Source: a bacterium (GTDB taxonomy: Bacteria; SZUA-79; Acidulodesulfobacterales; Acidulodesulfobacteraceae). Taken from it: a stretch of DNA of 41,812 nt. Positions within the stretch are counted from its first letter, which is position 1. Each line of letters begins with the position of its first letter. The position numbers and the translations under genes were made by a program. Shown here piece after piece: positions 1 to 41,812 of the stretch. The notes below the pieces were generated by a model. That model saw only the letters and a list, made by a program, of their open reading frames with translations, did no database searches and had not been told where the DNA came from. Where the stretch lies: the NCBI GenBank assembly GCA_021818985.1, contig JAKASO010000012.1, positions 1 through 41,812 of the forward strand. Direction: 5' to 3'.

Positions 1-21
1 TCTTAGGTCGTAAATACGCAA

Positions 22-122
22 GTTAGAAGAAGCACCTAGGGTAGGAAGCGCTATGGATCAGGCTTCTACTATAAGAACTCCGTAAAGGTTAGAAGAAGTG
101 GTCAGGAAAGGGGCGCTATGGA
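22..122. repeat. Imperfect direct repeat, two copies, at left edge
   Basis: Two related units start with GTTAGAAGAAG (22-32 and 88-98) and end with GCGCTATGGA (48-57 and 113-122). The start-to-start distance is 66 nt and the end-to-end distance 65 nt. A CGTAAA sequence precedes both units. The interiors differ, and the one-base length difference argues against a protein repeat. The stretch from 1 to 196 has no credible gene and is more GC-rich than the other gaps. It may be the edge of a longer array or of a structured RNA lying outside the window. Function unknown. Confidence 0.55.
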
Positions 123-183
123 AATAATTATTTTCTAAAACTGGCGGGAGGGCTAAAAAGATGCCACATACATGATCATCAAT

Positions 184-205
184 TATTAATTATCTATTAA
201 TTATC
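184..205. repeat. 11-bp tandem duplication at the ntrX stop codon
   Basis: TATTAATTATC occurs twice without spacing (184-194, 195-205). The ntrX stop codon (TTA on the plus strand, 197-199) lies in the second copy. It belongs to a set of similar micro-duplications at gene borders in this window. Confidence 0.7.
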
Positions 206-1570
206 CGGCATATTAATATTTAGAAGCAGTATCTTTTTGTGCAGGTTTCTTCGGGACATTCCGATAGCTTTGGACGTCTTTGAGATATTATGGTTATTTT
301 CACGCAATTTTTTTATCAGATAATCCCTTTCAAACGCATCTTTCGCATCTTTAAACAGCTTAATATTTATATATTTATCTAAACCGTCAGCTTCTTTAAC
401 GGAAAAATTTTTATCGAGCTTTAATTCGGCTATTACATCTTTTTTTGTAATTTTATCGCTATAATTCATTATTATAAGCCTTTCTATAATATTTTTTAAT
501 TCCCTCACGTTCCCCGGCCATGAATAGTTTTTAAAAGCCTCCATAGCATCGGGTTCGATTTGGACAACCTTATTTTTTTCACGAATAAATTTTTTCAGAA
601 AAAACTCTATCAAAACCGGTATATCTTCTTTTCTGTCCCTTAACGGCGGAATATAAAAAGGGATAACATTTAACCTGAAATACAGATCGCTTCGAAAATT
701 GCCTTTCTTTATCTCATTTTCAAGGTCTTTATTAGTAGCGGCTATAATTCTTTCATCAACTTCTATCGTTGTTTCTCCGCCCACCCGCTGAAATCTGCCA
801 TCCTGAAGCACTCTTAATATCTTCGACTGCATTCTTAGACTCATGTCGCCTATTTCGTCGAGAAAAAGCGTACCTTTATTTGCGGATTCAAATTTCCCTT
901 TCTTGCGGAAGTTTGCGCCGGTGAACGAGCCTTTTTCATGCCCAAAAAGCTCGCTTTCGATCAGTTCTTCAGGTACGGCAGCACAATTGATCGCTATAAA
1001 CGGTTCTTCGCGCCTTGGGCTGTTATAATGCAAAGATTTTGCGACAAGTTCTTTTCCAGTTCCATTTTCACCGTTTATCAAAGCAGGGGCATCCGAGGAA
1101 GCCACCTTTAAGATCTTTTCCTTTAACTCTTTAACTGGTCCTGAGTATCCGATTAATTCACTGTCTTCTATTCCCGAACTTAAAAAAATAACGTTCTTTT
1201 CAACCAGATCGTTGTATTTTAACGCATTTTCCACAGTGATAAGAACCCTTTCAAGGGATAAAGGCTTTTCGATAAAATCGTATGCCCCAATTTTTATTGT
1301 TTTAATAGCCGTCTCGATATCGGAATGGCCGGATATCATAATAACCGGAATATTTTTATTGATTTTTACCATACTGCTTAAGATATTCACTCCATCGGAA
1401 TCGGGAAGCCATATATCTAAAAGCACAACGTTCGGCAACTTATCGGTAAACGCTTTTAAACCTGCTTCTCCATAACCTTCGGAGATAACCTGATATCCTT
1501 CGTCAAGCAGTATTCCGGACAGCGACTGCCTTATATTTTTTTCATCATCTATGATAAGAACAAGTTTCAC
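197..1570 (-). CDS. ntrX: Sigma-54-dependent response regulator, NtrC/NtrX type
   Basis: This cytoplasmic activator receives a phosphate from a sensor kinase and drives RNA polymerase carrying RpoN. Residues 1-120 form a receiver domain with acidic DDE near the N-terminus, phosphoacceptor D52 and conserved K102. The AAA+ domain spans about 138-370: Walker A GENGTGKE (167-174), sigma-54-contact loop GSFTGA (214-219, where most relatives have GAFTGA) and Walker B LFLDEIGD (235-242). A Fis-type helix-turn-helix lies at about 425-450. The start is GTG, with GGGA about 8 nt upstream; an ATG just upstream is out of frame. The membrane kinase NtrY lies immediately upstream, and rpoN is in the same window. 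Assignment to NtrX rather than another NtrC-family member rests on this pairing. Confidence 0.9.
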   Translation of the reverse strand: MKLVLIIDDEKNIRQSLSGILLDEGYQVISEGYGEAGLKAFTDKLPNVVLLDIWLPDSDGVNILSSMVKINKNIPVIMISGHSDIETAIKTIKIGAYDFIEKPLSLERVLITVENALKYNDLVEKNVIFLSSGIEDSELIGYSGPVKELKEKILKVASSDAPALINGENGTGKELVAKSLHYNSPRREEPFIAINCAAVPEELIESELFGHEKGSFTGANFRKKGKFESANKGTLFLDEIGDMSLRMQSKILRVLQDGRFQRVGGETTIEVDERIIAATNKDLENEIKKGNFRSDLYFRLNVIPFYIPPLRDRKEDIPVLIEFFLKKFIREKNKVVQIEPDAMEAFKNYSWPGNVRELKNIIERLIIMNYSDKITKKDVIAELKLDKNFSVKEADGLDKYINIKLFKDAKDAFERDYLIKKLRENNHNISKTSKAIGMSRRNLHKKILLLNINMPDN

Positions 1571-1632
1571 AACACATTTCCCATATTTTTTATACTTTTA
1601 TATTTTATATAAGTCAGTTAAGGGCACCGCAC

Positions 1633-1664
1633 CCTACATTAAAGGGGGTAAATCCCCTTGTAGG
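1633..1664. repeat. Stem-loop in the ntrY-ntrX gap
   Basis: CCTACA (1633-1638) pairs with TGTAGG (1659-1664) and AGGGG (1643-1647) with CCCCT (1654-1658), leaving a bulge and a 6-nt loop. It starts four bases after the ntrY stop codon in the direction of transcription. There is no T-run, so it is not a classical terminator. It could protect the upstream transcript end, adjust kinase-to-regulator ratio, or be a dispersed repeat. Confidence 0.5.
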
Positions 1665-1667
1665 TCC

Positions 1668-3575
1668 TTAAGCTTGCGTTTCGATGCGCCTGTATCCTAT
1701 AATAAAAACAGCCCCGCCCTGGTCGTTATTTTCTGCCGTAATCCAACCATTATTTTCCGTAATTATATTTTTAGTTATTGCAAGCCCTAAACCCGCGCCG
1801 CCCTTCTTGGTAGAAAAATACGGTTCAAATATGTTCTGGATTACTTCTGCATCAATTCCTGCGCCGGTATCTGAAATTTTGATCACCGCAGTTTCTTTAT
1901 CTTTATCAAAAGTCGTAATAACGGTTATCTCATTTTTATTTTTAGATTTTCCTTTTTTTTGCTTTGTATGTATGCTGTAAACGGCATTGTTGAATATATT
2001 TACAAAAGCCCTTTTAACCTGCAGTTTATCTATATATAATAACGGCATTTCTTTATCAAAAACCTCTATAAATTTGATGTCTTTATGGGCATTTTTATAA
2101 AGCGTTAAAGATTCGCTTAACAGTAAATTTATATTAACATAATCAAAATTCGCTTTTGGAAGCCTTGCATATAGCGAAAATTCATCAACTAAACCTTTAA
2201 GATCATTCACTTCTTTGATTATAGTATCTATCGAATCATTGAATATCCGGCTATCTGCACCTATTTTCCCTTCAAATTTTCTTTTTAATCTTTGGGCGGA
2301 AAGCTTTATCGGGGTCAAAGGATTTTTTATTTCATGGGCGATCCGTTTGGCAACATCTTCCCATGCCGCCATCCTCTGGGCTTTCATCATATCGGTGGTA
2401 TCGTTTAAAACTATAATAAAACCGATATAGTTATTTAATTCGTCTTTCATTACTGTAATGCTTATAATATAAACATTCAGCTTCCCTTTGACGTTCAATT
2501 TGATTTCTTTTGTAATGCTTTCTTTATTTTCTTTAGCAAGATCTTTTACGATATCCCTTATTTCGGAAAAGGCGGTTTTATCAAATACATCTTTATAATT
2601 TTTATTAAGGACTTCCTGCGGACTGAGTTGAAACATCTGCTGGACGGCATAGTTTATTGACCTTATCTTCCCTGAAGAATCAACCGCAACCACTCCGGCC
2701 TGAATGTTTTTTAATATTATTTCCATGTATTTTCTTCTTCTTTCTATTTCCTCATTAATTTTTTTAAGATCGGAGTTCACTTTTTCGATAACTTTCTTAT
2801 TTTTCCCGAGATCCTTGGCCATGTTGTTAAACGAACTAACGAGCATTCCTATTTCGTCGTCCGAACTCACGGGGATCTCGATATCCAGTTCACCCTCCGC
2901 CACTTTTTCCGTCCCGTCAACCAAATCTGTTACAGGTTTTGTTATCTTTTTGGAAAGATAAAATCCTATCCATGATGAAATAAACAAAATAAGCAGGGTA
3001 AGGGTTGAAAATACGATCAGATAAGTAGTTTCTATCGGATTTTTAATAAATTTTATTTGTGAATATGCCGTATAAAAATGTGAAATGCTTTTGATCATAT
3101 CGTCTATTTTTTTGTTATCCGGCATGAATTTTTTGTTCTTATGATAATATCTTGCAACTTTTATCGTGTAACTCATGGATTTTTCCATTCTCGGAATATA
3201 CCATTTATTTATGGTATTAGCTACAAAACCGGTTGCAATTATCACAATAAACATAAAAGCGGAGGGTATTAAACTTACAATGACAAATAATGCGACCAAT
3301 TTTGCTCTAAGCCTTGAACCTATAACATTTTTGCGTCTGTCTAAAAACAGCTTTATAATATTTCTAAGCACCAGAAAAAACATTAAAAGAAACAAAATAA
3401 CGGTGATATTAATATAACCGTAAATAATGATCCTGGAACTTAATGAAATGCTGGGCAAGGAAAGCATCCTTGTTTCTATAACGGTGGAAACAAGAATCAA
3501 GACCACGGCTATTAATATAAAAATAACCTCCCTTCTTATCCTGCGCTTTTCCGTAGACACGCTCTTTTTGCTCAT
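1668..3575 (-). CDS. ntrY: NtrY-like membrane sensor histidine kinase
   Basis: A 635-residue inner-membrane kinase predicted to phosphorylate the NtrX-type regulator encoded directly downstream. Hydrophobic segments at about 17-35, 48-73, 91-115 and 183-207 give the four-helix topology of NtrY, with a periplasmic region at about 116-182. A HAMP domain follows (about 205-258), then a PAS domain (about 285-395), the dimerisation helix with H414 in AHEIKNPLTP, and an ATP-binding domain with N529/N530, DTGAGI (569-574) and GGAGLGLAI (592-600). All catalytic motifs are intact. The start is ATG with a poor ribosome site. The signal is unknown; NtrY homologues are linked to nitrogen, redox or envelope cues, and neighbours here do not decide between them. 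Confidence 0.9.
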   Translation of the reverse strand: MSKKSVSTEKRRIRREVIFILIAVVLILVSTVIETRMLSLPSISLSSRIIIYGYINITVILFLLMFFLVLRNIIKLFLDRRKNVIGSRLRAKLVALFVIVSLIPSAFMFIVIIATGFVANTINKWYIPRMEKSMSYTIKVARYYHKNKKFMPDNKKIDDMIKSISHFYTAYSQIKFIKNPIETTYLIVFSTLTLLILFISSWIGFYLSKKITKPVTDLVDGTEKVAEGELDIEIPVSSDDEIGMLVSSFNNMAKDLGKNKKVIEKVNSDLKKINEEIERRRKYMEIILKNIQAGVVAVDSSGKIRSINYAVQQMFQLSPQEVLNKNYKDVFDKTAFSEIRDIVKDLAKENKESITKEIKLNVKGKLNVYIISITVMKDELNNYIGFIIVLNDTTDMMKAQRMAAWEDVAKRIAHEIKNPLTPIKLSAQRLKRKFEGKIGADSRIFNDSIDTIIKEVNDLKGLVDEFSLYARLPKANFDYVNINLLLSESLTLYKNAHKDIKFIEVFDKEMPLLYIDKLQVKRAFVNIFNNAVYSIHTKQKKGKSKNKNEITVITTFDKDKETAVIKISDTGAGIDAEVIQNIFEPYFSTKKGGAGLGLAITKNIITENNGWITAENNDQGGAVFIIGYRRIETQA

Positions 3576-3611
3576 TTTGTTTTAATATAAATATGCGTCA
3601 ATATATTATAT

Positions 3612-4220
3612 TCAATATATAAATTTAAGCCTGTAAGTGTTTGTAGTTATTTGAAAATAATTATTAATAAACGGGATATAATCAAATGGAAAGGGTAATT
3701 TTACTGTTCCTAAGACACCGTTTATAACAATAAGATATTTATGACCCGTTTTAAAACCGGACGGGATTGATATAACAAGATCATCCACACGGGACATTAA
3801 CTTAAGGGCACTGTTAAAAGCCTTTTTAATTACAACCTTTGCATGCCCGTTATTTTTATTATAGTAATATTTTATAATAAAATAATTATTCAGATCGTCA
3901 TAAGTCATCTTATTTATGATCATTCTATTATATATAACTGTCATCGAAGGCCGGCTAAGGATCCTGATATTAAATCTGAATTTAACGGGAAGGCCGCTTA
4001 GAATAGCTTTTTTTAAGCTTACATCGAATGCCCTTTTAACTTTAAAATATAAAACTATCTTATCGCCCCCGTAAGAAGTAACTATAACATTTGAAATTCT
4101 TGAATTAGCATAAACATCGGAAGAAAACAGGATAAAAACACCATAAATAAAAAAAAGAATCAGAACCGTAAATATTAATTTTTTAATTATATTCAAATTA
4201 ATTCTCGACATTTTTTTCAT
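3612..4220 (-). CDS. DUF4390-like exported protein, upstream of ntrY
   Basis: A 202-residue protein with an N-terminal hydrophobic helix at about 13-32, followed by a beta-rich basic domain. The pattern (segment ending near SRISNV, then a YFKVKRAF-like strand and closing strands near the C-terminus) resembles DUF4390, a family commonly encoded beside NtrY kinases in Proteobacteria; this is recognition by eye. The protein is probably exported or membrane-anchored, facing the periplasm. It lies 36 nt upstream of ntrY on the same strand, so it could be an accessory to signal detection (inference). The start is ATG; a second ATG three codons in is possible. Molecular function unknown. Confidence 0.65.
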   Translation of the reverse strand: MKKMSRINLNIIKKLIFTVLILFFIYGVFILFSSDVYANSRISNVIVTSYGGDKIVLYFKVKRAFDVSLKKAILSGLPVKFRFNIRILSRPSMTVIYNRMIINKMTYDDLNNYFIIKYYYNKNNGHAKVVIKKAFNSALKLMSRVDDLVISIPSGFKTGHKYLIVINGVLGTVKLPFPFDYIPFINNYFQITTNTYRLKFIY

Positions 4221-4239
4221 TATACATCTTATTAAACTT

Positions 4240-4261
4240 CATCTCAAATACATCTCAAATA
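4240..4261. repeat. 11-bp tandem duplication in a divergent promoter region
   Basis: CATCTCAAATA occurs twice without spacing (4240-4250, 4251-4261), between the divergent DUF4390-like gene and the phnP-like gene. It may affect promoter spacing for the minus-strand operon. Confidence 0.7.
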
Positions 4262-4303
4262 AGCATAAAACCTTAATCTGCGCATTAGAAATTAAGTTTT
4301 ACA

Positions 4304-4332
4304 TTGTGATTATGGTAGATATAGTGTAATAT
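4304..4332 (+). promoter_or_regulatory. Possible sigma-70-type promoter of the phnP-like gene
   Basis: TTGTGA (4304-4309) and TAATAT (4327-4332) are separated by 17 nt, the ideal spacing. Transcription would begin near 4339, about four bases before the ATG at 4343, giving a nearly leaderless mRNA. No ribosome-binding site is visible, which agrees. In such AT-rich sequence chance matches are common. Confidence 0.4.
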
Positions 4333-4342
4333 ATATAAATAT

Positions 4343-5101
4343 ATGAAAGTAAAAGTTCTCGGCAGCGGTACCTCGACAGGAGTTCCTCTTATCGGATGCG
4401 ATTGCAAGGTTTGCATATCGCAAAATCCAAAAAACAAAAGATTAAGACCGTCAATATTGATAGAAGAAAAAGGCGTTAATTGCCTCATAGATACAACGCC
4501 GGATCTTAGGACGCAGGCTCTTAATTTTAACGTAAAAAAGATTGACTGCGTCTTCTACACGCATACCCATGCCGATCACCTGCACGGCATTGACGACCTC
4601 AGGATATTTAATTATATCCAAAAAGGCTCTATCCCTGTTTTTGCTTCGGAAAACGACATAAAGACTATTACGACCAAGTTTGATTATATCTTTAAAAAAG
4701 AAAAATTGCTTTCAAGTAAACCCGATCTTATTCCAAACATTATAGATAAAAAATTAGAATTTAAAGGGCTTACTTTTTTAAGCATCCCTATCTACCACGG
4801 CTACGACCTGATAAATGGTTATAGATTGAAAACCCTTGCATATTTAACCGATATTTCAAAGATCCCCGAAAGTTCGCTCGAGCTTTTGGAAGGTTTAGAC
4901 GCGCTTATGATAGATGCGCTAAGATACCAAAAACATCCTACCCATCTGTCGGTTGAAGAGGCGATTAATATATCCGGAATTTTAAAACCGTCAAAAACTT
5001 ATCTAATTCATATGAGTCATAAAATAGATTACGAGGAGATAAAAAAGGCGCTACCGCCCAATATTATTCCTTCTTACGATGGACTTGAATTTGAAATATA
5101 G
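4343..5101 (+). CDS. PhnP-like metallo-beta-lactamase-fold phosphodiesterase
   Basis: A 252-residue cytoplasmic metallo-hydrolase. The N-terminus GSGTSTGVP (7-15) followed by a Cys cluster GCDCKVC (18-24) is typical of PhnP and close relatives, in which these Cys bind a structural zinc. The metal-binding motif HTHADH is at 74-79; further likely ligands are H152, D170 and H223. PhnP of the C-P lyase pathway opens a ribosyl 1,2-cyclic phosphate, but no phn genes are present here, so the substrate may be another cyclic phosphate or nucleotide. It stands alone on the plus strand between two minus-strand operons. The family call is firm; the substrate is not. Confidence 0.8.
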   Translation: MKVKVLGSGTSTGVPLIGCDCKVCISQNPKNKRLRPSILIEEKGVNCLIDTTPDLRTQALNFNVKKIDCVFYTHTHADHLHGIDDLRIFNYIQKGSIPVFASENDIKTITTKFDYIFKKEKLLSSKPDLIPNIIDKKLEFKGLTFLSIPIYHGYDLINGYRLKTLAYLTDISKIPESSLELLEGLDALMIDALRYQKHPTHLSVEEAINISGILKPSKTYLIHMSHKIDYEEIKKALPPNIIPSYDGLEFEI

Positions 5102-5135
5102 ACCTCCTACTTTTTTTTGGCTTATCTTTTTTAGC

Positions 5136-5912
5136 TTACTTAGGATTATTAAGGTCGTATATATACTTAATTCCCTTGATCGTCCAGAACTCATCCACGT
5201 ATTTCATCCCATCTACCTGGCATGATCCGGCTATTAGTCGCGATAAGCCGCCGGTAAAAATAACCGGACTCTTTTTAATATCAAATTCCCTGTATATCGC
5301 TTCGACAAAACCTTTAATTAAAAAAACGGTCCCGTAAAATATACCCGATTCTATTGAGGAAACGGCATTTCTGCCTATAAGCAAGTTTGGTTTTTTTATA
5401 TCAATAAGGGGAAGCATATCTGTTTTTTCTTTTAAACATCCGGCAAGCAAGGTCATTCCAGGAAAGATCACGCCACCCATAAATTTTCCATTTCCGTTTA
5501 CAACATCAATGGTAAGGGCTGTGCCGGTATCTATAATTATTTGAAATTCTTTACTTAAATAATACGCGTAAGCCGCATTTACGATGCGATCCGCACCTAA
5601 TGTTTCAGGGTTGTCAACGCACAGATCAATTCCGGTTTTTATTTTTGAGGAAATGAACATAAAGTCACACGGCAGCGAACTAAAAAATGATTTATAAAAC
5701 TTATTAACGGAGGGAACTACGGATGATATGCAAGCATTTGTAACTGTTTTAATATCTAATCCATAAGTTGAAAAAGTTTTATGTAAAAAAAAGCTGGCTT
5801 CGCCCTTCGATAAGATTTTTGAGGTAGAAACCGCCCAAGTTTTTATTAATTCGTTTTCTTTAAAAACTCCAAAAACCGAAGTGGAATTACCTATATCGCA
5901 GGATACAAACAT
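5136..5912 (-). CDS. coaX: Type III pantothenate kinase
   Basis: Phosphorylates pantothenate, the first step of coenzyme A synthesis. At 258 residues it has the usual family length. The ASKHA-fold motifs are present: DIGNS (6-10), GADR with catalytic D108 (106-109), DTGTA (128-132) and GGVIFPG (146-152). The ATG starts directly after the birA stop codon (TAAATG) with GGAG inside the birA end, so the two are translationally linked. The pairing of birA with coaX is common in bacteria; CoaX was first found beside biotin-ligase genes. It ends the RR-nadC-birA-coaX cofactor operon and is convergent with the phnP-like gene. Confidence 0.95.
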   Translation of the reverse strand: MFVSCDIGNSTSVFGVFKENELIKTWAVSTSKILSKGEASFFLHKTFSTYGLDIKTVTNACISSVVPSVNKFYKSFFSSLPCDFMFISSKIKTGIDLCVDNPETLGADRIVNAAYAYYLSKEFQIIIDTGTALTIDVVNGNGKFMGGVIFPGMTLLAGCLKEKTDMLPLIDIKKPNLLIGRNAVSSIESGIFYGTVFLIKGFVEAIYREFDIKKSPVIFTGGLSRLIAGSCQVDGMKYVDEFWTIKGIKYIYDLNNPK

Positions 5913-6752
5913 TTAATAATTAAGTTCTCCGGAAACTATCTTTTCAAGCTCATTTTCCCCGGTTTTCACTAAAAGCGCTCCCTTAGAATCTATGCCTGCC
6001 ACCTGACCTTTAACCTTTCTGTTTTCCAGCGTAATCTCAACATCTTTGCCTATCATATCAAAATATTTTTGATACGATTGCAAAACAGGCGATAATCCTG
6101 TCGAAAGGAACATTTCATAATATCTATCGAATTTGTTTAAAAAACTTATGATAAGTTTATTTCTGCTTATAAGACGGGTATTTCCGGAAATGTTTTTGCC
6201 CTGCGTTTTATTTAATTCCATACTAAGAGAGGTGGCTATATTTTTAATATCGTCCGGAATACCCTCCTCGCTCAAATTAACATTAATACCTATTCCAACA
6301 ATGATATATTCTATTATATTATTTTGCGTACCCATTTCCGTAAGTATACCTGAAACCTTTTTAGAATTTATCAGTATATCGTTCGGCCATTTTATTTGAG
6401 GCATTAATGATGTAATCTCCAAAATGGCGTCCGCTGCCGATACCGCGGCAAGCATGGTCATGCCGCGCGCATCTTCAGGGCTGAATTTAGGTCTTAAAAT
6501 AATGGACATGTATATATTGCGCCCGGGCGGAGATATCCAGATCTTTCCATTCCTCCCCCTGCCTTTTTCCTGCATGTCGGCTATCACGACACTGCCGTTC
6601 TTTACGCCTTTAATCGCAAGGTCCTTTGCCATTGAATTTGTTGAAGAAACTTTCTCCTCATAATAAATATTTCTTCCGATGATTGGGCTTTTAAGGTATT
6701 TTTTTATTTCAAGGATATCAATACAATCGTCATCGGTCATTACTGCCATCAC
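5913..6752 (-). CDS. birA: Biotin--[acetyl-CoA carboxylase] ligase, monofunctional
   Basis: Activates biotin with ATP and attaches it to carboxylase carrier domains. The ATP/biotin loop reads GRGRNGK (64-70), KWPND lies at 121-125, and a small C-terminal SH3-like domain follows at about 230-279. There is no N-terminal helix-turn-helix, so it is a group I ligase and cannot repress biotin genes as in E. coli. The GTG start (6750-6752) sits 9 nt after a perfect AGGAGG (6762-6767 on the plus strand); ATG codons at positions 2 and 5 are possible alternatives. It is 3 nt after nadC. Confidence 0.93.
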   Translation of the reverse strand: MMAVMTDDDCIDILEIKKYLKSPIIGRNIYYEEKVSSTNSMAKDLAIKGVKNGSVVIADMQEKGRGRNGKIWISPPGRNIYMSIILRPKFSPEDARGMTMLAAVSAADAILEITSLMPQIKWPNDILINSKKVSGILTEMGTQNNIIEYIIVGIGINVNLSEEGIPDDIKNIATSLSMELNKTQGKNISGNTRLISRNKLIISFLNKFDRYYEMFLSTGLSPVLQSYQKYFDMIGKDVEITLENRKVKGQVAGIDSKGALLVKTGENELEKIVSGELNY

Positions 6753-6755
6753 TTA

Positions 6756-7613
6756 TTAAAACCTCCTGTTAAAATTTAAAGAGAAATCCGCAGGTTTCGC
6801 CGCATTGGTCAAAGACCCCATAGAAATATAATCAACACCCGTTGTTTCAGCGACTTCCCTCATATTGTTTATTGTTATATTTCCAGAAGCCTCGACAAGC
6901 GCCCTGCCGTGAATATAATTTACAGCCTCTTTCATTTCATTTATGCCCATATTGTCAAGCATTATTATTTCTGCACCGGCGTCTAACGCTCCGGCAACCT
7001 CGTTTATATTGGTAACTTCCACTTCTATTTTTTGATTGAACCCCGAATTATATGATCTTATCATATCTAACGCCTTTTTAATCCCTCCTGCAAGCTTTAT
7101 GTGATTATCCTTGATTAATATCCCAGAAGAAAGATCAAAACGGTGATTTTCAGCGCCGCCTACCCTGACGGCATACTTCTGTAAAAGACGCAAACCGGGA
7201 AGGGTTTTTCTGGTATCAAGCACTTTTGTTTTAAGACCCGATAATTCTCTGACAGCTAATGCAGCGGCGGTGGCAATACCGGAAAGGTGCTGGAGAAAAT
7301 TCAGCGCGGTTCTTTCGCCGTACAAAACAATACTCGCCTTTGCTTTTATCGAAATTACTTTTTGAAATTTTTTAACGCTGCTTCCGTCTTTAACAAAAAA
7401 TTTTATTTCATTGCCATTCCAGTCAAGAATTTTAAATACTAAAGAAAATACGTCGGACCCGCAAAATACGGCATCGTCCTTTGCAATAACTTCACATTCT
7501 ATATAAGGGTCTTCCCTGCAAACAAATGCGTCGGTAGTTATATCAAAACCCCCAATATCCTCGTTCAAGGCGTCAGTTACAAGAGAACTAACCTGCGGAT
7601 CAAAGATTTTCAT
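6756..7613 (-). CDS. nadC: Nicotinate-nucleotide pyrophosphorylase (quinolinate phosphoribosyltransferase)
   Basis: Converts quinolinate and PRPP to nicotinate mononucleotide in de novo NAD synthesis. It has 285 residues. Family motifs are NEDIGGFDITT (17-27), the RTALNFLQHLSGIAT stretch (101-115), DTRKTLPG (133-140), a KYAVRVGGAENHR segment (146-158), the metal/substrate site EVEVTN and the GVDYISMGSLT end of the barrel. The start codon lies inside the preceding gene (14-nt overlap), indicating coupled translation. nadA and nadB are not in the window. Confidence 0.95.
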   Translation of the reverse strand: MKIFDPQVSSLVTDALNEDIGGFDITTDAFVCREDPYIECEVIAKDDAVFCGSDVFSLVFKILDWNGNEIKFFVKDGSSVKKFQKVISIKAKASIVLYGERTALNFLQHLSGIATAAALAVRELSGLKTKVLDTRKTLPGLRLLQKYAVRVGGAENHRFDLSSGILIKDNHIKLAGGIKKALDMIRSYNSGFNQKIEVEVTNINEVAGALDAGAEIIMLDNMGINEMKEAVNYIHGRALVEASGNITINNMREVAETTGVDYISMGSLTNAAKPADFSLNFNRRF

Positions 7614-8634
7614 TTTTTACATTAATACCTTTCACCTTTTCGATTTCTTCTTTAAGGAGCCTTTCGGCAATATCGGGTAAAATAACTTTAATATTTTCAA
7701 TAATTTGCGGCTTGATCTCCCGCAATAACTCGTTTATTGAATTCTTTAAATAATTGTCCATTTTGCCGGCAATATCTTCGCCTAAAATATTCATTTTCTC
7801 GATCCCTCCCTCTTCTTTTTCTTTTAATAAGTCTTCTTCAATCATATCCGTATATAAATTATTCTGCAAAAGTTCCGACACATCCACTCCTAAACGTTCT
7901 TCCTCCGTTTTACTTGTAACGACTTGCCCATCATGTTGAACGCCGCTTTCTTTGAGCGCACCCGCACCAGATTTATCCTGTTCCGAAGATGCCAAAACCG
8001 GCGCAACCGCGGTTTTTGCCGGTTCTTCTTCCCCGCCCGTTCTATTCAATGCTTGAAATTCTTTATATACAACATCATCTTTAAAAAGCCTTTCGAAAGC
8101 CTCGCTGAGTTTAGTAGAACCCGCTGCGGTTTCCCAGCCGGAACTTTCACCGCCGCCCGCATCAGCGCTGCTTTGGTCTGATTTCTTTTCTTTCCTTTCA
8201 AATATAGATATATCATAAACTTTGGCATTATCTTTTTTTTCAAATTTTTCCTGTGTTTCAATAATCCCAAGAACTTTTTTTACTTTAGAAATAAAGGCGG
8301 TCTTATCGAACGGCCTGTATATAAAACCGCTTATTCCTAATTCGACAAAACGATCCCTTTCGTTATTTGAAAGATCGGACGGAACTATAAGCAATATAGG
8401 AATCTTTGAACCTTGCGGGTCTTTTTTTGCTTTTAATACTAAATTATAGCTACTAGCACTACTTAAATTATAATTAATTATCACAATAGAAGGGGAGGAC
8501 TCTTTAATTGCCTGAGTTAGTGAAGAACTGTCATAAAGCTGGTTAAGCTTAAAATCCGGATTATCAGAAAAAATCATTGAAACTGCTTCTTGCATTGCCC
8601 CGCTATCGTCTATAAAAAGTATATTATAAGACAT
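7600..8634 (-). CDS. Degenerate receiver-domain protein with long linker and helical tail
   Basis: A 344-residue soluble protein. Residues 1-120 have the receiver fold and keep the acidic pair (D9/D10), but the residue expected to accept phosphate is Asn (N54 in IVIIN) and the conserved Lys is Arg (YRPFD, R107). It is therefore probably a pseudo-receiver that works without normal phosphorylation. Residues about 135-250 are low-complexity, Glu/Ser/Gly-rich linker. The tail (about 290-337) is amphipathic helix ending PDIAERLLKEEIEKVK, a pattern seen at the ends of deltaproteobacterial receiver proteins, perhaps for oligomerisation or partner binding (inference). SD GGAGGG is 4 nt before the ATG. 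It heads the nadC-birA-coaX operon; the reason for this association is unknown. Confidence 0.75.
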   Translation of the reverse strand: MSYNILFIDDSGAMQEAVSMIFSDNPDFKLNQLYDSSSLTQAIKESSPSIVIINYNLSSASSYNLVLKAKKDPQGSKIPILLIVPSDLSNNERDRFVELGISGFIYRPFDKTAFISKVKKVLGIIETQEKFEKKDNAKVYDISIFERKEKKSDQSSADAGGGESSGWETAAGSTKLSEAFERLFKDDVVYKEFQALNRTGGEEEPAKTAVAPVLASSEQDKSGAGALKESGVQHDGQVVTSKTEEERLGVDVSELLQNNLYTDMIEEDLLKEKEEGGIEKMNILGEDIAGKMDNYLKNSINELLREIKPQIIENIKVILPDIAERLLKEEIEKVKGINVKNENL

Positions 8635-8810
8635 GACACCCTCCAGCCTTTTTAAGAATGCGTTTATTTTTCGTTAATATTCGGCAGCTTTTAATTATAT
8701 GGAAAAAATGTTATACTGGCTATACACTGCTTTTTAAAATAATTCTAATATTATTATATCGCGTAGTCAATAATTTATTATTATACTTTAAATTAATCAA
8801 TTTAACAATT
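8635..8810. promoter_or_regulatory. Divergent spacer between pseudo-receiver gene and lptF
   Basis: A 176-nt AT-rich gap that must hold the promoters of both operons. A TATACT (8712-8717, plus strand) is a plausible -10 for lptFG but its -35 is poor. The lptF reading frame is open back to 8658, but the extension is unlike LptF proteins and lacks a ribosome site, so I treat it as leader. Confidence 0.4.
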
Positions 8811-9899
8811 ATGTCTTTGATCAACAGATATATATTTAAACAGCTTATCATGCCTTTTATTTTCGGGCTTATCATCGTTACCTTCAGTTTGATGACAAAC
8901 CGCTTTTTAATGTTGACCGATATGGTATTAAATAAAGGCATAAGCATTATTTCCGTTATAAAATTGGCAAGCTTTACGATCCCTGATTTTATGGTCATAA
9001 CGCTGCCGGTCTCATTTTTACTTGCGGTTTTGATAACATTTGGAAAAATGACGCAGGATAATGAAATAATCGCGTTAAAGGCATCGGGGATAAAGGTGCT
9101 GACGCTAACAAAACCTGTTTTATTATTTTCCCTTATACCATTTTTTATATCCCTTTTTTTTTCCTTTTACATGGCGCCAAGATTTAACTACTTTTTCAAG
9201 ATATTAGCGGTAAAAGAGGTAAAAAAAGCGGCTCTTTCCGCTTTAAAAAAAAACACATTCTCTAACAATTTCGGCAACTTTAAAATATTCATCAGGGATA
9301 TAGATTTAAGGAAATCAACTATTAAAGGCATTTTCATACTAAATAAGTTTAAAAACAAACCGGAAGCATTGATCGCAAAGAGCGGTTCTATCGTATATAA
9401 TAAAAAACGCAATTTAATTTCTTTTTATTTAAAAGACGGGGAGATTCAAAATCGAAACTCTTCCGCAAAAAATTTCTGGCTTCTGCATTTTGACACATAT
9501 GGCATAAATATTAAATTGAACGGGTTTGCATTCCCGAATAAAGACAAATCTATTCATTTTATGACCATACATAGACTATTTGCCAAGTATACGTCCGCAA
9601 AAACAAGCGGCAAAAAAAATATCTACCTTATATATATTTTTAAAAAGATCGCGGTTCCGGCCGCTACCATCCTGTTCGTTTTTACCGGCATCCCGCTTGG
9701 AATGCTTTCGGAAAAACGAAGTCTTTTTCTTGCTATTTTTTATACTATTATTATCGTCATCATCTATTACATATTATTTACTTCAGGGCTGTATCTTTCT
9801 ATAAAGAGCGGTTTTAATCCCTTTTTGGGGGTATGGGGAGCTGATATATTCCTGCTTATAGCCGGTATTTTTCTTTATTCAAAAGTTTTTATAAAATGA
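8811..9899 (+). CDS. lptF: LPS export permease LptF
   Basis: Inner-membrane subunit of the LptB2FG transporter that extracts LPS from the inner membrane and passes it to LptC/LptA. I start it at the ATG at 8811 (MSLINRYIFKQL), which matches the conserved N-terminus; the frame is open back to 8658 but those 51 residues are not family-like. The resulting 362 residues show N-terminal membrane helices, a central periplasmic beta-rich domain (about 130-255) and C-terminal membrane helices, with the FTGIPLG loop typical of YjgP/YjgQ proteins. The stop overlaps the lptG start by 4 nt. The two paralogues are assigned as F then G by order. Confidence 0.9.
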   Translation: MSLINRYIFKQLIMPFIFGLIIVTFSLMTNRFLMLTDMVLNKGISIISVIKLASFTIPDFMVITLPVSFLLAVLITFGKMTQDNEIIALKASGIKVLTLTKPVLLFSLIPFFISLFFSFYMAPRFNYFFKILAVKEVKKAALSALKKNTFSNNFGNFKIFIRDIDLRKSTIKGIFILNKFKNKPEALIAKSGSIVYNKKRNLISFYLKDGEIQNRNSSAKNFWLLHFDTYGINIKLNGFAFPNKDKSIHFMTIHRLFAKYTSAKTSGKKNIYLIYIFKKIAVPAATILFVFTGIPLGMLSEKRSLFLAIFYTIIIVIIYYILFTSGLYLSIKSGFNPFLGVWGADIFLLIAGIFLYSKVFIK

Positions 9900-10993
9900 A
9901 AATACTTAGAAACTATCTTTTGGCCGAATTTTCAAAATTTCTCGCTATTTCTCTTGGCTCTTTCTCATTTTTTTACATTATAGTAGATTTCATTACAAAT
10001 ATAGGCGCATTTACAAAACATTCACCGCAGTTTTATTATATTCTTCTTTATTTTTTATTAAAATTACCGGAAATAGTTTACAGGGTTCTGCCTTTATCTG
10101 TCCTTTTATCTGCAATGCTCCTCATGATCTCATTTAACAAAAACAACGAGATAATGGCGATCAGGTCTTCAGGGCTAACCATGCTCAGGTTCACTTCTTC
10201 TCTTATTATAGTAGCAACAGGCATATCGGTTTTTGCCTTTATGCTCTCGAATTTCGTCACCGCAAAAACAAATATCGAAAGAAGGATTGTCATGCAAAAA
10301 TATATAAACAAAAAAAGAACATTTGACATCAATTCACTTTATAAATACAATACTAAAAACATTTCAATCCACTATCGGAATTTTATTATAATCGCTAAAA
10401 CAGTTAATCTGCATAGAAAACTTTTAAAAAATATAAATATCTACCAGTTTAACAATAAATTCAAATTAGTAAAAAGATATAATGCAAAAAGCGGATTGTT
10501 TTTAAAAAATGGATTGGAGCTCCAAAACGGTCTTATAATTTATTTTCATTTAAAGAATAATGCCGCTTTTTCTGAAAAAATTTTTAGAAAAAAGATGCTT
10601 CCAATTAAGCTAAACTTAAATTTTTTTAAATCTGGCATGCTAAGGCCAGAATTTTTATCTATATTTAACATTGGGAAAATGCTTAAAGTCGCAAAAAAAT
10701 CCGGATCAGATCTCGGTTTCCTAGAAACTTCATATTATTCAAAATTTGCATTCCCGGTAATTAATTTAATTCTAATAATAATTGGAATTTCTATCGGCCT
10801 GTCGGTAGGAAAAAAAAGCGGAGCATCTGCAGCAATAGGAATTAGTATTTTATTTGCCTTTGGCTACTGGATAATAAATTCGGTTGCAATATCATTAGGG
10901 ACTGCCTTACAGCTTAATCCGGTCTTAGCCGCATTTATGGCAGATATAACTTTTTCGCTTCTTGGAATATATCTTATTGCAGATATTGATTAA
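9896..10993 (+). CDS. lptG: LPS export permease LptG
   Basis: Second permease of the LptB2FG complex, 365 residues, YjgP/YjgQ family. The N-terminus MKILRNYLLAEFSKF is followed by helices and the NEIMAIRSSGLT segment (a conserved cytoplasmic coupling region; LptF has NEIIALKASGIK). A periplasmic domain spans about 125-265 and three helices close the protein. Its ATGA overlap with lptF implies coupled translation. It ends 7 nt from the convergent ahcY gene. LptB, LptC and LptA are encoded 7 kb away on the other strand. Confidence 0.9.
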   Translation: MKILRNYLLAEFSKFLAISLGSFSFFYIIVDFITNIGAFTKHSPQFYYILLYFLLKLPEIVYRVLPLSVLLSAMLLMISFNKNNEIMAIRSSGLTMLRFTSSLIIVATGISVFAFMLSNFVTAKTNIERRIVMQKYINKKRTFDINSLYKYNTKNISIHYRNFIIIAKTVNLHRKLLKNINIYQFNNKFKLVKRYNAKSGLFLKNGLELQNGLIIYFHLKNNAAFSEKIFRKKMLPIKLNLNFFKSGMLRPEFLSIFNIGKMLKVAKKSGSDLGFLETSYYSKFAFPVINLILIIIGISIGLSVGKKSGASAAIGISILFAFGYWIINSVAISLGTALQLNPVLAAFMADITFSLLGIYLIADID

Positions 10994-11007
10994 GTGTTGA
11001 TTAAGTG
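10986..11007. repeat. 11-bp tandem duplication carrying both convergent stop codons
   Basis: TTGATTAAGTG occurs twice (10986-10996, 10997-11007). The first copy holds the lptG stop (10991-10993) and the second, read on the minus strand, the ahcY stop (11001-11003). No transcription terminator is visible in the 7-nt gap. Confidence 0.75.
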
Positions 11008-12254
11008 CCTTCCTGCCATGACTTAAGGTATTTTACCTGTTCTTCCGTAAGGGTATCTATCTCCGCCCCCATTGATTTAAGTTTTAAGGACGCAATTTTT
11101 TCGTCAATCTCTTTGGGAACATTATATACTTTTGGCGGCATATTATTACTGAGAATAGCAAATTCGGCAGAAAGGGCCTGCACGGAAAAACTCATATCCA
11201 TGACGCTTGCCGGATGACCGTGAGCGCTGGCAAGATTAACAAGCCTGCCTTCCGCAAGAAGATAAATTCTTCTTCCATCTTTCATAACAAATTCTTCGAC
11301 AAAATCCTTTGCCGCCTTGACGGATTTTGCCATTTTTCTTAATTGCTTTATGTTAATCTCAACGTCGAAATGACCGGAATTGGAAACAACGGCGCCGTCT
11401 TTCATTGCTTCAAAATGCTCTTTGTCTATGACGTTTATATTGCCTGTTACCGTGCAAAAGAAATCCCCTATTTTAGCGGCTTCAATCCCTTTCATAACCC
11501 TAAAACCTTCCATTACGGCTTCTAAAGCTTTAATATGGTTAATTTCAGTAACAATGACATTTGCCCCCATGCCCCTTGCGCGCATTGCAAGACCTTTTCC
11601 GCACCATCCATATCCAAAAACAACGAAATTTTTTCCCGCAATAAGCATATCGGTCGCTCTAATTATCCCGTCCAAAGTGGATTGTCCTGTTCCGTACCTG
11701 TTATCGAACAGATGTTTGGTATCAGCGTCATTAACGGCAATAATAGGCAATTTAAGTTCTCCGGAAGCTTCCATTGAACGAAGCCTAATAACTCCAGTGG
11801 TGGTTTCTTCCATAGACGCTTTAATATTTTTGATCAAATTTTTATATTTTTTGTGGATAACGGAAATCAGATCGGCTCCATCGTCAAGTGTAATATTGGG
11901 TTTATATTTTAAGACGCTTTCAATATGTTTATAATATGTATCGTTATTTTCTCCTTTTATCGCATAAACGTTTATTCCAAAATCCTTAACAAGCGAAGCT
12001 GCAACATCGTCCTGAGTCGAAAGGGGGTTAGATGCGCACAAGGCAACCTCGGCGCCGCCATCTTTAAGCGTCCTTGCAAGATTAGCAGTTTCAGCCGTAA
12101 CATGAAGACATAACCCAATCTTTTTGCCTTTAAACGGTTTAGTGTCCGCAAACTGTTCCCTGATTAAAGATAATACCGGCATATCGTGTTCCGCCCAGAC
12201 GATCCTTTCCTTACCTTTTTTTGCAAGACTGATATCTTTTATGTCATAAGACAT
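11001..12254 (-). CDS. ahcY: Adenosylhomocysteinase (SAH hydrolase), short type
   Basis: Splits S-adenosylhomocysteine into homocysteine and adenosine, clearing the product of methylation. The NAD-binding Rossmann motif is GYGWCGKG (214-221); ETTTGV (150-155), [18 protein letters not shown] (175-192) and the SGHFDVEI segment line the active site. At 417 residues it lacks the roughly 40-residue insertion of the eukaryotic and many bacterial enzymes, so it is the short form also found in archaea and Thermotoga. Some short-form archaeal enzymes prefer S-inosylhomocysteine; that cannot be decided here. It follows metK by 45 nt, making a two-gene SAM-cycle operon. Ribosome site weak. Confidence 0.93.
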
Positions 12255-12275
12255 ATATAAAAATCCCTATATTTT

Positions 12276-12295
12276 TCAATATTAATCAATATTAA
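12276..12295. repeat. 10-bp tandem duplication between metK and ahcY
   Basis: TCAATATTAA occurs twice without spacing (12276-12285, 12286-12295) in the 45-nt gap between the two genes. Confidence 0.65.
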
Positions 12296-12299
12296 TTAT

Positions 12300-13493
12300 T
12301 TAAACGGCAACCAAAGTCTTATTTATCTGCGCCGCTTCCCGTTTTAACTCTTCTATTTTAACTGTTTTTTCCCATAAAAAATCATCGTCGGTTCTACCAA
12401 AATGCCCGTAATTAGATGTCTTTGCAAATATTGGCCTTAATAGGTCCAATGTTTTGACGATTGAATACGGCTTAAGATTAAAAATATTTAATATTGCTTC
12501 GGATATTACCTCGTCATCGTAAATGCCAGTACCAAAAGTATTCACCATAACGGAAACGGGATCGGAAACGCCTATCGCATAAGCGATCTGAACTTCGCAT
12601 TTTTTAGCAAGGCCGGCGGCAACGGTATTCTTTGCAATAAATCTTGCCATATAAGCACCGCTTCTGTCCACTTTAGAAGGATCTTTACCAGAAAACGCCC
12701 CGCCGCCGTGACGCCCCATTCCTCCATAAGTGTCAGCGATGATCTTTCTGCCAGTAAGGCCGGTATCGCCGTTAGGACCTCCTATAACAAATCTTCCGGT
12801 GGGGTTTATAAAAAATTTAGTGTTTTTATCGAGAAGATCGGATGGGATAACTTTTTTAATTACTTCCTCGATCACGGCTTCTTTAAGGTCTTTTTGGGAA
12901 ACGGAATTAGCATGTTGAGTAGATAGAACAATCGAGGTTATAACGACCGGAAAACCGTTTTCATACCGGACCGAAACTTGAGATTTGCCATCCGGTCTTA
13001 TAAAACCTAAAATCTTTTTTTTTCTGACCTCTGCAAGTCTTTTTGTGAGTTTATGCGCATAATATATCGGCATAGGCATAAATTCATTAGTTTCGGATGC
13101 GGCAAAACCGAACATCAAACCCTGATCGCCGGCCCCCTGCTCTTCTTTGGCGTCCTTTTCAACGCCAATGCGTATATCAGGGGATTGCGACCCCACCGAA
13201 ACTATTATCCCGCAACTCTTATAATCAAACCCGGTTTCCGAATCGTCATATCCTATATCTTTAATAGTTCCCCTGATTATATCCTGATAATTTATCACTC
13301 CTTTGGAAGTTACTTCGCCGGCTACAGCCACTAATCCCGTGGTTACCATTGTTTCCATCGCAACTTTTGAATTTTTATCTTGTTTTATAAGACAATCAAG
13401 TATGGTGTCCGATATTTTATCGCAAATTTTGTCCGGATGACCCTCCGTAACGGATTCGGAAGTAAAAATAAAATTTCCGCTTTTATGATCCAT
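12300..13493 (-). CDS. metK: S-adenosylmethionine synthetase
   Basis: Makes S-adenosylmethionine from methionine and ATP. Its 397 residues have standard family length. Conserved features are [12 protein letters not shown] (18-29), the [12 protein letters not shown] hexapeptide region and the glycine-rich phosphate loop [19 protein letters not shown]. The ATG has a strong ribosome site, GGGAGG, 7 nt upstream (plus strand 13501-13506). A 257-nt leader region separates it from rapZ. ahcY follows, so production and recycling genes are transcribed together. Confidence 0.97.
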
Positions 13494-13750
13494 TTGTTTT
13501 CCTCCCTTAATAAATATAATTACCTTAAATCACCGTTAGAAATTTCTTTTTCTGAGTTATCGCTCTCTCCCTAGCTTTTAAGCATAGCGAAGCCATTAAG
13601 GGCTTTTTTCGCTCACTCGAAGAATGACTTTAAGGAATTATAATAATTAATAACAATTAATAACATAGATAAGCCGCAAACATCCGCCAGCAATCAATTC
13701 ATCATAAATTATTTTTATCCTAAAATCAATCAAAAACATACATAAAGAAG
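13494..13750 (-). promoter_or_regulatory. metK leader region with stem-loop and possible -10 box
   Basis: On the minus strand a TATAAT (13637-13642) could be the -10 of metK; its -35 is poor. The leader of about 130 nt would contain a stem-loop at 13586-13613 (outer arms AGCGAA/TTCGCT, inner GCC/GGC, with a four-base bulge). A 10-bp tandem repeat AATTAATAAC lies at 13645-13664. The core sequences of SAM-I riboswitches are absent, so a known SAM-responsive RNA is not supported. Confidence 0.35.
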
Positions 13751-14638
13751 TTATTTTTTATCTTTATCCCTGTGAAAATACGATATCTGATACATCCTAT
13801 TTTCTTGAACAAGCAATTTTTTTAGTTCGTTTACTATTACGACAGACCTGTGAACTCCGCCGGTGCATCCTATCGCAATAGTAAAATATGATTTATTTTC
13901 TTTTTTGTACAAAGGCAGGCTGAATTTTAAAAAGTCGCATATAACCTCAAGAAAACGGTCTGTTTCTTTAAACGATAGAATATATTTACCAACGGCTTCG
14001 TCCGTACCGGAAAAGTCTTTTAAAGCGGGTACAAAAAAAGGGTTAGGTAAAAATCTAACATCAAATACGGTGTCTGCTTCAAGCGGTATGCCGAATTTAA
14101 ATCCGAAAGACATAATCCTTACGCTTAAATCATTCCCTAAAGACACGGATTCAACATACGGCAAAACGACGGAGCTTAGATCGTGTATGGATATTTCGGA
14201 AGTATCTATTACCACATCGGCAAATTTTTTAATATCCTGCAAAAGAAGCCTTTCTTTTTCTATTGCGGATTTAATGCTTTTTTCTTCCGATAACGGGTGC
14301 TTTCTTCTCGTTTCCGAATAACGTTTAATAACGGTATCATCCCTTGCATCAAAAAAAATAAATCTAAAAAATGACGACCGGCTTTTCAAAAAATCAATAT
14401 ATTCTTCAAACGTGTCAAGAAAGCCTTGTTCCCTTATATCAACAACAAACAAAACATTTTTTAACCTTGCCTCTAAAGCTACTTCGAAAAACTTGGGAAG
14501 CAGCAGGATCGGCATATTATCCACACAAAAAAAACCCCTGTCCTCTAATATTTTTAAAGCCGACGACTTGCCCGAACCGGAGATGCCGCTTATTAATACT
14601 ATATTTAACGGAGTTTTAACCGCTTCCATAAAGTTCAT
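13751..14638 (-). CDS. rapZ: RapZ/YvcJ-family P-loop nucleotide-binding protein
   Basis: In E. coli RapZ guides RNase E to the sRNA GlmZ and controls glucosamine-6-phosphate synthesis for the envelope; elsewhere the family has nucleotide- or RNA-linked roles. The 295 residues include Walker A GISGSGKS (18-25), VDNMP, the IMSFGFKFGIP segment, VRFLPNPFF and the C-terminal GCTGGVHRSV motif. It ends the kdsD...rpoN-hpf-rapZ run, as in Proteobacteria generally, but ptsN, which often lies between hpf and rapZ, is missing. The start is ATG; a second ATG is three codons in. Whether it controls GlmS here is unknown. Confidence 0.9.
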   Translation of the reverse strand: MNFMEAVKTPLNIVLISGISGSGKSSALKILEDRGFFCVDNMPILLLPKFFEVALEARLKNVLFVVDIREQGFLDTFEEYIDFLKSRSSFFRFIFFDARDDTVIKRYSETRRKHPLSEEKSIKSAIEKERLLLQDIKKFADVVIDTSEISIHDLSSVVLPYVESVSLGNDLSVRIMSFGFKFGIPLEADTVFDVRFLPNPFFVPALKDFSGTDEAVGKYILSFKETDRFLEVICDFLKFSLPLYKKENKSYFTIAIGCTGGVHRSVVIVNELKKLLVQENRMYQISYFHRDKDKK

Positions 14639-14673
14639 CGCATATCATTCCATATTTCTATGTGAATTTCTAT

Positions 14674-15210
14674 CTATGTTTTTATATTGGGTTCTATTAA
14701 GGCATAATTGCCGTCGTCCTTTTTAAAAAGGATCGCTACCCTCGACGAGACCGTATTTTTGAAAACAATGAAATTTTTTTTCTTTTTATTGAGCTTGATT
14801 ATTGCCTCTTCGACTTTTAATGGTTTTTTTTCATAATCATCAACAATATCAACATTTAAATCTGAAAACCTCCCATTTTCTTCCAGTAATTCATAATTTT
14901 TGTTTTCATAATTTTTTCTTCTGAGCTTATCTTTATGCTTCTTGATCTGTGATTCGACCTTTGCCGTAAGAAGATCTATAGCGCTATATATGTCGGATGA
15001 TTCTTCCTGCGCATTAATGGTAAGGTTTTTAGCAACTAATTTAACGGAAGCTGTACCGGATTCCTTATGCTGAACCCTTTTCATGCTCAAAATAACATGG
15101 ACCTCGATAATATTATTAAGATATTTTTCTAATTTTGAAACTTTTGACTCAGCATACCACTTAATCGCATCCGTAGGTTCAAGATGTTTAAAGGTAACTA
15201 TAATGTTCAT
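14674..15210 (-). CDS. hpf: Ribosome hibernation promoting factor, long form
   Basis: Binds the 30S subunit in resting cells and promotes inactive ribosome dimers. Residues 1-100 form the conserved HPF/RaiA domain (MNIIVTFKHLEPTDAIK start; later EESSDIYSAIDLL with basic helix after it). A charged linker (100-120) leads to a C-terminal domain (about 122-178) with SRVAILFKKDDGNYALIEPN, the dimerisation module of long-form HPF. At 178 residues it is therefore long-type, unlike the short E. coli protein in the same gene position. It follows rpoN by 98 nt and precedes rapZ by 35 nt. Confidence 0.92.
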   Translation of the reverse strand: MNIIVTFKHLEPTDAIKWYAESKVSKLEKYLNNIIEVHVILSMKRVQHKESGTASVKLVAKNLTINAQEESSDIYSAIDLLTAKVESQIKKHKDKLRRKNYENKNYELLEENGRFSDLNVDIVDDYEKKPLKVEEAIIKLNKKKKNFIVFKNTVSSRVAILFKKDDGNYALIEPNIKT

Positions 15211-15308
15211 GTGGGTCGTCTCCGTAAATTTTTTTTATTTTAATAGATTTTCTTAATGCTTTTCCTTTTATTTAACAATCTGCAAGAGTTTGTCTCTTAA
15301 GTGAATTT

Positions 15309-16709
15309 TTATTTTCTTCTGTTAGATGGGGGGATATCCATAATATCACGGTATTTGGCTATTGTTCTTCTAGCGATATTAATGCCGGCTTTTTTCAATA
15401 TTACCATTATATCGCTATCGCTATATATTTTACCAGTTACCTTCTCGGTTTCCACTATCTCCTTTATTCTTAACATAATATAATCGGATGAAACATCGCC
15501 GTAGGCAGAACCAGAAAAAAAATCTTTAAGCTCAAAAACCCCAAGATGCGTGCTTAAATATTTATTGGATGTGGCTCTAGACACCGTAGATTCGTGTAGT
15601 CCCAGCTCCGAAGCTATCGTCTTTAAAATCAACGGCTTTAAATTACCCCTGCCTTTATCAAAAAAATCAGTTTGCCTTTCAACGATAGAATTAGCTATCT
15701 TCAATATAGTCTCTTTTCTTGTCTTAATACTCTTAATGAGCCACATAACGGATTTCAGCTTTTCTTCAATATAATCCTTAGTGATCGCACTTGATTCGAT
15801 CTCTCCATTAAGTATTTTTTTATAATAAGAACTAATCTTAATCGGCGGTAAAGAATCGTCCTCCATAAAAACGGCATATTTTCCGTTAATCTTTCTCAGA
15901 TACAGATCGGGAACAATATATCTGCTTTCCGCCTGTCCAAAATTAACTGCCGGTCTCGGATTTAAGGTCTTCAACCTGCTTATGCTTTCCTCCACCTGTG
16001 AGACCGGTGCGCCGGTTTCTTTCAATATTTTATAATTATTGCCGTTTGCAACGTCTTTTAAATAATCTTTTATTATTTCTTTCAGCAGCCGGTCATCCGG
16101 AAAGAAATAATCAGCCTGTACTAAAAGACTCGACACGGCATCGCAAACGGCTATCCCAACAGGTTCAAGCCTGCTCATTTTATAAAGCAGGGGCTCAAGA
16201 AGCAACTTCCGGTCACCGGCATAATTTTCCAGTTCCTGTTTCGATACAGTTAAAAAACCATCAGAATCAAGATTTCCTGCAATATACTCGCATAACCTTA
16301 TTTCATCTTCCGTAAAATCGCCCGTTCTAACCTGATCCATTATAAATTCGTAGAGGGTATCGGTTTCGATAAGGCTATTTTCCAAAATATAGTTCTTATC
16401 CTGCTTGCCGTCTAAATTTATAGGTTTGGACAGGTCGCGGAGCTGTTCGTCGTAATTGATGACATAGTCTTTTATTTCCTTAAAATAAGAGGCGTCATCG
16501 AAACTTTCATCAGCTTTAGTATTTTCCGATTTTTCTCCAATAATTGGGGGTTCATCATCAATAATGGGATTTTCAGTAATCTCCTGCCTTATTACTTCTG
16601 CTAACTCAAGGTTATTCATAGTAAGCATCTTTATGGCAAGCTGCAGCTTCGGCGTCATAACAAGCTGCTGTGTTAGTTTTAAATTTTGTTTTAATTCTAT
16701 CCGGTTCAT
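15309..16709 (-). CDS. rpoN: RNA polymerase sigma-54 factor
   Basis: Directs RNA polymerase to -24/-12 promoters that need an AAA+ activator, such as the NtrX-type protein in this window. I place the start at the ATG at 16709, giving MNRIELKQNLKLTQQL, the conserved Gln/Leu-rich region I; the frame opens 14 codons earlier at a GTG that is not family-like. The length is 466 residues. An acidic region II follows (about 50-80), then the core-binding domain, and a DNA-binding helix-turn-helix before the RpoN box ARRTIAKYR (446-454). It lies directly after lptB as in many Proteobacteria. Confidence 0.95.
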   Translation of the reverse strand: MNRIELKQNLKLTQQLVMTPKLQLAIKMLTMNNLELAEVIRQEITENPIIDDEPPIIGEKSENTKADESFDDASYFKEIKDYVINYDEQLRDLSKPINLDGKQDKNYILENSLIETDTLYEFIMDQVRTGDFTEDEIRLCEYIAGNLDSDGFLTVSKQELENYAGDRKLLLEPLLYKMSRLEPVGIAVCDAVSSLLVQADYFFPDDRLLKEIIKDYLKDVANGNNYKILKETGAPVSQVEESISRLKTLNPRPAVNFGQAESRYIVPDLYLRKINGKYAVFMEDDSLPPIKISSYYKKILNGEIESSAITKDYIEEKLKSVMWLIKSIKTRKETILKIANSIVERQTDFFDKGRGNLKPLILKTIASELGLHESTVSRATSNKYLSTHLGVFELKDFFSGSAYGDVSSDYIMLRIKEIVETEKVTGKIYSDSDIMVILKKAGINIARRTIAKYRDIMDIPPSNRRK

Positions 16710-16765
16710 TTTAAAAACCCAATTTTCAAAAACCCTGACGTGAACTACCACTTTATCGCCTAAAT

Positions 16766-17488
16766 CTAAATACCTATATTAAACTTTTCTCCAAGAAATA
16801 ATCTTTTTACAATACTGCTTGAAATTATGTGCGACGGCTCTCCTTTTTCTATCACCTTGCCGTCGTTAAGAATATAAGCACTGTCGCATATCCTTAAAGC
16901 TTCCCTTACATTATGATCGGTTATCAGTATGCCTATTGACTCCTGTTTTAATTTAATTAAAATATCCTGCATATCTTCAACAGCGACCGGGTCTATCCCC
17001 GAAAACGGCTCATCTAAAAGAATTAATTTCGGGGAAAGGATAAAAGAACGGGCAACCTCAATCCTTCTCCTTTCCCCACCCGAAAGGCTCATAACAGGTA
17101 ATTTTCTAACATTTTCCAAACCAAATCTTCCTATCAATTCATCTAATTTTTTATATCTTTCATTATGCGATATTTTTAACAGTTCAAAAATCGCAAGCAG
17201 GTTTTCTTCAGCCGTAAGTTTTCTGAATACCGACGGTTCTTGCAGGAGATAGCCCATCCCTGCCCTTACTCTTTTATGCATGGGTTCTTTGGTAATATCC
17301 CGGTCGTCTAAAAATATAGACCCGCCGTCAGGCTTGATCATTCCGACTATCATATTGAAAGTCGTGGTTTTGCCGGCTCCGTTAGGACCTAAAAGTCCCG
17401 TTATCTCGCCTGCCTTAACCTCCAAGCTAACATCATTAACTACGGCCCTTTTTCTAAATCTTTTTGTTAAATGAACGGCTTTAAGCAA
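16766..17488 (-). CDS. lptB: LPS export ABC transporter ATPase LptB
   Basis: Cytoplasmic ATPase of LptB2FG, powering LPS extraction. It has 240 residues with Walker A GPNGAGKT (34-41), signature LSGGE (135-139), Walker B LILLDEP (155-161) and switch histidine near 192; the TGLLGPNGAGKTTTF and GYLLQEPSVFRKL stretches are typical of LptB. The start appears to be TTG at 17486-17488, since no in-frame ATG or GTG lies between it and an upstream stop and the next residues (LKAVHLTKRF) fit the family. The ribosome site is unclear. lptA lies upstream and rpoN downstream. Confidence 0.94.
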   Translation of the reverse strand: MLKAVHLTKRFRKRAVVNDVSLEVKAGEITGLLGPNGAGKTTTFNMIVGMIKPDGGSIFLDDRDITKEPMHKRVRAGMGYLLQEPSVFRKLTAEENLLAIFELLKISHNERYKKLDELIGRFGLENVRKLPVMSLSGGERRRIEVARSFILSPKLILLDEPFSGIDPVAVEDMQDILIKLKQESIGILITDHNVREALRICDSAYILNDGKVIEKGEPSHIISSSIVKRLFLGEKFNIGI

Positions 17489-17580
17489 TTTATAATTGTT
17501 AATCCCTTTTTAAAGTTATATTAAAATTACCCGATTGGGCTTGCGCTTACCGCCTTAGCTAACATATATTTTTATTTTCA

Positions 17581-18219
17581 CTATTTCTTTTTTATTTTTT
17601 TTATTTTTATATGATTTTTAGGCGTTTTCTTTTTGCCATTTTTTGACAAAGTAAGGCTTTTACTTGAATAAATAACGGCGCTCACTCTTCGTTTATGTCC
17701 AGATAGCACTGTTGAAACGCCGGTTTTTAAATTCATCTCGATCTTATCGCCTGTTATCCTGTTTTTTCCAGCCCATGCGACAGGCTCTCCCGTAACTATA
17801 ACTATCCTTTTAAGATTGTAAAAAACAGCCTTACCCCCTGTAATATTGTTTTTTCCCTTGATTATGTGAACATGCCCCGTTGCTATCAAATTTTTTATCT
17901 TACTTTTTTTTGTATAAATAACCTCCAAATTATCCGAAAACACCTTAAGTCCTTTTTTTACAGCAATGACTTTGCCTGAAAAAACGGCTGTCTTTTTTTT
18001 ATTGTTAACAATCAGCGAATTTGATGTTATATGTATCTTAGATGATTTAGGTTTAGACTTAGGCTTGCCGGACGGCTTGGCTGCAGCTTTAGAAACAACT
18101 TTGGCAATAGCCTTTGCGTTTGCATATTTGCCGGAAAAACCGCCCGAAAAAAATGTAAATAAAGTCAATAAAAAAACAATAAAAAACATTTTTATATTCA
18201 TATCTATTTTTATATCCAC
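17581..18219 (-). CDS. lptA: LptA/OstA-like periplasmic LPS-binding protein
   Basis: Periplasmic bridge protein carrying LPS from LptC to LptD. The 212 residues begin with a signal peptide (about 7-35), then an Ala/Lys/Pro-rich segment (36-60) that is longer than usual, then the OstA beta-jellyroll (about 62-175) with repeated strands such as AVFSGKVIAVKK and ATGHVHIIKGKNNITG. The tail (about 190-212) is very rich in Lys. The called start is GTG; an ATG six codons in (18201) gives an equally good signal peptide. It is 12 nt after lptC. The identification rests on fold pattern and gene order. Confidence 0.85.
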   Translation of the reverse strand: MDIKIDMNIKMFFIVFLLTLFTFFSGGFSGKYANAKAIAKVVSKAAAKPSGKPKSKPKSSKIHITSNSLIVNNKKKTAVFSGKVIAVKKGLKVFSDNLEVIYTKKSKIKNLIATGHVHIIKGKNNITGGKAVFYNLKRIVIVTGEPVAWAGKNRITGDKIEMNLKTGVSTVLSGHKRRVSAVIYSSKSLTLSKNGKKKTPKNHIKIKKIKKK

Positions 18220-18231
18220 CTTCGTTTTCCC

Positions 18232-18864
18232 TTATCCGGTTTTAATTTTCGAAGCGTAAATGCCGTTCTTGAAATGATTAACGCTCATGCTGACGCCCTT
18301 TTTTATAGTAAAAATATCTTTTTTAACATAGAATTTTAATCCCGTGCCTGTAATAATATATTTCTTCCCCGTTATTTTAATATAACCTGGAGCCTCAAAT
18401 TCATCTTTTTTTTCTAAATAATCTACGGCTGCCGTTTTAATCTCAGAACCGTTAACATCTCTAATAATAACATTTCCCGAAAACCGGACGTCTTTTGTGA
18501 TAACATTCAATCTTCCTGAGCCACTTGTAATTATATATTTTGGTTTTTTTTTATGCCGTATATCGTATATAAAGACCTTTACATTATTTAAGGTGATTAT
18601 ATTTTTCCTGTGGGACGGATAATTTAAATTTTCAGAAAATATTTCATAAGCCAATTTTCCTTTTTTAAAAAATTTATAATCTATCTTTTTTAAGTTTATA
18701 TAGTTTTTTGAAACTTTAAACTTAATCGAAGAAATGCCTTCAAAACTTATATAATGAAGCAGTAAAAAAAAACCAAGCAATGCGAGAAAAAATAAACCTA
18801 AAGAAAATGCGACCCTTTTTATAAAATCGTTTTTATATTTAATTTTATATTTAACGACATTCAA
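18232..18864 (-). CDS. lptC: LPS export protein LptC
   Basis: Bitopic inner-membrane protein that receives LPS from LptB2FG and hands it to LptA. The 210 residues have one N-terminal transmembrane helix (about 17-38) and a periplasmic OstA-like beta domain (about 45-195). Sequence conservation in this family is low, so the call depends on topology and on its place between kdsC and lptA. Its start overlaps the kdsC end by 4 nt. Residues 5-12 contain a YKIKYK repeat encoded by a 12-bp tandem duplication (18831-18854). Confidence 0.85.
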   Translation of the reverse strand: MNVVKYKIKYKNDFIKRVAFSLGLFFLALLGFFLLLHYISFEGISSIKFKVSKNYINLKKIDYKFFKKGKLAYEIFSENLNYPSHRKNIITLNNVKVFIYDIRHKKKPKYIITSGSGRLNVITKDVRFSGNVIIRDVNGSEIKTAAVDYLEKKDEFEAPGYIKITGKKYIITGTGLKFYVKKDIFTIKKGVSMSVNHFKNGIYASKIKTG

Positions 18865-19397
18865 TTTTTTTCAAACTCTTTTAAAAAATTTAATAAAAGG
18901 CCTCTTTTTTTAAGAATAAAATCGCAAGCCTCTCTTACGGCGCCATGTCCACCATTTTTTTTGGTAATAAACAAGGCAAAATTCTTAACGTACTCCGGAG
19001 CTTCCGGCACGGTAGCCGAAAGACCCACCTCTTTCATAAGTCCAATATCAACTATGTCGTCCCCCATATAAAAAACATTATTGAATGAGAGATTATGATC
19101 GTCTAACAGGGACTTAACGGCGCTTAATTTATCCTTGCAGCCTTCTATATAAAAATCCACGCCAAGATCTTCCGCCCTGAGTTTTGAAGCAGCGCTGAGC
19201 CTTGCCGATACAAAGCCGATTTTGATTCCCAGCCTTTTTGCCATTCTTATCCCGCTTCCGTCCTGGGCATAAAAACATTTGATCTCTTCTCCTGATTCGG
19301 AAATATAGATTTTCCCATCCGTTAATACCCCGTCAATATCAAAAATAAAAACGCTTATTGCCGAAAAATCTATATCTTTTAAATCGTCGCCGTTCAT
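18861..19397 (-). CDS. kdsC: 3-deoxy-D-manno-octulosonate 8-phosphate phosphatase
   Basis: Removes phosphate from KDO-8-P, giving KDO for the LPS inner core. It is a C0-type HAD phosphatase of 178 residues: nucleophile motif FDIDGVLTDG with D20 and D22, the VSAR motif II region near 63-66, and motif III GDDIVD with D113/D114. The GGHGAVREACD segment near the C-terminus is typical of KdsC. It lies between kdsD and lptC in a probable KDO/Lpt operon. Confidence 0.95.
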   Translation of the reverse strand: MNGDDLKDIDFSAISVFIFDIDGVLTDGKIYISESGEEIKCFYAQDGSGIRMAKRLGIKIGFVSARLSAASKLRAEDLGVDFYIEGCKDKLSAVKSLLDDHNLSFNNVFYMGDDIVDIGLMKEVGLSATVPEAPEYVKNFALFITKKNGGHGAVREACDFILKKRGLLLNFLKEFEKN

Positions 19398-19451
19398 TTT
19401 TATGCTTTATTATTATTTATAATTATATTAACCGAAATAGCAGAATCAATA

Positions 19452-20450
19452 TCAATAAGATGCAATGCCGGATTTAATTATATCGTGTATATGAATCACG
19501 CCTATAGGTTTCAAATCTTCGGGATAATCAATAACAAAAAGGGAGGTGATTTTCAAATCTTCCATTTTTTTTAATGCCGCCTGGGCTAAAGCATCTTTAA
19601 CGATGGTCTTTGGATTTACGGTCATGATATCCTTTGCCGGTCTGTTAAATATATTTTTTTTTGACATGAGCGCCCTTCTTATATCGCCGTCCACTATAAT
19701 TCCGGAGAGATTTCCTGCAGAGTCAACAACTCCGGTTAAACCAAGCCTTTTTGAGGTCATTTCCATGATAACTTCGCTTAGCATGCTTGTTTCTTTTACT
19801 AAAGGCATTTTGTCCCCCGTATGCATTACTTCATGAACCTTCAAAAATTTTCTTCCTATGGAACCGCCCGGATGAAGTTTTGCAAAATCCTCCTCAAGAA
19901 AATTTCTCTTTTTCAATAAACATACCGCAAGGGCATCCCCCATTGCAAGCTGCGCCGTCGTGCTTGCAGTGGGAGCAAGGTTAAAAGGACAGGCTTCCTG
20001 CATTACGGATATATCAAAAAAATAATCGGAAAGCTCAAAAAGAAAGGAATTTTTATTTCCCGAAAACGATATAATTTTAGCACCTATTAATTTAATGCTG
20101 GGTAATATGGACATTATTTCTCTTGTATCGCCGCTGTTAGATAGCACGATAACCGCGTCATCGCCGCAAACCATGCCGAGATCGCCGTGCGCAGCTTCCG
20201 CTGGATGCATAAAAAACGAAGGAGTACCGGTGCTTGCAAGGGTCGAAGAGATTTTTCTTGCCACTATACCGGATTTGCCTATACCCGTCAAAATAACCTT
20301 TCCCTTAATATTAAACAAAAAATTCACCATCTTTTCAAAATTTTCGTCAAGCCTGCTTATAAGAGCAAGAATGGATTCTGCTTCAACCTTTAAAACATTT
20401 GAAGCAACCTGCAAAATATCTAAATTTTCTTCCGGCATATTAATTAGCAT
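19452..20450 (-). CDS. kdsD: Arabinose-5-phosphate isomerase
   Basis: Interconverts ribulose-5-P and arabinose-5-P, the first step to KDO. Of 332 residues, about 38-180 form the SIS sugar-isomerase domain (TGIGKSG, then STGTPSFFMHPAEAAHGDLG and VLSNSGDT) and about 200-330 hold two CBS domains, as in standard KdsD. The first ATG (20448-20450) directly follows a T-run after a hairpin and has no ribosome site; the fifth codon is also ATG (20438) and may be the true start. All three enzymes leading to KDO (KdsD, KdsA, KdsC) are encoded in the window; kdsB and waaA are not. Confidence 0.95.
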   Translation of the reverse strand: MLINMPEENLDILQVASNVLKVEAESILALISRLDENFEKMVNFLFNIKGKVILTGIGKSGIVARKISSTLASTGTPSFFMHPAEAAHGDLGMVCGDDAVIVLSNSGDTREIMSILPSIKLIGAKIISFSGNKNSFLFELSDYFFDISVMQEACPFNLAPTASTTAQLAMGDALAVCLLKKRNFLEEDFAKLHPGGSIGRKFLKVHEVMHTGDKMPLVKETSMLSEVIMEMTSKRLGLTGVVDSAGNLSGIIVDGDIRRALMSKKNIFNRPAKDIMTVNPKTIVKDALAQAALKKMEDLKITSLFVIDYPEDLKPIGVIHIHDIIKSGIASY

Positions 20451-20477
20451 AAAAAAAATTAAAGGACAGCCCTTTAA
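20451..20477 (-). terminator. Terminator-like hairpin abutting the kdsD start
   Basis: On the minus strand TTAAAGG and CCTTTAA form a 7-bp stem with a 5-nt loop (20459-20477), followed at once by eight T (20451-20458) and then the kdsD ATG. The stem is weak, with only two G-C pairs. It may partly terminate kdsA transcripts or act as an attenuator. Confidence 0.35.
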
Positions 20478-20495
20478 AAAAATGGGGATCCCAAT

Positions 20496-20519
20496 ATATA
20501 TTATATATATATAATATAT
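20496..20519. repeat. 24-bp perfect A/T palindrome upstream of kdsD
   Basis: Perfect dyad of pure alternating A/T centred at 20507/20508, 46-69 bp upstream of the kdsD start. It could extrude as a cruciform or be a protein site, but simple A/T sequence readily produces such dyads. Confidence 0.5.
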
Positions 20520-20553
20520 GATAAATTATAACATAAATAGATTTCTATATAAA

Positions 20554-20612
20554 ATCAATTTACCACTGATATCAATTTACCATTTATTTTATATAACGGA
20601 TTTTATATAACG
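20554..20612. repeat. Two adjacent short direct repeats at the end of kdsA
   Basis: ATCAATTTACCA occurs at 20554-20565 and 20571-20582; TTTTATATAACG occurs at 20587-20598 and 20601-20612. The kdsA stop codon (20603-20605) lies inside the second unit of the latter, so a duplicate of the gene end sits just downstream. Confidence 0.65.
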
Positions 20613-21463
20613 CAAGAGGCAACCTTGGAAATCTCCAATATCGCTTTTAGGTTGTCTTTTAAAGAAGAAAGATAAACGGAATTTGCGCCGTCGCTTTTTG
20701 CTAAAGGGGGATTTGGATGAACTTCAAAAAATATGCCGTCAACCCCGACGGCCGAAGCAGCTCTGGCAAGCGGCATAACGAACCTTCTGTCTCCCCCCGA
20801 ACTTGAACCTGACCCGCCCGGTAATTGAACGCTGTGGGTCGCATCAAATACCACAAGAACACCGAGATTTCTCATTATGGGAATGGATCTAAAGTCAACA
20901 ACAAGATTATTATAGCCGAAGCTGACGCCCCTTTCGGTTAAAATTATCTTGTTGTTTCCAGTCCATCTTAACTTTTCGATTATGAAAGACGTGTCCCACG
21001 GCGCTAAAAACTGTCCTTTTTTCACATTAATAACCTTACCCGTCCTGCCTGCCTCAAGTATGAGGTCGGTCTGCCTTGACAAAAAGGCTGGGATCTGAAT
21101 AATATCAAGAACATTTTTAGCTTTTCCGATCTCTGAAATTCTGTGGACATCGCTTAAAACAGGAATATTAAACTTGTCTTTTATTTTTTTTAGCAGGTCA
21201 AGACCCTTGTCGATGCCGGGACCTCTGAAAGAATTAACGGACGTCCGGTTTGCTTTATCGTAGGAAGCCTTAAATATAAGGTTAAACCCAAGCTCACCAG
21301 CAAGATCTTTTAAGTATGATGCGCATTCGTTCAAAATACCAAAATTTTCTATAACGCATGGACCGGCAATAATAAAAGGATAATCGGGCGAAACACGTTT
21401 AAGTCCGAGTATTTCAAACAAATTCTTTTTCGTAAACGGCTTAAATGGATTAGCAGGTTTCAT
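20603..21463 (-). CDS. kdsA: 3-deoxy-8-phosphooctulonate synthase (KDO-8-P synthase)
   Basis: Condenses arabinose-5-P with phosphoenolpyruvate to KDO-8-P. I choose the ATG at 21463 ([10 protein letters not shown]), giving 286 residues; the frame opens 12 codons earlier at a TTG inside pyrG. Family motifs are [27 protein letters not shown], the [11 protein letters not shown] stretch, [10 protein letters not shown] and [12 protein letters not shown]. The Cys in AGPC matches the metal-binding Cys of the metal-dependent class (as in Aquifex), where the E. coli enzyme has Asn. The start overlaps the pyrG end by 14 nt, tying CTP and KDO synthesis into one operon. Confidence 0.95.
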
Positions 21464-23171
21464 AAGACTTTTTAGCGGACCCACGCCCTTTTGTTTCAAA
21501 TTTTCTTGAATGTTTTAATGCTGCGGAAATAAATTCTTTAAATAATGGATGAGGGGATAACGGAGTGGATTTAAATTCTGGATGAAACTGGCAGCCGATA
21601 TACCACGGATGAGTTTTTAGTTCGCTGACCTCTATTAACTTTCCGTCCGGCGAAATTCCCGAAAAGGTAAAATCGCCGTTATCAAAAATTTCTCTGTAAG
21701 CATTGTTAAATTCAAACCTGTGCCTGTGCCTTTCACTTATTGAAATAGTGCCGTCGGAATTAAGATTGACATAATTTTTTGTATTTTTACCGGATTTTTT
21801 AAAATTCTTAAAATAGATATTAAATGCAAGCGTATTTTTTTTAATTACGCAGGGATAAGCGCCAAGCCTCATAGTGCCCCCCATTGTTCCGATATTTTTC
21901 TGGTTTTCCATAAGATCTATCACCGGATCTTGCGGATTGCCGTTAAACTCCCTTGAATCGGCATTCTTTAGCCCCAGCACATTCCTTGCATATTCCACGG
22001 TCATAAGCTGCATGCCCAGACATATGCCAAAATAAGGGATAGCGTTCGTTCTGGCATAATTTATTGCCGTAACCATTCCGCTTATGCCCCGGGAGCCGAA
22101 GCCGCCGGGAACTAGTATGCCCGAGCAGGCTGAAAGTTCCTGCAACGGCGCATCTATGTTCTCACACTCAAAATCTTCGGAATTGATATATTTTATATCA
22201 ACGTGTGTCTCGTTTGCCAGAGCGCCGTGAATAAGGCTTTCATTAAGACTTTTATAAGACTCTTTAAGGTTTACGTATTTCCCGACAACGCCTATCGTAA
22301 CAGAATGTTTTGCTTTCTTAAGCCCGCTCGATATCTTTTCCCATTCACTTAAATCTGGGGATTTAGCCCAGATGTCAAGGTATTCTATTATCTTTACATC
22401 AAGCCCTTCTCTATGTAAACTTAACGGCACATCATAAATGCTTTCTTCGTCTTTAGCTGTAATAACCGCATCCGGTTCTACATTGCAAAACAATGCAATC
22501 TTTGCCTTTATATCGGACGGAAGAACGCGATCTGCCCTGCATACAATAATTGACGGTTCTATCCCTATTGTCCGCAGTTCCTTTACCGAATGCTGGGTAG
22601 GCTTGGTTTTTAATTCATCGGCCGTTTTTATATAAGGAACAAGGGTAAGATGAATATAAAGCACATTTTCCCGCCCCAAATCCAGCCTGAATTGTCTTAT
22701 TGCTTCTAAAAACGGCAAACTTTCGATATCGCCGACCGTCCCTCCAATTTCAACAATTGCAATATCTTTGTCCTTAGAAACTTCGATAATATTCCTTTTT
22801 ATCTCGTCGGTTATATGAGGAATAACCTGAACGGTCTTACCTAAATACACCCCTTTTCTTTCATTGTTAATAATACTGTCATAAACCTGACCGCTTGTAA
22901 GATTATTCTTTTTGGTGAGAAAGAGCGAAGTAAACCTTTCATAATGACCAAGATCAAGGTCTGTTTCGGCACCGTCGTCGGTGACAAAGACCTCACCATG
23001 CTGAAATGGATTCATAGTGCCGGGATCTACGTTAATATAAGGGTCAAGCTTTTGTATCGTTATGTTAAGCCCTCTTGCTTCAAGCAGCGCTCCAATAGAA
23101 GACGAAGCGATGCCTTTTCCGAGACTTGAAACAACGCCGCCAGTTACAAATATATATTTTGTTTTGTTCAT
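21450..23171 (-). CDS. pyrG: CTP synthase
   Basis: Aminates UTP to CTP using glutamine. The 573 residues comprise an N-terminal synthetase domain with the [10 protein letters not shown] loop (11-20) and a C-terminal class I glutamine amidotransferase with nucleophile C384 in GICLGMQ and H530/E532 in CQFHPEF. CTP is needed for CMP-KDO, which explains its fusion into the kdsA operon. The dapB stop is 5 nt upstream, and GGAGAAGGA inside the dapB end serves as ribosome site. The C-terminal tail after 555 is basic and variable. Confidence 0.97.
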
Positions 23172-23176
23172 AAAAA

Positions 23177-24031
23177 TTACAATCCTTCTCCGTTTTTACT
23201 GAATCCTAAAACGTCTTTCATATCAAAAAATCCACTTTTTTTATCGCCAAGCCATAAGGCCGCCTTAATAGCGCCTTTAGCAAAGTTGTTACGCGAAATC
23301 GCTTTATGGGTTACTTCTATAACTTCGTCGTTACCGGCAAAAATTACGGTATGTTCGCCGATTATATCCCCAGCCCTGACGGACATGATTCCTATTTCGT
23401 TGTCCGTCCTTTCCCCAATCTCGCCGCATCTTCCGAAAACGGCAACTTCTTTCAGGTCGAGTTTTTTCTGCCCGGCAATACTTTTAGCAAGCATGAGCGC
23501 CGTTCCACTCGGCGTGTCTTTTTTATGCCTGTGATGCTTTTCGACTATCTCACAATCGTAGCCGGCGCCAAGATATTTTGAAACATTGTAAACTATATTC
23601 AATAAAACATTTATCCCCATGCTCATATTGCCGGAAAGGACAACGGGTATATGTTTGGCATAATCCCTCACAGCCTCAATATCTTCTTCAGAAAAACCGG
23701 TCGAACCTATAACTATAGGAACACTGTAAAGCATCGCCTCCCGGGCATAAACAATGGAAGATGCACGCGAACTAAAATCTATAATAACCTTTTTTTTAAT
23801 GCCGGATGACCAATGCAGGGCTTCTTTAAGGGTAACAAATTTGCCAGGAGAACTTTTTCCTTCTAAGATGCCGGCAGTATCGGTTAGAGGCTTTTTAGTA
23901 ATCTCGCTTTCCGCATATTTTATATCAATACCACCGATAAAAACAAGATTAGGATGATCCTTAATTAAAGAAATTATAGAACTCCCCATTCTACCGCTGC
24001 TGCCACAAACAATAACTCCAGTCTTTTTCAA
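23177..24031 (-). CDS. dapB: 4-hydroxy-tetrahydrodipicolinate reductase
   Basis: Second dedicated step of diaminopimelate/lysine synthesis, using NAD(P)H. It has 284 residues with the nucleotide-binding motif [10 protein letters not shown] (9-18) and the catalytic [15 protein letters not shown] segment (164-178). The start is TTG at 24029-24031, preceded by AAGGGG at 7-nt spacing; no ATG is near. It lies 24 nt after dapA and directly before pyrG. Confidence 0.95.
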
Positions 24032-24055
24032 AATCTTTCCCCTTAAAAAATTAAT

Positions 24056-24931
24056 TTATTTTATGATTCCATAATTTTTAAGCGCTTCTTTTATTTTCTG
24101 GATAGTGGCGCCGGAAGGTTCGGATAAAGGAAGCCTTATCTCGTTTTCAATAAGCCCCATTATATTCAACGCCTTTTTTACTGGTATTGGATTGGTTTCG
24201 ATAAACATTGCATGAATAAGAGGCAATAATTGAAAATTAAGTTTTCTCGCAGTTTTATAATTGCCTTTGAACAGGTGATCTACCATATCAACCATATCCT
24301 TAGGCGCAACATTGGATACCGTTGAAATAACGCCGTGGCCGCCGACGGCTATAATAGGAAACGTAAGAGCATCATCGCCGGATAGAACGCAAAAGTCGTC
24401 CGGAACACCGCTTAAAATTTCGGTTACCTGATCGAGTAAACCGCTTGCTTCTTTAATGCCTTTAATATTTTTAATCCCGGAAAGCCTGATTACCGTAGCC
24501 GGCAACATATTGACGGAAGTTCTTGAAGGAACATTGTAAAGTATTACCGGCAGTTTAGCATTTTCGGATATCTTTTTAAAATGAAGATAAAGACCTTCCT
24601 GAGTAGGTTTATTGTAATAAGGCGCGATTTGCAGATGTCCGTCAATCTGAAATTTTTCGGCGGCTTTAACAAGACAAATAGCCTCTTCCGTGTTGTTGGA
24701 TCCAGTGCCGGCTATAACCTTGACCCTGCCATTGCAGAATTTGGAAGAAAGCTCGATCACCTTAATATGTTCTTCAAAGGAAAGCGTAGCAGACTCACCG
24801 GTGCTACCGCATGCCACGATGCCGCTTACGCCATTTTTTATTTGAAACTCAATAATTTTTTGAAGAGCATTTTCGTCTATTACGGTATCTTTAAACGGTG
24901 TTACAATAGCTGTAAAAACACCTTTAAACAT
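24056..24931 (-). CDS. dapA: 4-hydroxy-tetrahydrodipicolinate synthase
   Basis: Condenses pyruvate with aspartate semialdehyde at the entry to diaminopimelate synthesis. The 291 residues form a TIM barrel: GSTGE (42-46), YNVPSRTSV with catalytic Y132, and the Schiff-base lysine K160 in IKEASG. It has an ATG start with GGGG upstream. The order lysA-dapA-dapB matches deltaproteobacterial operons. dapL or dapF, needed to complete the pathway, is not in the window. Confidence 0.96.
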   Translation of the reverse strand: MFKGVFTAIVTPFKDTVIDENALQKIIEFQIKNGVSGIVACGSTGESATLSFEEHIKVIELSSKFCNGRVKVIAGTGSNNTEEAICLVKAAEKFQIDGHLQIAPYYNKPTQEGLYLHFKKISENAKLPVILYNVPSRTSVNMLPATVIRLSGIKNIKGIKEASGLLDQVTEILSGVPDDFCVLSGDDALTFPIIAVGGHGVISTVSNVAPKDMVDMVDHLFKGNYKTARKLNFQLLPLIHAMFIETNPIPVKKALNIMGLIENEIRLPLSEPSGATIQKIKEALKNYGIIK

Positions 24932-24967
24932 CGTCTTACCCCTTTTTTCTTTTTTCCCTTTTTCTTT

Positions 24968-26221
24968 TTAATTCAACGGCGGTATATGTTCTTTTTCCAC
25001 GAGGTCTTCATAAGTTTCCCTTTGCCTTATAGTAAAAAACCTGTCTTTATCTACAAGGATTTCCGGTACTCTGGGACGGGAGTTATAATTAGAAGACATA
25101 GAAAAACCGTAAGCCCCGGCACTAAAGATCGCCATAAGATCGCCAGCTTCCGGCAAATTAAATATCCTGTCCCTGCCAAAAAAATCCGCAGATTCGCAAA
25201 CAGGGCCAACCACATCGGCTTTTATCTTTGATCCCCTCTTTTTAACGACCTGAACGATCTCATGATACGCTTCATATAAAGCGGGCCTGATAAGGTCGTT
25301 CATACCCCCGTCAACAATGACAAAATTCTTATGCCCAGTGCTTTTATTATATACTATTTTTGTAATAAATGCACCGCTGTTGCCGACTATTACCCTTCCC
25401 GGTTCAAAAATTACCTTGCCTTTGTAACCATTCAATATGCTTTTGATTGAATTCATATAAGTCGAAGGGTGGGGAGGCGCTTCATTCTCATAAGTTATGC
25501 CAAGTCCGCCTCCAAGGTCAAGGTATTTAATGTCAAACCCTTTATTAATAAGCTTATACAAGAGGTCTTTTATAATGGTAACGGCGTCATTAAACGGGGA
25601 TATCTCGGTTAATTGCGATCCTATATGGCAATCAAGCCCTGCAATATTTATATTTTTTAAATTTCCCGCATCTTCATAGCTTTGAACGGCATATTTTATG
25701 TTTATTCCAAATTTATTCTTTTTTAAGCCGGTAGATATATACGGATGAGTTCCCGGATCAACGTCTGGATTGATCCTGAAGGCAATTTTTGCTTTTTTGC
25801 CGAGCCTTCCCGCAATGCCGTCAATAAGATAAAGCTCCGGCATTGATTCGACGTTAAACATCAGAATACTGGAATTAATAGCAAATTCGATCTCTTTTTC
25901 CGTTTTTCCAACTCCAGTAAAAACAACCTTAGACGTATCAACACCGGCTTTTAAAACCCTAAATAGTTCGCCGCCGGATACTATATCCGCCCCCCAGCCG
26001 GACCTGAAAAAAAAATTTAATATAGCAATATTAGAATTAGCCTTTACACTGTAACAAACAATGGAATTCATAATTTTAGAACTTTCGTCAAATACTTTAA
26101 AATGCCTTTTGAGGGTACCTAAAGAATAAACATAAAACGGCGTTCCAATTTCACTTGCTATTTTTCCGATCGGAACTTGCTCGCAATAAAGTTCGCCGTC
26201 TTTGAAAACAAAATCGTTCAT
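24968..26221 (-). CDS. lysA: Diaminopimelate decarboxylase
   Basis: Last step of lysine synthesis, decarboxylating meso-diaminopimelate. It is a fold III PLP enzyme of 417 residues with the PLP lysine K60 in YSVKANSN, the glycine-rich phosphate loop LDLGGGLGI, EPGRVIV and the CESADFFGRDR motif with its active-site Cys from the partner subunit. Its ATG lies 3 nt after the polyprenyl synthase stop, with AAAGGAA inside that gene's end. dapA follows after a purine-rich 36-nt gap. Confidence 0.96.
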   Translation of the reverse strand: MNDFVFKDGELYCEQVPIGKIASEIGTPFYVYSLGTLKRHFKVFDESSKIMNSIVCYSVKANSNIAILNFFFRSGWGADIVSGGELFRVLKAGVDTSKVVFTGVGKTEKEIEFAINSSILMFNVESMPELYLIDGIAGRLGKKAKIAFRINPDVDPGTHPYISTGLKKNKFGINIKYAVQSYEDAGNLKNINIAGLDCHIGSQLTEISPFNDAVTIIKDLLYKLINKGFDIKYLDLGGGLGITYENEAPPHPSTYMNSIKSILNGYKGKVIFEPGRVIVGNSGAFITKIVYNKSTGHKNFVIVDGGMNDLIRPALYEAYHEIVQVVKKRGSKIKADVVGPVCESADFFGRDRIFNLPEAGDLMAIFSAGAYGFSMSSNYNSRPRVPEILVDKDRFFTIRQRETYEDLVEKEHIPPLN

Positions 26222-26224
26222 AAA

Positions 26225-27199
26225 TTATAATTTCCTTTCGATGACATAATCTGCAAGCTCCATCAGGCTTGTTTTAGCTGCCGAATCATTAAAGCCTTTA
26301 AGGTTTGATTTTGCTTTTTTAATCTTTTTACGAGCCGTTTCAACGGTATAATTGAGCGAATTGTATTTATTTATAAGCTTTAACACATCTTCTAAATCCA
26401 TTTTATTGATCTTTTTTTTAAGGATTATCTGCGCAATATTCTTATTTTCCTTCTTTGAACAGTTTTTAAGGGTATATATAAGCGGCATTGTTATTTTTCC
26501 CTCTTTTAAGTCGTTGCCTATGAATTTGCCGAATTTTTTATTCTTTGATGTATAATCGAGGGCATCGTCCATTAATTGAAAAGCAATACCTATATTTAAA
26601 CCATAATCGTAAAGATTTTGCTCCATGCCGTCATTTTTATCCGGTTTATCCGATATTATTGCCCCGATCTGGGCTGCGCAGGCAAAAAGAACAGCTGTCT
26701 TTTTAATTATAATATTAATATATTCGTCTTCGGTAGTAGCAATATTTGCCGTTTGCACTAATTCCTTGATTTCACCCTCAGCCATAAGTGTTGTAGCAGC
26801 GGCAAAAGCGGATATTATTCTAAAATTATTCATTTTAGAAAGTATCTCGAAAGATTTTGCAAAAAGATAATCGCCTACCAGAACCGAGGCTTTGTTGCCG
26901 AAGACCATATTGGCGGACTTTATTCCTCTCCTTAAAGGGGCGCTGTCTATAACGTCGTCATGAAGAAGCGTTGCCGTATGTATAAATTCTATAATTGCGG
27001 CTAAAGGTATATATCCGTTTCCATTATACCCGCAAAGCTTGGACGAGAGAATCACCAGAATTGGACGTATTCTTTTCCCCCCGCTTGAAACGACATATTT
27101 AGCTACTTGTTTAATCAAAGGGGTTCCTGACTTAAAGTAAATATCAAACTGCTGTTCTACTTTGTCAAGTTCATCTTCTATAAAATTGACATCAAACAA
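26225..27199 (-). CDS. Trans-polyprenyl diphosphate synthase
   Basis: Builds a linear all-trans prenyl diphosphate from IPP and a short allylic primer. The 324 residues have GGKRIRP (40-46), first Asp-rich motif LLHDDVID (DDxxD at 81-85) and second motif QLMDDALDY (DDxxD at 211-215). Small residues just before the first motif suggest a long product such as the octaprenyl side chain of a quinone (IspB-like), but a shorter C20-type product is possible; the geranylgeranyl-reductase-like gene is divergent to it. It is the first gene of a run that continues through lysA and dapA. Confidence 0.9.
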   Translation of the reverse strand: MFDVNFIEDELDKVEQQFDIYFKSGTPLIKQVAKYVVSSGGKRIRPILVILSSKLCGYNGNGYIPLAAIIEFIHTATLLHDDVIDSAPLRRGIKSANMVFGNKASVLVGDYLFAKSFEILSKMNNFRIISAFAAATTLMAEGEIKELVQTANIATTEDEYINIIIKKTAVLFACAAQIGAIISDKPDKNDGMEQNLYDYGLNIGIAFQLMDDALDYTSKNKKFGKFIGNDLKEGKITMPLIYTLKNCSKKENKNIAQIILKKKINKMDLEDVLKLINKYNSLNYTVETARKKIKKAKSNLKGFNDSAAKTSLMELADYVIERKL

Positions 27200-27472
27200 A
27201 TTATCCCCTTTTTAACCAGATTTGCAATATTTTATGTTAGTTATCTTAAATATTCAATGATTTTTTTCAAAAGCGAAGCTTTGATGTATGTATATTGGGA
27301 ACGGCCGAAGCGGTAATCTAATAAATAAATTTCCAATGCCTGATTAATGATTAATTAGATTAATTAAAATGTTAAATATTTAACTGATATTTAATAACTT
27401 TTCAGGTAAAATATTACGATAACGTTACTATTTAATTATATCAAATAATAATAACTTTATAAACCGGAAAAA
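27200..27472. promoter_or_regulatory. Divergent spacer with 14-bp palindrome
   Basis: This 273-nt AT-rich gap must hold promoters for the polyprenyl synthase (minus) and the reductase (plus). It contains a perfect palindrome GTTAAATATTTAAC (27371-27384), a possible operator; GATTAAT three times (27342-27364); TAACGTTA in the 27420s; and a small inverted repeat at 27267-27284 around GAA. No clear promoter pair stands out and no small gene is evident. Confidence 0.4.
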
Positions 27473-28591
27473 ATGTCCATTATCAGCCGTTATAGAACCG
27501 ATGTTGCAATAATAGGAGCAGGTCCGGCCGGAAGTTCATGCGCTAAAATACTTTCCGAAAACGGGATCCCGAATATTTTACTTGAAAAAAAGAGATTGCC
27601 CGGAACTCCCGTCCAGTGCGCTGAATTTGTCCCTCTAAATATAAATCAGTATATAGACCTTAAAGCTGCCGAAAAAGCAGTATCGCAGAGGATAAACTAC
27701 ATGGATGTAGATACTGGTATAAATACATATAGATTTGAGGGAAAAGGCTTTATGTTAAACAGGGAGAACTTCGATCTTTATCTTGCGAATTTTGCAGCCG
27801 GTTCGGGTTCAAAACTTATGACGGGAATGGCAGCATCTACAATTACAAAAACAGGCAACAGGATTTTAGTTAATGATACGATAAAAAACGGGTTCGTTGA
27901 GATAGACTACAAATATTTAGTCATTGCAAACGGCGCTAAAAGTTTCTTTAATACTAATACTTTCAAAACCGGTTTAAGGTTAAAAAACAGCGCTTATATT
28001 TATGCAGTTCAGGTTAGAACAGATCTTTTAAAAACGATTGACTCTACCCTTATTTATTTTAGACATTATATACCTTACGGTTACGGCTGGGTTTTCCCAA
28101 AAAATAATCTTGCAAATGTAGGCATAGGGATAGAAAAACCGGCCTCAAATATGCCACTTAACATATCGCTGGACATATTTTTAAATGAGGTGAAAAAAGC
28201 AGGGATCATAGGAAATAAAGTAACCGCCAAAACTGCCGGTCTTGTTCCCCTATCTGGTTTGAATGAAATTACATCGGGAAATATAGCATTGTGCGGGGAT
28301 GCCGCAGGACTTACGCATCCCATCACCGGGGCAGGGATATTAAGCGCGGTAATATCGGGCCTGCTTCTTGGGGAAACCTTAAGTAAAAGCTTAAAATGCG
28401 GCAATAACCTGCTTAATGAATACAAAGAAGAACTTGTTTTCATTTTCGGAAATACCTTATCTAAAGCGCAGTCAAAAAGACAGATTTTTTATCTTAAAAA
28501 ATATGATAACTTAAAACCGGACGAGATTGACGAGATAGTAAAAAGAACATGGCCGCCTTTTTCAGCTATTAACCCCCAAAATCCTGTATAA
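27473..28591 (+). CDS. Geranylgeranyl reductase family flavoprotein
   Basis: An FAD-dependent enzyme of 372 residues. The dinucleotide motif GAGPAGSS is at 15-22, the conserved PYGYGWVFPK segment at 201-210 and the second FAD motif CGDAAGLTHPITGAGI at 274-289. The family saturates isoprenoid chains (geranylgeranyl groups of lipids, chlorophyll or quinones). It faces the polyprenyl synthase gene across a shared promoter region, suggesting joint action on a prenyl chain (inference). A GGA lies 5 nt before the ATG. Its 3' end overlaps the convergent NHL gene by 30 nt. The exact substrate is unknown, and other PHBH-fold hydroxylases look similar. Confidence 0.8.
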   Translation: MSIISRYRTDVAIIGAGPAGSSCAKILSENGIPNILLEKKRLPGTPVQCAEFVPLNINQYIDLKAAEKAVSQRINYMDVDTGINTYRFEGKGFMLNRENFDLYLANFAAGSGSKLMTGMAASTITKTGNRILVNDTIKNGFVEIDYKYLVIANGAKSFFNTNTFKTGLRLKNSAYIYAVQVRTDLLKTIDSTLIYFRHYIPYGYGWVFPKNNLANVGIGIEKPASNMPLNISLDIFLNEVKKAGIIGNKVTAKTAGLVPLSGLNEITSGNIALCGDAAGLTHPITGAGILSAVISGLLLGETLSKSLKCGNNLLNEYKEELVFIFGNTLSKAQSKRQIFYLKKYDNLKPDEIDEIVKRTWPPFSAINPQNPV

Positions 28592-29575
28592 CACGACCAT
28601 ATTACTGTTGGTATCCGCTACCGCAAGGTAGTTGCCGTTTGCAGAAATTGCAATGTTGGATTCATGATTAAAATTCCTGCTTCCTTTCCCCGGCATTCCG
28701 AAATTATATGACTTGATAACTCTGAGCCCTTTTGAAAGCTTAAAAACGGTCAGGATGCTTCTTCCATAATTTGCCACATACAGATAGCCGTCATTATAAA
28801 TTATACCAACGGGATGATAAAGCATCGAACCCTGCTCTCCTTTTGTGCCGATAGAACCGGCATAGTTGAACTGTTTGTCGAAAACCAGTATCTTTGAAAG
28901 CGTATAGTCGGAAACATATATATATTTTTTTGAAAATGCCATGCTTACAGGCTTTTGAAATGCCGCTTTTCCTCCTTTAGCCTTCGGATCTTTTTTCTCA
29001 TAAAACTTTCCGTTCATTAAATATATAAGTATGTCGTTGCCGCCGGAATTAGCGCAATAGATCTTATTATTGGCAAAACCTATATAGGTCGGCTCCGTAA
29101 GCCTCTTGTTTTTACTCTTTGAATGGCCAAACTCATTAACAAATCTCCCATCCGGCGTAAATACCTGAAACCTTGAATTGCCTGAATCAACCACATATAT
29201 TCTTTCCGGATTTCCGTATGCCGTCCCGTATAAGGGAACCATGAACTCGCCGGTCGTCTTCCCCTCTATCCCCCATTGCCTCAAATAACCACCTTTTATA
29301 TTAAATTTTATGATCCGTGAATTACCGGAATCAACAATATATAGCGAATTATTTTCCCCGAAAAAAACATCTGCGGGACCCTTTAGCTTTGCTTTTTTAC
29401 CGATGACCCTTACAAACTTGATCGAAAACGGCCTTTTTCCGAGATACAAAGCAAACTTTTTTTGAAAAAGCATAAAAGACAGGACGGCTATTGCAACAAG
29501 GGCAATAAAGAACAAAGCCTTTTGAGCTTTCTCTTTTATCCCTTTTGAAAATCCGGTTATATTAAATTTAAACAT
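28562..29575 (-). CDS. Membrane-anchored NHL-repeat beta-propeller protein
   Basis: The 337 residues start with a basic cytoplasmic stretch and one transmembrane helix (about 20-37), so the rest probably faces the periplasm. From about 58 to the end there are NHL-type blades, shown by repeated patterns such as YIVDSGNSRI, YVVDSGNSRF, YVANYGRS and AVADTNSN, with PxGI-like turns before them; probably six blades. NHL propellers bind proteins, peptides or polysaccharide; a ligand cannot be named. It follows the arg-cluster lipoprotein by 45 nt and may work with it at the envelope. A near-perfect 10-bp tandem repeat (29578-29597) lies just before its start. Confidence 0.8.
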   Translation of the reverse strand: MFKFNITGFSKGIKEKAQKALFFIALVAIAVLSFMLFQKKFALYLGKRPFSIKFVRVIGKKAKLKGPADVFFGENNSLYIVDSGNSRIIKFNIKGGYLRQWGIEGKTTGEFMVPLYGTAYGNPERIYVVDSGNSRFQVFTPDGRFVNEFGHSKSKNKRLTEPTYIGFANNKIYCANSGGNDILIYLMNGKFYEKKDPKAKGGKAAFQKPVSMAFSKKYIYVSDYTLSKILVFDKQFNYAGSIGTKGEQGSMLYHPVGIIYNDGYLYVANYGRSILTVFKLSKGLRVIKSYNFGMPGKGSRNFNHESNIAISANGNYLAVADTNSNMVVLYRILGVNS

Positions 29576-30071
29576 ATCATATTAAAACATATTAAATAAT
29601 TTGAATAATGTTAACCGGCGTTAATTGACATGAATAGCCGCATAACTTGAAAAAGCTGATTGAATACCTAAATTATCCACGGCTTTCAGACAAAAAATAT
29701 AATAGTATTTCTTTTTAAATCCGGTCTTTTTTATTTTATAAAAAAATAGACCGGGTTTTAGCATAAATTTATCAATAAATCTTAAATTTTGAATTGCTAT
29801 AAGTTTTGTCTGCGAACAGGAAAAATTATTCTTGGTTTTCTTTTTAAAACCCTTTTCATTTTCATATATTAAAAATGCCTTTATGCCCGAAGTTAGTTTA
29901 TACTTATAGACTATATCAAGAAAATTATTGCGTTTTTTTACCAAAACTATCTTTGGCGGCGACGGCGGAACAACAATGGGAGGAACTGGATAAGCAGTCT
30001 TTGCGCAGCCTGACAAAAGTGCGGAAACGGAAAATAAAAAAACTGGAATAATTACTGTTAAGACCAAATTT

Positions 30072-31547
<1,476 letters not shown>

Positions 31548-31569
31548 AAATCTATTTTTTAAGCCTTTC

Positions 31570-32775
31570 TTACTTCCTTATCTTAAATCTCAATGCTTTA
31601 AGATTGATAAAACCGGTGGCATCCTTTTGCGAATAAGTTCCTCTGTCGTCTTCGAAAGTAACGATAGACTGTGAATACAGGCTATTTTGCGACCTTCTAT
31701 ATAATATTTTCATATTTCCTTTATAAAGCTCTATGCCCACGAAACCGCAAACCCTTTCCTGGATTGTATCAACTAAAGCTTGAAGCGCTTTAAATTCCGG
31801 ACTGAACCAGTTACCTTCATAAATCAGCTTTGAATATTTAGGAACAAGGCTGTCTTTAAGCTCTATTTCTTCGCCGGTTAGCGTAATGGACTCGAGCGCC
31901 CTGTGGGCAAAATGAAGAAGGGTCCCTGCTGGATTTTCATAAACCCCCCGCGATTTCATCCCTGTAATTCTGGTTTCTACAACATCGTCTCTTCCGATAC
32001 CGTTCCATCCGGCTGTCATATTAAGTTTATCAATCATATTAAATGGATTTTCCTTTACGCCGTTTAAAAAAACCGGATTGCCGTTTTCATACATAATCTC
32101 GACAATTTCGGATTTTGACGGGGCATTAAAAGGAGAAACCGTAATTTCAAACATATTTTCGTCGGGAGAATTTTCAAGATCCTCCAGAATACCTCCTTCA
32201 TAGCTTATATGAAAGAGGTTCTTATCGCTCGAATAAGGCTTTTCTTTAGTAACTGGAACGGGTATGCCGTTTTTTTCGGCATAATTTATCAGCTCCGCCC
32301 TTGATGAAATATCCCATATCCTCCATGGAGCAATAACTTTAATTAACGGATTTATCGCGCTGTAAGCAAGTTCAAAGCGTACCTGGTCGTTGCCTTTGCC
32401 TGTAGCGCCGTGCGCAACATACCCGGCGTCAAGTTCAGAGGCTATAATGATCTGCCGCTTCGCAATAAGAGGCCTTGCTATCGCGGTCCCGAGCAGATAA
32501 TTCCCTTCATATAAGGCATTGGCTCTTAAAGCGGGAAAAATATAATTAACCGCAAATTCTTCCCGCATATCTTCAACGATAGCTTTAGCTGCCCCTGTTT
32601 TATAAGCCTTTTCTTTAACGGCGTCAAGGTCTTCCTTCTGGCCAACATCGCAGCAGTATGCTATTACTTCTGCATCATAGGTGTTAATAAGCCATTTTAA
32701 TATAACTGATGTATCAAGTCCGCCAGAATACGCTAAGACGATCTTTTTCTTGTCTTTTTTCTTGTTTTTCGGCAT
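31570..32775 (-). CDS. argG: Argininosuccinate synthase
   Basis: Joins citrulline and aspartate using ATP. It is an ATP-pyrophosphatase-fold enzyme with the P-loop AYSGGLDTS near the N-terminus; the GATGKGNDQVRFE and SYEGG-type segments of the family follow. I use the ATG at 32775 (401 residues), 8 nt after AGGAG; a TTG one codon earlier is less likely. argF lies 11 nt upstream and argH 22 nt downstream. Confidence 0.97.
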   Translation of the reverse strand: MPKNKKKDKKKIVLAYSGGLDTSVILKWLINTYDAEVIAYCCDVGQKEDLDAVKEKAYKTGAAKAIVEDMREEFAVNYIFPALRANALYEGNYLLGTAIARPLIAKRQIIIASELDAGYVAHGATGKGNDQVRFELAYSAINPLIKVIAPWRIWDISSRAELINYAEKNGIPVPVTKEKPYSSDKNLFHISYEGGILEDLENSPDENMFEITVSPFNAPSKSEIVEIMYENGNPVFLNGVKENPFNMIDKLNMTAGWNGIGRDDVVETRITGMKSRGVYENPAGTLLHFAHRALESITLTGEEIELKDSLVPKYSKLIYEGNWFSPEFKALQALVDTIQERVCGFVGIELYKGNMKILYRRSQNSLYSQSIVTFEDDRGTYSQKDATGFINLKALRFKIRK

Positions 32776-32786
32776 CAAAATAACTC

Positions 32787-33701
32787 CTAAGCAAATATCC
32801 TTTCCATTATAGCTTTTTGGACATGAAGCTTGTTTTCCGCCTCTTCAAAAACATTGCTGGAAAATTTTTCAAATATATCTTCGCTGACTTCCTCACCACG
32901 GTGAACAGGCAAACAATGGAGAAATATAACATCGTCTTTTGCCAGCTTTATAACCGTTTCGTCTATCTGAAAAGGCATGAGTTTTTTTATTTTTGCATCG
33001 TCAATTTCTTGCCCCATGCTTATAAATACATCTGTTGTAACAACATCCGCATCTTTGGCAGCTTCCGTTTTATTATGGGACACTATAAAACTTCCCCCGC
33101 GTTCTTTGGAAAAGGCTAAGGCTTTTTCATTTATTTTAAAATCTTCGGGGATAGCAAGAACTAATTTAAAACCCATCAAAACCTGAAGATTTATCCATGA
33201 ATTTGCCATATTGTTCGGATCCCCAAAATACGCTATCTTAAGATTTTTAATATCTTTTTTTACTTCATACGCGGTAAACAAGTCGGTAAGAACCTGCGCA
33301 GGATGATATAAATCGGTTAAGCCATTGATAACAGGTTTGTTAAAATAAGCGGCAAATTCTTCTATTCTCTCCTGCTCGTAGGTTCTTATTATAGCACCGT
33401 CAAGATACCTTGACAGAACCCTTGCTGTATCTTTGATTGGCTCCCCCCTGCCAAGCTGGAGGTCTTTTGACGACATAAAAAGCGGATACCCGCCAAGCTC
33501 AAGTATGCCAACCTCGAAAGATACCCTGGTTCTGGTAGAAGATTTTTCAAATATCATACCGATCTTTTTATCCGATAACGGCTTTTCATTGGAAATGAAT
33601 CCGCCTTTAAAATTCTTTGCCCTGTTAAATATTGCATATATCTCATTTTCGGCCAGATCCTGAACGGATAAAAGGTTTTTTATGCTTTTAGCTTTATTCA
33701 T
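32787..33701 (-). CDS. argF: Ornithine carbamoyltransferase
   Basis: Forms citrulline from ornithine and carbamoyl phosphate. The 304 residues have the carbamoyl-phosphate motif SSTRTR (54-59), HPAQ (133-136), the ornithine-side SMGQE loop (228-232) and HCLPVHRG (262-269). The start codon lies in a 10-bp tandem duplication (33696-33715) that also contains the argD stop, 6 nt away. It sits in the argB-argD-argF-argG-argH operon. Confidence 0.96.
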   Translation of the reverse strand: MNKAKSIKNLLSVQDLAENEIYAIFNRAKNFKGGFISNEKPLSDKKIGMIFEKSSTRTRVSFEVGILELGGYPLFMSSKDLQLGRGEPIKDTARVLSRYLDGAIIRTYEQERIEEFAAYFNKPVINGLTDLYHPAQVLTDLFTAYEVKKDIKNLKIAYFGDPNNMANSWINLQVLMGFKLVLAIPEDFKINEKALAFSKERGGSFIVSHNKTEAAKDADVVTTDVFISMGQEIDDAKIKKLMPFQIDETVIKLAKDDVIFLHCLPVHRGEEVSEDIFEKFSSNVFEEAENKLHVQKAIMERIFA

Positions 33702-33715
33702 AATGATTCATAATG
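33696..33715. repeat. 10-bp tandem duplication spanning argD stop and argF start
   Basis: ATTCATAATG occurs twice (33696-33705, 33706-33715). The argF start (CAT on plus, 33699-33701) is in the first and the argD stop (TCA on plus, 33708-33710) in the second. Confidence 0.75.
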
Positions 33716-34919
33716 TTGACTTCAATATTTCTTCAAGTGTTTTTATTATATGATCAATTTCGTTTTTTTCAATAATTAAAGGGGGTGTGAGCCTCAGGAC
33801 CTTTTCCTGAACTGGAGTGGTAACGAAACCCTTTTCGGCAAGTTTAACAGCGATATCCCTTGCTTTAAGATCAAAAAATTCTATGCCGCTTATAAGACCT
33901 AAAGACCTTATTGCTTTTATTTCATCTGGAAATTTGTTCTTCAATTCCAAAAGACCGGATTTAATATAAAGCCCTTTATCCTGCACGCTTTCGATAAATC
34001 CTTTTTTTAAAAGTTCATCCATAAATGCGTTGGCAGCGGCGGTAACAAGCGGCCCTCCGCCAAAAGTCGAAGCATGATTGCCCGGCTCAAAAGCCGATGC
34101 AACCCTTTCCGTCGCAAGTATAGCTCCGATAGGAAGCCCTCCGGCAAGGGGTTTTGCAAGAGTCATAATATCCGGCGTTACATCAAAGTTCATATAGGCA
34201 AAAAGCTTGCCCGTTCTTCCGAGTCCTACCTGCACCTCATCAAAGATCAAAAGCATATCATTTTTAGAAGCGATATCTTTCAATTTCTTCAAATAATCTT
34301 TATCCGGAATATTAACGCCGCCTTCTCCTTGAATGGGCTCTACTATTATGCCGCAATATTCATTGCCGATTATTTTTTCGATCTCGTCCGGCTTGTCATA
34401 AGATACATAATCAAAGCCATCTAAAAGAGGTTCAAAGCCGGCGTGATATTTTTCCTGCCCGGTAGCCGTCAAAGCACCGAAAGTCCTACCATGAAACGAA
34501 TTTTTCATCGTAATTATTTTATAGCCCTTCTTGGACACCTTTTTTGCATAAATGCGGGCAAGTTTAATGGCGCCTTCAACGCTTTCGGCCCCGCTTTCGC
34601 AAAAAAAGACTTTATCCGCAAAGGAATGTTTACACAGTTTTTCGGCAAGCAAAGCCTGCGGCTCAGTGTAAAAATAATTGGAAACATGGATAAGTTTATT
34701 GAGTTGGTTAATTATCGCGGAATTAACAGCTTGATTATTATATCCAAAATTATTAACGGCGATCCCCGATGCAAAATCAACATAGCTTTTTCCTTTATCA
34801 TCGAACAGTCTGACACCTTCGCCCCTGACAAATGTAAGGTCAAACCTCGAATATGTGTTCATAATATATTTATCGGTCAGTTCTTTAGTATTCATAGCTA
34901 TAGCCGCATTCTGAGTCAT
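33708..34919 (-). CDS. argD: Acetylornithine aminotransferase
   Basis: Transfers an amino group from glutamate to acetylglutamate semialdehyde; such enzymes often also serve as succinyl-diaminopimelate aminotransferase, which would fit the nearby lysine genes. The 403 residues are a fold I PLP enzyme: ESGAESVEGAIK (108-119), FHGRTFG (142-148), FDEVQ with D227, and PLP lysine K256 in TLAKPLAGG. The ATG is 5 nt after argB and has no clear ribosome site; a second ATG at codon 9 is possible. Confidence 0.95.
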   Translation of the reverse strand: MTQNAAIAMNTKELTDKYIMNTYSRFDLTFVRGEGVRLFDDKGKSYVDFASGIAVNNFGYNNQAVNSAIINQLNKLIHVSNYFYTEPQALLAEKLCKHSFADKVFFCESGAESVEGAIKLARIYAKKVSKKGYKIITMKNSFHGRTFGALTATGQEKYHAGFEPLLDGFDYVSYDKPDEIEKIIGNEYCGIIVEPIQGEGGVNIPDKDYLKKLKDIASKNDMLLIFDEVQVGLGRTGKLFAYMNFDVTPDIMTLAKPLAGGLPIGAILATERVASAFEPGNHASTFGGGPLVTAAANAFMDELLKKGFIESVQDKGLYIKSGLLELKNKFPDEIKAIRSLGLISGIEFFDLKARDIAVKLAEKGFVTTPVQEKVLRLTPPLIIEKNEIDHIIKTLEEILKSTL

Positions 34920-34924
34920 TTAAT

Positions 34925-35773
34925 TTATTTAATGATTTGCGTTCCGACGCCTTTTTTTGTGAATATCTCCAATAAGACGGCATGGGGGATAGACCCGTTT
35001 ATTATATGAACTTTCTTAACGCCTTTTTTAACGGCATTTATGCATGAGGCTGCCTTAGGTATCATGCCGCCGTGGATAACGCCCTTTTTTATCAGCCTTT
35101 CGATATCCTTTTCCTTTGCCGATCCTATTAGTTCGCCGTTTTCGTCAAGAAGACCGTCCTGATCGGAAAGCATTATTAATTTTTCGGCTCCGACCGCAAC
35201 GGCGATCGCCGAAGCCGCAAGGTCGGCATTAATATTTAATGTTTCACCTTTTTCATTCATACTCACCGGCGCTATAACGGGAATAAAAGACCTGTCTAAT
35301 GTTTCAAGTATTTCTTTATTCACGCTTTTAACGGCGCCAACGCTGCCTAATTCGATATTAATGCTTTTTACTTTCTCAGCAACTATCAAACTGCCATCTT
35401 TTCCGGATAAACCACACGCTTTTCCGCCAAATTTATTTATTAAAGCGACAAGTTCCTTATTTATTTTGCCGGATAAGACCATCTCCACGACTTCCATCGT
35501 CTTGTTATCGGTCAAACGAAAGCCTTTACTATAAGTTATCTTTATGCCGAGGCGATTTAACAGCGCATCTATCTCTTTACCGCCGCCATGAACTACGATT
35601 ATATTTATGCCTATCAGCTTTAATAGAATTATGTCCCTAACGAAACTTTCCTTAAGGGATATATCCGAAGCTACCGAGCCGCCTAATTTTATAACAAAAA
35701 TCTTTGAATAAAACTGTTGAATATACGGCAAAGCTTCTAACAGCGTTTTAGCTTTTTTGATATATTCTTCCAT
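34925..35773 (-). CDS. argB: Acetylglutamate kinase
   Basis: Phosphorylates N-acetylglutamate, usually the arginine-sensitive step in organisms with the cyclic pathway. It has 282 residues of the amino-acid kinase fold: KLGGSVASD near 29-37, VVHGGGKEID, the NINADLAASAIA segment and the GGMIPKAASC region. It is the first gene of the arg run, 34 nt after hslU. The argC and argJ genes are not in the window. Confidence 0.96.
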   Translation of the reverse strand: MEEYIKKAKTLLEALPYIQQFYSKIFVIKLGGSVASDISLKESFVRDIILLKLIGINIIVVHGGGKEIDALLNRLGIKITYSKGFRLTDNKTMEVVEMVLSGKINKELVALINKFGGKACGLSGKDGSLIVAEKVKSINIELGSVGAVKSVNKEILETLDRSFIPVIAPVSMNEKGETLNINADLAASAIAVAVGAEKLIMLSDQDGLLDENGELIGSAKEKDIERLIKKGVIHGGMIPKAASCINAVKKGVKKVHIINGSIPHAVLLEIFTKKGVGTQIIK

Positions 35774-35807
35774 AATTCCAAAACAGCGTAATTATTATTT
35801 ATTCAAT

Positions 35808-37187
35808 TCAAAGTATATATCTTGAAAGATCTTCGTCTTTTACTATACTTTTAAGTTTATCGTTAACATATTTCGCATCAATGCAAACCTTTTTGGAGGA
35901 TTTGAACGGGGCATCGAAGGAAATATCCTCCATGACCTTTTCCAATACGGTTTGAAGACGCCTTGCGCCAATATTTTCTGTTTTAAGATTAACCTCCTCC
36001 GCTATTTCGGCAATGCGCTCTATACCGTCATCATTAAACTCCAGAAGGACGTTCTCAGTCTTTAAAAGCTCCTCGTACTGTTTTATTAAAGCACTTTTAG
36101 GTTCTTTCAATATCCTGATAAAATCCTTTTTACTTAAAGACTCCATTTCAACCCTTATAGGAAATCTTCCCTGAAGTTCGGGGATAAGATCGGACGGCTT
36201 GGAGACATGAAAAGCCCCTGCCGCAATAAATAATATATGATCCGTTCTTACAATACCGTACTTGGTCATAACGTTTGAACCTTCGATTATGGGAAGGAGG
36301 TCTCTTTGAACGCCCTCCCTTGAAACATCGGGACCATAAGACTTTTCACGGGATGCGATCTTATCAATCTCGTCAATAAATATCAAACCGGAATTTTCTA
36401 ATTTTTCAATAGCATTTTTAATAACCTTATTGGTATCCACAAGCCTTTCGCTTTCTTCGCGAACAAGTATTTCATAAGCTTCGGAAACTTTCACCTTTTC
36501 AAGCTTTTTCTGTTTTGGAAAGATATTTGAAAACATATCTTTTATATCGTGACTCATATCATCGAGTCCCCCTTGAGAAAATATCTCTATAATCGGCAAA
36601 GGCGACCTGCCTGAAGCTTTGATCTCTATTTCAACCATTCGCTCGCTTAGCTTCCCTTCTTTAAACATCATCCTGAATTTATCCCGCGTTTTATCAATAC
36701 TGTTAGTTTCAACCGCTACGGCGGCAACTTTACGCGGCATCTTCGGCGGGCGGGGAACAAGGATGTCCAAAAGCATCTCTTCGGCATTTTCTTTAGCTTT
36801 GTCAATGACGTTTTGAGTTTCTTTAGCCTTTTCACTTATAAAAGCTATCTCCGTAAGATCTCTTATCATAGATTCTACATCCCTTCCCATATAACCCACT
36901 TCCGTAAATTTAGAAGCTTCAACTTTAATAAAAGGGGAATCCGAAAGCTTTGCGATCCTACGCGCAATTTCGGTCTTTCCAACGCCGGTCGGACCGATTA
37001 AAAGAATATTTTTAGGCACTATATCATCTATTATATCAGAAGTAACGTTATTTCTTCTGAAACGAGTCCTTAAGGCTATGGCAACGGATTTTTTTGCTTT
37101 ATCCTGTCCAATAACATATTTATCGAGTTCTGCTACAATTTCTTTCGGTGTTAAAAAATCTATTTTCTTTGCCATGTTCATATTCAT
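35808..37187 (-). CDS. hslU: ATP-dependent protease ATPase subunit HslU
   Basis: AAA+ unfoldase ring that feeds proteins to HslV. The 459 residues show [17 protein letters not shown], Walker A GPTGVGKT (65-72), pore loop GYMG (98-101; GYVG in most relatives), Walker [11 protein letters not shown] and the conserved C-terminal DEDLSRYIL that docks into HslV. The inserted I-domain spans roughly 110-240. GAGGAG at the hslV end precedes the first ATG; ATGs at codons 3 and 5 are alternatives. The gap to hslV is 7 nt. Confidence 0.97.
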
Positions 37188-37194
37188 GTTAAGG

Positions 37195-37734
37195 TTATAT
37201 CTCCTCTATAATAATATTATTGTTTGTATAAATACATATACGGGCGGCGGTATTAATTGAATACTCCGCAATCTCCCTTGCACTCATTCCGGTTTTATCC
37301 ATTAATGCAAGGGCGCAGGCTAATGCATACGGTCCGCCGGAACCTATTGATAAAATATTTTCATCAGGTTCTATTACGTCCCCCGCACCGGATATTATCA
37401 AAAAATCGGTTTGGTCAACTATGATCATCATGGCTTCCAGCCGCCGTAAGATCTTGTCCGTTCGCCAGTCTTTGGCAAGCTCGACGCTTGACCTTTTAAC
37501 ATTGCCATTATATTTTGAAAGCTTTTCCTCCATTTTTTCAAAAAGCGTAAAAGCATCTGCGGTAGCGCCTGCAAATCCAGCGATTACTTTATCGTTGTAA
37601 AGCCTCCTCACTTTTTTTGCGGTATGTTTCATTATAGTATTTCCCAAAGTAACCTGCCCGTCACCGGCCACCGCCACACGGCCATTCCTTCGTACACCTA
37701 TTATTGTAGTTCCCATAAGCTCGATATTACTCAT
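37195..37734 (-). CDS. hslV: ATP-dependent protease peptidase subunit HslV
   Basis: Proteasome-like peptidase that forms a double hexamer with HslU caps. The mature N-terminal Thr lies in [20 protein letters not shown]; removal of MSNIELMG would expose T9 as catalytic residue. This eight-residue propeptide is longer than the single Met of E. coli HslV; an ATG at codon 7 would give only Met-Gly. [16 protein letters not shown] is conserved. The gene order xerC-hslV-hslU resembles the codV-clpQ-clpY order of Bacillus and is seen in many bacteria. Confidence 0.95.
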
Positions 37735-37861
37735 AATATATATTATCTCCTGTTTTATCGTATTTGTATTTTAATTTTTATATTATATCACTTGTTACTT
37801 GTCTGAACAGTCGTTTTTCTCGAAAAATCACCCTTACGCCTTTTTGATTTTAATATTTATA

Positions 37862-38782
37862 TTACTTGCCTGAGCGGGGATGAGAATCTTTATAAACGTT
37901 TAAAAGCTTTTTCAGGCTTAAATGGGTATATTTTTCGGTAGTGGAAAGGCTCGAATGACCAAGCATATCCTGAATAGACCTAAGATCCGCCCCGTTATCC
38001 AAAAGATGCGTGGCAAAAGAATGCCTTAAGCTGTGGGGCGATATATTTTTATACTGCCCCGTCAGTATCATAGATTCTTTAACTATCCTGTGAACACTCC
38101 TTCTCGTTAAAGGCTGCCCTTTTTTATTGATTATTAAAAACCCGGCTTTAAAATTTATATTGCGTTCGGCAATAACATGATCCGTCCATTTTTTGATTTT
38201 TTCCACAGTTTTTAAGGTAAGGGGCACAATTCTTTCTTTTGAGCCTTTTCCCAATACTCTGACGTAGCCGCCGCTTAGATCCAGATCTTTATATTTAACA
38301 GAAACAAGTTCGCTTACCCTAAGACCGCTTCCGTAAAGAAATTCAAGAATAAGGTCGTTTCTTATTACTTCAAACGCTTTTTTTTCTCCCTTCTTTTTAA
38401 AAGCAAATGCAAGGTAATTATTTAAAAGAAACGAGGATTCGGCAATGGTTAAAAAAAACGGCAGCTTTTTTTCCAATCTTGGAAGTTCGATAAGAAAAAC
38501 CGGATTATCGGAAATTAGATGTTTTCTTTCAAGAAAGTTAAAAAAGGACCTTATAGACTCGATCTTTCTTGCAAGACTCGATTTTTTAATTTTATCATAT
38601 TCCTGACTTAAATAACCCCTGATATCGAGATCGGTTATTTCACCTAAAGAGCGGACGGCCGAATCATCTTTCAGGTAAATAAAGAATTCCCTTACATCCG
38701 ATGAATAAGCCGAAACGGTATTCATGGAATAGTTCTTTTCAGCCTTTAGATAGTTAACGAAATCATTTATAAATTCTTCCAT
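37862..38782 (-). CDS. xerC: Tyrosine recombinase XerC
   Basis: Resolves chromosome dimers at dif with XerD. The 306 residues have a SAM-like N-terminal DNA-binding domain (about 1-90) and the catalytic domain with all expected residues: R155 (GSGLRVSEL), K179, H250 and R253 (HSLRH), H276 and nucleophile Y285. Gene position before hslVU supports XerC rather than an integrase. No ribosome-binding site precedes the ATG; instead five 13-bp repeats end one base before the start codon, so translation may be unusual or tuned by repeat number. Confidence 0.93.
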   Translation of the reverse strand: MEEFINDFVNYLKAEKNYSMNTVSAYSSDVREFFIYLKDDSAVRSLGEITDLDIRGYLSQEYDKIKKSSLARKIESIRSFFNFLERKHLISDNPVFLIELPRLEKKLPFFLTIAESSFLLNNYLAFAFKKKGEKKAFEVIRNDLILEFLYGSGLRVSELVSVKYKDLDLSGGYVRVLGKGSKERIVPLTLKTVEKIKKWTDHVIAERNINFKAGFLIINKKGQPLTRRSVHRIVKESMILTGQYKNISPHSLRHSFATHLLDNGADLRSIQDMLGHSSLSTTEKYTHLSLKKLLNVYKDSHPRSGK

Positions 38783-38783
38783 T

Positions 38784-38848
38784 GTTATTTTATAATGTTA
38801 TTTTATAATGTTATTTTATAATGTTATTTTATAATGTTATTTTATAAA
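38784..38848. repeat. 13-bp tandem repeat, five copies, in the xerC leader
   Basis: GTTATTTTATAAT occurs four times exactly (38784-38835) and a fifth time with the final base changed (38836-38848). On the coding strand each unit ends in AAAATAAC and the array stops one base before the ATG. It fills most of the predicted 5' untranslated region. Confidence 0.95.
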
Positions 38849-38867
38849 AAAATTTATTAAAGGTTAA

Positions 38868-38896
38868 ATTATATCATAAATACAATAAATTATTAA
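38868..38896 (-). promoter_or_regulatory. Predicted xerC promoter with extended -10
   Basis: On the minus strand TTAATA (38891-38896) and TATAAT (38868-38873) are 17 nt apart, and a TG one base before the -10 gives the extended form TGATATAAT. Transcription would start near 38861, just upstream of the repeat array. Confidence 0.5.
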
Positions 38897-38983
38897 TACG
38901 CGAATGCAAATCTTAATTCTCCACCATAAAAGGGGAAAATATATTAATAATTTTATAGTGCAAGATTAAATGCGAATTTTTTA

Positions 38984-39835
38984 TTAAAACGCCATTTGGT
39001 AAGTTAGAACAAAGGCGCCAAATATTATGCAGTAAAAAGCAAATGGAAAAAGGGCATTTATTTCATATTTATGAAAATATTTCATTAAAAACCAGATGCT
39101 AAAATAAGCAGCAACGCCTGCAATAATGCCGCTCATTAACGATAAGGCATCAAAGGTTAAAAGATGCAGCTTGATCATTTTTGGAACTTCTAGAAGTCCT
39201 GCGGCAAAAATTATCGGCGTAGCGAGGAGAAATGAGAATTTAGCGGCATATTCGTGTTTAAATCCAAGATATAGCGCGGCAACCATCGTTATTGCAGAAC
39301 GCGATATGCCGGGAATAAGCGCAAATGACTGAAATACTCCTATTATCAGAGCTGCGGCTACCGTCATATCGGCTATTTTTGCAATACCCTGTTTTCTCCT
39401 TTTCTTTTCCCCCAGATACAGAATTATGCCGTTTACTATCAAAAATACCGCCGCAATATCAGTAAAACCAAAAAGCTTTTTAAGTTTATGGACGAATATG
39501 AGACCTATAAGGCCAGCGGGAATAGTCGCCAATGCCAAGAGATAAAGTGTTTTTGAATCTTCGTTGATATTAAGATTTCTATTTTTTATTCCGGTAAAAA
39601 AACCTTTAAATAAAAATATCCAATCCTTATAAAAATATAATAGAAGGGCCAGGGCTGTCCCAAGGTGCAAAACTACCAAAAATGGAAGGAAGCCTTCGGA
39701 CTGCCTGTTTATATGCCAGCCAAAAAGCTCAGGAAGTATTACTCCGTGAGCTAAGCTTGAAACCGGGGCAAGTTCGGTAATGCCCTGAATTATTGCAAGC
39801 ACGATACCTTGAAAAAATGAAAGATGTATCACCAT
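38984..39835 (-). CDS. uppP: Undecaprenyl-diphosphatase, UppP/BacA family
   Basis: Inner-membrane enzyme that dephosphorylates undecaprenyl diphosphate, recycling the carrier for peptidoglycan and O-antigen. The 283 residues have about eight membrane helices and both family motifs: GITELAPVSSLAHGVILP (usual form TEFLPISSTGH) and PGISRSAITM (usual form PGxSRSGxT). The SSLxH and ILP variants mark a divergent subfamily; the Ala for Gly after SRS is unusual. AGGAGG ends only 2 nt before the ATG, so the GTG at codon 2 (5-nt spacing) may be the real start. Confidence 0.85.
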   Translation of the reverse strand: MVIHLSFFQGIVLAIIQGITELAPVSSLAHGVILPELFGWHINRQSEGFLPFLVVLHLGTALALLLYFYKDWIFLFKGFFTGIKNRNLNINEDSKTLYLLALATIPAGLIGLIFVHKLKKLFGFTDIAAVFLIVNGIILYLGEKKRRKQGIAKIADMTVAAALIIGVFQSFALIPGISRSAITMVAALYLGFKHEYAAKFSFLLATPIIFAAGLLEVPKMIKLHLLTFDALSLMSGIIAGVAAYFSIWFLMKYFHKYEINALFPFAFYCIIFGAFVLTYQMAF

Positions 39836-39845
39836 ACCCTCCTTA

Positions 39846-39925
39846 CCGGCAAATAAACCGGTAAATAAAATCGCCGAGGTAAAAATACCATAGCCGGATC
39901 CGGTAAATAAACCGGTAAATAAAAT
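39846..39925. repeat. CCGGTAAATAAA repeats, two pairs, upstream of uppP
   Basis: The 12-bp unit occurs as back-to-back pairs at 39846-39869 (first unit has C for T) and 39900-39923, each pair followed by AT. The pairs are 54 bp apart, start to start. Their position in the uppP promoter region suggests operator sites; an origin-like or amplified repeat is also possible. Confidence 0.8.
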
Positions 39926-39949
39926 AGTTTAAATAATTTCAATCTCAAA

Positions 39950-40019
39950 ATTGCCGGCAGTAATTATTAAAACTGTTCCAAAGCCGGATAATGCCCGGCT
40001 CTTGGTTTTCTTCGGCAAT
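39950..40019. repeat. Nested 70-bp imperfect palindrome (REP/MITE-like)
   Basis: Four concentric arms pair: ATTGCCG/CGGCAAT (39950-39956, 40013-40019), AAAAC/GTTTT (39969-39973, 40005-40009), CCAA/TTGG (39978-39981, 40002-40005) and AGCCGG/CCGGCT (39982-39987, 39995-40000). The second and third arms compete for one base. It is more GC-rich than its surroundings, which suggests an inserted REP-like element or structured RNA. Confidence 0.6.
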
Positions 40020-40166
40020 GACGTCCTAAAAACGAACCGTCAAACACTCTCATTAAATCCTAACCTGCGTCAAGAAAATCCATTTAAGTTAAGAAATTTC
40101 TTGCAGTAATTTTGGGTCGATAAAAAGTATTTACGTATTATAGAAAATAAAAGTTAAAATTGAAAT

Positions 40167-40205
40167 AAAAAAAATCCCGCAACTAATCTCATAATTAATT
40201 GCGGG
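40167..40205 (-). terminator. Rho-independent terminator, minus strand
   Basis: On the minus strand CCCGCAA pairs with TTGCGGG (arms 40199-40205 and 40176-40182), extended inward by ATTA/TAAT, followed by A and then eight T (40167-40174). It is the clearest terminator in the window. It could end rmuC transcripts or the candidate small RNA. Confidence 0.85.
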
Positions 40206-40254
40206 GTATAGAGGTAAGTGGAAAATGTGGAGGTAAAGGCTTACCTGTTCTAAT
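40167..40254 (-). ncRNA. Candidate small RNA downstream of rmuC
   Basis: A possible -10 box TATAAT (minus strand, 40260-40265) with a weak TTGTAA 14 nt further up would start a transcript near 40254 that ends at the strong terminator, about 85-90 nt in all. The 5' part has AGGTAAG (40240-40246) that can pair with either TTACCT (40231-40236) or CTTACCT (40212-40218), two exclusive folds. Between them lies CCTCC (40229-40233), complementary to ribosome-binding sites. It may instead be the 3' untranslated region of rmuC. Confidence 0.4.
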
Positions 40255-40336
40255 CGCTTATTATAATATCATATCAATATTACAATTTTATAAAAGTTAT
40301 GTTAAATTTTTGTAACAAATATTTCTTGCAATTCTT

Positions 40337-41482
40337 TTACGAGTGCGCATCTTCTTTTTCGTTATTTTTATTTTCTTCGGATAATAATTCAGTACCGGAT
40401 AATAATTCCTGTTCCTCACTTATTTTATCTATCTTCTCCAATGAGTTATCTAATTTTTTTTGTCTTTTTGAAACCATACTATCAAAACTTTCCTTCGCCT
40501 TTCCTAAATAACCGCCAAGATTAGCCATGTCTTTTGTAAAGGAAACCCACTCTTTTTTAAATACGGTTAGTACGGTAAAAATCTCTCTTGATTTTTGTTC
40601 AACCGCAAAATTATTGATGGATTCCCTGATTATTGCTAAAATTCCAAGCAATATTATGGGAGAGCATATAAGAATTTTTTTCTGCATCGCATCTTTAAAA
40701 ATAGAGCTGTCGTTTTCATAGATAAACGCATATATCTGCTCGTTGGGTATTACCATCAGCGCATAATCGAGGGTATCTTTTTCAGGATTAATGTATTCCT
40801 TTGATGCAATTTCCTTAATTCTGCCTTTTACATCATACAGAAAATTTCTAATATAGTTTTTCTTATCGGTTTCCGATTCAGATCTTAAAAATTTTACGTA
40901 ATTTTCAAAAGGAAATTTTACATCTATATTTAATTTGCGCCCCTTTGGAAGATTGAATGTAAAGTCTGGCCTCAAGGCGGGTCCTGATAGCGCTCCTTCA
41001 ACCGTCTTTTGCTTTTCGTAATGAATACCTTCGATTAAACCGGAGGCTTTTAAAATATCGTCAATAAGAGATTCGCCGAATTCTCCCCTTTTTTTCGAAC
41101 TGGTAAGCGCATCATGAAGAGCGGAGGTCAAGCTCATCAGTTTTGATGTCTCGTTTGAAAGCTCTCCGTACTGTTTTTCCCTCCTTTTTTCAAGCTGGAA
41201 CACCAGTTCGGAAATATTCTCGAGATCTTGATTTAATCTATTTAGCCCTTGATCTATCAAGCTTTTTTTATTCTCAAGTTCTTTAAATTGAAGCTCTCTT
41301 TCCGATTCAAGCCTGCTTTTAGCGAGAACTAAAAACTGCTCCGAATTTCTTTGAAGGGCCTCCTGGGAAACCTCCGTCAGGCTCTTAAGCGTTCTAGACT
41401 TAAAAAAATAAAAAGCAGCGCCTATCAAAGCGCCTGCAAGTAAGCCAAAAATAAAATAGACAAGCAATAACAATTGATTCAT
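40337..41482 (-). CDS. rmuC: RmuC-family DNA recombination protein
   Basis: RmuC proteins limit recombination at inverted repeats; their core is related to PD-(D/E)XK nucleases. The 381 residues start with a membrane helix (about 5-27), then coiled coil (about 35-115), then the conserved core with RGEFGESLIDDIL, RPDFTFNLP and IDVKFPFENY (the D...DxK pattern), and VIPNEQIYAF. The last 35 residues are charged and variable. AAGGA lies about 11 nt before the ATG. It is a single gene; its upstream region is unusually rich in inverted repeats. Confidence 0.93.
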   Translation of the reverse strand: MNQLLLLVYFIFGLLAGALIGAAFYFFKSRTLKSLTEVSQEALQRNSEQFLVLAKSRLESERELQFKELENKKSLIDQGLNRLNQDLENISELVFQLEKRREKQYGELSNETSKLMSLTSALHDALTSSKKRGEFGESLIDDILKASGLIEGIHYEKQKTVEGALSGPALRPDFTFNLPKGRKLNIDVKFPFENYVKFLRSESETDKKNYIRNFLYDVKGRIKEIASKEYINPEKDTLDYALMVIPNEQIYAFIYENDSSIFKDAMQKKILICSPIILLGILAIIRESINNFAVEQKSREIFTVLTVFKKEWVSFTKDMANLGGYLGKAKESFDSMVSKRQKKLDNSLEKIDKISEEQELLSGTELLSEENKNNEKEDAHS

Positions 41483-41603
41483 TTGGATATAATCCTTATT
41501 TGGTCTTAATAAGCTCTTGAATATTGTAAGTCCTTTTAATCATAATAAGTATTATATTTTCATTACAATATTTATTATAATACTTATTATAGAAATATAA
41601 AAA

Positions 41604-41637
41604 TAATTCCATAAATTAATAAGAATTTATGGAATTA
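41604..41637. repeat. 14-bp perfect inverted repeat with 6-nt loop
   Basis: The arms are complementary over all 14 bases and could form a hairpin or cruciform. A T-run is lacking on both sides, so it is not a normal terminator. Confidence 0.8.
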
Positions 41638-41707
41638 TAATGTTAAAAAGCTCTCAAAATCTGAACAAGTTGCTTTTATAAATTAGGAAGAATTTATGGA
41701 ATTATAA
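41611..41707. repeat. 30-bp direct repeat, two copies
   Basis: The units at 41611-41640 and 41678-41707 agree at 28 of 30 positions and lie 67 bp apart, start to start. Both end in AATTTATGGAATTATAA; the first includes the right arm of the 14-bp inverted repeat. Confidence 0.85.
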
Positions 41708-41812
41708 CCCAATATATTAATGAAAAAATAATTTTATATAAATTTTATATATTTTATATAAAATGTGATTAAAATCATTTTTTATTTTTTTTTACAAAGA
41801 GTACTGAATATA

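Follow-up and report, generated by a model that had tools for sequence, protein, structure and literature searches.

A predicted Pho-box-associated small RNA complementary to the start of a lipoprotein mRNA in the Acidulodesulfobacteraceae

Gram-positive bacteria are known to possess C-rich, Hfq-independent small RNAs (sRNAs) of the RsaE/RoxS and LhrC type, which block Shine-Dalgarno (SD) sequences. MicL of Escherichia coli is a sigma-E controlled, Hfq-bound sRNA. MicL, also named SlrA, represses lpp, as stated where PMC12137417 cites Guo et al. 2014, and it is processed from 308 to 80 nt (PMC12137417). Phosphate-responsive sRNAs have also been reported: EsrL of E. coli is phosphate-induced according to the statement in PMC10294691 that cites Jia et al. 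2023, with PhoB binding at esrL not seen in K-12 ChIP-seq (PMC10294691), and PsiR1 is a phosphate-responsive sRNA of Synechocystis (PMC5386190).

The locus described here lies on the minus strand of a 41,812-nucleotide stretch of DNA, hereafter the window, from a genome (G000) of the Acidulodesulfobacteraceae. It probably encodes a trans-acting, Hfq-independent sRNA of the Pho regulon that is antisense to, and represses, the mRNA of an abundant lipoprotein. MicL and Lpp would be the nearest functional parallel, as both cases would involve a stress-regulon sRNA that pairs with the mRNA start of a small, abundant outer-membrane lipoprotein and so blocks its translation. Unlike MicL, the present RNA has a Pho-box promoter, a predicted primary length of about 87 nt and bipartite pairing with the SD region and codons, and Hfq was not found in the 18 family genomes scanned. 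There is no sequence similarity between the two RNAs, which appear unrelated, and the target has no Pfam match to Lpp. With EsrL and PsiR1 the likeness is to small RNAs reported as phosphate-responsive, whereas no link in sequence, promoter architecture or target was found. The RsaE/RoxS and LhrC types share a single-stranded C-rich block that pairs with the SD and often form multicopy families; in contrast, the present RNA joins a gene-specific 5' seed to the C-rich block in one long colinear antisense duplex, and it differs in promoter type and phylum.

The segment 40254-40168 (minus strand) is very probably a real, free-standing sRNA gene. Its predicted product of about 87 nt is delimited by promoter position, terminator and homologues with the same start, with +1 placed near 40254 (to within 2-3 nt), and its 5' end reads (G)AUUAGAACAGGUAAGCCUUUACCUCC. 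The -10 region TATTATAAT (40260-40268) can be read as TATTAT (40268-40263) or TATAAT (40265-40260) and aligns with TTATTATAA or TTAAGAT of the homologues. Seed block 1, GAUUAGAAC (40247-40255), is a perfect complement of lipoprotein codons GUUCUAAUC in the same genome (G000:C41), amounting to 8 bp if transcription starts at 40254. Seed block 2, GUAAGC (40239-40244), is complementary to GCUUAC (codons KLT) of the same mRNA and equals a block within ACUGUAAGC of the relatives. The anti-SD block UUUACCUCC (40229-40237) can form 9 bp, one of them G-U, with the lipoprotein ribosome-binding site GGAGGUGAA; it contains ACCUCC, as does the 16S 3' end GAUCACCUCCUUU of the window genome. An intrinsic terminator (40167-40205) follows, consisting of a 13-bp stem (40205-40176) and eight U (40174-40167). 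No open reading frame of at least 30 aa was found on the minus strand within the sRNA stretch. The locus thus combines what is expected of a trans-encoded sRNA: its own promoter apart from the neighbouring genes, an intrinsic terminator, no conserved reading frame, and conserved, co-varying complementarity to a target at another locus.

The neighbours on the same strand are rmuC upstream (40337-41482; Pfam RmuC), a link to the sRNA that is absent in relatives, and uppP/bacA downstream (38984-39835; Pfam BacA). Two repeat features were also observed nearby. Repeated TTTACCGG / ATTTGCCGG units occupy 39846-39937 in the uppP leader and are absent upstream of the relatives' uppP, and five perfect copies of the 13-mer TGTTATTTTATAA lie directly upstream of xerC (38783-38847), a possible slippage-prone promoter region.

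The original prediction had listed a TATAAT box among its elements. By itself this hexamer means little, with 130 copies on both strands of the window; it counts as a promoter because a 43-bp array of Pho-box-like direct repeats, missed at that stage, stands at 40318-40276. The array consists of TTACA/TTAACA/TTTATA/GTAATA units with a period of about 11 nt, aligns with 10 homologous promoters and occupies the place of a -35 box, as an activator site. Scored with a leave-one-out matrix that excluded the window, it reaches 38.7 bits and is the best site in 634 kb of the window genome (the scanned stretches amount to 39% of the genome). The next-best sites score 22.2 and 20.4 bits, the latter preceding a gene for a PstS-like phosphate-binding protein. 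In relatives, matching boxes were detected upstream of genes for PstS-like binding proteins, Ppx/GppA, phosphoesterase and phosphate-transporter-like proteins, and sRNA copies adjoin ppk and an MFS transporter gene. Since pstS, ppx, phosphoesterase and transporter-type genes have this direct-repeat box in common, as expected of a Pho regulon, we read it as a Pho box and infer that the sRNA is under phosphate control.

Plain BLASTN with the window element against the relatives returned only short, chance-level pieces. Homology was first seen through synteny upstream of uppP, a gene that shares about 84% identity throughout most of the family, and then with a relative's sequence as query. In three genomes of another genus, uppP is preceded by an alignable unit of TTAACA-type repeats, a TATTATAA -10 box, a short RNA with CACCCTCC or TCCCCTT, and a terminator beginning AUACCCUGCGG (window: AUACCCCGCAA). 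Using the relative as query together with R2, a sequence model built from 11 units, homologues of the same layout were found in about 20 of 30 family genomes. At E<=1e-5, R2 matched 27 of the 30, some of them through the Pho box only; outside the family, 126 genomes gave no hit at this threshold. Thirteen units score 71-81 bits and the window unit 53; more divergent units fall at about 35-50 bits, a range also reached by boxes upstream of ordinary genes. Several genomes (G020, G022, G029, G006, G009, G008, G015 and G001) have at least two copies. The RNA of genera g5 and g6 runs from (A)AUACUGUAAGC through a variable spacer to a C-rich block (ACCUCC, CACCUCC, ACCCUCC or, in one case, UCCCC) and the terminator. 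The middle region varies among homologues, and the 5' seed is the most conserved part of the RNA. Genus g2 has several Pho-driven paralogues (L198-L203, L214-L217) with CU-rich blocks and 5' ends that do not fit the lipoprotein.

The element had been described as matching no recognised RNA family, and Rfam gave no match at the gathering threshold; the sub-threshold matches to rli38 (the best, E 0.48) and NsiR1 were treated as chance. A single-sequence covariance model, R1, recovered mostly other elements, several resembling RNase P RNA, and one true homologue (G018). Nothing was found in a plasmid search, and a search of open-access papers returned no description of this sRNA family. Synteny through rmuC failed as a way of finding homologues. 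RmuC of the window is nearer to proteins of other families (about 40% identity) than to those of its own (about 30%) and is therefore uninformative on the sRNA; for this gene itself the pattern suggests replacement or paralogy. AUACUGUAAGC was also observed in two further settings. One, in a nosZ-like/nosL intergenic region (L227, G000:C8, 2829-2839 minus; L146, G007:C8), is followed by CUUUCCCUUC and a terminator and has no Pho box; this may be a second RNA that shares the seed and is controlled differently. The other (L183 / L045, G003:C62:10685), which follows the rmuC-homologue locus in another genus, combines AUACUGUAAGC, CCUCC and a terminator and lacks a recognisable Pho box.

Besides the sRNAs, a search with AUACUGUAAGC unexpectedly detected one gene start, in antisense orientation, at about 18 loci. 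At these loci AUACUGUAAGC and CACCUCC are exactly antisense to the ribosome-binding site and codons of a lipoprotein gene, whose start GGAGGUGAUAAAUUUUGAAAAAGCUUACAGUAU comprises the ribosome-binding site, a UUG start and codons KLTV. The two conserved sRNA blocks are complementary to the lipoprotein mRNA in colinear order. The encoded protein of 70-85 aa (MKKLTVLVLGAFLVVSALAFSGCAKK...) has a lipobox, is rich in Lys, Ala and Pro and matched nothing in Pfam or NCBIfam; its promoter is a consensus sigma-70 promoter, TTGACA-17-TAAAAT (also given as TAGAAT). In the window genome the gene lies at G000:C41:82583-82699 (minus) and reads AAGGAGGUGAAUAAAUUUGAAAAAGCUUACGGUUCUAAUC. The window sRNA would pair with it as GAUUAGAAC:GUUCUAAUC, GUAAGC:GCUUAC and UUUACCUCC:GGAGGUGAA, at -33.0 kcal/mol (z -5.3; none of 500 shuffles as low). 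In cofolding the terminator persists; the net energy is -18.5 kcal/mol for the window pair, and the tested relatives range from about -17 to -30.

Scoring the 48-nt RNA by raw duplex energy against 634 kb is unspecific, as several purine-rich coding windows score equal or lower. Specificity was obtained after restriction to the 26-nt pairing part and start regions: among 621 gene starts the lipoprotein ranks first, at -25.3 against -21.3 for the second. In 1.18 Mb of other DNA from this genome, searched on both strands, the only GCUUAC..GUUCUAAU is that of the lipoprotein gene. In G018 (96% complete) the sRNA is present and no close copy of the lipoprotein was found, perhaps due to an assembly gap. 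Three g2 paralogues (G015b, G001a and G001b) pair with the lipoprotein no better than shuffles do, and thus must have other targets or have drifted.

The match between seed and codons follows lineage-specific changes. In the window genome the lipoprotein has different codons (ACG GUU CUA AUC), with a corresponding difference in the seed (GAUUAGAAC); this seed alone scores -15.2 with its own codons and -7.3 to -9.7 with those of other genera. The g5/g6 seed scores -15.7 with its own codons and still -11.5 with those of the window genome, showing that selection for an exact match is not absolute. For the g2 seeds (AACACUGU, which fit GTG instead of GTA) the energies are -12.4/-11.6 with g2 codons, against -4.4 to -6.2 with the codons of g1, g5 and g6. 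The match is a compensatory change between two unlinked loci, and seed changes of this kind, tracking synonymous changes in the target codons, are direct evolutionary evidence for pairing.

The elements from which the original prediction started are all present on the minus strand: TATAAT, an AGGUAAG with two possible partners, CCUCC (40233-40229), a strong terminator and no coding frame. AGGUAAG (40246-40240) can pair with UUACCU (40236-40231; 6 bp, 4-nt loop) or with CUUACCU (40218-40212; 7 bp, 21-nt loop), and the CCUCC does not lie between two free partners as had been described, since its CCU overlaps the first partner arm. The sRNA folds better than 200 of 200 dinucleotide shuffles (z -4.5 for 40265-40167, -5.7 for 40253-40168), mostly because of the terminator. 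The two exclusive folds of the original prediction could be read as the regulatory device, a structural switch that would depend on phosphate. Both folds do exist and, terminator included, are within 1 kcal/mol of each other (-24.2 and -23.2 kcal/mol), but the second arm is possible in the window sequence only and has no counterpart in any homologue. Such a switch is therefore unsupported, and we rejected it as extremely improbable. Conservation in relatives, which had been proposed as a check on the paired arms and CCUCC, covers CCUCC and, within the first arm, its 5' part (GUAAGC), while the second arm is not conserved. In the free window RNA a hairpin partly sequesters GGUAAG of the seed (unpaired probability of the seed 0.52), and the C-rich block is mostly unpaired (0.62-0.95).

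Other readings concern the transcript and its range of action. It is very unlikely that the region is only the rmuC 3' end, an intergenic terminator with chance hairpins and no separate transcript. The terminator does stand 132 nt past the rmuC stop on the same strand and would also halt rmuC read-through; yet promoter, seed and C-rich block are kept in genomes without rmuC upstream, the strongest Pho box in the 634 kb lies between rmuC and the RNA, and the 5' segment matches a conserved target. We give similarly little credence to a cis-acting leader or attenuator of uppP, in which a Pho-driven transcript would terminate or read through into the gene. Although 7 genomes from 3 genera have the unit directly upstream of uppP, other copies (L134-L137) precede unrelated genes or none, several are not near uppP, conserved antiterminator pairing is absent, uppP of g5/g6 is served by a TTGACA-type promoter of its own downstream of the terminator, and in the window 330 nt separate terminator and uppP. 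A general anti-SD RNA, whose CCUCC would lower the translation of many mRNAs, the lipoprotein's among them, when phosphate is scarce, is unlikely but deserves more weight. ACCUCC copies the 16S anti-SD, and divergent paralogues with seeds that have ceased to fit the lipoprotein still carry C-rich blocks. However, the strongly conserved 5' seed co-varies with one gene, and that gene alone stands out among the 621 starts. The idea of a base-pairing RNA that occludes a ribosome-binding site is thus upheld by the conserved promoter, seed, anti-SD block and terminator, by the conserved mRNA target and by the co-variation of seed and target.

For the preferred reading, a gene-specific antisense sRNA of the lipoprotein mRNA, the following course of events can be proposed. 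When phosphate is short, PhoB/PhoP would bind the repeats at 40318-40276, and RNA polymerase would make an RNA of about 87 nt ending at the terminator. Its first 26 nt or so would lie antisense along the lipoprotein mRNA start, with GAUUAGAAC and GUAAGC pairing with codons 3-8 and UUUACCUCC with the SD region. The duplex would loop out or cover the UUG start, block the ribosome and probably promote mRNA decay. Since the SD, start codon and codons 3-8 would all lie within it, the regulation is most naturally read as translational repression. Searches for Hfq (PF17209) gave no match in 18 family genomes (G000 and 17 others), while control genomes were positive. In a lineage apparently without Hfq, the long bipartite duplex and the universal SD block would probably replace a chaperone.

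To our knowledge no sRNA has been described for this lineage, and the present analysis offers a specific, testable sRNA-target pair in a group apparently lacking Hfq. Through this pair, phosphate starvation may be coupled to an abundant lipoprotein of the envelope, as envelope stress is coupled to Lpp by MicL in E. coli. More tentatively, and with somewhat less than an even chance in our judgment, the locus could belong to a multi-copy, fast-diversifying sRNA family that runs part of the phosphate response without detectable Hfq, each RNA combining a Pho promoter and an exchangeable gene-specific 5' key with a fixed anti-SD lock. Paralogues with new keys would gain new targets, and keys and target codons would co-evolve species by species. 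The sRNA family could help to study how trans antisense RNAs that work without a chaperone acquire new targets.
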